DNA of 64,000 bases from Butyricimonas sp. Marseille-P3923 (GTDB taxonomy: Bacteria > Bacteroidota > Bacteroidia > Bacteroidales > Marinifilaceae), in assembly GCF_900184685.1 (NCBI RefSeq), contig NZ_FXXL01000007.1, forward strand, positions 310,001-374,000, given 5' to 3'. The translations under genes and the position numbers were made by a program. This document shows positions 1 to 64,000 of this stretch, piece by piece. The number at the start of each line of letters is the position of its first letter. The first letter of the stretch is position 1. Below the pieces are notes generated by a model. It saw only the letters and a program-made list of their open reading frames with translations, was not told the origin of the DNA and made no database searches.

Positions 1-1559
1 CCGGTCAGCTCGTGTCTTAATTCCGGAAGAATATTCCAAATGATGTTTCCCGTGATTTGGAATTTTGTGTTTTTGTTCTCGTTCCCGGTATGCTTCAATT
101 CATTCAGGAAATTGTATTGGATATCTCTATTAATTGCTGTAATGTCAGAAAGATAGAATTGAGCTTTTGACTCGTTTATCGTGTACCATTCATCGGAAGC
201 GATTGTTCTGCTGGTATTCAACGCATAATCTTCCGGGTTGACTCCCGTGTAGAAAGCGTTCGTTTCGGATTGACTGGCGGAGAATTGAAATTTTGTACGC
301 AGATTACTACGTAGTTTGGCATCCACGCTGAAATTGACGGTTTTGTTACTTTGGTCGTTGCCTTTGTAACTGCTCAACGATTTATTGAACCCCACGGAAC
401 CGTAGAAATTGATTTTGTCATTTCCACCGCTTAGGCTTAACGAGTAATTTTGGCTGACGGCATTACGAGCGAGTAGTTTGAACCAATCCGTGTTTTGTTT
501 TTCAAGACGGGTAACTTTTTCATTAAAATCCTCCATGGAGATTTCCTTGTTGATAAGTTGCAGGTAAGCACCCTCGTATCCGACATTTTGTGGAAATTTG
601 GTGAACGGGACTCCCGATTCGACGATCTCTTTAGACAAGGCTACTCTGTCGGCAGAGTTCATCCGGTCGGTTTGGCCGTACGTTCTTCTTGGGGTGACGG
701 AAATATCCGACCGGAAATTTACATTTATTTTTCCATTCGTGTTGGAACCTCTTTTGGTTGTGATTACGATAACGCCGTTAGCGGCTTTTACTCCATAAAT
801 GGCAGTGGCCGAGGCATCTTTCAAGAAAGTGATACTTTCGATGTCATCCGGGTTAAGACCGGAAATACTACTCGCGGAGATACTTGCCATAGAACTGCTC
901 AAGTCGCCCGAACTAAGGATGTCATTCAATTGTGCTCCGGCAAAAGGAAGAGGATCTTCTTGAATGATGCCGTCAATTACCCATACGGGAGAAGCGTTTC
1001 CGATTACGGTAGAAGTTCCCCGCACTCTTACTTGAGGTGCGGTACCGATAAGACCGGAAGGGATCGTGATACTGACTCCCGGGATCATGCCTTGGAGCGC
1101 CGCGTCTACCCGGTTGATACCGGCAATGCGGATATCATCGCCTTTCACGGTGTAAGTGGAACCCACGACTTCATGGCGTTTCAGTGTCTGGTAACCCGTG
1201 ACTACCACTTCCTCTATGGCTTGGGAGTCTTCTTTGAGAGTAATTTTGTAGGGAACTTGTTTTTGATTGACTATCACTTCTTGGGTTTTCATTCCCACGA
1301 ACGAGAAAACAAGCGTTGTTCCCTCCGGGACGGAAATCGTGAATTTTCCATCTTTATCGGAAAGTACTCCGACTCCTTTTTGTCCTTTTACGGTAATAGT
1401 GACAGACGGTAAAGTGACACTGGCTTCATCATAAATGGTTCCGGTCACTTTGACCGTGTTGTTTTGGGCGTGTACGATCCCCGATAGTGTAAACAACAGG
1501 ATAAATAATATCCGGGTTACAAGTTGTTTTATATATATCGATTTCATTTGAATTTTCAT
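1..1559 (-). CDS. SusC/RagA-type TonB-dependent outer-membrane protein, N-terminal part (runs off left edge)
   Basis: Reading the minus strand gives an open frame from ATG at 1559 to the window edge (about 519 codons). It begins with a signal peptide, then a carboxypeptidase-regulatory-like beta-sandwich (about residues 35-110, ending in the SusC-typical EEVVVTGYQ), then the plug domain with VRGTST, WVIDGI, LKDASATAIYG and NGVIVITTKRG. This is the standard order of a SusC transporter that imports oligomers with TonB energy. There is no STN domain, unlike its upstream paralog at 2662-6306. It starts 5 bases after the stop of the lipoprotein gene, so it is the last visible gene of the FecR-led operon. 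An alternative ATG lies at 1547. The substrate is unknown and no SusD partner is visible. Confidence 0.9.
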   Translation of the reverse strand, partial: MKIQMKSIYIKQLVTRILFILLFTLSGIVHAQNNTVKVTGTIYDEASVTLPSVTITVKGQKGVGVLSDKDGKFTISVPEGTTLVFSFVGMKTQEVIVNQKQVPYKITLKEDSQAIEEVVVTGYQTLKRHEVVGSTYTVKGDDIRIAGINRVDAALQGMIPGVSITIPSGLIGTAPQVRVRGTSTVIGNASPVWVIDGIIQEDPLPFAGAQLNDILSSGDLSSSMASISASSISGLNPDDIESITFLKDASATAIYGVKAANGVIVITTKRGSNTNGKINVNFRSDISVTPRRTYGQTDRMNSADRVALSKEIVESGVPFTKFPQNVGYEGAYLQLINKEISMEDFNEKVTRLEKQNTDWFKLLARNAVSQNYSLSLSGGNDKINFYGSVGFNKSLSSYKGNDQSNKTVNFSVDAKLRSNLRTKFQFSASQSETNAFYTGVNPEDYALNTSRTIASDEWYTINESKAQFYLSDITAINRDIQYNFLNELKHTGNENKNTKFQITGNIIWNILPELRHELT

Positions 1560-1564
1560 TTATA

Positions 1565-2584
1565 TTAATAAAGGTATTGCGGTGCAGCCTTGATATTTAA
1601 GGTAATGTATCCTTTTTTACCGGGCACGATTTCTTTCACTTGGTAAACGGCAACTTTGTGTTCCTTTTCCGTCGTGTTTGACGGCCAATTCAAGTATCTG
1701 TACATGGACATAATATAAATACCTTCCCAAGTGGGATGATTGGTTGCATTGCTACTTGTTGGATTACCGTAACTCGACAGATCCGTGGTGTATTGATATT
1801 CATCGATATATTTCGGTGAGGCATTGATTATATGTTGTGCGAATGTTATTCCGTTGATTTGTTCCAACGCCGGAATTTTATAAGAGGCCATCGCTTCAAA
1901 TGTGTTCGTGAGATTTAGCCAACTTGCTGTGTAACTTTGTACACCTGCTAGGGGGTACAAGTGTTGTTCTTGATAAGAGCTGGTTACTTCATCCTCTTCA
2001 CCATAGAAATAACATACATCGATGTGCAAAAGTTCTTCTAGGTTCATTTGGCGTACTTGTTCCAATGTAAATACTTCACCTGTGCTGATGTTTAGGAAAT
2101 TACCGTATTGAGTATTTCCTTGTGCGCCTAAAGTTACCGTGTAAGATTTTAACTCGTCCGCGATCAGAATTGTTATTGTTTTATTAATCAACTGTTTCGG
2201 TTGATTGTTGTCTTTGCAAACTACTTGAAAATTATACGATTGATAATGCGATCCTCTTTCCGGCAGATAGTCGTTGGCACAGAACGAGTAAGTGTATCGG
2301 TTTTTGTTTTGTAGTTCGGTCGAGTCCATCGTCAATGGAAAATCGGGTAAATACACTCCGGCATTGTCCTTGATATATAATTCTTGAATGATGCCTTGGT
2401 TCGCGATAAATTCCACGTCAACCGTGATTTCCTCGCCGGGTGCGACGATAATGGAATCTCTTTCGATGCCGTTTAATTTCACGACCAACCCCGGACGAGG
2501 AGGCAACTCGTGGAGTTCTTTTACGCATCCTTGACAGAGTGTCAGCAGGAGGCTAATGATTAACAGATAGTTTCTTGTTCTCAT
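1565..2584 (-). CDS. surface lipoprotein of unknown family in SusC operon
   Basis: A 339-residue protein starting at MRTRNYLL; the ATG at 2584 is chosen because the lipoprotein signal and lipobox (TLCQGC, Cys about residue 20) follow it directly, whereas the longer frame to 2632 would bury the signal. After the lipid-anchored cysteine comes a beta-rich region with PGEEITVDVEF, resembling an Ig-like or PKD-like fold, then a region without recognisable motifs. It lies between two SusC genes, where a SusD substrate-binding lipoprotein would normally sit, but it shows none of the SusD helical TPR-like pattern. A role as the surface-exposed binding or docking partner of the neighbouring SusC proteins is inferred from position only. 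Confidence 0.75.
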   Translation of the reverse strand: MRTRNYLLIISLLLTLCQGCVKELHELPPRPGLVVKLNGIERDSIIVAPGEEITVDVEFIANQGIIQELYIKDNAGVYLPDFPLTMDSTELQNKNRYTYSFCANDYLPERGSHYQSYNFQVVCKDNNQPKQLINKTITILIADELKSYTVTLGAQGNTQYGNFLNISTGEVFTLEQVRQMNLEELLHIDVCYFYGEEDEVTSSYQEQHLYPLAGVQSYTASWLNLTNTFEAMASYKIPALEQINGITFAQHIINASPKYIDEYQYTTDLSSYGNPTSSNATNHPTWEGIYIMSMYRYLNWPSNTTEKEHKVAVYQVKEIVPGKKGYITLNIKAAPQYLY

Positions 2585-2661
2585 AAAATTGGTTTTAAGG
2601 TTTAATAAATGATCTGATAATTTGTCTGTCATTAATTTGATTTTAGGTTTATATTCTTGGT

Positions 2662-5600
2662 TTAAAAAATAAATTCTGCACTGATGGAATAATTCCGTTG
2701 TCGCTTCATCGTCGGGGAATATGATTCGGCATTCATGTTCATGACTTCCGGATCTTGTCCTCGTAATCGATGATTCTTGATAATAAACGGGTTAGTTACC
2801 GTTATGCCGAGGTTGATATCTGCCACCCGGGTAATGCTTGTTTGATAATTCAGTGACATCCGATTGCACCGTAAGTGACTGGCGGAGACAACACGTGCCG
2901 TGCTCCGGTTGTACAATGAATAACGGTACACGGCGTTGTAATCCCCCAAACTCAACGAGTTATCCGGGAGATAAGCGGATATATCTTCATCGGTTATTTG
3001 CAATGCCGGGATATTCGTGAATTTCTCGTCTCCCGGTTGTTGCCAGCGGTTCAACAATTCGGTGGAAGCGTTTTGTGCGGCATTCGGGATGGCAAGCATC
3101 CCGCTGGCGTTACTCGTCATGAACGGGTTGAGTCTTTTGTAGTGCCCTAGTTGGTAATTGAACATGGCATTCAGCGAGAACCGCTTCCATCGAATAGTCG
3201 TGTTCAGTCCCCCGGACACGCGGGGTTCGCTGTCCCCGCTGTAAACAAGATAATCCAGTAGGGAACCGGACACTTTTTGCATTTCTCCACTGATCTGGTC
3301 TATGACCGAGAACAGGGGAGCCCCGTTCTTGGGGGATAACCCGATGAACGGGACAGACCAAAATCCGGATACGGGGAAGCCGTCCAAGGCGGCATTGCCA
3401 TTCGTGAAACGTTCAAGCATTGGTTCGTCGGTATAACTTTTTTTCAAAATGTCTTTCATGTAAGCCATCGTGAATGCAATATTCCAAGTCCAGTCACGAG
3501 TGGATACCGGGGTGGCTTTTATTTGTAATTCGTACCCTTCGCTGGCGATAGCCCCGCTATTGATGTACATTTTGCGGGAACCGTTCTCGATGGGAATCTC
3601 TTTCTCGACCACGATATCTTCGGTTTCTTTTTTGTAATAATCAAATGATATATCCAGTGTATTTTGGAGTAGAGACAAATCCAATCCCAAATTCCATGAT
3701 ATAGTTTTTTCCCATTTCAGATCGGGATTGGGCAATTGTTCCAATTGCAAGTAGTTTTCGTTCGTGATCGGATCGCTCGGGACATGACTGACTAATGCTT
3801 GCGGCGAAACGTTGGTAACGACGTTTCCCTGTCTGCCGTGGGAGGCTCGTAGGGTTGTTTCATTGATCCACGATTTTGACGGGAACCATTTTTCCCGGTG
3901 GATATCCCAACGGACTCCGGCAGACCACACGGGATAAAAACGATTGTTCGTGCGTTCCCCGAATCGATTGGAAGCGTCATTCCGGACGTTGATGCAGAGG
4001 GTGTAACGGCTGTCGTAAGTGTAGCCGATTGTCCCGTACAGGGAGAACGTGTTCTCCACCCTGTCGATTAGAGTCAGGTCGTGGTCGTCCGGCAAGGTAT
4101 TGTACGATTCTGCAAGTTCAGTGCCGGGGAAATAATCTTGTACCGATCGGAATCTTTCCGCCGCGGAGGTGTAGTCGTGCGTGAACGTCTTGTTTTTGCC
4201 CCGCTCGTATCCCCATTCGATACCTTGTTTCCCCGTGTATTTGTTTTCGCGTATTTCGACGCCGACGGTTGCTGTCAGAGAATGGTATACCGCTTCTCCC
4301 CACGTTTGCCGGAAATCCAATTGTCCTTTCAGCGTATAAGATTGGCGGGTATTTTTCATGTAATCGAGTACACCGCCCGAGGGAAGCGGACTGATATATG
4401 GTATCAGATCATCCACTTCACCGGAACTTGTAGTCCCGTAATCGGCACCTCGTAAAAGAGCCGCGTTCCATGAGCGAGCGTCAGCCCACAACTCGCTGTC
4501 ATTCGAGCCTTGAGACCATGCAGGGGTAACCGTCAGATTCAAATAGGGCAGAGGCTTCCACGTGAGATGGGCACCCAGATTTAATTCCGAGGTTTTGTTG
4601 TCATTGCCCGTGTATTCCAGTTCATGCAACAGGTTGAAATGAACGTCATTTCTGGTATATTGTAACACGCCATTTTTTCGGTATGATAATAACACCGCTT
4701 TTCCGTTCGAGTAAAATTGCTCTTTAGCGATCGCGCGACTCGTGGTTAAGGCGTATTGTTCGGGATTGATTCCCGTGTAGTAACCGGATGTCGTGATATG
4801 GTAACCGGAAATATGGAGCGCTAATTTTATTTTGGGGGATGAATTGAACTTGAAGTTCAACATTCCGGTGTAAGTGTTCCTGTCATTCCCGATATAGGAA
4901 CTGTTTTCTTTACGATACCCGAAAGAGGCGTAATAAGCCATTCCGTCTTTCCCGGAACTGAAATTCAAATGATAGTTTTGGCTAATCGCCGTGCGTCCCA
5001 ATGCTTTGAACCAATTAGTGTTCATTTTTTCAAGCCGGGTTACCTCTTCGTTAAATTCGGCATAGGAAATGTCTTTGTTGATCATTCTCAGGTATGCCGC
5101 TTCGTAACCGATCTCCCGGGGAAAAGCCGGCAAAGAGATACCTGTCTCGATGATTTCTTTCGATAGCTGTACGCGTTGGGCGGAGTTCATAACCCCGGTA
5201 TTCCTGTATGTCGGGATGGGACTGAACGTGATATCGCCACGGAATCTCACGGTAGGCCGTTGCTCGTCACCCTGTTTCGTGACGATGACAATCACCCCGT
5301 TCGATGCCCGGATTCCGTAGATTGCCGTGGCGGACACATCCTTCAACAAGGTGATACTGGCAATATCGTCAACATTGATACCCGAAAGATTGTTTCCCAT
5401 GATACTGGAGCGGGCTGAGTTTGTCAAGTCGTTGTTATTCAATAAGTCATATAACGAGTTGCGATCGAACGGCCAGATATTCTCCCGGATGATACCGTCT
5501 ATCACGATCAAGGGTTCCGGGTTCCCGACAATAGTGGAAGTGCCCCGGACTTTCATGCGTCCCGTGGCTCCTATATTCCCGGAAGGAATCATCACTTCCA

Positions 5601-6306
5601 ACCCGTTTATGGCTCCTTGGAACGCTGCCTCAAGTGACGTACTTCCCGGCGTGCGTATGTCTTTGCCTTTTACCGTGGAGGTCGCCCCCGTCATTTCATT
5701 CTTGGCGATCATCTGGTACCCGTTGACAATCACGTCCTTTACCTGCGACACGTCGTTCAAAAGAGTGATCCGGTAATCGGATTCGGGGGAAACGGGCGTG
5801 TAGTTCGTTTTCTTCCCCACGTGACTTGCGATCAGAATTGCCCCCGTGCCTTCCGGGATACGGAGGATGAAACATCCGCTTTTGTCGGCGACGGTGCCCC
5901 GTGTACTGCCTTTCACCAGAATCGTGGCGGAGGCAAGCGGGAATCCGTCTTCGTCCCGAACGATCCCGGTGATTGTACGCATGGAGGGGACTGGCTTTTC
6001 CTGCCGTTTCGTGATAATAATGGTTTGGTTGTAAACACGGAAAGTCAGAAAAGTCCCTTGCAGGCAATGCTCCAGAACTGCCTGTAATTCCATGTTATCA
6101 AGATTCACGGACTTTAGGGTTTGTATTTCTCTCACGTCTTCCATTTTGTACACCATATCGTGTTTTGTCTTTTTCTTTATCTTTTTTAGTATTTCTTCCA
6201 GTGTGGCATTCTTCACATGGATGCTGATTTTTTGAGCCCACGCTTCCCCGGAAGTCCCCAACAGGACTAACAAAAACGTCAGTAGCATAATTTTTTTCAC
6301 ACCCAT
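2662..6306 (-). CDS. SusC/RagA-type TonB-dependent transporter with STN signalling domain
   Basis: A 1214-residue outer-membrane transporter. Order: signal peptide (to about residue 24, AWAQ), STN domain (about 26-100, ISIHVKNATLEEIL), carboxypeptidase-regulatory-like domain (about 112-190), plug (about 200-350, with VRGTST, LIVIDGI, LLKDVSATAIYG), then a 22-strand-type barrel ending in the aromatic terminus SAEFIF. STN domains of such transporters contact a periplasmic FecR anti-sigma factor, and the FecR gene lies directly upstream (6427-7560). Substrate occupancy would then be signalled to the ECF sigma at 7963-8538. The plug is clearly paralogous to the SusC at the left edge. Substrate is not predictable from sequence; the linked TlpA proteins hint at a thiol-related or metal-related role, which is inference. 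Confidence 0.93.
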   Translation of the reverse strand: MGVKKIMLLTFLLVLLGTSGEAWAQKISIHVKNATLEEILKKIKKKTKHDMVYKMEDVREIQTLKSVNLDNMELQAVLEHCLQGTFLTFRVYNQTIIITKRQEKPVPSMRTITGIVRDEDGFPLASATILVKGSTRGTVADKSGCFILRIPEGTGAILIASHVGKKTNYTPVSPESDYRITLLNDVSQVKDVIVNGYQMIAKNEMTGATSTVKGKDIRTPGSTSLEAAFQGAINGLEVMIPSGNIGATGRMKVRGTSTIVGNPEPLIVIDGIIRENIWPFDRNSLYDLLNNNDLTNSARSSIMGNNLSGINVDDIASITLLKDVSATAIYGIRASNGVIVIVTKQGDEQRPTVRFRGDITFSPIPTYRNTGVMNSAQRVQLSKEIIETGISLPAFPREIGYEAAYLRMINKDISYAEFNEEVTRLEKMNTNWFKALGRTAISQNYHLNFSSGKDGMAYYASFGYRKENSSYIGNDRNTYTGMLNFKFNSSPKIKLALHISGYHITTSGYYTGINPEQYALTTSRAIAKEQFYSNGKAVLLSYRKNGVLQYTRNDVHFNLLHELEYTGNDNKTSELNLGAHLTWKPLPYLNLTVTPAWSQGSNDSELWADARSWNAALLRGADYGTTSSGEVDDLIPYISPLPSGGVLDYMKNTRQSYTLKGQLDFRQTWGEAVYHSLTATVGVEIRENKYTGKQGIEWGYERGKNKTFTHDYTSAAERFRSVQDYFPGTELAESYNTLPDDHDLTLIDRVENTFSLYGTIGYTYDSRYTLCINVRNDASNRFGERTNNRFYPVWSAGVRWDIHREKWFPSKSWINETTLRASHGRQGNVVTNVSPQALVSHVPSDPITNENYLQLEQLPNPDLKWEKTISWNLGLDLSLLQNTLDISFDYYKKETEDIVVEKEIPIENGSRKMYINSGAIASEGYELQIKATPVSTRDWTWNIAFTMAYMKDILKKSYTDEPMLERFTNGNAALDGFPVSGFWSVPFIGLSPKNGAPLFSVIDQISGEMQKVSGSLLDYLVYSGDSEPRVSGGLNTTIRWKRFSLNAMFNYQLGHYKRLNPFMTSNASGMLAIPNAAQNASTELLNRWQQPGDEKFTNIPALQITDEDISAYLPDNSLSLGDYNAVYRYSLYNRSTARVVSASHLRCNRMSLNYQTSITRVADINLGITVTNPFIIKNHRLRGQDPEVMNMNAESYSPTMKRQRNYSISAEFIF

Positions 6307-6399
6307 TACTTTTATTCGTTAGGAAAACATTAATTTATTTCATAGCTTTGTAATGGTTTTAAGGGTTAATTTATTGGTCAATAATTTAATCTGTTAAGT

Positions 6400-6423
6400 C
6401 GGGAGATGTGTCACCATTTCCCG
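6400..6423 (-). promoter_or_regulatory. intercistronic stem-loop between fecR-type gene and susC-type gene
   Basis: Directly after the FecR stop codon the minus strand can form a 9-bp stem (6415-6423 with 6400-6408, one G-U pair) with a 6-base loop. No U-run follows, so it is not a strong intrinsic terminator. It could stabilise the upstream mRNA end or attenuate transcription into susC. A similar hairpin occurs at the same place in locus 3 (38330-38362). Confidence 0.5.
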
Positions 6424-6426
6424 ATT

Positions 6427-7560
6427 TTATTTATATACTCGGATTTCATTGCCTTCTTTTTTGAACTTTACTCCCGTCGCGAGGTGGAGTATTTTCAATA
6501 TCTCGTTATATCCTTTATCTCTTTGTATGGATATAAAGCATTTGATATCTTTTAATTCCGGGTTATCGAAAACAACATCCAGTGCGAAACTTCTTCCGAT
6601 GATGGTCATGATCCTTCCTAACTCGACATCCTCGAAAGCAAATTCGCCTCTCGTCCATGCTATCCGCTCTGCCGTATCCACCGAATCCACTTTCAAGATG
6701 TTTTCCTGTACATGGAAACAGGCTTGTAGCCCCGGTGTCAGTACGGTTGTTTGACCAAGCGTATCCGAAGGCGTATGGCAGGTAACGGCAACTTTCCCGG
6801 TAAGGAGGGTGGTTGTTGCCGTCGGATCGCCGGGATATGCAGTCATGTTGAACGTGGTTCCTAATACTTTCACGTTCATGACATTACTTTTGACAATGAA
6901 CGGGACACCGGAATGTGTTACCTCGAAGTAGGCTTCGCCGGAAAGTTCTACTACGCGGGATGCGTTGTCAAAAGTAGAAGGAAAAACAAGTGTGCTTCCC
7001 GCGTTCAGGTATACGTTTGTTCCGTCGCTTAATTGCAGCGAATATTCTGTTCCTTCCGGTACAATCAACTTGTTGGGAGAAGTAGAAGGGGAATCTTGTG
7101 CTTTTTGATAGGAAACTTTTCCCGCGTCGGAATTGATAATCCTTGTGCCGTTGTAATCCAGTTGCACTTGTCGACTCAAATCAACTTGACGTCCGTCGTC
7201 CAAGATGAGGTAGGCACTTTTTGCCATGAGTTCGGTCTTGCCCGTTGATGACCTTGTGCTTTGGTAAAGATAATAACCGATTCCGAATATCAGGAAACAA
7301 GCAACAGCGGCAACGTACTTGTAGAGCACGGGGAAGCGCCGTGCCGGACGGGTAGCGGAAATGAATTTCCGCAGAGCCTTTTCCGTGTCGAAGCTGGCGT
7401 GTAGCTTTATATTTTCGTGTAGCTGTTCGGGGATACCTACTTCCTCGTGCAGGTAGGGACTGTCGGGTGCCACCTGTTCCCAATTGCCTTTTGTCAAGGC
7501 TTCCTCGACTTGACGGGCTATCTCTTGGGCTTCTTTTATTTTATCTTCGACCTTTTTCAT
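6427..7560 (-). CDS. FecR-family anti-sigma factor
   Basis: A 377-residue inner-membrane regulator. The cytoplasmic N-terminal part (1-79) is charged and would hold the ECF sigma; one transmembrane helix follows (about 80-99, VAAVACFLIFGIGYYLY). The periplasmic FecR domain (about 155-260) has the typical LIVPEGTEYSLQLSDGTNV and LNAGSTLVFP pattern, followed by FEVTHS.VPFIVKS and VLGTTFNM. The C-terminal part (about 305-377) matches the DUF4974-type tail that docks to STN domains. The gene lies between the sigma gene (7963-8538) and susC (2662-6306), the classical order. The 402-base gap to sigma and a promoter-like motif at 7579-7609 suggest it has its own promoter rather than depending only on read-through. 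Confidence 0.93.
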   Translation of the reverse strand: MKKVEDKIKEAQEIARQVEEALTKGNWEQVAPDSPYLHEEVGIPEQLHENIKLHASFDTEKALRKFISATRPARRFPVLYKYVAAVACFLIFGIGYYLYQSTRSSTGKTELMAKSAYLILDDGRQVDLSRQVQLDYNGTRIINSDAGKVSYQKAQDSPSTSPNKLIVPEGTEYSLQLSDGTNVYLNAGSTLVFPSTFDNASRVVELSGEAYFEVTHSGVPFIVKSNVMNVKVLGTTFNMTAYPGDPTATTTLLTGKVAVTCHTPSDTLGQTTVLTPGLQACFHVQENILKVDSVDTAERIAWTRGEFAFEDVELGRIMTIIGRSFALDVVFDNPELKDIKCFISIQRDKGYNEILKILHLATGVKFKKEGNEIRVYK

Positions 7561-7578
7561 GTCTGTATTTTTATGAAT

Positions 7579-7609
7579 AAAACAACTGACATAAGGAAAG
7601 TGTCTAAAA
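7579..7609 (-). promoter_or_regulatory. putative ECF-sigma promoter motif upstream of FecR gene (copy A)
   Basis: On the minus strand the sequence reads TTTTAGACACTTTC, 5 other bases, then GTCAGTTGTTTT, ending about 18 bases before the FecR start. The same bipartite motif, with the same 5-base spacing, lies on the plus strand at 8594-8624 in front of the TlpA operon. Only one of the 26 fixed positions differs. Two copies pointing away from the sigma gene between them suggest the recognition site of that ECF sigma. Function is inference. Confidence 0.6.
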
Positions 7610-7737
7610 GGAATGGTGTTTTTTTGTGATTTTTAAATTTGCGTATAGGAATAACTGTACATTATTATAGGTAATCCCCGCTAGAACTTACCCGTGACGG
7701 GGATATTATTTACCATTTTTTTATAGTTCAGTGGGAG

Positions 7738-7770
7738 ATACTTCTATCATACTTCTATCATACTTCCATG
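7738..7770. repeat. three tandem 11-bp repeats in the 402-bp gap between sigma and FecR genes
   Basis: ATACTTCTATC occurs at 7738-7748 and 7749-7759, followed by a variant ATACTTCCATG at 7760-7770. The gap 7561-7962 also holds a 7-bp inverted repeat (7674-7680 with 7694-7700) and the promoter-like motif at 7579-7609. I see no gene in the gap. Confidence 0.6.
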
Positions 7771-7962
7771 AAACTCCTATAACAATAAAAAATATTGTAT
7801 TTTGTTTGTAATTGGATTGTTGTTCTTTTAAATTATTCCCCATGTAGGTGTCTTGTCGCGGTAAAATAAAGGTAGTATATTCACGGGAATACTTCAGTTT
7901 TACATGTGAAAGTCCAAGCGGAGTGTTTGTTTTTTTGAGAGAGAACAAGTGGTTGTCAGGGA

Positions 7963-8538
7963 TTAGTGTGTCTGTTGCATAAAGAGGATGAACAGGGCGT
8001 ATAATTCGGGCGACACTATTTTTTTCAAAAGGGCGATACCCCGTTGTTTTTGGGATCTCACGGTGCTGGATGAGGCTCCTGTCAAAGTAGAAATTTCCGT
8101 GCTGTTGTATCCTTGCATCACGAGTTCCATGATTTTGGCGCATTCCGCGGGGAGTTGACGGATATAGTCGGACAGGAGGCTGATGATTTCCGTTTCTACG
8201 ATGGTGTTCCACGTGTTCTCTTCCGTTTCTTTCGGTTTTTGGGTTTGTGCGTGTTCAAGCACTATATTGTGATGTTTGATGTAATTTAAACAACTGTTGC
8301 GGGCGGAGAGATAGAGGTATGATTTCAGCGCCAAGTAGTTTTCAAAATGATTATTTTTTTCCCATAAACGTACAAATATGTCTTGGGCTATGTCTTCGGC
8401 AACGTCCATGTCTTTCAATATTTTGCCGGCGTAATAGGCAATATCTTGAAAGTATTCCCGGAACAAGAGTTGAAATGCCTCGTGGTTTCGTGCATTCAGT
8501 CTGTTCAAAAATGTTATATCTGTTTCGGATGATTTCAT
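7963..8538 (-). CDS. ECF RNA polymerase sigma factor (locus 1)
   Basis: A 191-residue sigma-70 family protein of the ECF type found with FecR and SusC in Bacteroidota. Region 2 (about 15-85) carries AFQLLFREYFQDIAYYAGKIL, DVAEDIAQDIFVRLWE; region 4 (about 125-180) carries the helix-turn-helix MQGYNSTEISTLTGASSSTVRSQ. It recruits RNA polymerase to promoters controlled by the FecR at 6427-7560. It stands between two oppositely directed operons (FecR/SusC and TlpA), both preceded by the same bipartite motif. A TAAGTTTG box at 8546-8553 sits so close to the start that the transcript would be almost leaderless. Confidence 0.95.
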   Translation of the reverse strand: MKSSETDITFLNRLNARNHEAFQLLFREYFQDIAYYAGKILKDMDVAEDIAQDIFVRLWEKNNHFENYLALKSYLYLSARNSCLNYIKHHNIVLEHAQTQKPKETEENTWNTIVETEIISLLSDYIRQLPAECAKIMELVMQGYNSTEISTLTGASSSTVRSQKQRGIALLKKIVSPELYALFILFMQQTH

Positions 8539-8545
8539 ACCGATG

Positions 8546-8553
8546 CAAACTTA
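8546..8553 (-). promoter_or_regulatory. Bacteroides-type -7 box for ECF sigma gene
   Basis: Minus strand reads TAAGTTTG, matching TAnnTTTG. A partial -33 match (ATTG) lies at 8577-8580, slightly far. Transcription would start about 3-5 bases before the sigma ATG, so the mRNA would be nearly leaderless if this box is used. Confidence 0.45.
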
Positions 8554-8593
8554 TGGATTTTTGTGCTATTTTGTATCAATTGGTGGGAAAAAC

Positions 8594-8624
8594 TTTTAGA
8601 CACTTTCACGGGGTGAGTTGTTTT
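8594..8624 (+). promoter_or_regulatory. putative ECF-sigma promoter motif upstream of TlpA operon (copy B)
   Basis: TTTTAGACACTTTC (8594-8607), 5 bases, then GTGAGTTGTTTT (8613-8624), about 40 bases before the first TlpA-like gene. It matches copy A at 7579-7609 in both halves and spacing while the 5-base spacer differs, which argues for selection on the halves. No TAnnTTTG box is seen before this operon. Confidence 0.6.
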
Positions 8625-8664
8625 TAGGATGTGACAGATAAATCAACCTTAAAACCAAATTTTG

Positions 8665-10032
8665 ATGAAGTACTTGTTATTTTGTTGCCTGTTTATCGGG
8701 CTTTTTTCCACGGGGCAGGGGCAACCGGCACGTGTGAAACTGGACGTGAAAAGTGATTGTATCGTGAATCACGAGGAAAAGCGTTATGAATTAAAGGCGG
8801 GGGATACATGGGATGTCGTGCTGGAGGGGATGCCGTGTTACGGGGAGGTGTTTCGGGTGAATTTCCACGATTATTATTTTTTTCTTTGCCCGGGGGAGTG
8901 CTTGGAAATTGTTTTAAAAGAGAACAAACGAGTGGAAGTGAAAGATGACGGGAGTTTGTGTGCCGAACGGAATTTGTTCCTTCACGAGATGGCGGGTTTC
9001 CAGCAAGAGTTTTATTATGCCAAGGCGGTGCCGGAATTGGTATCTGAGAGTGTACGAGATCTGACGCTGGATGGCGTGTGTGATACATTGCACGCTCGTT
9101 TGGAACGTTATCTAGGGATGCACCCGGGGGAGGCGAAAGATTTCGGGAAAGTTATTCGCACGGAATTGAAGTATTACCGGATGTATGAAGCTTGTGGAGC
9201 GCGTGGAGGGAGGAGAACGTTTTATGAATTTCCGGGGGAGGTGTTGCAACAGTTGGCGGAAGTGATTCCGGATTCCAAGGATAAGCGGGTGATCTGCTCT
9301 CCGACTTACTGGAAGGTGTTGAAGGTTTATACCGATTATTTAAGGGTGGAGGATCCTCGCCGATTGTTGGGACCCGGGCGGCAGATGTACGAGAATGAGG
9401 TACGGCTGGCGAAGTATTATGCCGCGAAAGAGATAAGGGAGCGGCTCGTGTACGAGAATTTTCTTGATGTTTTGTACTGGGTGAAACCGTATGAACGAGA
9501 GAGCGTGGAGAAATGTATCCGGCGTTTGCCTTCCCGTTACGCGGAGTTTATCCGGAAGAATTTGGACAAGCAGGATGTTTCCCGGGCGAAGCGAAAATGG
9601 GTAATGCCGGGATGTGTCGTGGAGTTGTCGGGGGAGGACGTGAACGGGGAGGAGGTGAGATTGTCTTCTTTCCGGGGTTTTTGGATATTTTTGGATGTAT
9701 GGGCAACATGGTGTGGGCCGTGTAATAGCGAGATACCCTATTTGAAGAAGATGGAGGAAAAGTTGCGGGGAAAGAACATCGTGTTTGTGTCTTTGTCGGT
9801 AGATAAGACGGCTGATCGGGAGAAGTGGAAGAATTTGCTCCGGGAGAAGAAAATGGAGGGCGTGCAGTTGCGTTGGAACGGGCGTGCCAAAGGGGTACAC
9901 GAGATGTTGGGTATAACGGGAATACCGCACTTCGCGATCGTTGACCCGGAAGGGGTGTTGAGATGGAATAATTTGCCTTTCGTGTCGAGCGGTTTGATTT
10001 ACCGGATATTACGCGAGGTGGGAGATAAATGA
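8665..10032 (+). CDS. TlpA-like thioredoxin-fold protein, secreted (1 of 3)
   Basis: A 455-residue protein with an N-terminal signal peptide (MKYLLFCCLFIGLFSTGQGQ), a long central region without recognised domain, and a C-terminal thioredoxin/TlpA domain (about 315-455). The redox site is WCGPC at residues 349-353, and the cis-proline loop is TGIPHF. Such proteins reduce or isomerise disulfides in the periplasm or on the cell surface. The ATG at 8665 is used; a TTG one codon earlier is less likely. It is the first of three TlpA-like genes with short spacing (14 and 8 bases), divergent from ECF sigma 1 and preceded by the motif at 8594-8624, so it probably belongs to the same regulon as the SusC transporters. 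Confidence 0.87.
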   Translation: MKYLLFCCLFIGLFSTGQGQPARVKLDVKSDCIVNHEEKRYELKAGDTWDVVLEGMPCYGEVFRVNFHDYYFFLCPGECLEIVLKENKRVEVKDDGSLCAERNLFLHEMAGFQQEFYYAKAVPELVSESVRDLTLDGVCDTLHARLERYLGMHPGEAKDFGKVIRTELKYYRMYEACGARGGRRTFYEFPGEVLQQLAEVIPDSKDKRVICSPTYWKVLKVYTDYLRVEDPRRLLGPGRQMYENEVRLAKYYAAKEIRERLVYENFLDVLYWVKPYERESVEKCIRRLPSRYAEFIRKNLDKQDVSRAKRKWVMPGCVVELSGEDVNGEEVRLSSFRGFWIFLDVWATWCGPCNSEIPYLKKMEEKLRGKNIVFVSLSVDKTADREKWKNLLREKKMEGVQLRWNGRAKGVHEMLGITGIPHFAIVDPEGVLRWNNLPFVSSGLIYRILREVGDK

Positions 10033-10046
10033 TTTTTTAATTTTAA

Positions 10047-11135
10047 ATGAACAGGATGAAAAGTATTATATTATTCATTGGATGTTACGTGTGGTTACTG
10101 GTGGGGTGTTCCGCCCCGTCTTATCGTTTAACGGTTTCGATTTACGGGAATGGTAGCGTGCCGGGGGATACGGTTTATTTGTTCGGGTTTGACGGGCAAA
10201 GTTATGAAAGGCGGGATTCTGCCGTGTTGGATGAACGGCAGCAAGTTGTTTTCACGGGAGAGTTTTTGGCGCCTGTTTGCGTGGCGATAGGCGTGAAGGG
10301 GAAAGGTGCATCAACTGATTTTATATTAGACACGACGGAAATGTACGCTTATAATGTTTTATTGCACGGGAAACCTGATTTTTTTAATTCAAGCGGTTAT
10401 CGGTTTACACGACGGGATATGGTCGTGGATGGGGGACGGGAGTCTGATATTTTGAGTGCTTATCGTGCAATGGAACGTATGTTTCTTGCCCGGAATGCTT
10501 TTTACCGGGAAGTTTCCGTGAAGAACGAGATGTTTTTGGATATGATCGAGGAGAACCCGGATTCATGGGCACTAGTGATGATATTGCACGATATCAAGGA
10601 GCGTTTCTCGTTGGAAATGTTAGGAAAAGCTTTAGAGATGTTTACCGGAGAAGACATACGGGAAGATGTTTTTTATAAAAGGATAGCGACTTACCGGGAA
10701 AGAGAGTTGAAAACGGTGATCGGTGCCGTGATACCTGATTTTGTTTTGCCCGGGGAGGATGGCGAGAAAGTTTCTATCGCGGATTACCGGGGAAAATACG
10801 TGTTGATAGACTTCTGGGCATCATGGTGCGGGCCCTGCATGGGCGAGTTGCCTAACGTGCGGAAGGCTTACGAACTTTTACATGACAAGGGACTGGAAGT
10901 GGTAACCATTTCTACCGACCAGAAAGAGGGTGCGTGGAAAGAGGCGTTGCGGAAAAAACAAATGGATGTTTTCATGAATTTGCATGACACGGAAGATGTG
11001 TTGAGCCAATTTTTTAACCGGACGGCTATACCGTTTATTTTGTTGCTTGATCCGGAAGGACGGATCATTGCCAAAGAGTTGAGAGGGGAAGATATTTATA
11101 ATGTTCCCCGGAAAGCGATGAGTACTAATCTATAA
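10047..11135 (+). CDS. TlpA-like thioredoxin-fold lipoprotein with DUF4369-like N-terminus (2 of 3)
   Basis: A 362-residue lipoprotein: lipobox WLLVGC at about residue 21, then an N-terminal beta-rich domain (about 28-120) with the GDTVYLFGFDGQSYERRDSAVL pattern typical of DUF4369 domains on Bacteroidota thiol-disulfide proteins (partial quote only). The C-terminal TlpA domain (about 225-355) carries DFWASWCGPC with the redox cysteines at 261 and 264, VTISTD, and cis-proline TAIPF. Probably a membrane-anchored thiol-disulfide oxidoreductase facing the periplasm. It lies 14 bases after the first TlpA gene and 8 bases before the third. Confidence 0.88.
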   Translation: MNRMKSIILFIGCYVWLLVGCSAPSYRLTVSIYGNGSVPGDTVYLFGFDGQSYERRDSAVLDERQQVVFTGEFLAPVCVAIGVKGKGASTDFILDTTEMYAYNVLLHGKPDFFNSSGYRFTRRDMVVDGGRESDILSAYRAMERMFLARNAFYREVSVKNEMFLDMIEENPDSWALVMILHDIKERFSLEMLGKALEMFTGEDIREDVFYKRIATYRERELKTVIGAVIPDFVLPGEDGEKVSIADYRGKYVLIDFWASWCGPCMGELPNVRKAYELLHDKGLEVVTISTDQKEGAWKEALRKKQMDVFMNLHDTEDVLSQFFNRTAIPFILLLDPEGRIIAKELRGEDIYNVPRKAMSTNL

Positions 11136-11143
11136 ACAAGTGA

Positions 11144-12592
11144 ATGATGGAAAAGATAAAATATTGTATTTTGTGCGGAATCATGTTGGTCGTGATGGTG
11201 GTTCGCGGGCAACGCGTAGAGATTCTCTATCAAGGGGATGAGCCGTTGTGGATTTCTGAACAATATCAGTTCGTGTGGGATAAAATGGTGCCTTTGTCTT
11301 TCGAGAACGGGCGGGCGGTTTATGATGTCCGTTATGCACCCAAGGTATTGAGGTTGGCGACCGAGTCCGGGTTTTCTTCCGTGTTCTTTGTCGGAGAAAA
11401 GGAGCGGGTGACGGTTGCCGTGGAAACAGTGGAACCATTGAAAGTGGAGATACGAGGGGATGTGGCAGGTGTGCTTTATTACGAGATCAACACGATAACG
11501 GAACAATACACGAGAGAGAAACTTGCTTTGGCAGAAAAGTATATGAATGGGTGGTTGGCGAAAGACCAGAATACGCTGGATAGTATTGAAGATATGCTTC
11601 AGGAATTAAGACGTCAACGTGACGGGGAGTATGGCGAGGTGATTCAACGGGCTTTCGGGAAAGGACGGTTGTGGGATATATTAGTGGTAGCGAATATGCC
11701 CTTGAGTTTGAAGCACAAGGTGGTTCAAGAATTGGGGGAGAAAGGATACAAGATTCCGGGACGGGTTACAAGTCAATTGGATTTGTACACGAAAATTTAT
11801 ACACCCGAATATGTTTATTGTAATTTGTACTATCCTTATGCGTGGGGCGGGGAATTGAATACTTTGGCTTTGGAAGATGAGAGGGGGAGTGAGTTGGTAC
11901 GGAAGGTGAGAATGTTGATGCAACAAGAATATTATAATACGGTGTGTAATCGGATTGAGGAACCGACTACTTTGGAAGATTTAAGAAGTGCGTCCGGATT
12001 GATGGATTTGAATGATTATGTAGGAGTACACATGGAGTTGCCCGTTCGGGTGAAACGGGATACCTTGTTGGATAAGTTGACCGGGCGCATGGAAAAGATG
12101 TATCGTACCCGGTTGACGGGTATGATGCACGAGTTCGTGTCTAAAACGCCCGAGGGAAAGACCGTTCGTTTGTCAGATTACCGGGGTAAGTATGTTTTGC
12201 TTGATTTTTGGGCGTCGTGGTGCTCTCCCTGCCGGGGATTGACTCCGAAAATGAAGATGTTACACGAGAAATATCATGTGACGGGGAAGTTTGATATTAT
12301 CGGTATATCCAAGGACGAGGATCGCGGCAAGTGGCTTAAGGCTTTGGAAGAAGAAAATGTGTCGTGGGATAATATCCGGATGAAAGAATGCGTGGTGGAA
12401 AATCCCGTGCAATTCGAGTCCGTTACCGGGATTCCCCGTTTGGTACTGGTTGGTCCCGACGGTACCGTGATATTGGATATCAGCGGGGGTGATCATTGGG
12501 ATCAGCTCGTCGGGACTTTAAAAAAATTGTTGGATACTACTCCACGTACAACACCAAACCTTTCAAATACTCCCCTTCCGGGTGATAAATAG
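11144..12592 (+). CDS. TlpA-like thioredoxin-fold protein, WCSPC variant (3 of 3)
   Basis: A 482-residue secreted protein: hydrophobic signal segment at residues 5-22 ending in RGQ, a long middle region (about 25-330) of unknown fold, then a TlpA-type domain with VRLSDYRGKYVLLDFWASW and active site WCSPC at 359-363. The usual glycine between the cysteines is replaced by serine, which generally shifts the redox potential; the effect here is inferred. Cis-proline loop is TGIPRL. It closes the three-gene TlpA operon and is followed by a strong intrinsic terminator at 12687-12721. The start could be either of two adjacent ATGs. Confidence 0.86.
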   Translation: MMEKIKYCILCGIMLVVMVVRGQRVEILYQGDEPLWISEQYQFVWDKMVPLSFENGRAVYDVRYAPKVLRLATESGFSSVFFVGEKERVTVAVETVEPLKVEIRGDVAGVLYYEINTITEQYTREKLALAEKYMNGWLAKDQNTLDSIEDMLQELRRQRDGEYGEVIQRAFGKGRLWDILVVANMPLSLKHKVVQELGEKGYKIPGRVTSQLDLYTKIYTPEYVYCNLYYPYAWGGELNTLALEDERGSELVRKVRMLMQQEYYNTVCNRIEEPTTLEDLRSASGLMDLNDYVGVHMELPVRVKRDTLLDKLTGRMEKMYRTRLTGMMHEFVSKTPEGKTVRLSDYRGKYVLLDFWASWCSPCRGLTPKMKMLHEKYHVTGKFDIIGISKDEDRGKWLKALEEENVSWDNIRMKECVVENPVQFESVTGIPRLVLVGPDGTVILDISGGDHWDQLVGTLKKLLDTTPRTTPNLSNTPLPGDK

Positions 12593-12686
12593 CAATGCGG
12601 GTGTGGTATGGATTATCAATGCTTAAAAAAGATATCCGAGAAGTGTGGATGTAATCGATGGAATATAAAACGATTAAATAAAGAGA

Positions 12687-12721
12687 AGTAGTCGGAAGAT
12701 TTTTCTTCCGACTACTTTTTT
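12687..12721 (+). terminator. intrinsic terminator of TlpA operon
   Basis: A perfect 13-bp stem (12687-12699 with 12704-12716), 4-base T loop, followed by a run of six T residues. It closes the TlpA operon and insulates locus 2. The rest of the 353-base gap 12593-12945 holds the promoter at 12852-12882 and no gene I can support. Confidence 0.9.
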
Positions 12722-12851
12722 GTCCCACTCTATTTTTATGCCTGATTATCGTAAAAAAGATATTATATTCCTCCGATGCAATGTAAATCTATACTGTATT
12801 GGGTATCATTCTATTTGCACTAAAATAGATAATAATGGTTTTAAAGATAAA

Positions 12852-12882
12852 TTTGATTCTATAAGGTTTTTGTATATATTTG
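12852..12882 (+). promoter_or_regulatory. Bacteroides-type promoter for ECF sigma of locus 2
   Basis: TTTG at 12852-12855, a 19-base spacer, then TATATTTG at 12875-12882. Both boxes and spacing fit the Bacteroides primary-sigma consensus exactly. Transcription would begin near 12889, leaving a leader of about 57 bases before the sigma start at 12946. It indicates that the sigma gene is transcribed by the housekeeping sigma. Confidence 0.8.
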
Positions 12883-12945
12883 TCCCGGATGTATCTGTTT
12901 ACATGGTATTTCATGCGACGTGTACGAATTTAAATATCAGAAAGA

Positions 12946-13524
12946 ATGGAAGGTAAATTTACGGACGAGATTTTTTTTCAGAAACTGCAAGAAGGTGATC
13001 CGGGAAAATTGAAAGAATTTTTCAATGATTCTTTTGCCTTGTTTGTTGCTTTTGCCCGTAATTATTTGGGACAGGACGATACGTGTGAGGATGTTGTACA
13101 AGATACATTTGTAGCCTTTTGGGAGCAACGTGCTTCATTCAAGAATATTTATTACGTGAAGGCTTTCTTTTACAAGACGATACGTCATAAATGCTTGAAT
13201 TACATCAGACACCAAAAGATTACTTCACGACACGCGAGCGAGGAGCAACAGATGCAGAATGATCTTGCCGATAAATCTTATTTTATCGATACGATCATCC
13301 AAGAAGAGGCTTCCCGTATGATTTATGAAGAGATTTTAAAATTGTCAAACATGGGACGTCAAGTAATGTTACTGGCGTTGGACGGTTACTCGAATGACGA
13401 GATTGCCGAGAAATTGGGTATTTCCGTGAATACGGTAAGAACTCATAAAGCCCGGACGTATCAATATCTTCGGGAAAGATTAGGTGAATTGAGAATTTTG
13501 CTTTTAATCCTGTTTCCGTATTAA
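12946..13524 (+). CDS. ECF RNA polymerase sigma factor (locus 2)
   Basis: A 192-residue ECF sigma factor. Region 2 (about 15-85) shows LFVAFARNYLGQDDTCEDVVQ and DTFVAFWEQ; region 4 (about 130-180) shows the helix-turn-helix LDGYSNDEIAEKLGISVNTV followed by RTHKARTYQYLRE. It heads the order sigma, FecR, SusC, SusD, SusC, SusD, DUF4843, PKD-like. Its promoter at 12852-12882 fits the housekeeping type. A gap of 251 bases separates it from FecR. The hydrophobic extreme C-terminus (LLLILFPY) is a feature shared with the other two sigma factors here. Confidence 0.95.
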   Translation: MEGKFTDEIFFQKLQEGDPGKLKEFFNDSFALFVAFARNYLGQDDTCEDVVQDTFVAFWEQRASFKNIYYVKAFFYKTIRHKCLNYIRHQKITSRHASEEQQMQNDLADKSYFIDTIIQEEASRMIYEEILKLSNMGRQVMLLALDGYSNDEIAEKLGISVNTVRTHKARTYQYLRERLGELRILLLILFPY

Positions 13525-13721
13525 AAATTAATTTTACCGGGAGGGAATAGATCGGATGACGAGTGTTAAAAGCAGCAGTTATTAGGGCTGAGTGTGTATT
13601 TTATTTATTTTTTTTAATCATGCTGTAAAATTTTATTTAATTGAATTACAGTGTGTTGTTCCTGTATTTGTATCTATGTGTACAAATAAATTCTAATTTT
13701 TTTGAAATAGGTGTCGTCTTA

Positions 13722-13754
13722 CTTTTCGACTTGGGTGTTGTAACCGTCGAAAAG
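13722..13754 (+). promoter_or_regulatory. stem-loop in the sigma-FecR gap of locus 2
   Basis: CTTTTCGAC (13722-13730) pairs perfectly with GTCGAAAAG (13746-13754) around a 15-base loop, ending 21 bases before the FecR start. It may be an mRNA structure or an operator. The remainder of 13525-13775 is AT-rich with no gene. Confidence 0.45.
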
Positions 13755-13775
13755 GAACAATAAAAAAACAGACAG

Positions 13776-14972
13776 ATGAAAAAGATCGTAGAAGCAATCA
13801 AGATTGGCGAGAGTGTGGGAAAGAAAGTGTTGGGTAGAGCCACGGAGGAGGATAACCGGGCGATAGCCGGTTGGGAAGGAGCTGAGGAGAAGAAAGATGA
13901 ATTGTTTCAAAAGATTTCCAATCCCGATTTTATCCAAGAGAAAGCGTTATTCTACAAGAATTTTGATGTGACGAAAGCGTGGAAAGAAGCCAAAGTGAGA
14001 GAACAGGCTTCCACGGGACGCCGTGTCGGAAGACGGAGATTTGTTTGGAGTGCGGCAGCAGCTGTTGCGGTTATATTCTTGAGTGTTACTATGTATTGGA
14101 TGTTACGCGACGTGAGGGGGGATGAGGAGAAGGACGTGCACCAAACGATAGCCAAAATCGTGCCGGGACGGGGTGTTCCCGTGTTGTACTTGGAAGATAA
14201 TACCTCGATAGAGTTGAATGCAAGGGTACAATTTATAGAAGAAAAAGAAGGGATTGAGGTTGGTGTGAAAACTCTCATTTATTCCAAACAACAAGCGAAA
14301 GTACAGGAAAAGTATAATAAATTGGTTGTACCTAAGGGTGCGGAGTACCATCTGGTGTTGGCGGACGGTAGTGAAATTTGGTTGAATTCGGAGTCCACGT
14401 TACGGTATTTCGTGAATGATGTTGATGCGGAGCGTGTTGTTTACCTTCAAGGAGAAGCGTATTTTAAAATTGCAAAAAATGAGAAAAGACCTTTCAAAGT
14501 GATTTCCGGAGATCACGTGGTAAAGGTTTTAGGAACAGAGTTTAATATAAATGCCTATGTCGGGGAATCTCTTGTTTACACTACTTTATTAGAAGGATGT
14601 GTAGATGTGGGTGTTGTGAATCACCCCGATATTCATCAAGTTTTATCAGAACGAGGCAGACAGAGTGCCTATAACCCGACTAATAAAGGGATCTCGATTC
14701 GTCGGGTGGATCCTCGCGTTTACACGGCGTGGAAAGAGGGGTATTTTGTCTTTAATTATTCCACTTTGCGCGAAGTGATACATCAATTATCTCGTTGGTA
14801 CAACTTTGATTACGAGGCAGATAATTCGATTCTGGATCATTACCATTTCTCTGGTGAGTTCAAGCGTTTTGATAATCTGGACAGTGTGTTGGAAGTTATC
14901 CGTTCCACGGGTATCCCTTTCAGCTTGGATTATCGGGACGGTAAAATTATCATCAGGAGGAATAATGTCTAA
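13776..14972 (+). CDS. FecR-family anti-sigma factor (locus 2)
   Basis: A 398-residue single-pass inner-membrane protein. The cytoplasmic N-terminus (1-88) contains basic and acidic stretches for sigma binding; the membrane helix is about 89-109 (WSAAAAVAVIFLSVTMYW). The periplasmic FecR domain runs about 185-290 (LVVPKGAEYHLVLADGSEIW, LNSESTLRYF, VKVLGTEFNINAY), and a DUF4974-type tail about 325-398 (VIHQLSRWYNFDYEAD). It would hold sigma 12946-13524 inactive until the STN domain of the second SusC (19226-22735) signals. The gene ends 33 bases before the first SusC. Confidence 0.93.
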   Translation: MKKIVEAIKIGESVGKKVLGRATEEDNRAIAGWEGAEEKKDELFQKISNPDFIQEKALFYKNFDVTKAWKEAKVREQASTGRRVGRRRFVWSAAAAVAVIFLSVTMYWMLRDVRGDEEKDVHQTIAKIVPGRGVPVLYLEDNTSIELNARVQFIEEKEGIEVGVKTLIYSKQQAKVQEKYNKLVVPKGAEYHLVLADGSEIWLNSESTLRYFVNDVDAERVVYLQGEAYFKIAKNEKRPFKVISGDHVVKVLGTEFNINAYVGESLVYTTLLEGCVDVGVVNHPDIHQVLSERGRQSAYNPTNKGISIRRVDPRVYTAWKEGYFVFNYSTLREVIHQLSRWYNFDYEADNSILDHYHFSGEFKRFDNLDSVLEVIRSTGIPFSLDYRDGKIIIRRNNV

Positions 14973-15005
14973 ACATTATTATCTAATTCATTTAAACAGT
15001 AACTT

Positions 15006-17795
15006 ATGATTAAACTTTTGCGTGTGAAGGAAAGGAAGTATCCGGGAATTTTTCGTTCGAATGCTTCTGTTCGGGGTCTGTTGCTCGGAATGATTCTTTT
15101 AGGGAGCACCGCTGTTACAATGGCTCAAGTGGATTCGGGGGAGAAGGTGCAGAATTCACGGGAAAAGGGGAAGACGTGGAGTGCGGGAGATTATTTTAGC
15201 GGTGAGCAATTAAGACGATTTCATCCGACAGACCTGTTAAAGGCTCTTCAGGTGATGGAACCATCTCTGAGGGTGGCAGGTGACGCTGAATTATATGGTT
15301 CTGATCCGAATTATGTACCCAAAACGATTGATATACGGGGAAAGAAATCCATACTCGGCTCCGACATGGAGGAGAATGTTTTACCGTTGATTATGGTTGA
15401 CGGTTACGAAATCTCGATCGATCGATTGGCTGATTTTGATATACATCGGGTAAAAAGCGTGAGTGTGATAAAAGATGCCGCGGCTATGGCGGTTTACGGC
15501 ATACGGGGAGGAAATGGCGTGATCGTGATCACGACTAATGAAACCCGTCCCGGTACGTTGCGGGTACGTTATCATTTTGACGGGGGAGTGGATATGGCTG
15601 ACTTGAGTAGTTACGATCTGATGAATGCCAAGCAAAAGTTGGCATTAGAGAAGGAGATGGGATTGTATGACGGGAACGAGGAGTTGTACCGGACACGTTT
15701 GAAAAACGGTAACACGAATTGGTTGAAGGTACCGCTTCAGAAGCCTTTCCGCCACAAACACCGTCTGGAAGTGGAGGGTGGTGATAATTCCATGCTTTAT
15801 CAAGTGTATTTATTGGCAACCCCCGGAAACAAGGGAATCATGAAAGGTTCCAAACGGGATATGTATGCCGTGGGTACCCGTTTGAATTATTCCCACCGAG
15901 GGATATCCGTGTCGGATGAGTTGAGAGTGGATGTGATTTATAGTAAAGATTCTCCTTACGGGATTTTTATGAATTATATGGCTATCAACCCGTATTACCG
16001 GAAGTATTCTGAGGATGGAGTTGCGGAGGCCGAGTTGGGTAGCGGGACGTTTAATCCTCAGCCTTCTCCGTTTTACGAGACGACGCTGTCCGGTTTTTCC
16101 AAGAACAGGACTACACGGGTGATTAATAACTTGCAAGCGGCGTGGCAGATCACGGAGGAATTGACTTTGTCGGGACATTTTGCTTTCTCGAAGGATTTTA
16201 ACAAGCAAGATCAATTTGTTTCCCCGAAGTCATACCGGTTTATGGGCTTGCCGATCGAGGATTCCGAGTTTGCCGGGGAATATGCCGTGCGTCGGAACAA
16301 CACGACGGTTTACGAGGAGAAACTGATGCTGAATTACCGGAATGAATTCGGGCATCACCGTTTGAATACCTTGTTGGGGATTCACTCGTATGCCTCTAAA
16401 GTGTATAGCGATAATTATACCGGTGTCGGGCTTGCCAGCGATCACATGAATTACATTTCTTTTGCCCAGAAATACGCTTTTGACAGAAAACCGGGGGGAA
16501 GGGAATTTCGTGACCGTTTGTTCGGTGGCTATGCCGTGATCAGTTACGATTATGCCGATCGTTATATGGCGGATGCCGTGTTGCGGGTGGAAAAATCGTC
16601 CCGTTTGGCGCCCAAAAAACAAGTGGCGACTTCTTGGGGGATTAACGGGCGTTGGAATATTCACCGGGAAGAGATGTTCGCGGGATGTGAATTATTGAAT
16701 CGTCTGACTCTTCAGGCGGGAGTGGGGGTAGTACCCGGATACCAGTTTGACTATAATCAAGTGAATCCGGTGTATGCTTATGATATCGACAATCCTTATT
16801 TGAACGGGATCAAAAATTCGTTGGGGTTGGTAACTCTATCACAGATTAATAACTATAATCCTCGCTTGAAGTGGAGAAGCGACCGTAATTTTTATGTCGG
16901 GGTACAGCTGTCCATGTGGGAAAGGATTGATATTCAAGCCCGTTATTATAATACTTTGAGCAAAGATCTGGTGGTATTGAAAAAGAGCGATGTCGTGACC
17001 GGGTTTGACGAGAAATGGGTAAATGACGGTGAGATACGGAATTCCGGGTTGGAGTTTTCTTTGAATGCCGGGATATGGAAGGACGAAGAGGGACTTTCTT
17101 TGAACCTGCTCGTGAACGGGATCATGAACAAGAATGAATTGGTGACGGTTCCCGATTATTACCGGGAGAAATACAATCAAGCGTACGCGGAAACGGGACG
17201 GCAGTTGACGGAGGGTAAAGCGGTGAATGCTATTTATGCCGTGAAATCAGACGGGGTGGATCCGGCTACCGGGAAAGAGATTTATGTCGGTACGAACGGG
17301 AAGACCGGCGTGTGGAATGTCGATGATATTACCTGTCAAGGGGATCCTACGCCCAAGCTTGCGGGTAGTTTCGGGTTATCCGGGAATTACGGGAATTGGG
17401 ATTTTAATTGTATGTTCCGCTATTCGCTGGGCGGAAAGGTGTATAACCAAGAAGCGGCCGAGTTCGTGGATATGGCGGATTTGTACGCCAATGGTCCCGT
17501 GCAGATGCGCAACAAATGGCAAAAAGCCGGACAGAATACAAAATGGCAAGGATTTGAGAACACTTTAACATTGCCGACTTCCCGTTTCGTGGAAACCCGG
17601 AACGTGTTGTCTCTTTCTTCTTTGCACGTGGGATACCGTTTTGATACGGCTTTGGCGGAAAAGATGTACATGAAGAGTTTACGACTGGGGGTAAGTTGCA
17701 ATGATTTGTTTTACTCTTCGTCCGCGAAGATGGAACGGGGATTGATTTATCCTTTCGCCCGCGGTTTTACTTTCTCTCTTCAAGCCACTTTTTAA
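15006..17795 (+). CDS. short SusC-type TonB-dependent transporter lacking STN and carboxypeptidase-like domains
   Basis: A 929-residue outer-membrane transporter, shorter than typical SusC (about 1000-1200). After a signal peptide (about residues 22-41, LLLGMILLGSTAVTMAQ) the sequence goes almost directly into the plug (about 60-190: DIRGKKSIL, LIMVDGYEI, VIKDAAAMAVYGIRGGNGV). There is no STN domain and no carboxypeptidase-regulatory-like domain. The barrel ends in the aromatic terminus FSLQATF. Plug features (LYGSDPNYVPKTIDIRG) are shared with the downstream SusC at 19226-22735, so the two are tandem paralogs. It abuts its SusD (17796-19190) with no spacer. Without STN it probably does not signal itself. 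Confidence 0.9.
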   Translation: MIKLLRVKERKYPGIFRSNASVRGLLLGMILLGSTAVTMAQVDSGEKVQNSREKGKTWSAGDYFSGEQLRRFHPTDLLKALQVMEPSLRVAGDAELYGSDPNYVPKTIDIRGKKSILGSDMEENVLPLIMVDGYEISIDRLADFDIHRVKSVSVIKDAAAMAVYGIRGGNGVIVITTNETRPGTLRVRYHFDGGVDMADLSSYDLMNAKQKLALEKEMGLYDGNEELYRTRLKNGNTNWLKVPLQKPFRHKHRLEVEGGDNSMLYQVYLLATPGNKGIMKGSKRDMYAVGTRLNYSHRGISVSDELRVDVIYSKDSPYGIFMNYMAINPYYRKYSEDGVAEAELGSGTFNPQPSPFYETTLSGFSKNRTTRVINNLQAAWQITEELTLSGHFAFSKDFNKQDQFVSPKSYRFMGLPIEDSEFAGEYAVRRNNTTVYEEKLMLNYRNEFGHHRLNTLLGIHSYASKVYSDNYTGVGLASDHMNYISFAQKYAFDRKPGGREFRDRLFGGYAVISYDYADRYMADAVLRVEKSSRLAPKKQVATSWGINGRWNIHREEMFAGCELLNRLTLQAGVGVVPGYQFDYNQVNPVYAYDIDNPYLNGIKNSLGLVTLSQINNYNPRLKWRSDRNFYVGVQLSMWERIDIQARYYNTLSKDLVVLKKSDVVTGFDEKWVNDGEIRNSGLEFSLNAGIWKDEEGLSLNLLVNGIMNKNELVTVPDYYREKYNQAYAETGRQLTEGKAVNAIYAVKSDGVDPATGKEIYVGTNGKTGVWNVDDITCQGDPTPKLAGSFGLSGNYGNWDFNCMFRYSLGGKVYNQEAAEFVDMADLYANGPVQMRNKWQKAGQNTKWQGFENTLTLPTSRFVETRNVLSLSSLHVGYRFDTALAEKMYMKSLRLGVSCNDLFYSSSAKMERGLIYPFARGFTFSLQATF

Positions 17796-19190
17796 ATGAG
17801 AATGATTATGAAGAAATATTATATTGTAGTATTGTTGCTTCTTCTGTTTAGTGCTTGCAACGATTGGTTTGATGTTGCGCCTAAGGAGGATTATATTGAT
17901 GAAGAGGCATTGTTCAGTAGCGAATCCGCTTTTCGGAATGCCATGAACGGAATATATACCGAAATCCGCGATAGGGATTTGTATGGAGCTAATCTGACGT
18001 TGGGCGGAGTGGAGTTTCTGGGACAGACGTTTGTCCCGGACGAGGCATTAAAACCGATCTCCGATTTCAATTATGAATCTTCATTGGTTCGGGGAATGGC
18101 TTCGGGTATTTGGGTGAAGATGTATCATGCCATTTACTCCTGTAATAATCTGACCCGGCTGTTGCAAAAGAAAAAAGAAGTGGTCTTTGTCGAGGGGTCG
18201 CGGGAGATGATGCTCGCCGAGTTGAAAGCGTTGCGCGCTACTTTGCATTATGAGTTGGTGCGTCTTTTCCATCCTTCGGTAACCGCCGATGCTAATTTTA
18301 AAGGTGTGGTGTGGATGGAAGGTACGAAGGCAGAGCCTTTATCGTTGACGAATCTGGAACTTGTGACAAAGATTGTGCAGGAATTCACCGCGGCAATCGA
18401 TGAACTGAAGAAATACGATCCGATTTCCACGGGCGAAAGCTATAACACGGATGCTTTGTTCGGCACGAAGCCGGCAGACCGGGTTTGGAAAATGAATTAT
18501 TACGCCGCTCTCGGTATGAAAGCACGGGTTTCCCTCGTGTTGGGAACAAGTGCCGGATACACGGATGCACGGAGTTGTGCGGATGCGATAATCGACGACG
18601 GGTATTTTGCCTTTGCCACGACGGCGGGAACTGATTTGGGTTTCTCGGTAGAGCATCTCTGGGGATTAGCTCCCGCGGATAAAGACTTTAGCGTGCTTTC
18701 AAACGAATTGTTTGCCGAACGGGGCATCCCGTTGTCCGACGTAGTGGATGCGGCGTCATGGAAAGCAAGCGCGGCGGACGATTTGCGTTTCAAATGGTTC
18801 AAGACGGATCTGGTTAGTATGCTTCCTAAATTCGATTCCACGAGTTTGGTGAAAGACAGTGAAACGTCGCCCCGTATCCCGATGATCAAACTAGGCGAGG
18901 CATATCTTATTGCGGCCGAAGCGGCGTTACAACAGAGTGATTTGGCAGGGGCATACGGTTACTTGAGTACATTTATCAATAAACGTTTTTCCAGAACGAC
19001 ATTGACAGAGCATTCAACCCCGGAGGAATTCCGGGCGGAGATTCGTACCCAGTATGTTCGCGAGTTTTTGGGTGAAGGACAGTTATTCTATAACTACAAG
19101 AGGTGGAACCTTTCTTCCATACCGTCTTATACCGGGGGAAGCACGGATATGACGGCTGCCAAGTACACGTGGCCTATTCCCGTGAATTGA
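17796..19190 (+). CDS. SusD/RagB-type nutrient-binding lipoprotein
   Basis: A 464-residue surface lipoprotein. Signal and lipobox LLLFSAC put the anchored cysteine at about residue 21; the mature start CNDWFDVAPKEDYIDEEALF is typical SusD. Further SusD marks are ALRATLHYELVRLF (about 147-160), MNYYAALGMKARVSLV, and the C-terminal RTQYVREFLGEGQLFYNYKR followed by YTWPIPVN. It caps the SusC at 15006-17795 and binds its substrate. The gene starts right after the SusC stop codon; ATG at 17808 is an equally possible start, giving a more usual signal peptide. Confidence 0.9.
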   Translation: MRMIMKKYYIVVLLLLLFSACNDWFDVAPKEDYIDEEALFSSESAFRNAMNGIYTEIRDRDLYGANLTLGGVEFLGQTFVPDEALKPISDFNYESSLVRGMASGIWVKMYHAIYSCNNLTRLLQKKKEVVFVEGSREMMLAELKALRATLHYELVRLFHPSVTADANFKGVVWMEGTKAEPLSLTNLELVTKIVQEFTAAIDELKKYDPISTGESYNTDALFGTKPADRVWKMNYYAALGMKARVSLVLGTSAGYTDARSCADAIIDDGYFAFATTAGTDLGFSVEHLWGLAPADKDFSVLSNELFAERGIPLSDVVDAASWKASAADDLRFKWFKTDLVSMLPKFDSTSLVKDSETSPRIPMIKLGEAYLIAAEAALQQSDLAGAYGYLSTFINKRFSRTTLTEHSTPEEFRAEIRTQYVREFLGEGQLFYNYKRWNLSSIPSYTGGSTDMTAAKYTWPIPVN

Positions 19191-19225
19191 ATCGGAATAT
19201 GGAACTATATAAAAGGAACAGAATT

Positions 19226-22200
19226 ATGAAGGAGAAATTATGTAATATATTTGAAGCCGGAAATTCCAAGATGAATATTCGGAAATTCTTCTTGAAAAGT
19301 TTCCTGTTTTTATTTCTGCAAAGCTTCCTCGTGATGGCGGGTTACGCGCAGAAAGAAATGGTGAGCTTGGATGTAAAAGACGTGAAATTAGAAACGGTAT
19401 TCCAGTCTATCCAAGAACAGACAGGATACAAGATATTCTATAATAACGAACTGGTGAACGCGACTCAACTGGTGACAATTCAAGTGACGAATGTCCCGTT
19501 GGATACGGCGTTGCGTAAATTATTGACGCCTCTGAATCTGACTTACAAAACGGTAGACAAAACGATCGTCATTTCCAAGGAAGCCCCGGTTAAAACGGGT
19601 GTGAAGACCGTGGAGTTGTTCGAGATTACCGGAACAGTCCGGGATCAACAGGGCGAAATATTACCCGGTGTGACAGTGGTTTATAAAGAAACTCCCACTC
19701 AAGGAACTTCTGCCGATGCCGAAGGAAAGTACCGCATACGGGTGCCATCCTTGGAAGGGGAGATCGTGTTCTCGTTTATCGGAATGGAAACCCAGACTAT
19801 TGCTATCAAAGGACGTCGTGTTATTGACGTGAAGATGGTATATAAAGTAGAACAGATTGAAGATGTGATCGTTACAGGATACGGTACGAAAGCGAAAAAT
19901 AGTTTCACTGGTACGGCTATTCAAGTGAAAGGGGAGGACTTGCGTAACGTGAACCCGACAAATCTTTTTGATGCGTTGAAGGTGTTCGATCCCTCGTTCT
20001 CGATCGTGGACGACGAGGGGCTGTTCGGTTCCGACCCGAACCGGGTACCGGATAAGATCGAGATTCGCGGACAGAGTAGTATGCCGGATATCTCGCAAGG
20101 GAATTTGCAGACGTACACTTCATTGCCGATTTTTATCATGGATGGTTTCCAGATTTCGGTGCAACAGGTTTTTGATCTCGATATGAACCGGATACAGTCC
20201 GTGACCATATTGAAGGATGCGGCGGCGGCTTCCATTTACGGTTCGAGGGCTGCGAATGGGGTTATCGTGATAGAAACCAAGGTGCCGGAGGGTGGTAAAT
20301 TACGTTTCTCGTACTCTTTTAACGGGAGTATCCAAGTACCGGATTTGTCTTCTTACAACTTGATGGACGCTTCGGAATTATTGGAATATTACGAGAGATC
20401 CAATTTATTCACGAACGGGAATAAAGGGGATAACACGGCAACCAATATTTACGAGGATTTGTTGGGTGGAAACCCGGGACGCCAGAATCTCTATATGTTA
20501 TTGAAACAGGAGGTGGCGAATGGGGTGGATTCTTATTGGCTGTCACAGCCGCTACAAACGGCGATTCAGCATACTCACACGATCATGTTGGAAGGCGGTA
20601 CCCGTTTCGGGGAAAAAGAGCGTCGTAATATCCGTTATCAGGTAAATCTGACGGCAGCTCCCAGTCAAGGCGTGATGAAAGGTTCCGACCGTAATCGTTA
20701 CGGGGCGGGTTTGAAGTTGCTGTACAATGACAACCGTTTGCAGGTAACCAGTGATTTGCAATTTGCACTGGTGGACAACACGGATTCTCCTTACGGGAGT
20801 TTCTCCACGTATGCCAATTTGTTGCCTTTCTACCGGATGAAAGACGAGAACGGGAAATATTTGCCGATGCTTTCTTATAGTAATATACCTATTTACGAGG
20901 GTTTCCCCAGACCGGATTTCACGGGTAATACATTCTCGGAACAGTTGAACCCGATCTATGAGGCGAAATACCTGAGTAGTTTTAGTAAAGGAGAAACCAC
21001 GAATCTGACATTTAACTTGGGATTTAACTGGGAAGCGTGGGAAGGATTGCGTGTGCAGGGATCTTTCTCTGTGAATAATGTACAGGATAAATCTGAAGTC
21101 TATCGTTCGCCGTTATCGGCTGATTTCTTTGACTATACATCGGTTACGGATGGCGAATCGACCAGTGAAGGGTATATATTGAAGAATATCTATAAACGGG
21201 GAACTTATAATATGACCAATAGTTCGCAGTTTGATTATTACGGGCGCTTGACCGTGGCTTACACGAAGTCTTTCGGAAGACATTTGTTGCAAGGAATTAT
21301 TGGCGGGGAGTTGAAGGAAACCAATTCGGAGAGTGACGGTTACACTTCTGTCGGGTTCTTGGATGATGCTTTGGGATATCCCTCGTATGCCGTGCAGTTT
21401 GACCCTTATAAGGGACCTTCCGGAAATCGTTCTACCACTCGTTCTGCCGGGGTTTTCGGTAATTTCAACTACTCTTGGGACAATCGTTATCTTGTGGATA
21501 TAACGGGACGTCTGGACGGTTCTTCCAATTTTGCCAGCAATCAGCGCTCGGCTCCGTTCTGGTCTGTCGGGGTACGGTGGAATATTTATAACGAGAGTTT
21601 TATGCGGTCACACGGTATTTTCGAGAATCTGGCGATTCGGGCAAATATCGGAACGGTGGGAAATTCTAATTTCCAATTAAGTCAGATCATGACTCTTTAT
21701 AACTATATGAAGATGTACGACGGTGTGATGGGTGCGGAGATCATGTCCATCGCCAACCGTAAATTGAAATGGCAGACCACGACAAACCGTAATATCGGGT
21801 TGGAATTCAGTATGCTGAAAGGGTTGATGAATTTTGATTTTAACTTCTATTCCAACACGACCAACAACAACCTGACGGATATAGCTATCTTGCCTTCAAC
21901 GGGTTTCACGACTTATAAAGCCAACATGGGTAAGGTGCGCAACCAAGGATTAGAGTTTGCGTTGAGTGTAACTCCCGTGCGGACGAAGGACTGGCGTGTG
22001 AACGTGTTCGTGAACGGGGCTCGCAACAAGAATAAGTTGTTGAGTATTTCCGATGCGTTGAAGGATTATAACGAAACGGTAAAGGAGAACCAAACCACGG
22101 GTACGGGAAAGACGAAGTTGGAGCGGGTTTTCATGTTTGAAGAGGGTAAATCACTGAATTCTATTTATGCCGTGCGTTCGGCAGGTATTGATCCGGGTAC

Positions 22201-22735
22201 GGGACAAGAGGTGTTCATGACCGTGGACGGGGAACGGACTTTCACGTGGAATTCGGCAGATCAAGTGGTCGTGGGAAACACGGAACCGGATTTGAAAGGA
22301 TTTTTCGGTGTGAATATCGATTACAAGCGGTGGAGTTTGGGTATGAATCTTCAATACTCGTTCGGTGCCGACAAGTATAACAAGACTTTATACGAGAAGA
22401 TCGAGGGAGGTGATTTCTCCCAGAATATGGATCGCCGGGCTTTGAAAGGACGTTGGACGCAACCGGGAGATATTGCCCGATACAAGGGATACAGTAATCT
22501 GGCACAGTTGAAGCCGACTTCCCGTTTCGTGCAGAAAGATAATTTCTTGTCGATGACTTCTTTGAGATTGACTTACACGTTGAATGATCGGGATATTGAT
22601 TTTCTGGGATTGTCTTTATTGAAAGTCAGTTTATCGACGAACGATTTGTTCTACGTGTCGACGATCAAACAGGAGAGAGGATTGAATTATCCTTTTGCCC
22701 GCACGTTCTATCTTTCTATTCAAGCTAACTTCTAA
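19226..22735 (+). CDS. SusC-type TonB-dependent transporter with STN domain (locus 2)
   Basis: A transporter of about 1170 residues. Order: hydrophobic signal segment (about 20-42), STN domain (about 47-115, MVSLDVKDVKLETVFQSIQE), carboxypeptidase-regulatory-like domain (about 130-205), plug (about 215-360: IEIRGQSSMPD, IFIMDGFQI, ILKDAAAASIYGSRAANGV), barrel ending in LSIQANF. The ATG at 19226 is chosen because an AAAGGA ribosome-binding stretch precedes it; ATGs at 19199 and 19271 are alternatives. It is the only STN-bearing SusC of locus 2, so it is the likely signal sensor for the FecR at 13776-14972. It is followed by its own SusD. Confidence 0.92.
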   Translation: MKEKLCNIFEAGNSKMNIRKFFLKSFLFLFLQSFLVMAGYAQKEMVSLDVKDVKLETVFQSIQEQTGYKIFYNNELVNATQLVTIQVTNVPLDTALRKLLTPLNLTYKTVDKTIVISKEAPVKTGVKTVELFEITGTVRDQQGEILPGVTVVYKETPTQGTSADAEGKYRIRVPSLEGEIVFSFIGMETQTIAIKGRRVIDVKMVYKVEQIEDVIVTGYGTKAKNSFTGTAIQVKGEDLRNVNPTNLFDALKVFDPSFSIVDDEGLFGSDPNRVPDKIEIRGQSSMPDISQGNLQTYTSLPIFIMDGFQISVQQVFDLDMNRIQSVTILKDAAAASIYGSRAANGVIVIETKVPEGGKLRFSYSFNGSIQVPDLSSYNLMDASELLEYYERSNLFTNGNKGDNTATNIYEDLLGGNPGRQNLYMLLKQEVANGVDSYWLSQPLQTAIQHTHTIMLEGGTRFGEKERRNIRYQVNLTAAPSQGVMKGSDRNRYGAGLKLLYNDNRLQVTSDLQFALVDNTDSPYGSFSTYANLLPFYRMKDENGKYLPMLSYSNIPIYEGFPRPDFTGNTFSEQLNPIYEAKYLSSFSKGETTNLTFNLGFNWEAWEGLRVQGSFSVNNVQDKSEVYRSPLSADFFDYTSVTDGESTSEGYILKNIYKRGTYNMTNSSQFDYYGRLTVAYTKSFGRHLLQGIIGGELKETNSESDGYTSVGFLDDALGYPSYAVQFDPYKGPSGNRSTTRSAGVFGNFNYSWDNRYLVDITGRLDGSSNFASNQRSAPFWSVGVRWNIYNESFMRSHGIFENLAIRANIGTVGNSNFQLSQIMTLYNYMKMYDGVMGAEIMSIANRKLKWQTTTNRNIGLEFSMLKGLMNFDFNFYSNTTNNNLTDIAILPSTGFTTYKANMGKVRNQGLEFALSVTPVRTKDWRVNVFVNGARNKNKLLSISDALKDYNETVKENQTTGTGKTKLERVFMFEEGKSLNSIYAVRSAGIDPGTGQEVFMTVDGERTFTWNSADQVVVGNTEPDLKGFFGVNIDYKRWSLGMNLQYSFGADKYNKTLYEKIEGGDFSQNMDRRALKGRWTQPGDIARYKGYSNLAQLKPTSRFVQKDNFLSMTSLRLTYTLNDRDIDFLGLSLLKVSLSTNDLFYVSTIKQERGLNYPFARTFYLSIQANF

Positions 22736-22747
22736 AAGGTAGAGATT

Positions 22748-24247
22748 ATGAAAAAGATTAATATACTTGTATTTGTATTGGTTGGTCACTTGTTATGCAG
22801 TTCTTGCGGTGATTGGTTGGAAGTGTTGCCACAGTCGCAGATCACGTCGGAGAAAGTGTTTGATAACGAGGACGGTTATTATTCCGCCCTGTCCGGGGTG
22901 TACTTGAAGATGGCGGATAAGGATGCTTACGGGAATTCGATGACCGTGTGCCAGTTGGAAATCATGGGACAGACGATGAGTATGGCGCAGGCATCCTTGA
23001 TAGAACCTTATTATGACCAAGGTGATTTTAACGGTTTCGCTACCTATTACTATCCCTTGCAGACCCGCTTCGGGAATATTGAAAATACGCTCACGGCGAT
23101 TTGGAAAATGACGTACAATGCCATTGCCAATGACAACCTGTTGTTGGAGAATCTGGAAACGCAGGACGCGGGTTTGTTCGAACCGGGAGCGAAAGAAGTG
23201 TTGCTCGGCGAGGCTCTCGCTTTGAGAGCGTATATGCATTTCGATATGTTACGGATTTTCCAACCGCCTTACACGACGGAGGAGGGAAAGACACAGAAGC
23301 GAATACCCTATAAGGAAACTTACGGGATGGATTTTACTCCTTCTTCTAATTCCGACACGATATTGAATCGTATACTTGTTGATCTGAAACGGGCGGAGAT
23401 GATGATGAAGGATAATGATCCTATCTCTTCCGGCAAGACTTATCGGGCTACTTATTTGAGCGGCGACCGGAAGTTGAAGATGAATTATTACGCCGTGAGA
23501 GCTTTGCAGGCAAGAGTGTACTTGTGGAGAGGGGATTACCGGGAGGCTTATGATGCGGCAATGGACGTGATCGGGGCGGCGGACGGATTGGGAGTACGTT
23601 TCCTGACGATGGATGATTTGAGCACGAAGGACTCGCAGAACGATTACGTGAACCGGAGTTGCCCCATGGAGTATATCTTCGGGTTGCAGGTGGATGAAAT
23701 CGGTGATTATATCGATTATTATTTCCGTACCAGTTTCTCGTATTTCGAGCGTTTCCGGTTGCAGTCGAGCCGTTATCCTAAATTTTATTCATCGACGGGA
23801 GATATTCGTATGCTGGCGTGGAAAAAAGGGTCAGGTTCCAATATGTATCTGGCGAAATACGGACGTGCCACTTTGGAGAAAGACCTCGCTTTGTACCCTC
23901 GTCCGGTGGTTTCGATGTTGAAACTGGGTGAGATGTACCTGATTGCTTCCGAGGCTGCGGCTCATGCGGTATCCACGGGAGAGGCGCTCCGCTTGTTGAC
24001 CGTGTTGCAGTCTTCCCGTTTGGGGGGCGTGTTCACGGGAACCGAAAAGGAGGCGATTCTTGCCGAAATACTGAAAGAGTACCGGCGTGAAATGATCGGT
24101 GACGGTCAGGTATTTTACGCCTATAAACGCCGGAATGCACCGGAGATAGAAAAGGGATACTTAGCTTCCGGTGTGATTACCATGAATGTTGAAAAGTACA
24201 CCCCGGATATTCCGTCCTCGGAATATGACGGCGGACGTGTTTATTGA
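22748..24247 (+). CDS. SusD/RagB-type nutrient-binding lipoprotein (second of locus 2)
   Basis: A 499-residue lipoprotein with lipobox LLCSSC (anchored Cys about residue 20) and mature start CGDWLEVLPQSQITSEKVF, the SusD hallmark. LGEALALRAYMHFDMLRIF (about 157-175) and MNYYAVRALQARVYLW are conserved helices; the C-terminal YRREMIGDGQVFYAYKRRN completes the family pattern. It pairs with the SusC at 19226-22735, 12 bases upstream. It is paralogous to the SusD at 17796-19190, both carrying a shared YGN/YGA...LEIMGQT-type segment near residues 55-80, indicating duplication of a SusC/SusD pair. Confidence 0.92.
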   Translation: MKKINILVFVLVGHLLCSSCGDWLEVLPQSQITSEKVFDNEDGYYSALSGVYLKMADKDAYGNSMTVCQLEIMGQTMSMAQASLIEPYYDQGDFNGFATYYYPLQTRFGNIENTLTAIWKMTYNAIANDNLLLENLETQDAGLFEPGAKEVLLGEALALRAYMHFDMLRIFQPPYTTEEGKTQKRIPYKETYGMDFTPSSNSDTILNRILVDLKRAEMMMKDNDPISSGKTYRATYLSGDRKLKMNYYAVRALQARVYLWRGDYREAYDAAMDVIGAADGLGVRFLTMDDLSTKDSQNDYVNRSCPMEYIFGLQVDEIGDYIDYYFRTSFSYFERFRLQSSRYPKFYSSTGDIRMLAWKKGSGSNMYLAKYGRATLEKDLALYPRPVVSMLKLGEMYLIASEAAAHAVSTGEALRLLTVLQSSRLGGVFTGTEKEAILAEILKEYRREMIGDGQVFYAYKRRNAPEIEKGYLASGVITMNVEKYTPDIPSSEYDGGRVY

Positions 24248-24273
24248 TCGGGTAATAAATAAATCGTAATACA

Positions 24274-25002
24274 ATGAATATGAGAAAGAGATTTATATTA
24301 GCGATTATTTGTTTTGGGACATTGTGGGCTTGCCAGCGGGAAGAGATTATGAAAGTGGATGAAGAGGTGGCCAGTCTGAATTTCCCGAAAACGAAATACC
24401 TTTCCGAGTACAAGAACGATAGTTTGCAGTTTTTGGCCTTGTTCAATAGCGGCGTGGAAGAAGCCGTACTGTATATTCCGGTTCGTTTGTCGGGAAAGAT
24501 TGCAGATACAGACCGGAAATACAAATTGCGTATTATTCCGGAGGAGTCGTTCGGGGTGACGGAAGGAAAACATTTCACGCTGGAAACGGAACAGGTATTC
24601 CGGGCGGGACGATATATTGATTCTACCGTTTTGAAGATTGATGCGAAGGAGGTGATGAAAGATAAAGTGGACGGACGGTTATACATTGAATTGGTGCCGA
24701 ACGAGAATTTTGAGAAAGGGATTGATTTCTATCAATACATGATCGTGCGGATTTCCGGGGCGGGGTTGACTTCACAACCTACATTCTGGAACAAGAACAG
24801 CTTGGGTAATTACGGTGGTACTTATTCGGCAATCAAGGCGGAAAAGTTTATCGAATTGAATAATATCCCGGCTGCCGATTGGCTGGCGCCTAACAAATCT
24901 GTCCTGTTTGCTTATGCCAAGAAAACATACGAGTGGTTTGAAGCCAATCCGACGTATGATAATGGCGAGCGTGTAGTATTTAAGGGTGTTGTTGAATTTT
25001 AA
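24274..25002 (+). CDS. DUF4843-type lipoprotein
   Basis: A 242-residue lipoprotein: signal ending in LWAC (Cys about residue 20), then LNFPKTKYLSEYKNDSLQF and a beta-rich region with YIPVRLSGKIADTDRKYKLR. This fits the DUF4843 family, which accompanies SusC/SusD genes in Bacteroidota and has no established biochemical role. It lies between SusD and the PKD-like gene with spacings of 26 and 12 bases, so it is part of the same operon. Likely a surface accessory protein of the uptake complex (inferred from context). Confidence 0.8.
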   Translation: MNMRKRFILAIICFGTLWACQREEIMKVDEEVASLNFPKTKYLSEYKNDSLQFLALFNSGVEEAVLYIPVRLSGKIADTDRKYKLRIIPEESFGVTEGKHFTLETEQVFRAGRYIDSTVLKIDAKEVMKDKVDGRLYIELVPNENFEKGIDFYQYMIVRISGAGLTSQPTFWNKNSLGNYGGTYSAIKAEKFIELNNIPAADWLAPNKSVLFAYAKKTYEWFEANPTYDNGERVVFKGVVEF

Positions 25003-25014
25003 AAGGAACGACCT

Positions 25015-26595
25015 ATGAAAAAGATAAATAGATTTATACATGTACTTCTGGTTGCCGTGGTCGGATTCGTGGGGTGTTACGAGGACAAGGGAAGTTACGA
25101 TTACACGAGTTGGACGGATTTTATCTCCATCACGGGGATTGAAATTCCGGGTAGTTCCTACGGGCGGGTGACGCTCTCGGAAGGTGAAGTGTTGCGCATC
25201 AACCCGATCGTGGAATACAAGGCGGGCGTGAAACCGGAGGATTTTGAATTCCATTGGGTGATGGGGGGCGATACGATAGCTTCTACTTTAAATCTGGCAT
25301 GGACGATCACCCCGACGAACGTGGAGTTATTGAGCGGGGAAGCCTATTTCTGGCTTGCCATCGGTAATAAAAATACCGGGGAAACATGGAAATGTTACGC
25401 GACTTCCAATGACGGCTATTATATGGTGAAAGTGAAGATTACGCCGACGGCAATGCCGTTAATTGGTGTGATGGTTTACGAGAAAGCGGACGGGACGCTG
25501 GAATGGGGTTCCATACAAGGCTCCAATCCTGCACAACCACAGAATTTCACCACGATATTGACGGATATGTACAATCGCTACAATCCTAGCCGGACGATAC
25601 AGGGACCGTTCGTGGGGGCAACACTGGACGTGAGTCAGTTATCCGTTTACACGAATGCAGCCCCGGATTACGGGGTGATGATCCAGACGACCAATACCGG
25701 GGGATTTCCGTTCGGGAATTACATGGGGACAATTCAAGATCAAACATTTACAAGTGTGCCGACTGCCGCGATCAATGCGAAGCATGGGTATTACAATAGT
25801 ATGCAGGAGATATTGATCGGGAATGAGTTGTTCATGTTGCCGATGACCAGTTCTTACCCGTATCAGCTACTCGATCCGAATTCCACGGGGAATGAATCGG
25901 GGGTGGCACAGGTGATCGGTGCGTTACCCTATACGCGTAACGCTCATGTGACTTTGCAACGAATGACGAATGGCGACGTGTATTATTACAATTACAGTGA
26001 AGCCAGAGGCTATATGCGACAAGCGGTGAGCGACGGAAACGGCGGCACGCTGAACGTGGACGAGATTGTCGGGTTGTTCCGTGAACCGACAGCGATTAAT
26101 GCTTCCGAACAGAATTTGCGGTTCTTTGTTATCGGACGGAAAGGGGCGATCTACACGATGTATATCTATTCGTTTGTGCAATATACTGCGACTCCGCATG
26201 TGATAGAGTTCAAACAGGCAAAAGACGTGACCGCTTGGGCGGGAGGTATGAATAAGGATGCCATCTGGTTTACTTCCGTGGTTCCGGTGGGTTGGAATTA
26301 TGCCTATATCGCGAAAGGTAAGGATTTGTGGCGGTTTAGTTATGAAGGATTGGAAACCCCGACGGTGGTCAAGAGTTTCGCGGATGATATCGTGGAGGTG
26401 GTTCCGGTGCCTAAGGCTTCATTGATCGGTGGTGACGAGGAGTTGTACACGGCTGTATTTACTTACAACACGGGTGCGAAAACCAGTTCCATGTATACCG
26501 TGAATATCCGGACAGAGGATGTGGCGGAGTATTCTTCCTGCGTGGGGGCTGTGCCCGGTAAAGTGTTGATGTATATACCGTATTTTAGTAATTAA
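25015..26595 (+). CDS. PKD-like family surface lipoprotein
   Basis: A 526-residue lipoprotein: signal with lipobox GFVGC (Cys about residue 21) followed by YEDKGSYDYTSW, the characteristic start of the Bacteroidota PKD-like family. An Ig/PKD-type domain (about 30-140, with FHWVMGGDTI and TWKCYATSNDGYYMVKVKIT) precedes a long region with repeated beta-strand motifs, possibly a propeller (about 150-520). A good AAAAGGA ribosome-binding stretch precedes the ATG. It is the last gene of locus 2 and probably binds the same ligand as the SusD proteins; the ligand is unknown. Confidence 0.8.
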   Translation: MKKINRFIHVLLVAVVGFVGCYEDKGSYDYTSWTDFISITGIEIPGSSYGRVTLSEGEVLRINPIVEYKAGVKPEDFEFHWVMGGDTIASTLNLAWTITPTNVELLSGEAYFWLAIGNKNTGETWKCYATSNDGYYMVKVKITPTAMPLIGVMVYEKADGTLEWGSIQGSNPAQPQNFTTILTDMYNRYNPSRTIQGPFVGATLDVSQLSVYTNAAPDYGVMIQTTNTGGFPFGNYMGTIQDQTFTSVPTAAINAKHGYYNSMQEILIGNELFMLPMTSSYPYQLLDPNSTGNESGVAQVIGALPYTRNAHVTLQRMTNGDVYYYNYSEARGYMRQAVSDGNGGTLNVDEIVGLFREPTAINASEQNLRFFVIGRKGAIYTMYIYSFVQYTATPHVIEFKQAKDVTAWAGGMNKDAIWFTSVVPVGWNYAYIAKGKDLWRFSYEGLETPTVVKSFADDIVEVVPVPKASLIGGDEELYTAVFTYNTGAKTSSMYTVNIRTEDVAEYSSCVGAVPGKVLMYIPYFSN

Positions 26596-26608
26596 AATAA
26601 TTTATGGA

Positions 26609-26782
26609 GGATGTGTCAAAAACTTATCACTATATCAAAAACTCCCTCCCGGCTTCGCCGTACTCCCTCTATAAACAGAGGGAGAGCTGAGTTACTCACT
26701 GTCTTCGGTAAGAATCACCAGCTCCTCCTCTGTTTATAGAGGAGGTGGCGGCGAAGCTGACGGAGGAGTTCTTGACACATCC
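26609..26782. repeat. 174-bp nested palindromic element (MITE-like)
   Basis: The ends GGATGTGTCAAAAACT (26609-26624) and AGTTCTTGACACATCC (26767-26782) are inverted with one mismatch. Inside are further matched arms: GGCTTCGCCG against CGGCGAAGC, and two mini-hairpins CTCCCTCT-AGAGGGAG and CCTCCTCT-AGAGGAGG, which also pair with each other. It occupies most of the gap 26596-26859 between the SusCD operon and the ABC operon. It could act as bidirectional terminator, be a non-autonomous mobile element, or both. Confidence 0.75.
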
Positions 26783-26859
26783 TTTCTTTTAACTTTCCTC
26801 GCACGAGGAAACAGGGTAACGTATGTGTGTAATTAATGTGTATTTAATGTAAATTATTT

Positions 26860-27750
26860 ATGGAAGAGAATGTAATCGAGTGTAAGAATCTGACTCATTA
26901 CTATGGAACCCGTCTGATCTACGAGAATCTGAATTTCTCCGTGAAGAAGGGGCATATAATGGGACTATTGGGAAAGAATGGTTGTGGCAAAACAACCACG
27001 ATCAACATTTTGAACGGTTTTCTGCAACCTCGTTCCGGGGAATGTCTGATCTATGGCGAGAGTACCCGGAACTTGAGCCCGGACACGAAACGGCGGTTGG
27101 GATATTTGATAGAAGGACATATACAATATTCTTTTATGAATATCTACCAGATCGAGAAGTTTTATTCCGGTTTCTATGAAAACTGGAACCGGGAAGCGTA
27201 TTTCGAACTGATGAATCGGATGAAGATATTGCCGACACAAAAAGTGTCCAGTATGTCATGCGGGCAGCGGGCGCAGGTGGCGTTGGGATTGATATTGGCA
27301 CAAGATCCCGACCTGTTGATTCTGGACGACTTCTCGCTGGGACTGGATCCCGGTTATCGTCGTCTGTTCGTGGATCATATGCGGGAGTATGCCAAGGCGG
27401 GAAACAAAACGGTGTTTCTGACTTCTCATATCATACAGGATATGGAGCGTCTGATTGATGACGTGCTGATCATGGATTACAACCGGGTATTGTTGCGGGG
27501 ATCCGCCACCGAGTTTATGGAGAAGTTCCATCAATTCACGTTTGATCTGGACAGGGATGATCTGGATTTCAAAACGGAAGCGATGATCGTGGAGGCTGAT
27601 CGTATTAAAAATCACTATGAAATTTATACCTATGCTTCGAGGGATGAAGTGGAAGCGATGTTACAGGCAAAAGGACTGGTGTATCGTGATTTTACACCTG
27701 TGAAGATGACATTGGAAGATGCATTTATAGGTTTAACCGGAAAATACTAG
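26860..27750 (+). CDS. ABC transporter ATP-binding protein (module copy 1)
   Basis: A 296-residue ABC ATPase. Walker A GKNGCGKTT (Lys44), signature SMSCGQ (131-136) in place of LSGGQ, Walker B LLILDD (152-157) and switch His190 in LTSH. The residue after the Walker B aspartate is Asp instead of the usual catalytic Glu. It would drive the permease encoded 4 bases downstream (27755-28432). It is almost identical over its first 240 or so residues to the ATPase at 29680-30570, diverging mainly at the C-terminus, so the module was duplicated. Exporter or membrane-modifying role; substrate unknown. Confidence 0.92.
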   Translation: MEENVIECKNLTHYYGTRLIYENLNFSVKKGHIMGLLGKNGCGKTTTINILNGFLQPRSGECLIYGESTRNLSPDTKRRLGYLIEGHIQYSFMNIYQIEKFYSGFYENWNREAYFELMNRMKILPTQKVSSMSCGQRAQVALGLILAQDPDLLILDDFSLGLDPGYRRLFVDHMREYAKAGNKTVFLTSHIIQDMERLIDDVLIMDYNRVLLRGSATEFMEKFHQFTFDLDRDDLDFKTEAMIVEADRIKNHYEIYTYASRDEVEAMLQAKGLVYRDFTPVKMTLEDAFIGLTGKY

Positions 27751-27754
27751 AAAT

Positions 27755-28432
27755 ATGATATTACATCTTTTTTATAAAGAATGGTTGAAAACGCGGTGGT
27801 GTTTGTTTTTCATCGTGTTGTTGGGGTTGGCGATTGTCACGTATATATTCCTTGACGTGGATAATAACGTGCGGATGAAAGGTTCGTTCAATTACTTGAT
27901 GAACGTGTTTTACGGGATTCCACAGGCGAATTATTATAATTCGCTGATAAAATATGTACCCCTGTTGATGGGCGTGTGTATCGGGTTGTCGCAATACGTG
28001 CCGGAAGTCATCGACAAGCGTATCAAATTGACGCTTCATTTACCGATGCACAATACAGTAGCCCTTTACATGATGCTCTGTTTCGGATTCCTTTTATTGA
28101 TGACGGCATACGTGCTCGTGTTCGGAACTTTCTTTTACTTGAATAACCAGTATTTTCCTTTTGAGGAAAGTTGGGCGGTATTGACTTCCTTGATGCCTTG
28201 GTTGTTGGGTGGTGTCGCCGTTTATTTTATGATTGCCATGATCTCCATGGAGCCGAATTTGTTTTACCAGTTTTTGTACGGCATCGTGGCTTTTTTCCTC
28301 GTGAAACAATTTTATATCGGGGTGGAACATGCGGATACGCGTCATATTATTCCGGCTTTGGCTATTATGGCATTTGTGCCTTGTACGGCGCTTTTATATA
28401 CATCATATCGGTTTATTAAAGGGGAGAGATAA
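27755..28432 (+). CDS. ABC-2-type permease (module copy 1)
   Basis: A 225-residue membrane protein with about six hydrophobic segments (near residues 15-33, 64-80, 104-125, 145-165, 172-187, 195-215). It starts MILHLFYKEWLKTRW, the same amphipathic start as the second permease (30575-31240), while the rest of the two has diverged. Small ABC-2 permeases of this size usually act as homo- or heterodimers with one ATPase gene. It lies 4 bases after the ATPase and 2 bases before the DUF4857 gene. Confidence 0.85.
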   Translation: MILHLFYKEWLKTRWCLFFIVLLGLAIVTYIFLDVDNNVRMKGSFNYLMNVFYGIPQANYYNSLIKYVPLLMGVCIGLSQYVPEVIDKRIKLTLHLPMHNTVALYMMLCFGFLLLMTAYVLVFGTFFYLNNQYFPFEESWAVLTSLMPWLLGGVAVYFMIAMISMEPNLFYQFLYGIVAFFLVKQFYIGVEHADTRHIIPALAIMAFVPCTALLYTSYRFIKGER

Positions 28433-28434
28433 TT

Positions 28435-29664
28435 ATGACAGCAAAGGTAGTACGAATAATAATGGTATTGTTGACCGTGTTTATCGGTTCAATCGTGATA
28501 CCGGATTTTTACAGAACCTCTTTCAAACGGAACGTGAAGTACGTGAGTTTGAATTATAGCGAGGTGACAAAACAGTTTGTGATTTGGGGATTGAAAAAAG
28601 ACAGGTTGCTCGATACATTGGGAAACGAATATTCCCGTCAGGAATATGAACGGATGGTACCTTTTTCCAGTATGGCGCAATTAATGAAACGGGGTGAATT
28701 TCCCGACACGGTGGACGGCGTTCCCGTGACTCCGCAACTGGTGGCGGCAAACAGCTATCGCCATATCGTGAATTTAACGGAACGGGGACGCTATTATGCC
28801 ATGACGCCGTTGGTACACGGGGGAACCGATAGGGTGGGTTATATCTACACGAATGACATGATGCGGGTGAACCGGAACGGTATCGAGTTTTATAACTGCG
28901 AAACCAATCGGGTTGACGAGGAAAAAAGTGCCTTGTTTGACAAAGAGTTACGCGGATTTGGTTATTGTCCCCCGGCAAAGAAGTTGTACGGGCAGTCCAG
29001 TACGGGACGTAACCGGGATGACGGATTGTTCTTTGTAGATAGCAAAGACCAGTTGTTTCAAGTACGTTACCGGGCATACAAGCCGGTGTGTCGCAAGATT
29101 GATTTGCCCGACGGGATTAAATTGCGACGGGTAGAGTGCGAACCCGATCACCCGGAAGTGGTGGCTTATCTTTTCGGTGACAACAACGGGGTGTATATAT
29201 TGACGGTAGATGATCGTGTGCTTAAATTGGAACTGGATGATTTTGATTACGATTCATTCAAAGTATTCGACGTGATGGGCAACCTCTTTTATCACATGGT
29301 TTCCATACAGAAGGACGGTTTTGAGAAGTTATATATTTTTGATCGGGACTATAAGTTAGTGGACAAATACGGTATCCATTCCGATGTGTACGAGAAATCG
29401 GGAGCCGGGATGGCGGAAGGGTTCCTGTTCCCCTTTGTGACCACAACTTTCTCGTACGTCAATGGTTACTATATCAGTACCGAGGGGCAACCGTTCGTCA
29501 AGTTTATATGGTTAAACCTCGTTTTGGCGGGAGTACTTTTATGGATGAAACGCCGGAAAGGACTGGACGTGAAAAACGTGTTCAACGTGATTGACGTGTT
29601 GCTCGTGGCGGTATTCGGAATCTTCGGGTTTGTTGGTGTGTTGATATATCCGATTCGGAAATAA
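28435..29664 (+). CDS. DUF4857-like membrane-anchored protein (module copy 1)
   Basis: A 409-residue protein with a transmembrane segment at the N-terminus (about 4-22, VVRIIMVLLTVFIGSIVIP) and two at the C-terminus (about 348-366 and 382-405). Between them lies a long soluble, probably extracytoplasmic, domain (about 30-340) with beta-rich repeats such as FFVDSKDQLFQVRY. The domain layout and its fixed place behind an ABC ATPase and permease fit DUF4857, a family of unknown function. The second copy is at 31243-32496. It probably forms part of the ABC complex. Confidence 0.75.
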   Translation: MTAKVVRIIMVLLTVFIGSIVIPDFYRTSFKRNVKYVSLNYSEVTKQFVIWGLKKDRLLDTLGNEYSRQEYERMVPFSSMAQLMKRGEFPDTVDGVPVTPQLVAANSYRHIVNLTERGRYYAMTPLVHGGTDRVGYIYTNDMMRVNRNGIEFYNCETNRVDEEKSALFDKELRGFGYCPPAKKLYGQSSTGRNRDDGLFFVDSKDQLFQVRYRAYKPVCRKIDLPDGIKLRRVECEPDHPEVVAYLFGDNNGVYILTVDDRVLKLELDDFDYDSFKVFDVMGNLFYHMVSIQKDGFEKLYIFDRDYKLVDKYGIHSDVYEKSGAGMAEGFLFPFVTTTFSYVNGYYISTEGQPFVKFIWLNLVLAGVLLWMKRRKGLDVKNVFNVIDVLLVAVFGIFGFVGVLIYPIRK

Positions 29665-29679
29665 TAAAAATGAAAACTC

Positions 29680-30570
29680 ATGGAAGAAAATATAATTGAA
29701 TGTAAAAATCTGACTCACTATTACGGGAAACGGTTGATTTACGAGAATCTGAATTTTTCAGTCAAAAAAGGTCATATCATGGGACTGTTGGGGAAAAATG
29801 GTTGCGGGAAAACAACCACGATCAATATTCTGAACGGTTTCCTTCAGCCTCGTTCCGGGGAATGTTTGATTTACGGGGAGTCAACCCGGAATTTAAGCCC
29901 GGAAACCAAACGACGTCTGGGGTACCTCATCGAGGGACATATCCAGTATTCGTTTATGAATATCTACCAGATAGAGAAATTTTACTCGGGATTTTATAAA
30001 AACTGGAATCGGGATGCTTATTTCGAATTGATGAGCCGGATGAAGATATTGCCGACGCAAAAAGTGTCCAGTATGTCATGTGGACAGCGGGCTCAGGTGG
30101 CATTGGGATTGATTCTGGCACAAGATCCTGATCTCTTGATTCTGGATGACTTTTCGCTGGGATTGGACCCCGGTTATCGTCGTCTGTTCGTGGATCACAT
30201 GCGGGAATACGCGAAGGCGGGTAACAAAACGGTATTCCTGACTTCTCATATCATTCAAGACATGGAACGCTTGATTGACGATGTCTTGATTATGGACTAC
30301 AACCGAGTTTTGTTGAGAGGTTCTGCGTCCGAATTTATGGAGAAATTTCATCAGTTTACCTTTGATCTGGAAAGAGATGACATAAACCTTAAAGAAGAAG
30401 CGTTGACGGTGGAGGCAGACCGGATAAAGAATCATTATGAACTTTATACCTATGCATCGGCAGAAGAAGTGCAAGCGATGTTGACGGGCAAAGGGTTGGC
30501 GTTTTCCGGTTTCGAACAGGTAAACATGACGTTGGAAGATGCATTTATTGGTTTAACGGGTAAATATTAA
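29680..30570 (+). CDS. ABC transporter ATP-binding protein (module copy 2)
   Basis: A 296-residue ABC ATPase nearly identical to that at 26860-27750: same Walker A, same SMSCGQ signature, same LLILDD Walker B with Asp in place of catalytic Glu, same LTSH switch. Differences cluster after about residue 240 (RDDINLKEEALTVEAD and beyond), presumably where it meets its own partner. It begins 15 bases after the DUF4857 gene of copy 1 and precedes its own permease by 4 bases. The contrast between a conserved ATPase and diverged permease suggests the ATPases are kept alike by gene conversion or recent selection. Confidence 0.92.
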   Translation: MEENIIECKNLTHYYGKRLIYENLNFSVKKGHIMGLLGKNGCGKTTTINILNGFLQPRSGECLIYGESTRNLSPETKRRLGYLIEGHIQYSFMNIYQIEKFYSGFYKNWNRDAYFELMSRMKILPTQKVSSMSCGQRAQVALGLILAQDPDLLILDDFSLGLDPGYRRLFVDHMREYAKAGNKTVFLTSHIIQDMERLIDDVLIMDYNRVLLRGSASEFMEKFHQFTFDLERDDINLKEEALTVEADRIKNHYELYTYASAEEVQAMLTGKGLAFSGFEQVNMTLEDAFIGLTGKY

Positions 30571-30574
30571 GATT

Positions 30575-31240
30575 ATGACATTACATCTTTTTTATAAAGA
30601 ATGGTTGAAAACAAAATGGTTCGTGCTGGCGTCCCTCGTGCTGGGAATCGGTACAATCCTCTATGCTTTCATCGGTTTGAACAGTAATATTATCAACGCG
30701 GAAGGCGGTTCGCAATACGTGTTCGAGTGGTTTACCCGAGGGGGCAGACCACATTACGGTATATTTCGGAATATACCGTTTATTATCGCTTTGTTGGTAG
30801 GGGTTTCCCAGTATCTGCCGGAAGTGTTGCAAAAACGGATCAAATTGACTTTGCACTTGCCGCTGAACGAGATCGTGATGCTCTACACGATGGTTTTATA
30901 CGGTTTTCTCGTGATTCTCGGGTTAATGGTGATCTTTATGGCTGTATTTTTCCTGATTGATCTTTACTTTTTCCCGGGAGAGATGCACCTGATGGCGATA
31001 AAAGCCTTTATTCCTTGGATTCTGGGAGGTTTTGCCACCTACTTTTTCGTGGCGATGATTGCCATGGAACCGAGTTGGAAATTCCGTTTCCTGTACGCTG
31101 TTGTGGTGTACTATTTATTGGATATATTCTTGTTGGGCGGTGATATGTCCGATCTGTATCCGTTACTGACCGTGATCCTCGTTATCGCGAGCCTTGGAAT
31201 GATATATACTGCAAACCGTTTTAAAATAGGAGAGAATTGA
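30575..31240 (+). CDS. ABC-2-type permease (module copy 2)
   Basis: A 221-residue membrane protein with about six hydrophobic segments, starting MTLHLFYKEWLKTKW as in copy 1 and sharing PEVLQKRIKLTLHLPL with it, but otherwise well diverged. Its stop codon overlaps the region just before the DUF4857 start at 31243. It should form the membrane channel with the ATPase at 29680-30570, or a heterodimer with the permease of copy 1. Substrate unknown. Confidence 0.85.
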   Translation: MTLHLFYKEWLKTKWFVLASLVLGIGTILYAFIGLNSNIINAEGGSQYVFEWFTRGGRPHYGIFRNIPFIIALLVGVSQYLPEVLQKRIKLTLHLPLNEIVMLYTMVLYGFLVILGLMVIFMAVFFLIDLYFFPGEMHLMAIKAFIPWILGGFATYFFVAMIAMEPSWKFRFLYAVVVYYLLDIFLLGGDMSDLYPLLTVILVIASLGMIYTANRFKIGEN

Positions 31241-31242
31241 GT

Positions 31243-32496
31243 ATGATACCTAAAATGATAAGATTGGCTCTGGTCATGTTAGCCGTGTTGGTCATGGCTC
31301 TTGAGTTCCCGAAGATATACAAGAAAACATTTGAACAACGGGAGAGGCGCACGCAACTCGCGTTCAGCGAAACATTGAATGATTTCGTGTGGTTGAAATA
31401 CGAGTACGACACGGTACAATTGCGCCAGATACAGGTAGGGTATGACCGCACGGGCAACACGTATAATACGGAGGCTCTGATGGATGTTTTCCCGATGCGG
31501 AATTGCCGGCAATTGATGTACGAGAACCGTTTTCCCGACACGATCCGCGGGCAACACGTTACCTTGCAGATGATTCAGGATGCGGCACGTTTCCCTTTGT
31601 TTTTGGGAACAGGGCCGGGAAGAAAAAGTTTGTTATGGATGTTCGAGTCACATACCGATCGGGTAAAGATGGAACTTCCTCAAGATATGTTCCGGCTGAC
31701 GGAAAACGGGATTGAATTTATAGAAACCGCGCTCAACCGGGTAAAGAGTGTGAACCGGGAGAAAAGCGACCGTTTCACGGAAGCGATGAAAAAGGAGGGA
31801 ATGCTTTTCCCGATAAAGAACATCTACGGGATGCCTTCTACTTCTAAATCCAAAGATGACGGGTATTTTATGATAGACAGCAAGGATAAATTCTATCATT
31901 TGAAAATGGTTGACGGGGCTCCCGTTTGCCATAATATACCGTTGCCTGCCGGGATGAAAGTGGACGGAATGAATTGCCTCGTGGATACCGTGAACTACGG
32001 GTACGTGTATGATCAGGATTTGAATATCTACCTGTTACGAATAAAAGATTACAGTTTCTTCCAGCTTCCGATATACGATTATAAAGAGTACGGCAGTCTG
32101 GTCACGATGAGCGAGGATCTTTTCTTCTACACGTATCAATTGTACGGGACAGACCGGGCAAAGATATATGTTATGGATAAAGAGCATAATTTGTTGGCGT
32201 CGGAATTGCAGGTATATCCGTTGTACGAGAACTCTAGGGAAGGACAGCGGGAAAATTATCTTTTCCCTTTTAAGGCCCGGTTTACCCGAAGCGCTCCCAA
32301 GGAATTGAAGATCGAGTCTTACGATATGCATCGGTTTATGTACCTCAATATCGCCTTGGCTGTTTGTCTTTTGTTCATCAAGTTGTATCATCGACGGAAT
32401 TTCCGTGACGTATTCAATTACTTGGATCTTGCGGTGGTTCTCGTGTGCGGTATTTACGGCTTTTTGGCTGTTTTGATATTTCCCAATAGAAAATAG
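31243..32496 (+). CDS. DUF4857-like membrane-anchored protein (module copy 2)
   Basis: A 417-residue paralog of 28435-29664: N-terminal membrane helix (about 5-20), long soluble domain with the shared YGMPSTSKSKDDGYFMIDSK segment (compare YGQSSTGRNRDDGLFFVDSK in copy 1), and two C-terminal helices ending in FPNRK. The ATG at 31243 is chosen; an in-frame TTG at 31237 overlaps the permease stop. GGAGAG lies about 10 bases upstream. It completes module copy 2 and is followed after 2 bases by the YiiX-like gene. Confidence 0.75.
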   Translation: MIPKMIRLALVMLAVLVMALEFPKIYKKTFEQRERRTQLAFSETLNDFVWLKYEYDTVQLRQIQVGYDRTGNTYNTEALMDVFPMRNCRQLMYENRFPDTIRGQHVTLQMIQDAARFPLFLGTGPGRKSLLWMFESHTDRVKMELPQDMFRLTENGIEFIETALNRVKSVNREKSDRFTEAMKKEGMLFPIKNIYGMPSTSKSKDDGYFMIDSKDKFYHLKMVDGAPVCHNIPLPAGMKVDGMNCLVDTVNYGYVYDQDLNIYLLRIKDYSFFQLPIYDYKEYGSLVTMSEDLFFYTYQLYGTDRAKIYVMDKEHNLLASELQVYPLYENSREGQRENYLFPFKARFTRSAPKELKIESYDMHRFMYLNIALAVCLLFIKLYHRRNFRDVFNYLDLAVVLVCGIYGFLAVLIFPNRK

Positions 32497-32498
32497 AA

Positions 32499-33149
32499 AT
32501 GATGATAAGAAGACTATTATGGATAACGTGGTTACTGGCACTGTCAGTAACCCTTTACGCGCAGAAAACATTTGAACTGAAAACAGGGGATATCCTGTTC
32601 CAGACGAATAAGGCGCAGACCTCTTTCGTGAAAGCGATCGAGAACGTGACGACAAGTGCGGATGATTTGAATTTTTCCCACGTGGGAGTCGTCGTGATAG
32701 AAGAGGGTGAGATTTTCGTGCTGGAAGCCACGATGCCCGTGGTGTGTAAAACACCCTTGGAAAAGTATCTCAAACAAGCCAAGTTGGTAAACGGCAAACC
32801 GTTGGTGGTCGTCGGACGTTTGAAACCCCGTTTCCGGAAGTCTATCCCGAAGGCGATCGAAATAATGAAATCCCTTTTGGGAAAACCTTACGATTATGTC
32901 TTTTTGCCGGATAACGATGATTATTATTGTAGTGAGATTATCTATCTGGCATTTCTCCGACGTAACGGAAAGCCTATTTTCAAGGCGTCGCCTATGTCTT
33001 TCAAGGACAAGAGAACCGGGGAAACCAATCCGTTGTGGGTAAAACATTTTGAACGGCATAAAACGCCGATTCCCGAGGGGGTGCCGGGAACAAGTCCGGG
33101 TGAGATGTCCCGTTCCAAGGCGATCAAGCTCGTGCATCACTTCTTTTAA
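32499..33149 (+). CDS. YiiX/YebB-like permuted papain-like (NlpC/P60-related) hydrolase
   Basis: A 216-residue secreted protein: signal peptide to about residue 21 (SVTLYAQ), then the permuted NlpC/P60 arrangement with the histidine first (FSHVGVV, His61) and the cysteine later (DYYCSEIIYLAF, Cys144). Proteins of this clan are thiol hydrolases or lipid- and amide-bond enzymes acting outside the cytoplasm; the exact substrate of this branch is uncertain. It starts 2 bases after DUF4857 copy 2, so it is co-transcribed with the ABC operon, suggesting that the transporters and this enzyme act on the same envelope substrate (inference). Confidence 0.83.
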   Translation: MMIRRLLWITWLLALSVTLYAQKTFELKTGDILFQTNKAQTSFVKAIENVTTSADDLNFSHVGVVVIEEGEIFVLEATMPVVCKTPLEKYLKQAKLVNGKPLVVVGRLKPRFRKSIPKAIEIMKSLLGKPYDYVFLPDNDDYYCSEIIYLAFLRRNGKPIFKASPMSFKDKRTGETNPLWVKHFERHKTPIPEGVPGTSPGEMSRSKAIKLVHHFF

Positions 33150-33303
33150 TCTCGAATTGCCGGAGGAAGTGTTTGTTGGGAATATTTTATTGATATTAGT
33201 ACCGTAATCCGGATTATTTTTTTGTCTATTCAGATGTTAAGATGCTGAATGATTGCATGAAAAAATATTTCACGGTTGCGGTACACAATATCGTTAAACT
33301 ATG

Positions 33304-33311
33304 TATGTTTG
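33304..33311 (+). promoter_or_regulatory. possible -7 box before the GNAT gene
   Basis: TATGTTTG fits TAnnTTTG; the nearest TTG upstream (33276-33278) is about 25 bases away, longer than usual. A short TAATCCGGATTA palindrome followed by seven or so T residues at 33205-33223 could end the preceding ABC operon. Confidence 0.35.
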
Positions 33312-33373
33312 TATTGTTTTAAATACAAAAACAAACCATGATAAAGGAGAGATTCTGAGCGAATCTGGCAATT

Positions 33374-33976
33374 ATGAAAACAAGTATAAGCGATTTACCC
33401 CGATCGGAGAGTCAGGGAAATGAGTTCTTAATGTTACGGAAGAAAGCGCATGAAGTGAGGATAGAAGGGGACGGATTTGTCGTGCGCGAATGGCGGTTCT
33501 CGGATTGCGATTCATTAGCCGAGAATGCCAACAATGAAAAGATCTGGAATAACGTGATGGATCACTTTCCGCATCCGTACACGAAACAAGATGCTTTTGA
33601 TTATATCAGTATGGTTCATGTTTTACCCGCCCCACCGACACGGTTTGCCATTGAGGTAGACGGAAAGGCGGTAGGAAGTATCGGGTTCGGCTCCGAGGGC
33701 GATATTGAACGTGTGACCGCCGAGATCGGTTATTGGCTGGGCGAGCCTTACTGGGGAAAAGGTATCATGCACAAGGTTGTGGCTGCCGTTACCCGATACG
33801 CCTTTGAAACTTTTGGTTATCAGAAACTATACGCCCTCGTGTTCGATTACAACCCCAGTTCCATGCGGGTATTGGAAAAAGCAGGCTACAAACTGGAAGC
33901 CGTCCTGCACAAAGCTGCTGTTAAAAACGGCAAGGTGATCGATTTCTACTATTACAGTGTTATGAGAGAAGATTGA
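33374..33976 (+). CDS. GNAT-family N-acetyltransferase (RimJ/RimL type)
   Basis: A 200-residue acetyltransferase of the RimJ/RimL-like branch. The core begins near residue 27 (VRIEGDGFVVREWRFSD); motif A with the acetyl-CoA loop is IGYWLGEPYWGKGIM (about 118-132), and the C-terminal NPSSMRVLEKAGYKLEAVL is the usual B motif. It transfers an acetyl group from acetyl-CoA to an amine; the acceptor is not known. ATG at 33431 would give a shorter form that starts right before the domain. The gene stands alone, followed after 3 bases by a palindromic repeat element. Confidence 0.88.
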   Translation: MKTSISDLPRSESQGNEFLMLRKKAHEVRIEGDGFVVREWRFSDCDSLAENANNEKIWNNVMDHFPHPYTKQDAFDYISMVHVLPAPPTRFAIEVDGKAVGSIGFGSEGDIERVTAEIGYWLGEPYWGKGIMHKVVAAVTRYAFETFGYQKLYALVFDYNPSSMRVLEKAGYKLEAVLHKAAVKNGKVIDFYYYSVMRED

Positions 33977-33979
33977 TAT

Positions 33980-34104
33980 AGGTCTGTAAAGTCCATAAAG
34001 TCCGTAAGGTCCATAAGGTCACGGGTGTCCTGCGGACAAAGTTTATTGATAGCTTATGCTATCATGATTAAACATCCTACGTACCTTATAGACTTTACAG
34101 ACCT
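33980..34104. repeat. 125-bp imperfect palindromic element
   Basis: AGGTCTGTAAAGTC (33980-33993) is the perfect inverse of GACTTTACAGACCT (34091-34104). The left arm continues as repeats of (A/T)AAGTCC and CATAAGGT, and a small hairpin GATAGC-TTAT-GCTATC (34048-34063) is at the centre. The rest of the 328-base gap 33977-34304 holds no gene I can support. Related GTTCATAAGGT sequence forms the terminator at 57397-57447. Confidence 0.65.
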
Positions 34105-34304
34105 TATGAACTAAGCGAAGCTTACTATAGCCCTTCTTTTGCTCTTTTGCGCTTGTCGAGTGCTATACCTACGATTCTGCTTCGAAGACAGTAGTTCTTT
34201 AAGGTGGGGAATGTCTTTTGATTCGTCAATTTGAAAAAAAGTAGACTAGATATAATGCATTATTGTAATATATTTATTTAATTTGTGAAATTAACGGTGT
34301 ATGT

Positions 34305-34880
34305 ATGAAAAGGGCAGAGGAAATATTAGCGGCGTTGAAAAACGGCGAAGAAAAAGCATTCAAGACTTTTTTCTCGGAATATCATGACGTGTTGGTCTTG
34401 TATGCCACGAATATTCTAAAAGATGTCGATGCGGCAGAGGATGTCGTGCAGGACTGTTTCATGAATGTTTGGGAAAACTCTCTTTATGACAACCTTTCTA
34501 ACGGTTTGGATAAATACATGTTCCATTTGGTCAAGAATGCTGCCTTGAACGAGCTGCGGGGCAGCAAACGCAGAGAAGCTCGTCATGAAAAAATGATGGC
34601 AGAAATGCCTGTGGTGGAAATGATGAAAGAAGACGAGCAGACTGAAATAGATATTTTATACACCACGATTAATCAACTTCCCCCGGAACGCCGTCGTATT
34701 TTTATGATGGTGTGTGCCGAAGGAAAAAAATATCAGGAAGTTGCCGACCAACTACAAATCAGCATTAATACCGTCCGCACTCAATTGATGCGTTCTTTAA
34801 AATTTCTACGTGAAAAATTGAAAGAGCAAATGTTTTCAATATTACTGTTTTGTTGGAAGAAAGTGAAGATTAGGTTTTAG
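34305..34880 (+). CDS. ECF RNA polymerase sigma factor (locus 3)
   Basis: A 191-residue ECF sigma factor. Region 2 (about 15-85) shows AFKTFFSEYHDVLVLYATNI and AAEDVVQDCFMNVWE; region 4 (about 120-175) shows EGKKYQEVADQLQISINTVR. It would act with the FecR at 37123-38328, but the two are separated by about 2.2 kb carrying an AAA-ATPase gene, a small minus-strand gene and a 66-bp copy (36970-37035) of this gene's own bases 34359-34424. The gene itself appears intact. The ending is hydrophobic, then basic (LLFCWKKVKIRF). Confidence 0.94.
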   Translation: MKRAEEILAALKNGEEKAFKTFFSEYHDVLVLYATNILKDVDAAEDVVQDCFMNVWENSLYDNLSNGLDKYMFHLVKNAALNELRGSKRREARHEKMMAEMPVVEMMKEDEQTEIDILYTTINQLPPERRRIFMMVCAEGKKYQEVADQLQISINTVRTQLMRSLKFLREKLKEQMFSILLFCWKKVKIRF

Positions 34881-34931
34881 TAGAGTCTTTTAAAATATGT
34901 CTGTATGGATATATTTGTAAGATACTTTCCG

Positions 34932-34939
34932 TATCTTTG
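34932..34939 (+). promoter_or_regulatory. -7 box before AAA-ATPase/PD-(D/E)XK gene
   Basis: TATCTTTG fits TAnnTTTG, about 40 bases before the start at 34979. The identical octamer lies before the paralogous gene at 48648-50204. A good -33 box at the normal distance is not seen. Confidence 0.5.
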
Positions 34940-34978
34940 TTTCATAATGAGATAATAAATGAGAAAGGAGACTATGAT

Positions 34979-36535
34979 ATGACAGCGAGGATTTATCCTA
35001 TTGGTATTCAAAATTTCGAAAAACTTCGGGGTGACGGTTATGTCTACGTGGACAAGACGTCACAAATGTACCAAATGGTGAAAACCGGCAGTTATTATTT
35101 TCTCAGTCGTCCGCGTCGTTTTGGTAAGAGTTTATTATTATCTACTTTAAAGGCTTATTTCGAAGGAAAGAAGGAACTTTTTGCAGGGTTGGCTGTTGAG
35201 CGGTTGGAGAAGGAGTGGAACCGGTATCCTATTCTATATTTAGATCTTAATATAGAGAGGTATGATACACCCGGGAGTTTGGATAATATATTGAATGATA
35301 CGTTGAAACAATGGGAAAGTATTTATGGTAGCCGTCCCTCTGAAACCTCTTTTTCTTTACGTTTTGCCGGTGTTATTCGCCGGGCTCACGAGCAGACTGG
35401 GCAACGTGTTGTTATTCTTGTCGATGAGTATGACAAGCCTATGCTACAGGCTATTGGTGATGAAGAATTGCAAAAAGAATTTCGTTCGACGTTAAAACCT
35501 TTCTATGGAGCGCTCAAGACAATGGATGGCAGTATTAAGTTTGCCATGTTGACTGGTGTGACTAAGTTTGGGAAAGTCAGTGTATTCAGTGCTCTGAATA
35601 ACTTGAAAGATATTTCTATGGACGGGCGTTACATTGATATTTGTGGTATTAACGAACAGGAATTGTATAGCTATTTTGAAGATGATATTCGTCTTTTAGC
35701 CGCTGCACAAAATATGACCTATGATGAGGCGTGTGCCGAGTTAAAGGAATGTTATGACGGGTATCATTTTGAAGAAAATACTCCCGGTATCTATAATCCT
35801 TTTAGTTTGCTTAATACGCTAGATAAACGGAAATTCGGTAGTTATTGGTTTGAAACGGGTACTCCTTCTTATCTTGTGGAATTGCTTCGTAAGCATCACT
35901 ATGACCTTTATCGTATGGCCCACGAGGAAACGAATGCTGATGTGTTGAATAGTGTAGACTCAACTTCTACGAACCCGATTCCGGTTATATACCAGAGTGG
36001 ATATTTGACAATTAAAGGATATGACCGTCGTTTTGGTGTTTACCGTTTAGGTTTTCCTAATCGAGAAGTGGAAGAGGGTTTTGTAAGTTATTTAATGCCT
36101 TTCTATACTGATGTAGATAAGGTTGAATCGCCTTTTGAAATTCAACGATTCGTGCGTGAAGTGGAACATGGTGATATTGATGCCTTTTTCCGGCGTTTGC
36201 AAAGTTTTTTCGCGGATATTCCTTATGAATTGACTCAAAAACGAGAGATTGAACGCCATTACCAGAACGTGTTGTTTATCGTTTTTAAGCTTGTAGGCTT
36301 TTATGTCAAAGCAGAGTATCATACAAGTGAAGGGCGAGTGGATCTAGAGCTTCAAACAGACCGTTTTATCTATATAATGGAATTTAAACTTGACGGTACG
36401 GCAGAAGAGGCTCTTCAGCAGATTCGTGATAAACATTATGCAGCTCCTTTTCTCGCTGATCGGCGAAAACTTTTCCGGGTAGGGGTTAATTTCAGTGACC
36501 AAACTCGCAATATCGAGCGTTGGCTTGTTGAATAG
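34979..36535 (+). CDS. AAA-ATPase-like protein with C-terminal PD-(D/E)XK nuclease domain (copy 1)
   Basis: A 518-residue protein. N-terminal P-loop ATPase (AAA-ATPase_like, about 1-280): Walker A in SRPRRFGKS (Lys50), Walker B VVILVDEYDKP. The C-terminal PD-(D/E)XK domain (about 400-518) shows the acidic residue in GRVDLEL and the E-x-K in IMEFKLDG. The family is common in many copies in gut Bacteroidota; its role is not established. The start is set by AAAGGAG at 34964-34970, 8 bases before ATG 34979; a TTG at 34937 overlaps the -7 box. It sits between the sigma and FecR genes of locus 3, probably as an insertion. Paralog at 48648-50204 has the same length. Confidence 0.88.
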   Translation: MTARIYPIGIQNFEKLRGDGYVYVDKTSQMYQMVKTGSYYFLSRPRRFGKSLLLSTLKAYFEGKKELFAGLAVERLEKEWNRYPILYLDLNIERYDTPGSLDNILNDTLKQWESIYGSRPSETSFSLRFAGVIRRAHEQTGQRVVILVDEYDKPMLQAIGDEELQKEFRSTLKPFYGALKTMDGSIKFAMLTGVTKFGKVSVFSALNNLKDISMDGRYIDICGINEQELYSYFEDDIRLLAAAQNMTYDEACAELKECYDGYHFEENTPGIYNPFSLLNTLDKRKFGSYWFETGTPSYLVELLRKHHYDLYRMAHEETNADVLNSVDSTSTNPIPVIYQSGYLTIKGYDRRFGVYRLGFPNREVEEGFVSYLMPFYTDVDKVESPFEIQRFVREVEHGDIDAFFRRLQSFFADIPYELTQKREIERHYQNVLFIVFKLVGFYVKAEYHTSEGRVDLELQTDRFIYIMEFKLDGTAEEALQQIRDKHYAAPFLADRRKLFRVGVNFSDQTRNIERWLVE

Positions 36536-36594
36536 GGAAAGTTATCTGTTTTCAGAACGAGGGGTTGCTTTGCGATATTTGGCGTGAAAGAAAT

Positions 36595-36897
36595 TTATGT
36601 TTGACATTGTTCTTCTATATCTAATAAATCATTAAACACGTTGTTTGTTTCTGCTAATAGATTATTTAAAAAATTATTATCAGAAGGAAGTCCTCTTACA
36701 AATTCTAGTTTAGAAGCAATACCATTATCTTTAATCTCATATATATTTAAATCTGAAGATTTGACATAGGAAGTTTCGGGAATGATTTTAGATAGTTGCT
36801 TCTTGATATTTTCATTACCTTGAGAAAGTTCAAATATTTGATTTGCTTTAATAGCCAATGTTAAATAGTTAATAAGGTAAGGACTATGTTTTGGCAC
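36595..36897 (-). CDS. small AT-rich hypothetical protein
   Basis: A 100-residue frame starting at GTG (no ATG available before an upstream stop). The sequence is non-repetitive and protein-like (LTLAIKANQIFELSQGNENI), with no signal peptide or membrane segment, and much more AT-rich than its neighbours. A TAATTTTG promoter box at 36925-36932 lies suitably upstream on the minus strand, which supports a real gene. I do not recognise the family. It lies convergent to the AAA-ATPase gene within the segment inserted between sigma and FecR, so it may have come with that segment. Confidence 0.45.
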   Translation of the reverse strand: MPKHSPYLINYLTLAIKANQIFELSQGNENIKKQLSKIIPETSYVKSSDLNIYEIKDNGIASKLEFVRGLPSDNNFLNNLLAETNNVFNDLLDIEEQCQT

Positions 36898-36924
36898 ATA
36901 ATTTTAAAATGCTTGATTTTCGAA

Positions 36925-36932
36925 CAAAATTA
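36925..36932 (-). promoter_or_regulatory. -7 box for small minus-strand gene
   Basis: Minus strand reads TAATTTTG, matching TAnnTTTG, about 27 bases before the GTG start at 36897. No -33 box at the ideal distance. Confidence 0.4.
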
Positions 36933-36963
36933 GGAAAAATATTTGACTCTATTTGCTACAAGA

Positions 36964-37089
36964 ATGGATTTCAAGACTTTTTTCTCGGAATATCATGACG
37001 TGTTGGTTTTGTGTGCCACGAATATTCTAAAAGATTTCTTACGAAAGCACTTTTTCAAAAAAAATGAATATTCCTGTCACATGATTTGA
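36964..37089 (+). pseudogene. fragment of an ECF sigma gene (66-bp copy of part of 34305-34880)
   Basis: Bases 36970-37035 match 34359-34424 of the locus 3 sigma gene with only two differences. An ATG at 36964 opens a 41-codon frame reading DFKTFFSEYHDVLVLCATNI (part of sigma region 2), then the match ends and an unrelated tail runs to a stop at 37089. It cannot make a working sigma factor. It lies 34 bases before the FecR start, where the 3' end of a sigma gene would be expected, so it marks a rearrangement of the original sigma-FecR junction. Confidence 0.8.
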
Positions 37090-37122
37090 GGGGTGGTGGT
37101 GTTATAGTAGAAAATAGTGATT

Positions 37123-38328
37123 ATGGAAGATGAGATTTTTAAAATTATTGCGGCGGAGATGGCGGGAGAGAAGGTGACAGAAGAGGAGAGAGGAAAGGTG
37201 GAGAGGTGGCGGGTAGAGAAGGAGGAGAACGAGAGGGTGTATAGGATGGTGGTGGGAGAATTGGGAGAGGTGGTGAGGTTGGTGAAGGCGAAGGGAGGAT
37301 TGGATGAGAAAGGGGCGTATGTGAGGTTGGAAGAGGAGATGCGGAGGAGAATAGTAGAAAGGAGTGGGAAAAGAGAAAGTGGAAGAGGGAAAGCGAGAAG
37401 GATGGCGTGGTGGAGATACGGGGCGAGTGTGGCTGGGGTGTTGTTGATGTTGGGAGTCGGGATGATGATGTGGATGAAGTCAGGAGGAGATGGAGAAAAG
37501 GTGACGGAGGAGCGGATTGTGCCGGGAAGTGGGCAGGTGATGTTGACATTAGGGCGGGGTGAGGTGGTGCCGTTGAAACGGGACACGAATGAGCTGATCG
37601 TGGCGGATACGGCATTACGGATTATGAATGAACGGAATACGCTGGTGTACACGAAGGTTGAAAGCAAGGGGAAAGCGGAGGATGTGGTGCACAACACGTT
37701 GACGGTTCCGGTAAGTGGGGAATATTGTCTTGTTTTGGCTGACGGGACAAAGGTGTTTTTGAATTCCGGTTCAGAGATTCGTTATCCGGCGATGTTTAGA
37801 GGAAAGCGACGGGAGGTTTTTCTGAAAGGCGAAGCGTGGTTTGAAGTGGCGAAAGACAGTACACGGGGATTTTGGGTACACGCGGGAGAAATGAATGTAA
37901 AAGTGTTGGGAACTTCTTTTAACGTGAAAGCCTACGAGAAATTGGGAACTGTGGCAACGACTCTTGTTGAAGGGTGCGTGGAGATTGTATGTGAAGGGAA
38001 AAACTTTCGAATTGTGCCGGGAGAGCAGTTCGTGTATGATAAAGATAGTAGGGAGTCGGACGTGAGGGAAGTGGATACTGAATTATATACTTCATGGAAA
38101 GATGGGTATTATAAGTTCCGGCAGGCGGCTTTGGAAGAGATTATGACGACACTTTCGGTGTGGTACGGGTTGAACGTGTTTTATCAGAATGAGGATGCGA
38201 AGCACATAGAGTTCACTGGAAAAGTGAAACGGTACGAGGATGTCCGGAACTTGTTGAATAAGTTCGAGCAAACGGAAAATGTGGTGTTTGATATAAAAGG
38301 AAACAACGTTGTTATTAGAGTAAAATAA
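37123..38328 (+). CDS. FecR-family anti-sigma factor (locus 3)
   Basis: A 401-residue single-pass protein: cytoplasmic part rich in Glu, Arg and Lys (1-95), membrane helix about 97-118 (YGASVAGVLLMLGVGMMMWM), FecR domain about 190-295 (LTVPVSGEYCLVLADGTKVF, LNSGSEIRYP, VKVLGTSFNVKAY), DUF4974-type tail about 330-401. ATG at 37123 is used; the frame also has a GTG two codons earlier. The first 400 bases are unusually poor in C and rich in G and A, with AGG and AGA arginine codons, unlike the rest of the gene. Its partner sigma is presumably 34305-34880; its transporter is the STN-bearing SusC at 38434-42015. Confidence 0.93.
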   Translation: MEDEIFKIIAAEMAGEKVTEEERGKVERWRVEKEENERVYRMVVGELGEVVRLVKAKGGLDEKGAYVRLEEEMRRRIVERSGKRESGRGKARRMAWWRYGASVAGVLLMLGVGMMMWMKSGGDGEKVTEERIVPGSGQVMLTLGRGEVVPLKRDTNELIVADTALRIMNERNTLVYTKVESKGKAEDVVHNTLTVPVSGEYCLVLADGTKVFLNSGSEIRYPAMFRGKRREVFLKGEAWFEVAKDSTRGFWVHAGEMNVKVLGTSFNVKAYEKLGTVATTLVEGCVEIVCEGKNFRIVPGEQFVYDKDSRESDVREVDTELYTSWKDGYYKFRQAALEEIMTTLSVWYGLNVFYQNEDAKHIEFTGKVKRYEDVRNLLNKFEQTENVVFDIKGNNVVIRVK

Positions 38329-38329
38329 A

Positions 38330-38362
38330 AAAAGCTGTTCGCATGGACGTGGAACAGCTTTT
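38330..38362 (+). promoter_or_regulatory. intercistronic stem-loop between fecR-type and susC-type genes (locus 3)
   Basis: AAAAGCTGTTC (38330-38340) pairs perfectly with GAACAGCTTTT (38352-38362) around an 11-base loop, starting right after the FecR stop. There are only a few T residues behind it, so it may be a leaky terminator or an mRNA-stabilising structure that sets the FecR to SusC ratio. The corresponding hairpin of locus 1 is at 6400-6423. Confidence 0.6.
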
Positions 38363-38433
38363 AGTTAAAGCATGAAGGCGAGAATGTGGTTATTTAGCCA
38401 ACATGCAAAGTAGAATTTTCAAAACATAAAGGT

Positions 38434-41400
38434 ATGAAAAAAAATCGAATCGGAGCAAGATCCGGAGGAAGGATTTTTGTCCGAAAATGGATGATGATGA
38501 TGAAGTTTGTATTTATTTTCCTGATTTGTAGCTTGGTACAGGTACAGGCTGCGGTGTATTCACAGCAATCAAAAGTTTCTGTGGAATTAAAAAATGTGAC
38601 GCTGGAAAAAGTTTTTCAGGAGTTGGAACGGCAAACGGGTTATAGTTTTCTCTATAATCATCGGGTAATAGAAGTGCGAGGAAAGGTGAGTGTTCAAGTG
38701 GTTGATAAAGAGTTGGGAGTTGTTCTCGACGATTTATTGACCAAATTAGGATTGGGATTTACTTTTGACGATAATCTGGTGATTATAAAGGAACAACCTC
38801 GGATATGGGGGCAAGATTCCGTACGAAAAAGTTTGCGGATCGTGGGAAAAGTAGTTGACGAGAAAAAGCTACCGATGCCGGGGGTAACCGTAAAAGTTGT
38901 TGGACTCCCCGTGGGTACGGCAACGAACGAGAAAGGGCGATTTGCGATAGAATTGCCTTTGGTAAAAGGAACACTGGAATTTTCTTTTGTCGGTTTTAAA
39001 AAGAAAATAATAGAGTTTTCGGAGAAGACGGCTAAAGACACGCTTCGGATCGTTATGGAAGAAGATGTCCAAGCGTTGGACGAAACGGTTGTGGTGGCGT
39101 ATGGGACAACAACAAGACGCGAAGCTACGGGGGCTATTTCGGTGGTGAAGGCGGATGAATTGAAAGGAATTCCTTCCACGAGTATTGCCGGATTGCTACA
39201 AGGACGGGTTGCCGGATTGGATATAACCCAGATGTCCGGTTCTCCCGGTGGTGGGGGTACGGCAATCGTCATTCGGGGATACAATTCTTTTGATATTTCT
39301 CAGCAAAATCGTTTTTCCGATCCGCTTTGGGTCGTTGACGGTGTACCTTTGAATGCTTTTGATTCTCCTGTGACGGGAACGAATCTTTTATCAGATATCA
39401 ATCCGGATATGATTGAATCCATACAAGTATTGAAAGATGCTTCAGCTGCTTCTCTTTACGGCTCTCGAGCGGCGAACGGGGTGATTATCGTGACAACAAA
39501 AAAAGGTCGGAAGAATATGAAAGCGACTTTTTCGGCTAATGTGTCGTATTCTTGGAGTTGGGTACCGGAATTGCCAACGATTACGGTGGGTAAAGGGGAA
39601 CGGAATACTCGTTTATTGGCTCTTGCAAATACTAAAACAGCTTATTATGATCCATTAACACAGATGTATAAGTACCCGATTTCCAACGAGGAGGTGTTTG
39701 AGAAGAAAGAGGGAAGTTTCGATTATTTTTTTTCTGCGTTCTCGGGTGGTCCGGCAGCATTGATTTATCAAGATAGTTTAAATTCTTTTTATAATAACCA
39801 GACAAATTTCTTTCCTACTTATTTCCGTACGGGTAGGGTGTTGAATGCGAATATGCAGACCTATGGTGGTGGAGAAAATATGAATTATGGTATTGGTTTG
39901 GGATTTTATGATGAATCGGGCGTATTCGTGGGTACGGGATTTCAACGGGTGGATTTGAATGCAACCTTGAATGTGACTCCAGTGAATCGCTTGAACGTGG
40001 ATTTACGAATGAACGCTTCACTTTTAACTCGGGATAGGGGGGAGAAAACTGATGAATTAGGGTGGGCGGCTCCCTCTATAGAAGTCGTGCCGGGTGATCC
40101 CTATTGGTTGAGTTCTCTTTATCCGGGAGAGGGGTCTGAATCGTGGCAAGCCACGTTGGATGCATTGCGCGGAACCAAAGAAAAGAATCGGGCTGTACGT
40201 TTGCGAAGTAATTTTAAAATTGGTTATGATGTGATTCCCGGATTAAATGTTTCGGTTTCTTTGGCTGCAGATTATTCTATTCATCGGCGGAATTATTTCC
40301 AACCTTCTTATTTGGATAATGATGGATTTTCTAAATCTATCGGGGAAACGAGTATTAACCTAATGGTGTTGAACGAGAACCTAGTTTCCTATCAAAAGAT
40401 TTTTAAAGAGGAGCATTCTTTAAGTTTGATGGCTGGTTTTTCTTATGAATATGATCAAATGGAATACAACGGGGGAAGTGCGGAAAATTCTCCAAGTGAT
40501 AAGATTTATTATGCCCCCTCGGGGATGCCGGATATCGGTTATATTGATCAATGGGGGCAACAGGTACCTGTGGCTTTCCAACATTATCGTTCAGATATGG
40601 TAGAGAAAAAGTTGATGTCCTATTTTGGGCGTCTGGAATACAATTACAAAAAGAAGTATCTTTTCTCTGTCAGCTATCGCCGAGATGGAAGTTCTGTTTT
40701 CGGTAAAGATTGCCGATGGGGAGCATTCCCTTCCGTGGCGGCAGGATGGACGTTTTCAGAGGAAAATTTTATAAAAGGTAACTTCGGGTGGCTTTCTTTT
40801 GGAAAATTACGTGCTAGTTGGGGTAAGTCCGGAAAACAATTTGAGGATGCTTATTTAGCTTTAGGTTTGATGACATCAGGAATGCATTCGGAATATGGAA
40901 ATTCCATATTGTTACCTAACGAGGGTGGGGGATTATTTAATAATGATCTTTCTTGGGAAGAGACAGACCAATATGATTTCGGTTTGGATTTGGACTTGTT
41001 TAATCATCGTTTTGGGGTTATTTTGGATTATTATTATCGTTACACGGATAAGTTATTGTTCCCCATGCCTCTTGTTGGAGATTATAATGGTTATGTTACT
41101 CAGTGGCGAAATGCCGGAGCTATTTCAAATGAAGGATTAGAACTTTTAATAAAGTATGAAATTTTATGCAATTCTGATTTTTACTGGAAAATATCCATTA
41201 ATGGAGCGAAAAATTGGAATCGGGTAGAGAAATCTGAAACAGGTAAGGATTTAAATACCGGACTTGTTATAGGAAAACCGTTGAATCGTATTCAAGGTTT
41301 TTTGACACAAGGATTTATTAATCAACAAGGGGATGTGGCAGCCACATTTTCAAGTGGGGGAGAAAATTGTTATTTGTATCCGAATACAGGAAAATCAACT

Positions 41401-42015
41401 TTTTACACACTTGGAGATTACAAGTTTATAGACGTAAATGGAGATGGGGAAATTGATTATGATGATTATGTGAGTTTAGGAAGTGCCTTACCTATAGTCA
41501 ACGGGGGCATTGTGAATGAGTTCCAATGGAAAAATTTTGATTTGAATCTTGTAATGCACTATTCTGTCGGGCGACACATGGTGAATCAATTAGATATGAA
41601 TTCTCTGGCATTTATAACAAGACCGGATCATATGTATTATGCTCATCCTTTGTTATTGGATATTAAAAAGGTTTCTTTTTGGAAAGAGACAGGCGATAAT
41701 GATGCAAAATATCCTTTGTTTCAAATGGCAGGGAAGTATCAGTATGGTAGTTCTTCTGTTTTAGATCGTCAGGTAGAGAATGTGAATTATTTAAAATTCA
41801 AGACTTTGACTATCGGTTATAATTTGCGGGGAAAGTTCGTGGAACGTTGGGGTATTTCACAATTAAGGATGTTTGTCACGGGAGAGAATCTTTGGACATG
41901 GACGAATTATTCCGGAATAGATCCAGAAACTGTAAGTATCCAGACGGGGATAGATTCCGGATTAAATTATCCTCTTGCTCGAAGATTCACGTTAGGTTTA
42001 ACTGTAAAATTTTAA
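38434..42015 (+). CDS. SusC-type TonB-dependent transporter with STN domain (locus 3)
   Basis: A 1193-residue outer-membrane transporter. Signal segment about 20-43 (FVFIFLICSLVQVQAAVYSQ), STN domain about 45-115 (VSVELKNVTLEKVFQELERQ), carboxypeptidase-regulatory-like domain about 135-210, plug about 220-355 (LDETVVVAYGT, SGSPGGGGTAIVIRGYNS, LWVVDGVPL, LKDASAASLYGSRAANGV), barrel ending in FTLGLTVKF. The canonical SGSPG and VRG-like motifs are closer to glycan-type SusC proteins than those of loci 1 and 2. From about 39.6 kb on the gene is more AT-rich than its first third. It is followed by SusD with a ribosome-binding site overlapping its stop. Confidence 0.93.
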   Translation: MKKNRIGARSGGRIFVRKWMMMMKFVFIFLICSLVQVQAAVYSQQSKVSVELKNVTLEKVFQELERQTGYSFLYNHRVIEVRGKVSVQVVDKELGVVLDDLLTKLGLGFTFDDNLVIIKEQPRIWGQDSVRKSLRIVGKVVDEKKLPMPGVTVKVVGLPVGTATNEKGRFAIELPLVKGTLEFSFVGFKKKIIEFSEKTAKDTLRIVMEEDVQALDETVVVAYGTTTRREATGAISVVKADELKGIPSTSIAGLLQGRVAGLDITQMSGSPGGGGTAIVIRGYNSFDISQQNRFSDPLWVVDGVPLNAFDSPVTGTNLLSDINPDMIESIQVLKDASAASLYGSRAANGVIIVTTKKGRKNMKATFSANVSYSWSWVPELPTITVGKGERNTRLLALANTKTAYYDPLTQMYKYPISNEEVFEKKEGSFDYFFSAFSGGPAALIYQDSLNSFYNNQTNFFPTYFRTGRVLNANMQTYGGGENMNYGIGLGFYDESGVFVGTGFQRVDLNATLNVTPVNRLNVDLRMNASLLTRDRGEKTDELGWAAPSIEVVPGDPYWLSSLYPGEGSESWQATLDALRGTKEKNRAVRLRSNFKIGYDVIPGLNVSVSLAADYSIHRRNYFQPSYLDNDGFSKSIGETSINLMVLNENLVSYQKIFKEEHSLSLMAGFSYEYDQMEYNGGSAENSPSDKIYYAPSGMPDIGYIDQWGQQVPVAFQHYRSDMVEKKLMSYFGRLEYNYKKKYLFSVSYRRDGSSVFGKDCRWGAFPSVAAGWTFSEENFIKGNFGWLSFGKLRASWGKSGKQFEDAYLALGLMTSGMHSEYGNSILLPNEGGGLFNNDLSWEETDQYDFGLDLDLFNHRFGVILDYYYRYTDKLLFPMPLVGDYNGYVTQWRNAGAISNEGLELLIKYEILCNSDFYWKISINGAKNWNRVEKSETGKDLNTGLVIGKPLNRIQGFLTQGFINQQGDVAATFSSGGENCYLYPNTGKSTFYTLGDYKFIDVNGDGEIDYDDYVSLGSALPIVNGGIVNEFQWKNFDLNLVMHYSVGRHMVNQLDMNSLAFITRPDHMYYAHPLLLDIKKVSFWKETGDNDAKYPLFQMAGKYQYGSSSVLDRQVENVNYLKFKTLTIGYNLRGKFVERWGISQLRMFVTGENLWTWTNYSGIDPETVSIQTGIDSGLNYPLARRFTLGLTVKF

Positions 42016-42020
42016 GGAGG
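42014..42020 (+). promoter_or_regulatory. ribosome-binding site that fixes the SusD start
   Basis: AAGGAGG overlaps the SusC stop codon. It lies only 1 base before an ATG at 42022 but 7 bases before ATG 42028, so the latter is the likely start. Such strong sites are rare in this window. Confidence 0.65.
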
Positions 42021-42027
42021 AATGATA

Positions 42028-43566
42028 ATGAAAATAGTAATATTGTTACTGGTTTTAGGTTTGTGTATGATTAGTTGTGACGATCAATTAGATGTCTTGC
42101 CGGAAAACTCATTAACATTAAATAATGCTTTGACAACTCCACAAGATTTTGAATCAGCCATTAGTGGCGTAGAACAAAAATTGAGGTATACGTTTATAGA
42201 AAATTCTCCAATGACGCAAGAACTAAAAGGTTTTTACGTGGATGAGATTGCTGATTGGGTTGCAGGATGGAGTACAAATGAATATACTTCAGAAGAAATT
42301 GTGGCAAGTAATATGAACAATTGGCATGGCTATTATTCCGGGATTGCTGCGGCTAATGCAATTTTGAATCGGGTGGATGATGTATCTTTTTCTCAAGAAC
42401 GAAGGAATATCTACAAAGGGCAAGCGTTGTTTTTTAAAGCGGTGTTTTATTTACGTTTAGTGCAACGTTGGGGGAATTGTATCTTAGTAAAAGATGATGT
42501 GATTTATAAACCGACGGCAAAGTCCCCTTGGGAAGAGGTAACGGATTATGCTATTGAGTTGTCTGGGGAAGCGGTAGATTTACTTCCAGAATTTGATAAA
42601 ATGACCAATTGGAAAGGGGAAAACTATGCAAACAAGGCTACGCCCGGTAAAGGAGCGGCTAATGCATTGTTAGCGTATCTTTGTGCTTGGAAGGCTGGCT
42701 GCAAGTATTTTGCATCGAATCAAAATTATGATGAGAAGTTATTGTGGGAACAAGTGGAAAAAGCTTGTACAAGTATTATTGGTTCTGGCACTTATTCTTT
42801 GGAACCGAATCCAGAAGCTGTTTGTACAAGTGGTTTGATAGAAAATAGTCAGGAAAGTATATATGAAACTATAAATAGAGGGTATGAATATGAACTGAGT
42901 GATTTTGAAAGTATGGCTTTAGTGAATCTTCTTGCTTTTTATGGAGCTCATTATGTGGGATATCCCTTTAATCCTTTTGCAAATGAGGAAACAATAAAAA
43001 ACAGTGATTATAAAATTAAAGTGGCAACCGTCAATAGGTGGTTCACAAATGGAGATTTACGTAAGGAGGCATATTTTTATAAAGTAGATGAATTGGCGGA
43101 AAAGGCCGGAGGTAATGCGCATGTATATAAATATAGAGGAATTACATACATGAAAGAGAGTGGAGCTATGTGTGGATTAACTCAAAATAGAGTTTGGTGG
43201 AGATTGGCTGACATTTATCTTTTAAGGGCAGAAAGTCGGGTAAGATTAGGTGATATGGATGGGGCTATTGCCGATTTGAATGAGATTCGGGAACGTGCCG
43301 GGGCGAAATGTTACGAAAGTTCGGAAGATAGCGGCGATTTGCGTTATACGATATTTTTGGAAAGACAGAAAGAGTTATTGCTGGAGGGACATCGTTATTT
43401 TGACGTGATTCGTAATGGGTATGTGAATACAGAATTAAAAGGAAATTTTGGAACGCTTAGCGTACAAGATATAAAGGATGGAGCATTGTTTATGTGTATA
43501 GGAAACATGGCTTTCACGAATAATCCGTTGATGCGACAGAATGCTTATTGGTTTAGAAGAATGTAG
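42028..43566 (+). CDS. SusD/RagB-type nutrient-binding lipoprotein (locus 3)
   Basis: A 512-residue lipoprotein with lipobox CMISC (Cys about residue 17) and mature start CDDQLDVLPENSLTLNNAL. SusD marks: YKGQALFFKAVFYLRLVQRW (about 130-150), KGAANALLAYLCAWKAG, WRLADIYLLRAESRVRLGDM and the C-terminal FLERQKELLLEGHRYFDVIR. It binds the substrate for the SusC at 38434-42015. The gene is AT-rich compared with the SusD genes of locus 2, pointing to a different origin of this uptake system. Confidence 0.93.
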   Translation: MKIVILLLVLGLCMISCDDQLDVLPENSLTLNNALTTPQDFESAISGVEQKLRYTFIENSPMTQELKGFYVDEIADWVAGWSTNEYTSEEIVASNMNNWHGYYSGIAAANAILNRVDDVSFSQERRNIYKGQALFFKAVFYLRLVQRWGNCILVKDDVIYKPTAKSPWEEVTDYAIELSGEAVDLLPEFDKMTNWKGENYANKATPGKGAANALLAYLCAWKAGCKYFASNQNYDEKLLWEQVEKACTSIIGSGTYSLEPNPEAVCTSGLIENSQESIYETINRGYEYELSDFESMALVNLLAFYGAHYVGYPFNPFANEETIKNSDYKIKVATVNRWFTNGDLRKEAYFYKVDELAEKAGGNAHVYKYRGITYMKESGAMCGLTQNRVWWRLADIYLLRAESRVRLGDMDGAIADLNEIRERAGAKCYESSEDSGDLRYTIFLERQKELLLEGHRYFDVIRNGYVNTELKGNFGTLSVQDIKDGALFMCIGNMAFTNNPLMRQNAYWFRRM

Positions 43567-43598
43567 AAGTTATTTAGAATTTAAATCTATGGTTTGAT

Positions 43599-44255
43599 AT
43601 GAAAATGTTACGATATGTATTGTTGAATATTTGTGTATTATTATTTCTTGTCGGGTGTGACACAAAGCAGGAGGTGATATACACTGGTGTTTCTAGTCCT
43701 TATTTTGAAGGGACTGTATTGGATTATTTGAGAGCGGACAAAAAGAATTGGAGTTTGACTGTAGAGATGATTGAACGAGCCGGATTGGTTGATTTGTTCG
43801 AGGGGAATGATGAGAATGTGCCGGAGATCACGTTTTGGGCCCCGTCTTCTTATTCTATATTACGATTTTTGTTAAAATCACAACAAGATGCTATCCCGGA
43901 GGCTACTTATAGGAGTGTTGGAGAGATTCCTGTTGACCTTTGTAGGAGTTATATTTTAAGATGTGTGGTGAAAGGTAAGTTCTTGAAAGATAGTATCGGT
44001 TTCAGGAACGAGATGTATCGAATCTCAGATGAAGAACAGAATGGTGGAAGGGAGTTTGTTACTTTGGATGGGAATCGACTCCGTGCATGTCGCGAGAAAT
44101 CTGATTGGGCCGGGGTTCCAGATGTAGGACCGGTGTCGTTACAATTATGGTCTATCACGAGGAGTACATTTGTAGAGGTTGCCTCACCGGATATTCAACC
44201 TACGAATGGGGTGGTACATGCCTTGGGATATGGTTTTGAGTTTGGTAAAATCTAA
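43599..44255 (+). CDS. fasciclin (FAS1)-domain lipoprotein
   Basis: A 218-residue lipoprotein: signal ending in FLVGC (Cys about residue 20), then a single FAS1-like domain (about 35-215). FAS1 marks seen are TVLDYLRADKKNWSLTVEMI, the ITFWAPSSYSILRFL box, RSYILRCVVKGKF, and the terminal VASPDIQPTNGVVHALGYGF. FAS1 domains mediate adhesion or carbohydrate and protein binding; in Bacteroidota they often follow SusC/SusD genes. It lies 32 bases after SusD and 11 before the next lipoprotein, so it is an accessory surface protein of locus 3. Confidence 0.83.
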   Translation: MKMLRYVLLNICVLLFLVGCDTKQEVIYTGVSSPYFEGTVLDYLRADKKNWSLTVEMIERAGLVDLFEGNDENVPEITFWAPSSYSILRFLLKSQQDAIPEATYRSVGEIPVDLCRSYILRCVVKGKFLKDSIGFRNEMYRISDEEQNGGREFVTLDGNRLRACREKSDWAGVPDVGPVSLQLWSITRSTFVEVASPDIQPTNGVVHALGYGFEFGKI

Positions 44256-44266
44256 AGGAAAGAGTT

Positions 44267-44809
44267 ATGAAAAGAATGAAATTAGGAATGTTGGTGTTAT
44301 TGGTTTATCTGTTGCTGGAGGGATGTCAAGATGTGGAGATCGGTTTCTTGGTTACGGAATATGCCAGTTATAGTTTGGATTCCATGGTAATTCGGAAAGA
44401 GTTAGATGCAACAGAACCTTATTGGGGACTGAATCCTGAATATGAAGAATACTTGAATAAGGGGTGGACTCCGGAATTGATTAAAACGATTTTTCCCAAT
44501 TTGAAACCTATGATTTTACTAGGTGCGGGAGTAGATTATTACCGAGTACTAAATAAGCAGCCTTGGACGGGTAGTGCTATTGAAGGGATTGAAGGATCTA
44601 CTCCTATTTGGGTGAGAGTGAAGGAGGTTAAGAGTACAAATGGTAATACTGTGCCATTGATGGAATGTATATCGGTACGGGGCAATGGAATAATAGAGGT
44701 CCCATTGAAAAATGATATTCCTGTAGGACGTTATCTTGTTTCTTTGACTTTTTGGAACGAAGGATGGTCAAAAGATGTGGATGATTGTTTCACGATTATC
44801 GTGAAGTAA
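44267..44809 (+). CDS. hypothetical lipoprotein, last gene of locus 3
   Basis: A 180-residue lipoprotein: signal ending in LLLEGC (Cys about residue 20), then a domain without a recognised family. Visible features are YSLDSMVIRKELDATEPYWG, a WTGSAIEGIEGSTPIWVRV stretch and a terminal beta-rich part ending in DDCFTIIVK, suggesting an Ig-like fold. It is closed by a hairpin at 44845-44876. Position implies a surface accessory protein for the SusC/SusD pair. Confidence 0.75.
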   Translation: MKRMKLGMLVLLVYLLLEGCQDVEIGFLVTEYASYSLDSMVIRKELDATEPYWGLNPEYEEYLNKGWTPELIKTIFPNLKPMILLGAGVDYYRVLNKQPWTGSAIEGIEGSTPIWVRVKEVKSTNGNTVPLMECISVRGNGIIEVPLKNDIPVGRYLVSLTFWNEGWSKDVDDCFTIIVK

Positions 44810-44844
44810 CGTTGAGTGTTAAGTTTATGGTGTAAAGTTTTTTG

Positions 44845-44876
44845 GGACGGGCTGGTGTTTTGTTGTCAGTCCGTCC
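44845..44876 (+). terminator. hairpin ending locus 3
   Basis: GGACGGGCTG (44845-44854) pairs with CAGTCCGTCC (44867-44876) with one G-U pair; the stem is followed by TTTAAATT. A moderate intrinsic terminator. Confidence 0.6.
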
Positions 44877-44897
44877 TTTAAATTAAAGTAGAAAAGT

Positions 44898-45602
44898 ATG
44901 AGTTTTAATTTGAATTATCTGGCAGATTACGAGTTTGCCATTTTTGATGTTGTGGTACAATTACCCGTAAATTCGAAAGAATCGTTACGGTTTAATCAAG
45001 AGAAAAGTTGCAGAATGTATATGAGGCGTATGCTGGAACGGGAAAGTTTGCTGTTTTATAAAATAGGAGCCCGGATTGAGGAAAGTGACTGCCCGGAGGA
45101 AGCGAAAGAGGAGATTCGTAATCATTTGGAATTATTGGAGGAGTTGTTCGTGACGGATGTAAGTAAACCGAGGGAGAGAATTGTTTTCTTACGAGGGGAC
45201 AAACTTACGGAATGGACGGATTTGAGTGTAGAGGAGCAATTACGGGTTTGGCGGTTTGTGATAGTCCAATATAATTCAGTACGAAGGTTGAGGGAGCATT
45301 TTGGACGGGAGAGATATCTGGTGCCGGGGTATTACCGTTGGACGGAGAGTCCGTCTTGTTTGTTGGAAATGGGGAATATTCTATGGGAAACGAAAATTGT
45401 GGTGGCGAATGGTGGTGTGAACACGAAAAAGGCCTTTCTGAATTATTTGTGTTTGTTTTATGATGTATCATTTCCCTCGAATTACAATCGGGAGTTGTAT
45501 CGGATGGAGAATCGGGAGAATCCCCACAAGTTTTGGTCGGAGACTTCAGACAAGTATCTTCAGTGGATTCAACAGCGTTTGGGAGAAAGTGAGGAAGAAT
45601 AG
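44898..45602 (+). CDS. hypothetical protein, possibly RteC-like
   Basis: A 234-residue soluble protein without signal peptide. The C-terminal third (FLNYLCLFYDVSFPSNYNRE then a run ending DKYLQWIQQRL) resembles the end of RteC-type proteins, which control conjugative-transposon excision in Bacteroides; the N-terminal part is helical and charged but only loosely similar. It stands alone between two terminators (44845-44876 and 45643-45681), just before the lysis-like cassette. A mobile-element regulator is a possibility, not a firm call. Confidence 0.5.
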   Translation: MSFNLNYLADYEFAIFDVVVQLPVNSKESLRFNQEKSCRMYMRRMLERESLLFYKIGARIEESDCPEEAKEEIRNHLELLEELFVTDVSKPRERIVFLRGDKLTEWTDLSVEEQLRVWRFVIVQYNSVRRLREHFGRERYLVPGYYRWTESPSCLLEMGNILWETKIVVANGGVNTKKAFLNYLCLFYDVSFPSNYNRELYRMENRENPHKFWSETSDKYLQWIQQRLGESEEE

Positions 45603-45642
45603 TACAAGTGTTGTGATTGAAAAAATGTTAAATGTGACTCGG

Positions 45643-45681
45643 AATGCTGACTAACAAGTCAGCATTTTTATTTTTTTTGTT
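45643..45681 (+). terminator. strong intrinsic terminator
   Basis: A perfect 10-bp stem AATGCTGACT / AGTCAGCATT (45643-45652 with 45657-45666), AACA loop, followed by a T-rich tail of about 14 bases. It ends the 44898-45602 gene. The remaining gap to 45910 is AT-rich; I see no further gene and no clear promoter box. Confidence 0.92.
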
Positions 45682-45910
45682 TGTGTAAAGGTTGTTTGAA
45701 AATCTTTTTACTCTTGTATAGAATAACGTGATGTACCTATTGGAAACCGCAATGGGTAAGGGATTCATTGCCTTGTTCGTAATAAAAAAACAATCAGAAA
45801 AGGAATTGTTGAATTATTTCTATTAAAAAAATAATAATTGCCGTGGGGGAGTATGATGTTTTCGGGTTGATATGGTTGTAATATTGTATCAAACCAAAAT
45901 ATTGATTATC

Positions 45911-46282
45911 ATGGGTGTATTTTCAAATGTATTTCAAGAAATCGGAGATGTAATTAACGGTTTATCGGTGTCTGCAAAAGAAAAACAACAGATTCAGGCA
46001 GATATTATAGCCTTGTTATATCGCCACGAGAGTGAATTGACACGAGGCAGGCTGGAAGTCGTCGATCGGGAGGCGCAAGGAAATTGGTTGCAAAGGTCGT
46101 GGCGTCCGATCGTGATGCTTGTGTTTACCTTGGTTATTTTATTAGGAGTTTTTAATCCTTCTCCGCTTTTGTCCGAAACATCCCGTTTTTGGGACTTACT
46201 TGAAATCGGGTTGGGAGGATACGTGATCGGAAGGAGTGGGGAGAAGATTACAGGGAATTTATTCAGGAGAAAAATAAAATGA
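45911..46282 (+). CDS. 3TM-type phage-like holin
   Basis: A 123-residue protein starting MGVFSNVF (ATG 45911; an earlier in-frame ATG at 45872 would add 13 residues that do not fit the family). The charged helix LTRGRLEVVDREAQGNWLQR is followed by hydrophobic segments (about 65-81 and 95-110) and VIGRSGEKI. This matches the 3TM holin family (PF11351) known from phages and gene transfer agents. Holins open the inner membrane so that a murein hydrolase can reach the wall; the amidase follows 44 bases downstream. No phage structural genes are nearby. Confidence 0.82.
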   Translation: MGVFSNVFQEIGDVINGLSVSAKEKQQIQADIIALLYRHESELTRGRLEVVDREAQGNWLQRSWRPIVMLVFTLVILLGVFNPSPLLSETSRFWDLLEIGLGGYVIGRSGEKITGNLFRRKIK

Positions 46283-46326
46283 TCTGATTCATTTTATTTT
46301 TATGATTTACAATTAAATAATTATTT

Positions 46327-46917
46327 ATGTTGAGTATTGTATCGGATGTTTTGTGCGGAGAAGAAGTAAAGTATTTTTCGTGCGGTAAGTGTAAGACCCG
46401 GATGAAAGTGGTGGACACGATTGTGTTGCACGGAACCGGGGGAGCAAGTGCGATGTCGTCTGTGGTACATTTGTGTAATCCGGGGACGAAGGTGGCGGCA
46501 CATACGGTTGTTGGACGGGATGGTGATTATTATCAGATGGTACCTTACGTGATTAAGGCATGGCACGCGGGAGTGAGCATGCATCAGGGAAGAGCGAATG
46601 TAAATGACTTTTCTATCGGGGTGGAGATGGATAACGGGGGACAGTTGAAACGGAAAGGAAACCGTTTCTTCTCGTCGTTCGGGCGGGAGTATATGCCTGA
46701 CGAGGTGTACACGGGAATAGAGAACGGACGGGCGGTGTATTGGCATGCTTACACGGCGGAGCAAGTGGAGGCGGTTATTCGGTTATGTCGATTATTGCGG
46801 GTACATTACGGGATCAAGTATCTCGTGCGTCATTCGGATATTACTTCCCGAAAAGTGGATCCGGGACCGGCGTTTCCGTTTGAAGAGGTGAAGAAAAGAG
46901 CGGGTTTTGTATATTGA
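46327..46917 (+). CDS. N-acetylmuramoyl-L-alanine amidase (Amidase_2, endolysin-like)
   Basis: A 196-residue enzyme of the PGRP/AmpD/T7-lysozyme fold that cleaves the bond between N-acetylmuramic acid and the peptide stem. Zinc ligands and catalytic residues are visible as VLHGTGG (His35), VRHSD (His169) and RKVDPGPAF (Lys176, Asp178). There is no signal peptide, as in phage endolysins that need a holin, and the holin gene lies just upstream. The stop codon overlaps the ribosome-binding site of the next gene, so the genes are translationally linked. Confidence 0.92.
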   Translation: MLSIVSDVLCGEEVKYFSCGKCKTRMKVVDTIVLHGTGGASAMSSVVHLCNPGTKVAAHTVVGRDGDYYQMVPYVIKAWHAGVSMHQGRANVNDFSIGVEMDNGGQLKRKGNRFFSSFGREYMPDEVYTGIENGRAVYWHAYTAEQVEAVIRLCRLLRVHYGIKYLVRHSDITSRKVDPGPAFPFEEVKKRAGFVY

Positions 46918-46927
46918 AGGAGGAAGT

Positions 46928-47578
46928 ATGGCAACTAGAAAGTCTTTATTTGATTGTTTCTCGGGAAAGTTGGGAAACGTGGTGTTGTACACGAGATTCG
47001 GGAAAGGATTCGTGCGAATGTGTCCGACTCGGGTGAATAATCCTCGAACAGAGTTACAAATGTTTTACAGGGCACGTTTACGGAGGGTGAACACGTTTTA
47101 CAGTGCGGTGAGGCAGACTCCTTTGGCTGAGATATGGAGGATTGCTGCACGGGAGGTGAACACGGGTGCAAACGTGTTGTTCAATAAAATGAATATCCGG
47201 GCTTTTAACGGGGAGAAAGGTATTTTCTACGACAGATTGCATTTCACGGCAGGAAGTTTGCCGCTGGCGGAGGAAATGAGGGTGAGGCGTTTGTCGGAAC
47301 GAGAGGTGTTGTTGACATGGAAGAATATCGCTGTTTTGAATAAGGATCGGAAATGGGATCGGTTGTTGGTAATAGTTATGATGGAAAACGATTTGTTTGA
47401 CGTGATATTGCCAAAGGTGCCGGGGAGTATGCGTTGGGATGAGGAAGCCGTGGTGTGTTTGCCGGAGGGGACGAAAGAGGTAAAGTATCTGTATTGTGCT
47501 TTTGTTGCCGGTAATTGGGACAAGTGTTCGGATAATCAGTTTTTAGAGATACCCGATTCGGCAGAGAGTGTCCGATAG
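46928..47578 (+). CDS. DUF6266-type protein (copy 1)
   Basis: A 216-residue protein. Start at ATG 46928 is set by AAGGAGGA at 46917-46924. N-terminal module: FSGKLGNVVLYTRFGKGFVR then NNPRTELQMFYRARL, the typical DUF6266 pattern of a GK-x-GNVV-x-Y loop and an NP-x-T-x-x-Q motif. The rest is beta-rich with an Ig-like segment (VRRLSEREVLLTWKN). No signal peptide or membrane segment. DUF6266 has no established function. A paralog follows at 47613-48275; both sit behind the holin and amidase. Confidence 0.75.
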   Translation: MATRKSLFDCFSGKLGNVVLYTRFGKGFVRMCPTRVNNPRTELQMFYRARLRRVNTFYSAVRQTPLAEIWRIAAREVNTGANVLFNKMNIRAFNGEKGIFYDRLHFTAGSLPLAEEMRVRRLSEREVLLTWKNIAVLNKDRKWDRLLVIVMMENDLFDVILPKVPGSMRWDEEAVVCLPEGTKEVKYLYCAFVAGNWDKCSDNQFLEIPDSAESVR

Positions 47579-47612
47579 GGAGGTTTAATGTTTCATTTAA
47601 AAAAGTAGAATT

Positions 47613-48275
47613 ATGGTTTTATTCAGGTCATTGTTTTTTGGAGAAGTGAGGAAGTCGATTGGTAATGTGACGACTTATTCGGGAGCAAAAGGGTATAGCG
47701 TGGGCAGAACCCGGCGCATGAAGATACGCAATCCCAAAACCCCGGGACAGTTGCGACAACGGGCAAAAATGAAGGAACTGTTGCGTCTTTCTCTTTATTT
47801 TGCTCCCGCCGCGGAACTTGGTTTTCCGGGACGTACAGCCGGAACTTCCTGTTATAACGCATTTGTGAAAGAGAACATGGGGGCGATCACTGCCACGGAG
47901 TCGGAGAGTGGGGAGGTCGTGGCTACGGTGAATTACGATCAAGTGGTTTGTGCGTCCGGTTACTTGACCTCGCTGGCGAATGTGGAGGTAACTGTGGATA
48001 CGGCTGCTAAAAAAGTAAACGTGACACAGGAAGCTCAAACATATTGGTCGGCAGTGGCGAACCCGAACGATGTTTTGTACGTGGCGATGTATGAAAAAGA
48101 GAAACAGGAGATGGTTGTTACGGGCTGCCGCAACCGGAAGGAATCGGGTTCAACCAGTATCGCATTAGGAAAGAATTGGGCGGTAGAGAATCTGGTGATT
48201 TATGCTTTCATGTTGTCGAAAGACAAGCGGAAAGCATCCCGAAGTATTGTACTTCAACCGACTTCAAATGAATAA
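47613..48275 (+). CDS. DUF6266-type protein (copy 2)
   Basis: A 220-residue paralog of the preceding protein: N-terminal module RKSIGNVTTYSGAKGYSVGR followed by RNPKTPGQLRQRAKMKELL, then a beta-rich C-terminal region (about 95-215) with repeated strands such as VATVNYDQV and VEVTVDTAAKKVNVT. No signal peptide. The two copies share the basic N-terminal module but differ in the rest, as expected for paired subunits or different binding specificities. Separated by 34 bases from copy 1 and 2 bases from the small membrane protein. Confidence 0.72.
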   Translation: MVLFRSLFFGEVRKSIGNVTTYSGAKGYSVGRTRRMKIRNPKTPGQLRQRAKMKELLRLSLYFAPAAELGFPGRTAGTSCYNAFVKENMGAITATESESGEVVATVNYDQVVCASGYLTSLANVEVTVDTAAKKVNVTQEAQTYWSAVANPNDVLYVAMYEKEKQEMVVTGCRNRKESGSTSIALGKNWAVENLVIYAFMLSKDKRKASRSIVLQPTSNE

Positions 48276-48277
48276 GT

Positions 48278-48469
48278 ATGGAAGGAGTCGGTCATTTTGT
48301 CGTCGGATTGTTCTCCACGTACTGTATTAACGTTTCGTTTGTCCGCATGGGGTGTGTTTCGGTAACCGATGCAATGCTTTCACATGTGGTGAGTATTGTC
48401 GGGGGTGTGTTAAGTGCCGTGGTGGTCGCGTGGTTGAGAGATCGGTGGGGAAGGAAGAAAAGTTTGTGA
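48278..48469 (+). CDS. small membrane protein of the lysis-like cassette
   Basis: A 63-residue protein starting 2 bases after DUF6266 copy 2. It has two hydrophobic stretches (about 5-22 and 35-51) and a basic tail WLRDRWGRKKSL, so it is probably inserted in the inner membrane with a positive cytoplasmic end. Not a known family to me; it could be a second holin-like, antiholin-like or anchoring protein. It is the last gene of the cassette, followed by a stem-loop at 48521-48552. Confidence 0.6.
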   Translation: MEGVGHFVVGLFSTYCINVSFVRMGCVSVTDAMLSHVVSIVGGVLSAVVVAWLRDRWGRKKSL

Positions 48470-48520
48470 CGTGATGCCACGGTACTTTAGACTACTGTTA
48501 TCGTGGTGGCGAGAAGTTAA

Positions 48521-48552
48521 GAGGGTGTCTCAAAAAAACATGAGATGCCCTC
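48521..48552 (+). terminator. stem-loop ending the lysis-like cassette
   Basis: GAGGGTGTCTCA (48521-48532) pairs with TGAGATGCCCTC (48541-48552), including two G-U pairs, with an A-rich loop of 8 bases. No T-run follows, so termination is uncertain. Confidence 0.5.
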
Positions 48553-48614
48553 AGCTGAATTACTACTGTCTTCGGGAAACTTCAATTCTAAACTCTAAAT
48601 TCTAAATTTATTTT

Positions 48615-48622
48615 TATCTTTG
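48615..48622 (+). promoter_or_regulatory. -7 box before AAA-ATPase/PD-(D/E)XK gene copy 2
   Basis: TATCTTTG, identical to the box at 34932-34939. It overlaps the first bases before an ATG at 48624, which would be untranscribed or at the very 5' end, so the start is placed at 48648. Confidence 0.55.
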
Positions 48623-48647
48623 TATGATAAACAACGGAAAAGCAGTT

Positions 48648-50204
48648 ATGGATAATATGTCACGCAAACTTCCCATCGGGATACAGACTTTTGAAAAACT
48701 TCGAGAAGGCAACCATGTTTACGTGGATAAAACGGCCTTTATTTGGAAGATCGCTTCCACGGAAACCCCTTATTTCCTAAGTCGTCCTCGCCGTTTCGGC
48801 AAAAGCCTGTTATTGTCGACTTTTGAGGCTTATTTCGAGGGGAAGAAGGAGTTGTTCGAGGGACTTGCGATTGCCGGGTTGGAGAAGGAATGGAACGAGT
48901 ACCCGGTGTTGCATCTGGATTTGAACGCGGAGAAGTATGATTCTCCCCGGAAATTGAATGATATATTGAGCAATAACTTGACGCGATGGGAGGCTGAATA
49001 CGGCAAGGGAGAGGACGAACCGACTCTTTCGCTTCGTTTCTCGGGCGTGATTCGCCGGGCGAGTGAACGGGCGGGACGTGGCGTGGTGGTACTGGTGGAC
49101 GAGTACGACAAGCCCCTGCTGCAAACCTTGGGTAACGACGCTTTGCTGGAAGATTACCGCCAGACGTTGAAGGCATTCTACGGGGTACTGAAGAGTTCAG
49201 ACCGTTATTTGCGTTTCGTGTTCCTGACGGGCGTGACGAAGTTCGCGCAAGTGAGCGTGTTCAGTGACTTGAATCAATTGAACGACATCAGTATGAAACC
49301 GCAGTACGCCACGATTTGCGGCATCACGCGGCAGGAACTGGAAGCGACGTTTGCGCCGGAGCTGGAGCGGTTGGCGGAGGCGAACAGGTTGACGCGTGAG
49401 GATGCCTTGGACAAGATGGAAGCGTTGTATGACGGTTATCATTTTTGCGAGTTCTCGGAAGGGGTGTTCAACCCTTTCAGCGTATTGAACGTGTTCGACG
49501 GTTACAAGTTCAGCAATTACTGGTTCCAGACGGGTACGCCGACCTTCCTCGTCGAGTTGCTTAAGAAAAGCGATTACGACCTGCGGGTATTGCTCGACGG
49601 TCTTGAAGCACCATCTTCCTCGTTCGCCGAGTACCGGGTGGATGCCAATAACCCGATCCCGCTGATTTACCAGAGCGGGTACTTGACGATAAAGGGTTAC
49701 GACGCGGAATTCGGGAATTATCTGCTGGAGTTTCCCAATGATGAGGTGCGGTACGGGTTTATGAATTTCCTCGTTCCTTTTTACACCTCGGTTCCCGACG
49801 AGGATAAGGGATTCTATATCGGTAAGTTCGTGCAGGAGCTTCGTGTGGGAAAGGTGGATGATTTCATGTCACGTTTGCAAGCCTTCTTCGCGGATTTCCC
49901 GTATGAACTCAATACCAAGACGGAGCGACACTACCAAGTAGTGTTCTACCTCGTGTTCAAGTTAATGGGGCAGTTCACGGACGCGGAGGTGAAGAGTGCC
50001 GTGGGACGGGCGGATGCCGTGGTGAAGACGCCGAAGTACATTTACGTTTTCGAGTTCAAGTTGAACGGGACAGCCGAGGAGGCTTTACAGCAAATTGACG
50101 ACAAGAAATACTTGCTCCCTTACCAAGCGGACGGGCGTGAGCTGGTAAAAGTCGGCGTGGAGTTTAGCGCCGCGGAACGGAATATCGGGAAGTGGATTTA
50201 TTAA
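48648..50204 (+). CDS. AAA-ATPase-like protein with C-terminal PD-(D/E)XK nuclease domain (copy 2)
   Basis: A 518-residue paralog of 34979-36535, equal in length. N-terminal ATPase: Walker A SRPRRFGKS (Lys52), Walker B VVVLVDEYDKP. C-terminal PD-(D/E)XK domain: acidic residue in GRADAVV and E-x-K in VFEFKLNG. The gene is notably richer in GC than copy 1, so the two were probably acquired separately. ATG 48648 is chosen because the promoter box at 48615-48622 excludes ATG 48624. Role unknown; nucleotide-driven DNA or protein remodelling plus nuclease action is the domain-based expectation. Confidence 0.88.
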   Translation: MDNMSRKLPIGIQTFEKLREGNHVYVDKTAFIWKIASTETPYFLSRPRRFGKSLLLSTFEAYFEGKKELFEGLAIAGLEKEWNEYPVLHLDLNAEKYDSPRKLNDILSNNLTRWEAEYGKGEDEPTLSLRFSGVIRRASERAGRGVVVLVDEYDKPLLQTLGNDALLEDYRQTLKAFYGVLKSSDRYLRFVFLTGVTKFAQVSVFSDLNQLNDISMKPQYATICGITRQELEATFAPELERLAEANRLTREDALDKMEALYDGYHFCEFSEGVFNPFSVLNVFDGYKFSNYWFQTGTPTFLVELLKKSDYDLRVLLDGLEAPSSSFAEYRVDANNPIPLIYQSGYLTIKGYDAEFGNYLLEFPNDEVRYGFMNFLVPFYTSVPDEDKGFYIGKFVQELRVGKVDDFMSRLQAFFADFPYELNTKTERHYQVVFYLVFKLMGQFTDAEVKSAVGRADAVVKTPKYIYVFEFKLNGTAEEALQQIDDKKYLLPYQADGRELVKVGVEFSAAERNIGKWIY

Positions 50205-50227
50205 TTTTAGATTTATGATTTTAGATT
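50204..50227. repeat. 24-bp repeat, inverse copy of 61946-61969
   Basis: This AT-rich 24-mer beginning at the stop codon of the preceding gene is the exact reverse complement of 61946-61969. A degenerate relative (CTAAATTCTAAATTTA) is at 48594-48609. The gap 50228-50370 also contains a degraded palindrome with CCCTCCGGCTCC, similar to the arms of 26609-26782. Confidence 0.7.
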
Positions 50228-50370
50228 GAGGACAACCCCTCCGGCTCCCCCCCTTACACGGTGGAAGAGACGTGATGCAGGAGTTGTTTTTCATTGAAGA
50301 AGTACATGGATAAAAAGATGCTTTTGTGGTAATAATCATTGAAGCCAAATAAACTTTAAAATGATATGAT

Positions 50371-51231
50371 ATGACGTTAAGTATAGACCAAAGCAGTTGC
50401 ATAAAATGCGGAAAGTGCGTGAAGGTTTGTCCGGCGGCGATTTTTACACAGGTAAAGGTGGGGGAAGTCGTGGGGATCGAGCACGAGGAGATGTGTATCG
50501 GGTGTGGGCATTGTGCTGCGGCGTGTCCGACGGGTGCGGTGAAGCATAGTGATTTCCCAGCGGAGAAAGTACACCCGATTGATTACACGCTGTTGCCGAC
50601 CCCTGAGCAGATGATGCTTTTGTGCAAGGCACGGCGTTCGAACCGGACGATGACAAAGCAACCTGTTCCGGCGGAGATGTTGGATATGATCGTGGAGGCG
50701 GCACATCGGGCTCCCACAGCGACGAACGCGCAGAGCGTGTCGTTCACGTTGGTTACAGATCCGAAACGGGTGCGTGAAGTAAGCGAGTATACGCTTGGTA
50801 TTTTTGGCGGGGTGTTGAAGAAATTGAAGAATCCGATATTGAAACCTCTGTTGAAACCTTTGTTGAAAGGGGTTTACAGGTATGTGCCTGTTTTTGAACG
50901 TTTGCTCCGGGAAGATCGAGCCGGGAATGACCCGATACTGCGTCATGCCACGGCTTTGCTTTTCATTCATACACCTGAGTCGAATCGTTTCGGGTGTGAA
51001 GATTGTAATCTGGCTTATCAGAATGCCTCGTTGATGGCGGAGAGCCTTGGCATCAGTCAAGTGTATATGGGATTCGTGATGTCTGCCGTCAAGCAGGACA
51101 ACAAGAGAGGGTTGGCGAAATCGTTGGGGATAGACGGACATATCCATGCTATCATGGCACTGGGGATGCCTGCTTTCCGTTATCCGAATTACATTGACCG
51201 TAAAGATATAAAAGTGACGAAATTGGAATAA
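50371..51231 (+). CDS. ferredoxin-nitroreductase fusion protein
   Basis: A 286-residue cytoplasmic enzyme. Two 4Fe-4S clusters at the N-terminus (Cys10, 13, 16, 20 and Cys42, 45, 48, 52) are followed by a nitroreductase-family FMN domain (about 75-270) with RRSNRTMTKQPVPAEMLDMI, RAPTATNAQS and MAESLGISQVYMGF. It probably takes electrons from a low-potential donor through its own ferredoxin domain to reduce flavin-bound substrates such as quinones, nitro compounds or heterocycles; the natural substrate is unknown. It precedes thioredoxin and a CoA-disulfide-reductase-like gene on the same strand. Confidence 0.92.
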   Translation: MTLSIDQSSCIKCGKCVKVCPAAIFTQVKVGEVVGIEHEEMCIGCGHCAAACPTGAVKHSDFPAEKVHPIDYTLLPTPEQMMLLCKARRSNRTMTKQPVPAEMLDMIVEAAHRAPTATNAQSVSFTLVTDPKRVREVSEYTLGIFGGVLKKLKNPILKPLLKPLLKGVYRYVPVFERLLREDRAGNDPILRHATALLFIHTPESNRFGCEDCNLAYQNASLMAESLGISQVYMGFVMSAVKQDNKRGLAKSLGIDGHIHAIMALGMPAFRYPNYIDRKDIKVTKLE

Positions 51232-51286
51232 CTTGTCTTCGCCGATTGACGTATATCGGATATGAATTAACGAAAACAATAAAGCT

Positions 51287-51589
51287 ATGGACAAGTTCAA
51301 CGAATTGATTAATGGTGACAAACCGGTATTGGTAGACTTTTTCGCTACTTGGTGCGGACCTTGCAAGATGATGCACCCGATACTTGAAGAGGTAAAGAAA
51401 CGGTTGGGGGATAAGGTGGTTATTCTGAAGGTGGATGTGGATGTCCCGGCTAATCGTCAGCCGGTGTACCAATATCATATTCAGTCGGTACCGACACTCA
51501 TGTTGTTTAAAGGAGGACGTATGTTGTGGAATAATAGCGGTGTGGTACAGGCCGCACAGTTACAGCAAATTATAGAACAGTATATGTGA
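51287..51589 (+). CDS. trxA: thioredoxin
   Basis: A 100-residue cytoplasmic thioredoxin with the full fold: VLVDFFATWCGPC (redox Cys23 and Cys26), DVDVPANRQPVYQYHIQSVP with the cis-proline, TLMLFKGG. It reduces protein disulfides. It lies 17 bases before the CoA-disulfide-reductase-like gene, which suggests a joint role in thiol or persulfide control. Symbol given for the family; it may be one of several thioredoxins. Confidence 0.93.
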   Translation: MDKFNELINGDKPVLVDFFATWCGPCKMMHPILEEVKKRLGDKVVILKVDVDVPANRQPVYQYHIQSVPTLMLFKGGRMLWNNSGVVQAAQLQQIIEQYM

Positions 51590-51606
51590 CATTTAAAATA
51601 AATTGT

Positions 51607-53313
51607 ATGAAGTATGTGATAGTCGGTGGTGTGGCGGGAGGAGCTTCTACGGCAGCCCGTTTGCGTAGACTGGATGAAAATGCTGAAATAATCCTTTTCG
51701 AGAGAGGTGAGTATATCTCTTACGCGAATTGCGGATTACCTTATTATATTGGAGATGTGATTTATGAGCGACAAAAATTATTCGTGCAGACGCCGGAGAG
51801 TTTTGCCGCTCGTTTTAATATAGAAGCTCGGATACGTTCTGAAGTGGAGGGAATAGAACCGGGGAAAAAGGTGGTAACGGTGTGCGACTTGAATTCGGGA
51901 AAACGTTACGAGGAGTCGTATGACAAGTTGATTCTATCGCCGGGTGCGGAGCCTGTGCGTCCCCCGTTACCGGGAATCGATGGCGACGGGATATTCACCT
52001 TGCGTAATGTAAGCGATACGGATCGGGTGAAAGAGTACGTGGAGGAGCGTGACGTGAAGCGGGTAGTGATTGTTGGTGCCGGTTTTATCGGTTTGGAGAT
52101 GGCGGAGAATCTGCACGAGTACGGAATTGACGTGTCGATCGTGGAAATGGCCGATCAGGTGATGACTCCCGTGGATTACGAGATGGCGGCGATTGTACAC
52201 CAGCATCTTAAAGCAAAGGGCGTGGGACTTTACCTACAAGAGGCAGTGACAGCCTTTCGGCAGACAGGGGAAGGTATGGAAGTCGTGCTGCGAAGCGGGT
52301 TGATATTGCAAACAGACATGGTACTGCTCTCTATCGGGGTTCGTCCGGATGCCCGTTTGGCAAAAGCTGCCGGGTTGGAGATCGGGGAAACGGGAGGAAT
52401 CAAGGTGAACGAGTATTTGCAGACTTCCGATCCGGATATTTACGCGGTGGGTGATGCCATAGAGTTTCCCAATCCCGTGAGCGGTCGTCCGGCTCTGGCA
52501 TTTTTGGCGGGTCCCGCTAATAAACAGGGACGAATTTGCGCGGATAACGCAGTTTACGGTAACCGGAGAAAATATAAAGGCTCGATCAACACGGCTATCG
52601 CGAAGGTATTCGACTTGACGGTAGGGGCAGCGGGTTTGTCGGCGAAGATGCTCGAACGGTTGCAGATCCCTTACAGGGAAGCTATTATTCACGGGGCTTC
52701 GCACGCGGGGTATTACCCGGGGGCAATCATGATGGATATCAAGATTAATTTTTCCCCGACAGACGGGAAATTGCTGGGAGCGCAAGTGGTCGCCGCGGAC
52801 GGGGCGGACAAGCGATTGGAAATGATGTCGGCAGTGATACGGGAAGGTGGTTCCGTGTACGATCTGATGGAATTGGAACAGGCATACGCACCCCCTTATT
52901 CTTCGGCAAAAGATCCGGTGAACATGGCGGGGTTCGTGGCAGATAATATGTTGAGCGGAAAGGTGAAGATGATTAGCTGGCGCGAGTTTCAAGCGATGGA
53001 TACCGAAAGCACGCTCGTGGTCGATGTCCGTGTGCCGGGAGAATTCGCGGAAGGTAGTATAGAAGGTGCCGTGAATATTCCTTTGGACGGATCGCGTGCC
53101 GAGTATCGGAATTTACCGAAAGATAAAACGATCGTGGTCTTTTGTGCTATCGGTTTACGGGGATACATTGCTGCGCGGGTATTGATGCAATTGGGATACA
53201 ACGTGCTGAACTTGAACGGGGGATACCGTACTTATGCTGCGGTTACGGCAGGAAAAGGTAATCCGGTTAATCTTTTTAGCGTACCGTGTTCGGGACCTGT
53301 AAACAAAAAATGA
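51607..53313 (+). CDS. CoA-disulfide reductase-like flavoprotein with rhodanese domain
   Basis: A 568-residue enzyme. FAD-binding start VIVGGVAGGASTAARLRRLD, active cysteine in SYANCGLPYYIG (Cys42), NAD(P)H-binding VVIVGAGFIGLEMAENL (about 152-170), FAD second site DIYAVGDA, and a C-terminal rhodanese domain (about 470-555) with catalytic Cys513 in VVFCAIGLRG. Members reduce CoA disulfides, CoA persulfides or polysulfides. ATG 51607 fits the family; the GTG at 51586 overlaps the thioredoxin stop. With the thioredoxin it forms a likely sulfur and redox unit. Confidence 0.93.
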   Translation: MKYVIVGGVAGGASTAARLRRLDENAEIILFERGEYISYANCGLPYYIGDVIYERQKLFVQTPESFAARFNIEARIRSEVEGIEPGKKVVTVCDLNSGKRYEESYDKLILSPGAEPVRPPLPGIDGDGIFTLRNVSDTDRVKEYVEERDVKRVVIVGAGFIGLEMAENLHEYGIDVSIVEMADQVMTPVDYEMAAIVHQHLKAKGVGLYLQEAVTAFRQTGEGMEVVLRSGLILQTDMVLLSIGVRPDARLAKAAGLEIGETGGIKVNEYLQTSDPDIYAVGDAIEFPNPVSGRPALAFLAGPANKQGRICADNAVYGNRRKYKGSINTAIAKVFDLTVGAAGLSAKMLERLQIPYREAIIHGASHAGYYPGAIMMDIKINFSPTDGKLLGAQVVAADGADKRLEMMSAVIREGGSVYDLMELEQAYAPPYSSAKDPVNMAGFVADNMLSGKVKMISWREFQAMDTESTLVVDVRVPGEFAEGSIEGAVNIPLDGSRAEYRNLPKDKTIVVFCAIGLRGYIAARVLMQLGYNVLNLNGGYRTYAAVTAGKGNPVNLFSVPCSGPVNKK

Positions 53314-53343
53314 ACGACTCTCCGGGATATTGAAACAATTGAA

Positions 53344-53389
53344 TGTCTTCATTCGCTATAAAAGGAAACTAAACTAACGAATGAAGGCA
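53344..53389 (+). promoter_or_regulatory. inverted repeat covering the start region of the Mfa2/FimB-like gene
   Basis: TGTCTTCATTCG (53344-53355) pairs with CGAATGAAGGCA (53378-53389), a 12-bp stem with one G-T pair. The right arm ends on the first base of the start codon, so the hairpin could block ribosome access or serve as an operator. Confidence 0.5.
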
Positions 53390-54378
53390 TGAAGCAATTT
53401 GCATTATTAATTTTGGCGGTCATCATGGGTATGGCAATTAGTTGCTGTAGTGATGACGATGACAAGGAAACGGTTATTCCGGCAGGGAATAAAAGTATTG
53501 ATTTAACCGTTACGAGTAGAGTCGGGACGGTCATCAACGATGATCTTACCAATTACGTGGAATCGTTGAATTTGTTGACTTTTCGGAAAAATCGTCAGGG
53601 TACATACGTGTTATACCAGAGTTCCGTATTGACGAAGGCAGAATTGAAAGCGCTTGAAGCTGGCGACGGAGCTGTCGCACCCGGATTCACGGCGAAGAAG
53701 AATGTGACGATAGGTAAGTTGCCCGTGGGGACTTATCAAGTGGTGGGATTGGCGAATGTTTTGAGTGAAACCGGGGAAGCGTTGCCGAACGCCTCGTTGA
53801 GCGGTGTGACGATAGGTAATACGATGGAGGAAGTGATTGCCTCCGTGTCAGACGGAACCGAGGCTCCCCGTTTTTTCTGGGGAATAACAGATCCCGTAAC
53901 TTTGGGAGAGCAGATGACGGCAACGCCGACATTGACGTTGAATAGAAAAGTATCCATGTTTGTACTTACCTTGAAAGATGTACCCGAAGTCGTGTCGAAA
54001 ATAACTTTGGAAACACAGAATACTTACGGGGCTTTTGATATGAGCGGACAATTTCAAGCGACTCCCGTGATCGATGTGAGCGAGAGTTCTTCTTATAATT
54101 TCTCGAGTGTTCAAGATAGCGTGATCGTGGCTTCTATCTCTCTTCCCACGGCATCTTCGGTTACCCGTTCCACGTTTTCGGTGACGTTCACTTTGGATAA
54201 CGGGCAAGAGATAACGTCGACTCTCCCGCAATATACATTGCAAGAAAATACAATTCTTCGGTTGACGGCAACGGTGAACACGGAGAAACCGGGTGAGCAA
54301 TGGAAGATTGATCTGACTTTTGATTTGATGGTAAACGTGGAATGGAACGTGGATCAGGAACCGTCGATTGTGATTTAG
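53389..54378 (+). CDS. FimB/Mfa2-family fimbrial lipoprotein (copy 1)
   Basis: A 329-residue lipoprotein with lipobox AISCC (Cys about 19-20) followed by a SDDDD stretch that can direct surface export. The domain pattern of the Mfa2/FimB family is visible: YVESLNLLTFRKNRQGTYVL, the LPVGTYQVVGLAN strand, LNRKVSMFVLTLKDVPE and a C-terminal VNVEWNVD. Such proteins anchor or cap type V fimbriae or related surface appendages. No fimbrial shaft gene is adjacent. The preceding inverted repeat may control translation. A paralog follows after 34 bases. Confidence 0.82.
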   Translation: MKQFALLILAVIMGMAISCCSDDDDKETVIPAGNKSIDLTVTSRVGTVINDDLTNYVESLNLLTFRKNRQGTYVLYQSSVLTKAELKALEAGDGAVAPGFTAKKNVTIGKLPVGTYQVVGLANVLSETGEALPNASLSGVTIGNTMEEVIASVSDGTEAPRFFWGITDPVTLGEQMTATPTLTLNRKVSMFVLTLKDVPEVVSKITLETQNTYGAFDMSGQFQATPVIDVSESSSYNFSSVQDSVIVASISLPTASSVTRSTFSVTFTLDNGQEITSTLPQYTLQENTILRLTATVNTEKPGEQWKIDLTFDLMVNVEWNVDQEPSIVI

Positions 54379-54412
54379 TTCATAACGTTAAAAAGAAATC
54401 GTCGGGTGACGA

Positions 54413-55312
54413 ATGGCAATGAAAAGAATAGGGATATACGGGATTGTTATAATATTCGGGTTATTAGGTTGCGAGAAGGAATCGGATTGGGAAGGAGGAA
54501 CCAGTAACACGGAAGGATTGAAGAGAGTGAGTATACAGATGGCGATAGAGGAGGGAGCGTCTTTTGAAAAGTATATTCATTCTCTTGCCGTATTCGCTTT
54601 TCAAGAGACGGACGATTCTTTTGTTTATTATAAAAAGGTGGCGGATTTGACGGCGGGGGATATCCATAACTTGGAATCGGGTATGGCATCGGTTGCAAAT
54701 TCCAAAATGTTGAAAATGACTCTGCCGGCAGGACTGTATCGATTTTATTATCTGGCTAATGACCTGTCGAACGAGTATGTGGAACCACCCTGGGGAGGAA
54801 GCGTGGAGCAGGGGTATTTGCCATTTCCCCCGGTAGGGGTGGAACAGGCTTATTTCATGGGAGAAGTGGAGATGAAACCGGGTGCTGACGAGAGTACACC
54901 TCTTTTTGTCGTGTTAAGTCGGGTGGTAAGCCGTTTGACCGTGGTGATAACGGGTATTCCCGACCAAGTCGATTCGGTACGCTATCGGGTGGAGGGAATA
55001 AGTTCCCGCGTGTTGTTGACAGAAGCAACAGCCGGCGATACGACTTCCTACACGGGGATATATTCGAGAGATATTCCCGCGTCTGCCGATACGGTGATTT
55101 CTCGTTTACTGTTATTTCCCGGCTCCGGTGCAAAGATCGGGTTTCAGTTTTTTGCCGGAACCGGGGTGGTTAAAGAAAAAACAATACCCGTTTCCGGTCT
55201 TGTTCCGAATAATGATGTTTTTATTTCCGGTCGCTGGGAGGAAACGGGAACTACCAGACTTTTCCGGATTTTCTCCACCCCTTTTTATAATAGTTTTCAC
55301 TCAGGTGACTAA
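54413..55312 (+). CDS. FimB/Mfa2-family fimbrial lipoprotein (copy 2)
   Basis: A 299-residue lipoprotein: lipobox GLLGC (Cys about residue 20), then VSIQMAIEEGASFEKYIHSL, LPAGLYRFYYLAND and LSRVVSRLTVVITGIPDQVD, the same strand order as the previous protein. The start may be ATG 54413 or 54419. The last 62 bases overlap the end of the minus-strand NlpC/P60 gene (55251-55766), an unusual tail-to-tail overlap; the C-terminus may therefore have been extended by loss of an earlier stop. Confidence 0.8.
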   Translation: MAMKRIGIYGIVIIFGLLGCEKESDWEGGTSNTEGLKRVSIQMAIEEGASFEKYIHSLAVFAFQETDDSFVYYKKVADLTAGDIHNLESGMASVANSKMLKMTLPAGLYRFYYLANDLSNEYVEPPWGGSVEQGYLPFPPVGVEQAYFMGEVEMKPGADESTPLFVVLSRVVSRLTVVITGIPDQVDSVRYRVEGISSRVLLTEATAGDTTSYTGIYSRDIPASADTVISRLLLFPGSGAKIGFQFFAGTGVVKEKTIPVSGLVPNNDVFISGRWEETGTTRLFRIFSTPFYNSFHSGD

Positions 55313-55766
55313 CGATGACTCCTTTCGAGGTGCTGGCATGGACAAAATAGCCGTTCTTGAGGAATATACCGACGTGTGTTAATCCTCGCCTTTTCTTTTT
55401 GGAGAAGTTGAAGAACACGAGGTCACCGGATTTTACCCTTCGTTTCCCGATGCGTTGACAATCTTTGCTATACATGTTTGCGACCGTACGTTGCAATGAT
55501 TTATGATAGACATTCTTGTACACCGCTCCCACGAAGCCCGAACAATCAGCTCCCGTGCGAGTGGTTCCCCCGTAACGGTAGGGGGCGCCCAGCCAAAGAC
55601 TTACTTCTTCAAACAGGGGCAGGTTGTCCCGTTTGCTCACGGTGAAGCCCAATTTACGTGATAATTGCTCTGTTTTACTTTTTTGGACGGCGAGTTGCCG
55701 CGATGAACTACAAGAGGATAGTGCCAATGCCAAAAAAAGGATGCTCCAATATAGAATCTTTTTCAT
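55251..55766 (-). CDS. NlpC/P60-family murein hydrolase lipoprotein
   Basis: A 171-residue lipoprotein: lipobox ALSSC (Cys19), then an NlpC/P60 domain (about 50-165) with catalytic Cys75 in GADCSGFV, His131 in THVGIFL and His143 in YFVHAS. It is a gamma-D-glutamyl-diamino-acid endopeptidase type enzyme acting on cell-wall peptides from the outer or inner membrane. A TATCTTTG box lies 44-51 bases upstream. Its 3' end overlaps the convergent Mfa2-like gene by 62 bases. Confidence 0.93.
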   Translation of the reverse strand: MKKILYWSILFLALALSSCSSSRQLAVQKSKTEQLSRKLGFTVSKRDNLPLFEEVSLWLGAPYRYGGTTRTGADCSGFVGAVYKNVYHKSLQRTVANMYSKDCQRIGKRRVKSGDLVFFNFSKKKRRGLTHVGIFLKNGYFVHASTSKGVIVSHLSENYYKKGWRKSGKVW

Positions 55767-55809
55767 TTGATTTACAACGTTTATATGCTTATTTGCCCTG
55801 CTTATTTGA

Positions 55810-55817
55810 CAAAGATA
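55810..55817 (-). promoter_or_regulatory. -7 box for NlpC/P60 gene
   Basis: Minus strand reads TATCTTTG, matching TAnnTTTG, with a leader of about 38 bases to the start at 55766. No clear -33 box. Confidence 0.5.
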
Positions 55818-55926
55818 ATTAAATAGTCCGAGGTTTTTGTTATTTTCGCGTGGGTAGAGTTGTTAAAAATAGTCCTATTCATTTGAAACTTGTTATAGGC
55901 AATTAACGTTGAATCCGAGTAGTAAG

Positions 55927-56523
55927 ATGAATTATTTGGCACATATATTTCTTTCAGGAGATAACCGGAAGATACAAATTGGAAATTTTGTCGGGGATGC
56001 GGTGAAAGGGCATGCCTATAAAAAGTTTTCCCCCGATTTCCGGAAAGGAATATTGCTGCACAGGGCGATAGATGATTACACGGATCACCACCCGTTAGTG
56101 CATGAAGCTATCGAACTGTCAAGAGGAGAATTTGGCAGATACGCCGGGGTGATGACGGATATTTTTTTTGATTATTTCCTTGCAACGGGTTTCAGACACT
56201 ACACGGGAAAATCTTTGCGACGGTTTGCTTTCGGGTTTTACGCTTCGTTGATTGTGAATTACCGTTATTTACCGGAGCGTTTCAAAGGATTCCTGTGGCA
56301 TTTTATTCTCACCAACCGTTTGGTGAAGTATGCTTCATTAGCGGGAATCCGGCGTTCTTTGGAGATTATGGTCGAGTATAAAAATCTGGGAGTAGACCCG
56401 GATAAAGCCATTGGATTTCTCGCGGCGAACCGGGTACAGTTGCAGGGTATATTCGAACGATTTTTTCCCGATTTACAGGAAATGAGTCGAGAGAAGTTGA
56501 ATGAAAATTTAATTATTAACTAG
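55927..56523 (+). CDS. acyl carrier protein phosphodiesterase family (AcpH/DUF479)
   Basis: A 198-residue cytoplasmic protein starting MNYLAHIFLSGDNRKIQIGN; ATG 55927 fits the family better than the TTG at 55909. HD-type metal residues are visible in GILLHRAIDDYTDHHP (about 43-58) and MTDIFFDYFLA. AcpH-type enzymes remove the phosphopantetheine arm from acyl carrier protein; many Bacteroidota homologs are untested. It lies 17 bases before the MscS gene and may share its transcript, which ends at 57397-57447. Confidence 0.87.
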   Translation: MNYLAHIFLSGDNRKIQIGNFVGDAVKGHAYKKFSPDFRKGILLHRAIDDYTDHHPLVHEAIELSRGEFGRYAGVMTDIFFDYFLATGFRHYTGKSLRRFAFGFYASLIVNYRYLPERFKGFLWHFILTNRLVKYASLAGIRRSLEIMVEYKNLGVDPDKAIGFLAANRVQLQGIFERFFPDLQEMSREKLNENLIIN

Positions 56524-56540
56524 ATAAATAAAAAAAGAGT

Positions 56541-57380
56541 ATGGAAGAATTATTTACAAATCCGTCTAATGTTTCTATGGATGCGTTTTTGAGCAGGATG
56601 GTAGATTTGGGGATTACCGTTGGCTCTAAAATTTTATTTGCTGTTATTGTTCTGATCGTGGGGCGTTGGATCGTGCGGCGATTGAACAAGTTGGTGAACA
56701 AGATTCTGACCAAACGGGAAGTGGATGCTTCATTGACTACCTTTGTAAGGAGTTTGGTGAGTATCACGTTGAATTTGTTATTGGTTATCGTGATTATTGG
56801 AATACTTGGAATTGAAACCAGTTCGTTTATCGCCCTCTTCGCTTCTGCCGGTGTTGCTGTCGGTATGGCGTTGAGCGGTACACTTCAGAACTTTGCCGGG
56901 GGAGTGATGATTTTGTTGTTTAAACCTTTCAAGGTGGGCGATTTTATTGAAACACAAGGACAAAGCGGTACGGTGAGAGAGATACAGATCTTTAATACGA
57001 TACTTACCACGGCTGATAATAAGGTGATCATTATCCCGAATGGCGGTTTGTCAACCGGCTTGATGAAGAATTATTCCAAGGAACCGACTCGTCGGGTGGA
57101 TTGGGAGTTCGGTATCGCTTACGGGGATGATTACACGAAAGCGAGAGAGGTATTAGCTCGTTTATTAGATGCTGATTCCCGTGTGTTGAAAGAGCCGCCT
57201 TATTTTATAGCCTTGACTTCATTAGGTGCGAGTTCCGTGAATATCGTGGTTCGTGCTTGGGTAAATTCCGCCGACTACTGGGGTGTTTATTTCGATATGA
57301 ACGAAAAAGTGTACAAGACTTTCGCGCAGGAGAATCTGAATATTCCTTTCCCGCAAATGGATATACATTTGCATCAATAG
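56541..57380 (+). CDS. small-conductance mechanosensitive channel (MscS family)
   Basis: A 279-residue inner-membrane channel of basic MscS size. Three hydrophobic helices (about 25-48, 68-88 and 93-120), the last being the glycine/alanine-rich pore helix with FASAGVAVGMALSGTLQNF, then the beta domain (GDFIETQGQSGTVREIQIFN, IIPNGGLSTG) and the C-terminal alpha-beta vestibule ending NIPFPQMDIHLHQ. It releases small solutes when turgor rises. Followed by a strong terminator. Confidence 0.95.
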   Translation: MEELFTNPSNVSMDAFLSRMVDLGITVGSKILFAVIVLIVGRWIVRRLNKLVNKILTKREVDASLTTFVRSLVSITLNLLLVIVIIGILGIETSSFIALFASAGVAVGMALSGTLQNFAGGVMILLFKPFKVGDFIETQGQSGTVREIQIFNTILTTADNKVIIIPNGGLSTGLMKNYSKEPTRRVDWEFGIAYGDDYTKAREVLARLLDADSRVLKEPPYFIALTSLGASSVNIVVRAWVNSADYWGVYFDMNEKVYKTFAQENLNIPFPQMDIHLHQ

Positions 57381-57396
57381 GTTTAATAAGGTTGGT

Positions 57397-57447
57397 AAAG
57401 TTCATAAGGTAAGATTCTGTTTGAAGGATTACCTTATGAACTTTTTT
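57397..57447 (+). terminator. intrinsic terminator after MscS gene
   Basis: A perfect 16-bp stem (57397-57412 with 57429-57444), 16-base loop, then further T residues. The stem sequence contains GTTCATAAGGTAA, related to the palindromic element at 33980-34104. A near-consensus TATCTTTC box at 57450-57457 may start the next gene. Confidence 0.85.
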
Positions 57448-57516
57448 ATTATCTTTCGCCCTCGAAATCTTGGAAGTCTTCCGGAACTTTATAAACCTTA
57501 TAACATTATACACTTT

Positions 57517-59160
57517 ATGAACTCATTAGTTTGGTTGGATTTGAATTCGTCATACGCTCATTCTTCTTTGGCTCTTCCGGCGATTCACGCGCAAGTGAAA
57601 GGAGATGAAGGGGATGTCACGTGGAGTAAGGTTTCGGCGACGATTAATTCAAACGTGGGGAGTGTGGTCGCGGAGATCGTGGAGAAGAAACCGGATATAT
57701 TGGCTGCCACGGCATGGTTGTTTACTCATGAGGTGTTATTGAAGATAACTTCGCGGGTGAAAGCTCTGCTGCCGGAATGTACGATTATATTCGGCGGGCC
57801 GGAGATGTTGGGTGATAACGGGGAGTATTTACGAAGATACCGTTTCGTGAGTTGCGTGTTCCGCGGGGAAGGGGAGATCGGTTTTCACGAGTGGTTGAGG
57901 GTATATGATCGTTCGGAGGATTGGTATTCGGTGACGGGACTTTGCTGGTTGGATGCCGAAGGAGTGTATCATGACGGCGGATTAGCGAGGGTGATGGAGT
58001 TTGAGCAGTTACAAGTACCGGAAACCAGTCGGTTCTTTGATTGGTCAAAGCCTTTCGTGCAGTTGGAAACGACACGGGGGTGCTTTAATACTTGCGCGTT
58101 TTGCGTGAGTGGTGCGGAGAAACCTGTGCGGGTGCTTTCCGTGGAGCGAATACGGGAGAGATTAACTGTTATCCGGGAGCATGGCATCCGGGATATACGT
58201 TTGCTCGACCGCACGTTTAACGGGAGCTCGGAACGGGCTATTCGTTTATTGCAACTGTTCCGGGAGTTTGCCCCCGCGATGCATTTTCATCTGGAGATAC
58301 ACCCCGCTTTGCTTTCCGATGAGGTGAAGGTGTTGTTGCGGGAGTTACCGACGGGTTTATTGCATTTGGAAGCGGGGATACAAAGTCTGCGGGAAGAAGT
58401 ACTGCAAGCCTGTCGTCGAATCGGTAATTTACAGGCGGCTTTGGATGGTTTGCGTTATTTGGCGGGGTTGCCTAATCTTGTCGTGCATGCCGACTTGATA
58501 GCGGGATTGCCTTTATATACCTTGGAACAGATGGTTGCTGACGTTCGGGGGCTGGCTTCATTCGGCACGGGTGAAATTCAATTGGAGTTGTTGAAATTGT
58601 TACCCGGCACGGTGATGCGGGAGGAGGCAGAGAGCTTGGGAATAATATATTCTCCGGATGTACCTTACGAGGTGTTGTGTACCCGGGAGATGAGCGTGGA
58701 GGATTTACGGCAAGCCCGGTTATTGTCCCGCTTGATAGACGGATTTTATAACGCCGCGGCATGGCAGGAAGTGGTGCGCCGCTTGATAGTTCATGATGAA
58801 CATTTCTTGCCGGATTTCTTGTCGTGGTTGGAGAGGTTGGAACTACTGGAACAACCGTTGAGTCTGGAAAAACGGGGAGTCCTGTTATATGAATTTTGTG
58901 AAGATCGTTATCCGGCATTTTTAACGGATATTTCCGTGGCGTGGATCGTGGCGGGTATTCCTTTTGCCAAAGAACCGGGCAAACGGTTGAAACCTTGGAA
59001 TAGTGAAATTCCGGGAGGCATCACGGTTGTAACGGGTGAATACACGGAAGTGATGAGGGTATATTATTTCATGGATGGGGTAAAGGAGTACTGGTTCGGT
59101 TTTGACCGGGGAAAGTCAGCATCGAAGCCTCTCTTTGTCGCTTGTCGGGGAATAGGTTGA
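57517..59160 (+). CDS. B12-binding-domain radical SAM protein (DUF4080-like)
   Basis: A 547-residue protein. N-terminal cobalamin-binding-type domain (about 1-140: ATAWLFTHEVLL, IIFGGPEMLG), radical SAM core with the cluster cysteines in CFNTCAFC (Cys189, 193, 196), and a C-terminal extension (about 370-547) of the DUF4080 kind. It would cleave S-adenosylmethionine to a radical for an unknown methylation or rearrangement. ATG 57517 (MNSLVWLDLNSSYAHSS) is typical; the upstream frame runs through the terminator. It converges with pabA, 1 base apart. Confidence 0.9.
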   Translation: MNSLVWLDLNSSYAHSSLALPAIHAQVKGDEGDVTWSKVSATINSNVGSVVAEIVEKKPDILAATAWLFTHEVLLKITSRVKALLPECTIIFGGPEMLGDNGEYLRRYRFVSCVFRGEGEIGFHEWLRVYDRSEDWYSVTGLCWLDAEGVYHDGGLARVMEFEQLQVPETSRFFDWSKPFVQLETTRGCFNTCAFCVSGAEKPVRVLSVERIRERLTVIREHGIRDIRLLDRTFNGSSERAIRLLQLFREFAPAMHFHLEIHPALLSDEVKVLLRELPTGLLHLEAGIQSLREEVLQACRRIGNLQAALDGLRYLAGLPNLVVHADLIAGLPLYTLEQMVADVRGLASFGTGEIQLELLKLLPGTVMREEAESLGIIYSPDVPYEVLCTREMSVEDLRQARLLSRLIDGFYNAAAWQEVVRRLIVHDEHFLPDFLSWLERLELLEQPLSLEKRGVLLYEFCEDRYPAFLTDISVAWIVAGIPFAKEPGKRLKPWNSEIPGGITVVTGEYTEVMRVYYFMDGVKEYWFGFDRGKSASKPLFVACRGIG

Positions 59161-59161
59161 A

Positions 59162-59734
59162 TTACAAGGTGATCCAGTTGCTTATGATTTCCTTTCCATG
59201 AGAAGTGATGATGGATTCCGGGTGATATTGGACTCCGTGGAGCGGGAGGCTTTCGTGATAAAAAGACATGATATTGCCCTCTTCGTCAACGGCGCTTATT
59301 TTCAAGCATGGAGGAAGCGTTCGCGGGTCAACAATCCAAGAGTGGTAACGTCCTACCTGCACGGGGGTGGTGATTTCATGATAAAGCGTGTCCGCGGAGT
59401 CGGTAATAAAAAGAGGACTCGCGTGCCCGTGTTTGGGATGATCCAATTGTTGTAAGCGAGCCCCGAAACGTTCGGCTATTGCCTGATGTCCAAGACATAC
59501 GCCAAGTATGGAGTGTGTATGTTTGCACCGGTCTATGAGAGGGAGCAGGTTGCCTGCTTCTGTCGGGATGCCGGGACCGGGCGAGAGCAGAAGTTTGTCG
59601 TAGCGGTCAAGAGCGGAAAAGTCTATGTTATCATTGTAGACAATATCGAATTGGCAATTTTCACATTCCCGTAAAATCTGAACGAGATTGTAGACAAAAG
59701 AATCGTGATTGTCAATGACTAGAATGCGTTTCAT
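59162..59734 (-). CDS. pabA: aminodeoxychorismate/anthranilate synthase glutamine amidotransferase subunit
   Basis: A 190-residue class I glutamine amidotransferase: ILVIDNHDSFVYNLVQ, LLLSPGPGIP, catalytic Cys80 in LGVCLGHQ, and the terminal VQYHPES with catalytic His and Glu. It supplies ammonia from glutamine to the chorismate-using subunit. Assigned as PabA rather than TrpG because pabB-like and pabC-like genes are 2.2 kb away (61973-63558) and no other trp genes are seen, though it may serve both. It is transcribed opposite to them, from a TACTTTTG box at 59785-59792. Confidence 0.9.
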   Translation of the reverse strand: MKRILVIDNHDSFVYNLVQILRECENCQFDIVYNDNIDFSALDRYDKLLLSPGPGIPTEAGNLLPLIDRCKHTHSILGVCLGHQAIAERFGARLQQLDHPKHGHASPLFITDSADTLYHEITTPVQVGRYHSWIVDPRTLPPCLKISAVDEEGNIMSFYHESLPLHGVQYHPESIITSHGKEIISNWITL

Positions 59735-59784
59735 GAAGGCAATTTGTTTTTTTACTTTGCAAACTTTATAAACTCTTTCGGTTG

Positions 59785-59792
59785 CAAAAGTA
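59785..59792 (-). promoter_or_regulatory. -7 box for pabA
   Basis: Minus strand reads TACTTTTG (TAnnTTTG), about 50 bases before the pabA start. A divergent box TACCTTTG is on the plus strand at 59814-59821. Confidence 0.5.
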
Positions 59793-59813
59793 GGAATTCG
59801 GAGCTAAATAAAC

Positions 59814-59821
59814 TACCTTTG
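59814..59821 (+). promoter_or_regulatory. -7 box for the LplT-like transporter gene
   Basis: TACCTTTG matches TAnnTTTG, 86 bases before ATG 59908. It points away from the pabA box 21 bases to the left, giving a compact divergent promoter region. No good -33 box. Confidence 0.5.
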
Positions 59822-59907
59822 ACCTGACAGTTTTTCGGGAGAAGCGCGTGATTCCCGGGGTTGCAATGAATTTGCAACTTGTAGTCTGTTGGTTATAAGT
59901 GTATGTT

Positions 59908-61155
59908 ATGGCAAAAAGAAAAAATTGGTTCTCCCTGTTCTTCACGAATTATTTAGGAGTATTGAATGATAATTTCCTGAAGACATTAGCGTGCTTTATT
60001 TGTATCGCTTGGGTGGGTAAAGAGAACGAGTCAATGGTCGTCACGTTGGCATCGGCTGCATTGGTAATTCCCTATTTATTGTTTTCCCCGTTGGCGGGAC
60101 GTTTGGCGAAGATATACAAGAAACGGAAAATCGTGGTATGGGCAAAGTTCGCGGAGATGTTGATCATGCTCGTGGCCGCGGCAGGGTTTCTGGCGCACTC
60201 GACATCGCTCGTGTTGGGTTCTATCCTTCTCATGGGATTGCAAAGTGCTTTATTTTCGCCCTCTAAATACGGATTGATACGAGATATCGGGGGTGAAGAG
60301 GGTATTTCTTTCGGTTCGGGTGCAATGGAAATGTTTGCTTTCGTGGGGATTCTGACCGGAACGCTGATGGCTGCTTTCCTATCGGAAAGCGCGGGTATTC
60401 CGGTGTTGTGTGCGATCCTTTTCGGGATGGCGTTATTCGGTTGGTTGTCGAGTCTGACGATTCGTGCGAACGAGAGCGAACCGTTGAAAGAGAGTCACGA
60501 GACGTTGAATCCCTTGAAGTTCGTGAAAGATATGTTCTTGCGTGCGAAAGCTTTTAAAGGATTGAACCTTATCGTGGTAGGACTTGCCACATTTTGGTTT
60601 ATCGGTTCCATGATACAGATGGTGCTTATCGTGTATTGCCGTTCCGATTTAGGGATGAGTGATTCGGAAACGGGTATCGTGATGTCGTTGGCGGCTATCG
60701 GTATCGGGGCGGGATGTTATCTGGCGGGAGTGTTATCCCGTCATGATGTCGAATTAGGGTTGGTGCCGTGCGGGGGGATTACCACGGGACTGATGTTGTT
60801 GGCAATTTTTATTTTTGACGCGGGGGGGGTGTTCTTTGCCGTACTGGTATTCTTCGCGGCGTTTTTCAGCGGGATGTTCAAGGTTCCGTTGGATGCTTGG
60901 ATTCAGGCAAACGTGAAAGGACGGGAGTTGGGGGATATGTTGGCTTATTCTAACTTGATCACATTCTTGTTTATGCTTTTTGCTTCGGGATGTTTCGGGG
61001 CGATAAATATGTTTTTTGATTCCAGAATTGTGTTTATTTTTCTTGCGGTACTGACATTCGCGATAACTTTCATCCTGTTTGTCAGGGTGGTTGAAGTCCG
61101 GGAACGGTTCCGTAAGTTGAGGATAGTAAAGTTTTTTTATGGTAGCAAGGTATAA
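59908..61155 (+). CDS. MFS transporter, LplT-like (lysophospholipid flippase type)
   Basis: A 415-residue inner-membrane protein with about 12 hydrophobic helices. FFTNYLGVLNDNFLKTLACF and LLFSPLAGRLAKIYKKRK resemble the MFS part of LplT and of fused MFS-acyltransferase (Aas-type) proteins. ATG 59908 is preferred over the GTG at 59899. Its 3' end overlaps the acyltransferase gene by 17 bases, matching the LplT/Aas partnership in which lysophospholipids are flipped inward and re-acylated. Substrate assignment is inference from that pairing. Confidence 0.85.
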   Translation: MAKRKNWFSLFFTNYLGVLNDNFLKTLACFICIAWVGKENESMVVTLASAALVIPYLLFSPLAGRLAKIYKKRKIVVWAKFAEMLIMLVAAAGFLAHSTSLVLGSILLMGLQSALFSPSKYGLIRDIGGEEGISFGSGAMEMFAFVGILTGTLMAAFLSESAGIPVLCAILFGMALFGWLSSLTIRANESEPLKESHETLNPLKFVKDMFLRAKAFKGLNLIVVGLATFWFIGSMIQMVLIVYCRSDLGMSDSETGIVMSLAAIGIGAGCYLAGVLSRHDVELGLVPCGGITTGLMLLAIFIFDAGGVFFAVLVFFAAFFSGMFKVPLDAWIQANVKGRELGDMLAYSNLITFLFMLFASGCFGAINMFFDSRIVFIFLAVLTFAITFILFVRVVEVRERFRKLRIVKFFYGSKV

Positions 61156-61885
61156 AAGAGTATTGGCAGCTTTTTACCGGGGCGTGTTGAGTTCCCGTTA
61201 CCGGGTACATTTGAAAGGAGCGAAATTGTTGACGGAGTCGAAGACAACATTGTTTCTGCCGAATCATCAGGCTTCGGTCGATCCGCAGATCGTGTGTTCT
61301 CAATTATTGCGTTACACGGATGTATCCCCGTTAGTGACAGAAGGGTATTTTAAGATTCCCGTTGTGGCACAGATACTTCATTTGATGGGAGCCGTGCGGG
61401 TTCCCGATCTTGAAAAAAGCCGTCGGGGCGTGGAAGTCGTGGCAGGATTGAACAAGGTCGTGGTGGACGCTTTGGCAGCAGGCAGAAACGTGTTGATTTA
61501 TCCGGCAGGACAGTTGACCAACGGCGGGCTGGAGCATGTCGGCAACAAACAGGGTGCGTGGCAAGTGTGCCGCCAGTTGCCGAACGGAACGCGAGTGGTC
61601 GGTATGCGGATTCAAGGATTGTGGGGGAGTATGTGGTCTAGGGCCAAGACGGGGAAATCTCCTAATTTCTTGTGGACTTATATGAAAGCTATCTTTTACG
61701 TATTGGCGAATTTCATTTTTTTCGTACCTCGTCGGGATGTGACAATTACCTTTGAAGATATCACGGGGGACGCCGTACGTTATGCGGAAGAAGGAAGACT
61801 GCCTTTTAACCGCTATCTAGAGAGTTTTTATAACGCGGAAGGAGAGGAGAAGCCGCTTTATTTGAAGCACCTCTTTTATAATTGA
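61139..61885 (+). CDS. PlsC-type lysophospholipid/1-acylglycerol-3-phosphate acyltransferase
   Basis: A 248-residue acyltransferase of the PlsC superfamily. The catalytic H-x4-D box is NHQASVD (His43, Asp48). The later motif usually written FPEG is IYPAGQLTNGG here, with Ala in place of Glu. A membrane-associated helix lies near 181-197 (AIFYVLANFIFFVP). It starts inside the end of the LplT-like gene, so the two are translationally coupled and probably work together in phospholipid repair. Confidence 0.85.
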   Translation: MVARYKRVLAAFYRGVLSSRYRVHLKGAKLLTESKTTLFLPNHQASVDPQIVCSQLLRYTDVSPLVTEGYFKIPVVAQILHLMGAVRVPDLEKSRRGVEVVAGLNKVVVDALAAGRNVLIYPAGQLTNGGLEHVGNKQGAWQVCRQLPNGTRVVGMRIQGLWGSMWSRAKTGKSPNFLWTYMKAIFYVLANFIFFVPRRDVTITFEDITGDAVRYAEEGRLPFNRYLESFYNAEGEEKPLYLKHLFYN

Positions 61886-61945
61886 AAATGGAGAATTGAA
61901 AATTGAAAATGAACTCTTTCGTCGGTAAGCGGGGCGGAAATCATA

Positions 61946-61969
61946 AATCTAAAATCATAAATCTAAAAT
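61946..61969. repeat. 24-bp repeat, inverse copy of 50204-50227
   Basis: The AT-rich 24-mer ends 3 bases before the pabB-like start and includes a shorter direct repeat of ATCATAAATCTAAAAT-type sequence. The exact reverse complement is at 50204-50227. Confidence 0.7.
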
Positions 61970-61972
61970 AGG

Positions 61973-62947
61973 ATGACCGCGAATGAAATAAGAGAGCGAA
62001 TGAATCTGTCGGGAGGTCGGCGGGAACCATTCTTGTTCGGGGTGGATTTCGAGTTGACAAAAGGCTTTTTTATACCTTCTCCTTTGCAACAGCAGGACAT
62101 TCTTTTTGAAGTAGGAGGTGTGACCAATGTACCGGAAAGCAAAAATGTTCCGACAGGAGGATTATTCGAGCGACATCCGGTTTCCCGTGAGGAATACGAG
62201 AGGAAGTTTAATGTCGTGAGGCAAGGATTGATGAGAGGGGATTCGTTTTTACTAAATTTGACTGTCGCGACCGCTCTTGAAACGGATTGGACTTTGGAGG
62301 GGATATTTTATCGGGCACGTTCCCCGTATCGTTTGTTGGTGCCGGGTGAATTTGTCTGCTTCTCTCCCGAGATTTTCGTGCGAATCAAGGACGGGGTGAT
62401 TTCATCTTTTCCGATGAAAGGAACCATTGATGCCCGTGTGCCGGATGCCGAGCGGGTGATTCTTGAAGATTACAAGGAGCGTGCCGAGCATTATACCATC
62501 GTGGATTTAATCCGTAATGATTTGAATCGGGTTGCCGAGCGGGTGCGGGTTCCTCGTTTCCGTTATATCGATCGTTTGGGTACAAGTAACGGGGAAATAC
62601 TTCAAGTGAGTTCCGAAGTGGCGGGAGATCTGACTGGAGATTGTTTCTCCCGTTTAGGAGATATCGTGTTCGGGCTATTGCCTGCCGGTTCCATTTCCGG
62701 GGCGCCGAAACCCTCGACTCTGAATATTATCGCCCGTGCGGAAAAGGAACCCAGAGGTTATTACACGGGTGTATTCGGTTATTTTGACGGCGAAGGATTC
62801 GATTCGGCGGTAATGATCCGGTTTATCGAGCAACGGGACGGAAAGTTCTATTTCCGTAGTGGCGGGGGAATCACGATCAATAGTGACCGGGAAGCGGAAT
62901 ATAAAGAAGTGTTGGAAAAGGTGTATCTGCCGTTTTGTGATAATTAA
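61973..62947 (+). CDS. pabB: aminodeoxychorismate synthase component I (chorismate-binding)
   Basis: A 324-residue protein consisting only of the chorismate-binding core, shorter than typical PabB (about 450). Key motifs: FPMKGTIDA (the PIKGT-type lysine region), DLIRNDLNRVA, LPAGSISGAPK, and the terminal YFRSGGGITINSDREAEYKE. It converts chorismate with ammonia from PabA to 4-amino-4-deoxychorismate, the first step to 4-aminobenzoate and folate. The pabC-like gene follows after 11 bases. Confidence 0.92.
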   Translation: MTANEIRERMNLSGGRREPFLFGVDFELTKGFFIPSPLQQQDILFEVGGVTNVPESKNVPTGGLFERHPVSREEYERKFNVVRQGLMRGDSFLLNLTVATALETDWTLEGIFYRARSPYRLLVPGEFVCFSPEIFVRIKDGVISSFPMKGTIDARVPDAERVILEDYKERAEHYTIVDLIRNDLNRVAERVRVPRFRYIDRLGTSNGEILQVSSEVAGDLTGDCFSRLGDIVFGLLPAGSISGAPKPSTLNIIARAEKEPRGYYTGVFGYFDGEGFDSAVMIRFIEQRDGKFYFRSGGGITINSDREAEYKEVLEKVYLPFCDN

Positions 62948-62958
62948 ATATATACGGT

Positions 62959-63558
62959 ATGGAAAGTAGTTTCGTGGAAACAATCAGAGTGAATAACGGG
63001 CAATTTTGCCATTTGGCTTATCACGAATACAGGGCTAGGGCTACTTCCCTTGCTGTGTTCGGTTGTCCCTTGGAATGGGATGTTGCCGGAATGGTTGTAC
63101 CTGATGAGGCACGCCAAGGGGTGGTGAAGTGTCGTGTCGTGTACGATACGGTAATAAGGGACGTGACTTTCTCTCCCTATACTTTTCGGCGTATCGGTTC
63201 TTTACGGTTGATTGAAGATAACGCGATAGACTACCGTTTCAAATCAACCGATCGTGTCGCGCTTGAACATGTATTTGCGCGACGGGACGGGTGTGACGAT
63301 GTACTTGTCGTGCGGCAAGGGATGATTACCGACACTTCTTTCTCTAATATCGTGCTGGAAGATGCCACGGGGTTGTACACGCCCGATACGTTTTTACTCA
63401 ACGGTACCCGGCGTCAGCGATTACTTGACGAGGGTGTCGTGCGGGAGCGTGCTGTTCCGTTGAGTGAACTTTGTCGTTATGACCGATTATACTTGATTAA
63501 TGCCATGATCGGACTTGAAGACAACATATCACTTCCGTTGAGTGCGGTGAGATTCTGA
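62959..63558 (+). CDS. pabC: class IV aminotransferase, aminodeoxychorismate lyase-like
   Basis: A 199-residue PLP enzyme of the class IV (BCAT/PabC) fold, shorter than usual (about 270). GVVKCRVVYD contains the likely PLP lysine; DTSFSNIVL and LNGTRRQRLLDEG are the conserved phosphate-binding loops. Next to PabB, the expected reaction is release of pyruvate from aminodeoxychorismate to give 4-aminobenzoate. The short N-terminus suggests a minimal Bacteroidota version. It converges with the partial gene at the right edge. Confidence 0.85.
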   Translation: MESSFVETIRVNNGQFCHLAYHEYRARATSLAVFGCPLEWDVAGMVVPDEARQGVVKCRVVYDTVIRDVTFSPYTFRRIGSLRLIEDNAIDYRFKSTDRVALEHVFARRDGCDDVLVVRQGMITDTSFSNIVLEDATGLYTPDTFLLNGTRRQRLLDEGVVRERAVPLSELCRYDRLYLINAMIGLEDNISLPLSAVRF

Positions 63559-63560
63559 TA

Positions 63561-64000
63561 TTATTCTGCCGTTGTCCGGTAATACACCCGTTTGCTGGTT
63601 TTGAATATCAATTCCATTTTATCGTAATTGACGAAGGCCTCGCTACGGAAATTCGTGAGCGGGTTGCTGGCAAACTGGATGTAATCTTCTTTTAACAAAT
63701 ACCATGTCCCGTTGGCTTCTCTTGTGGTATTGGCTGCGATATCGAGAATGCTGAATCTATAAGTATAGTCGGGATAAAGCGTGAACGTGAATCTCTCGGA
63801 CGGTTTGATATTATTGGGAATATAGGTGATATAACTTCCGGTTAAAAGACGTGATGCCTGACATTTTGTTTCCGGGTTAAGACTGATGGCACGCGTGATA
63901 ACGAGCTGCTGTCCGGGAATTTGTTCAACCTCATCGTTGGGGGTAATATAACCATAAAATTGAGCGTATACCGGAGTCCCCTCGGGTAGATGTAATGCCT
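63561..64000 (-). CDS. C-terminal part of an uncharacterised secreted-type protein (runs off right edge)
   Basis: The minus strand is open for about 146 codons from the window edge to a stop at 63561. The sequence is beta-rich with alternating hydrophobic residues (SGSYITYIPNNIKPSERFTF, TFTLYPDYTYRFSILDI, GTWYLLKEDYIQF), somewhat like lipocalin-type or Ig-like surface domains. Family unknown; the start lies outside the window. Confidence 0.65.
   Translation of the reverse strand, partial: ALHLPEGTPVYAQFYGYITPNDEVEQIPGQQLVITRAISLNPETKCQASRLLTGSYITYIPNNIKPSERFTFTLYPDYTYRFSILDIAANTTREANGTWYLLKEDYIQFASNPLTNFRSEAFVNYDKMELIFKTSKRVYYRTTAE

Follow-up and report, generated by a model that had tools for sequence, protein, structure and literature searches.

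In Escherichia coli, the fecI and fecR genes lie on one transcript. The FecI/FecR/FecA system is composed of an ECF sigma factor, its anti-sigma factor and a TonB-dependent transporter with an STN domain, and no target promoter of its own stands ahead of the sigma gene. SigI belongs to a different sigma family. In cellulolytic clostridia, SigI forms a paralogous set of sigma factors that is described as controlling degradative systems (PMC6056542). Rhodius et al. (2013) left out six FecI-like subgroups as not autoregulating (PMC3817407), and the residue code of Todor et al. (2020) was built on autoregulated ECF sigma factors, as summarized in a review (PMC8103513).

Gut Bacteroidetes carry from tens to more than 100 ECF sigma factors, and 50 are reported for B. 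thetaiotaomicron (PMC12596196). The promoters described for this species, namely PM2 (PMC7366714) and those of SigW-1 and SigH-1 (PMC12596196), possess -10/-30 elements. The accessible parts of these two papers present one shared non-canonical motif, and they describe no sigma-specific spellings or residue code. EcfO of Bacteroides fragilis, an oxidative-stress ECF sigma factor with an identified recognition motif, is cited in PMC7366714 and is, like the sigma factor treated here, a Bacteroidetes ECF sigma factor. Among the matches listed from the open-access literature, no title or opening part of an abstract described promoter spellings for individual FecI-like sigma factors of Butyricimonas.

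We analyzed a stretch of 64,000 nucleotides of a Butyricimonas genome, which we call the window. The features of the locus are as follows.

Positions 1 to 1547, minus strand: N-terminal part of a second TonB-dependent receptor (PF13715, PF07715), extending past the window edge.
Positions 1565 to 2632, minus strand: 355-aa protein whose N terminus looks, by eye, like that of a lipoprotein; without a family match, syntenic in 4 genomes.
Positions 2662 to 6306, minus strand: SusC/RagA-type TonB-dependent transporter of 1214 aa with an N-terminal STN domain (TIGR04056, 557.6 bits; PF07660, PF07715).
Positions 6427 to 7560, minus strand: FecR-like anti-sigma factor of 377 aa (PF04773, PF16344), its gene next to that of the sigma factor.
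Positions 7963 to 8538, minus strand: FecI-type ECF sigma factor of 191 aa with sigma-70 regions 2 and 4 (PF04542, PF08281).
Positions 8546 to 8553, minus strand: TAAGTTTG box before the sigma ATG, resembling the -7 element of the Bacteroidetes primary sigma factor and invariant in 4 genomes.
Positions 8665 to 10032, plus strand: TlpA/AhpC-TSA thioredoxin-like protein 1 with WCGPC (profile matches).
Positions 10047 to 11135, plus strand: TlpA/AhpC-TSA thioredoxin-like protein 2 with WCGPC, 14 nt past gene 1.
Positions 11144 to 12592, plus strand: thioredoxin-like protein 3 with WCSPC, 8 nt past gene 2.

Matches to Pfam and TIGRFAM profiles confirmed the calls that an earlier note on this DNA had made for the sigma factor, FecR, SusC and the three TlpA-like proteins. 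The sigma factor matched PF04542 and PF08281 only; that is, it consists of regions 2 and 4 alone. Against the NCBIfam model TIGR02985 (Bacteroidetes sigma-70 subfamily) it scored 118.0 bits, under the curated cut-off of 126.4. The locus resembles FecI/FecR/FecA in its set of ECF sigma factor, FecR-like anti-sigma factor and STN-bearing transporter, and may also resemble it in having no target promoter ahead of the sigma gene. In contrast to FecI/FecR/FecA, the predicted target promoter stands ahead of FecR, in the 402-nt gap between the end of the sigma gene and FecR, the anti-sigma factor would belong to the induced operon, and a second predicted target operon encodes putative thioredoxins. 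This gap, together with the promoter-like motif close before FecR, argues against the sigma factor and FecR sharing one transcript, although read-through could still join them.

The earlier note had proposed that a bipartite motif flanking the sigma gene is a promoter specific to this sigma factor. Its coordinates and strands were exact, and the blocks that we propose within it are listed below.

Positions 7579 to 7609, minus strand: motif copy 1, on the FecR side.
Positions 7606 to 7595, minus strand: proposed -35 block of copy 1, TAGACACTTTCC, with an 8-nt gap to the -10 block.
Positions 7586 to 7575, minus strand: proposed -10 block of copy 1, GTTGTTTTATTC, from the promoter-class model, ending 14 nt before the FecR ATG.
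Positions 8594 to 8624, plus strand: motif copy 2, on the TlpA side.
Positions 8597 to 8608 and 8617 to 8628, plus strand: proposed -35 and -10 blocks of copy 2, by analogy with copy 1, the -10 block ending 36 nt before the first TlpA-like ATG.

As had been claimed, the halves of the two copies differ at one base (GTC against GTG). The 5-base spacers, CTTAT and ACGGG, are unlike at 5 of 5 positions. The pattern TTTTAGACACTTTC-N5-GTSAGTTGTTTT occurred 2 times in the 64-kb window at 0 mismatches, and none of 100 dinucleotide shuffles of the window gave a match even with up to 3 mismatches allowed. When the 5.3-Mb genome was scanned with the 31-mer at up to 3 mismatches, these 2 places only were found; at the same limit, loci 2 and 3 of the window lacked the motif, as had been noted, and no copy in the window was directed at the sigma gene. 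A search of both intergenic regions for repeats gave a 13-nt pair only, and a plasmid search with the locus gave no match. Within the motif, TAGACACTTTC probably acts as the -35 block and GTTGTTTTA as the -10 block. The TGTT reported for SigW-1 at about -10 (PMC12596196), in a motif given as not significant, may be compared with GTTGTTTT of the locus motif. Two other -35 registers were considered by eye and set aside: a gap of 6, giving G at position 0, because it has weight 0 in the promoter class described below, and a gap of 9, because it puts A at the commonest C.

Homologues of the sigma factor were searched in 59 genomes, our own (G000) included, with a cut-off of E<=1e-40. A match was present in 5 of the 59. 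Those of G001, G003 and G005 are close orthologues (82-86% identity), while the sigma factor of G010 is only 43% identical. Our own genome and the three with close orthologues share the same gene order, namely the TlpA-like genes, the divergent sigma gene, FecR, SusC and the lipoprotein-like gene. Comparison of the same intergenic regions, which the earlier note had suggested, revealed both motif copies in each of the 4 genomes that have a close orthologue of the sigma factor, and the sigma segments NYIKHH and SSSTVRSQKQRG are identical across these 4. G002 and G004, of the same genus, had no sigma match at E<=1e-40 and no core site at up to 2 mismatches. In G010, too, a search allowing up to 2 mismatches gave no core site, and none was seen by eye at its locus L007. 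Six same-genus genomes were also scanned with a relaxed 27-nt pattern, up to 3 mismatches being allowed. Each of the 4 sigma-bearing genomes gave exactly two sites with 0-1 mismatch; the remaining 19 matches had exactly 3 mismatches each, and a reversed-pattern control also gave 19. Six further core matches with 2 mismatches (in G003, G005, G023, G033, G035 and G054) were taken as background, because the five loci viewed (L008, L012, L014, L015 and L021; not L013) lay inside long reading frames; the reversed-pattern control gave 11. On the FecR side, 23 of 26 half-site columns were invariant in the 4 genomes, against 58 of 372 in the remaining intergenic region. On the TlpA side the values were 21 of 26 and 71 of 97 in the surrounding region, a contrast that is small because the whole region is conserved.

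To place the motif among other promoters of the genome, we considered the regions upstream of FecR genes. The Bacteroidetes ECF sigma model gave 135 matches at E<=1e-5 in the 5.3-Mb genome, and the FecR C-terminal model gave 146, some of them within SusC-sized frames. The same sigma model gave 62 matches in G007, 30 in G014 and 19 in G040. The FecR C-terminal profile also matched the N-terminal STN part of SusC-type receptors (L131 3-686 and several SusC-sized frames of our genome), which hints that the FecR C-terminal and STN signalling domains are related.

The genome stretches retrieved contained 111 distinct FecR genes. Within 3 kb upstream of these genes, the closest sigma gene was on the same strand in 95 cases, on the opposite strand in 10 and not in view in 6. 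The upstream regions showed an A-tract, then TCACCC-N-TTTT, a gap, and then K-GT-GT-N-TTA. Among the 101 FecR promoters with a posterior of at least 0.5, the gap was 9 nt in 71 and 8 nt in 16, and the promoter ended 13-24 nt before the FecR ATG in 70. A first motif run with 14 starts converged on the A-tract plus CACCC. The second run was started from the by-eye consensus, and its two-block model reached a log-likelihood of 408 versus 93-118 in 3 Markov controls likewise started, with 25 iterations versus 40. A score above 5 was obtained in 80 of the 111 FecR upstreams, which are the training set, in 4 of 121 sigma upstreams and in 24 of 555 randomised sequences. The TAnnTTTG box, quoted in PMC7366714 as the consensus of the Bacteroidetes primary sigma factor, showed the opposite distribution: it was found in 79 of 121 sigma upstreams (randomised mean 12.5) and 5 of 111 FecR upstreams (randomised mean 10.3). 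Sigma genes and FecR operons therefore appear to use different promoters. The locus motif had a score of 4.1 and a posterior of 0.83; its gap is 8, against the usual 9, and the ATG follows after 14 nt. It is a weak member of the class, below the threshold of the above counts, because of its unusual spelling. To judge by its sequence, the motif does not stand alone but belongs, in a divergent spelling, to a promoter class found throughout the genome.

In order to relate promoters to sigma factors, we used the 77 of the 111 FecR promoters that had a sigma gene within 600 nt, a gap of 8-10, at most 60 nt to the ATG and a posterior of at least 0.5. In Mantel tests, which like the mutual-information tests take paralogues as exchangeable, region 4 correlated with the -35 block (rho 0.255, p 0.001, above all 999 permutations), and region 2 correlated with the -10 block (rho 0.129, p 0.006; largest permutation 0.153). 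The cross terms were uncorrelated (region 4 with -10, rho -0.09; region 2 with -35, rho -0.06), and partial Mantel tests were concordant (0.267 and 0.145, p 0.002 each). Among 4,032 column couplings, the strongest were residue 85 with -10 position 2 (z 18.4) and residue 88 with -10 position 1 (z 18.0), followed by residue 166 with -35 position 0 (z 12.1) and by residue 162 with -35 position 1 and residue 158 with -35 position 3 (z 7.4 each). Of the top 25 couplings, 20 pair region 4 with -35 or region 2 with -10.

The two strongest couplings can be read as a residue-to-base relation. At residue 85, Asn goes with T at -10 position 2 (36/39), Asp with C (14/14), Lys with G (6/7), Ser with C (6/6) and Thr with A (4/5). 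At residue 88, Lys goes with T at -10 position 1 (19/22), Arg with G (36/49) and Glu with C (4/4). In leave-one-out prediction, which ignored sigma factors at least 45% identical and so corrects for kinship partly, 66 of 71 bases were correct for residue 85 (majority rule, 38), 57 of 73 for residue 88 (majority rule, 36) and 47 of 64 for residue 166 (majority rule, 15). For residues 162 and 158 the prediction was no better than the majority rule (56/64 versus 58/64 and 47/61 versus 49/61). We also applied the code to three other genomes, with sigma loci from 30 of 62 matches in G007, 30 of 30 in G014 and 19 of 19 in G040. These contained 54 FecR matches and 42 FecR/sigma pairs, of which 25 scored above 5 and 22-23 were covered by the code, the 17 low-scoring pairs being excluded. 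The pooled results for residues 85, 88 and 166 were 19/22, 17/22 and 17/23, versus 15/22, 10/22 and 6/23 by majority rule. This support came mostly from G007, of another genus of the same family (14/15, 14/15 and 11/15); G040, of another family of the same order, gave 2/3, 1/3 and 2/4. Two -10 bases, it seems, can largely be predicted from the two region-2 residues, and this extends to a second genus of the family.

The sigma factor of the locus has Asn-85 and Lys-88, for which the code predicts T and T. This pair was present at 8 of 8 sites, the copies in the window included, and occurs in 14 of the 77 promoters. Arg-166 is an exception to the code: G is predicted at -35 position 0 (23/26), and T is present. 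Residue 85 aligns with the last Asn of NTAKN in region 2 of a solved ECF sigma factor, and residue 88 adjoins a gap. In structures of Mtb SigL, region 2 is described as recognizing the -10 element with flipped bases (PMC6372665); we infer from the co-variation which promoter positions residues 85 and 88 would read. The two-block promoters, the separable readers of -35 and -10 and the residue-to-base relations are like those described for the autoregulated ECF sigma factors of Rhodius and Todor. In contrast to the promoters in the described maps of those factors, the Butyricimonas promoters are located before FecR.

We then compared the 101 promoters of posterior at least 0.5 with the few kilobases around each. 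A second copy matching at 20 or more of 24 positions was present in the own locus for 6 of the 101, versus 7 of 11,091 promoter-by-other-locus comparisons; the remaining 95 had no such copy within the surrounding few kilobases. The six loci, each separately spelled, are the locus in the window, L111, L071, L121, L100 and L088. In L121 the second site precedes a thioredoxin-like gene, which an aminotransferase gene follows; in L100 it precedes a TlpA-like gene, in L088 a subtilase-like gene and in L111 a gene without a family match. L088 also has, at 1956-3077 and downstream of its private second site, a Fic-domain protein gene that separates the subtilase-like gene from FecR. In L071 (1912-1946), one copy of the pair is directed at the sigma gene, and this locus appears to be an exception that is autoregulated. 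L131 possesses a weaker pair (17/24), on its FecR and SusC sides.

We regard it as highly likely that the adjacent FecI-type ECF sigma factor reads the motif as a -35/-10 promoter, with FecR/receptor signalling and two target operons. The two copies are very probably start sites recognized by this sigma factor. The proposal of a sigma-specific promoter defining one small regulon is supported by the co-occurrence with the sigma gene, the FecR-promoter-like position and the domain-wise co-variation across paralogues. Most of the sequence tests agree with the promoter reading, and the low class score, the Arg-166 exception and the small conservation contrast on the TlpA side do not. The promoter might instead be real and common to several of the approximately 100 sigma factors, so that crosstalk leaves no single regulon. 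The shared frame of A-tract, CACCC/TTTT and GT-TTA would allow this, but matches of 20/24 at other loci were as rare as given above, and G002 and G004, which lack the sigma factor, gave no core site within 2 mismatches; we think such sharing unlikely. A separate repressor or activator governing both divergent units is much less probable. A dimeric regulator would also leave a shared bipartite site at two starts, but the halves are, by eye, neither inverted nor direct repeats of one another, the position relative to the FecR ATG equals that of the paralogous FecR promoters, and in those promoters the halves vary together with regions 4 and 2 of the sigma factor. Two copies some 1 kb from each other and oppositely oriented would suit a recent local duplication, or a mobile or structural repeat that does not act as a promoter; such an origin is hardly credible, because the spacers are wholly unlike while the halves are kept in 4 genomes, and pairs of other spellings exist at five more loci.

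On the reading of the motif as a promoter of the adjacent sigma factor, the locus may work as follows. The sigma factor would be made from a housekeeping-type promoter and kept inactive by FecR. When the SusC-type receptor binds its substrate, its STN domain would cause FecR to let the sigma factor go, and the free sigma factor would guide RNA polymerase to two promoters, region 4 reading the -35 half and region 2 the -10 half. Promoter 1 would drive FecR, SusC, the lipoprotein-like gene and the second receptor, and promoter 2 the three TlpA-like thioredoxins. Since FecR lies within the predicted induced operon, induction would replenish the inhibitor, a negative feedback. Receptor activation, release of the sigma factor by FecR and feedback through induced FecR are predicted here from knowledge of FecI/FecR systems. 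Many of the approximately 100 paralogous sigma/FecR systems would have a variant spelling of their own, which would limit crosstalk.

The locus would thus tie three thioredoxin-like proteins to one uptake system, and thioredoxin-like genes also stand behind the second sites of L121 and L100. The same genome appears to carry about 100 such regulators with related but individually spelled predicted promoters. We think it fairly likely, with less assurance than for the locus itself, that one Butyricimonas genome has about 100 parallel FecI-type channels whose private spellings are set by a few sigma residues. Residues 85 and 88 would fix the bases immediately preceding the invariant GT of the -10 block, and residue 166, with 158, 162 and 165 as less certain partners, would act on the -35 block. 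With promoters ahead of the anti-sigma gene rather than the sigma gene, each channel would have built-in negative feedback, and the code would predict targets of uncharacterised ECF sigma factors of gut Bacteroidetes. Because the promoters stand before FecR and the residue-to-base relation can be tested, sequence-based assignment of targets becomes possible.

Two further elements were observed. ATAAATCAACCTTAAAACCAAA, at window positions 8638-8659, lies between the predicted TlpA-side promoter and the ATG of the first TlpA gene; it does not vary among the 4 genomes compared and is possibly a leader or translation signal. The 27-mer AAAAACTTTCCTGTCATAAGTTTTTTT, which has complementary ends, lies at G000:C3:50950-50976 and is identical in G000, G001, G003, G004 and G005 with 1-3 copies each; it is perhaps a terminator or the end of a mobile element.
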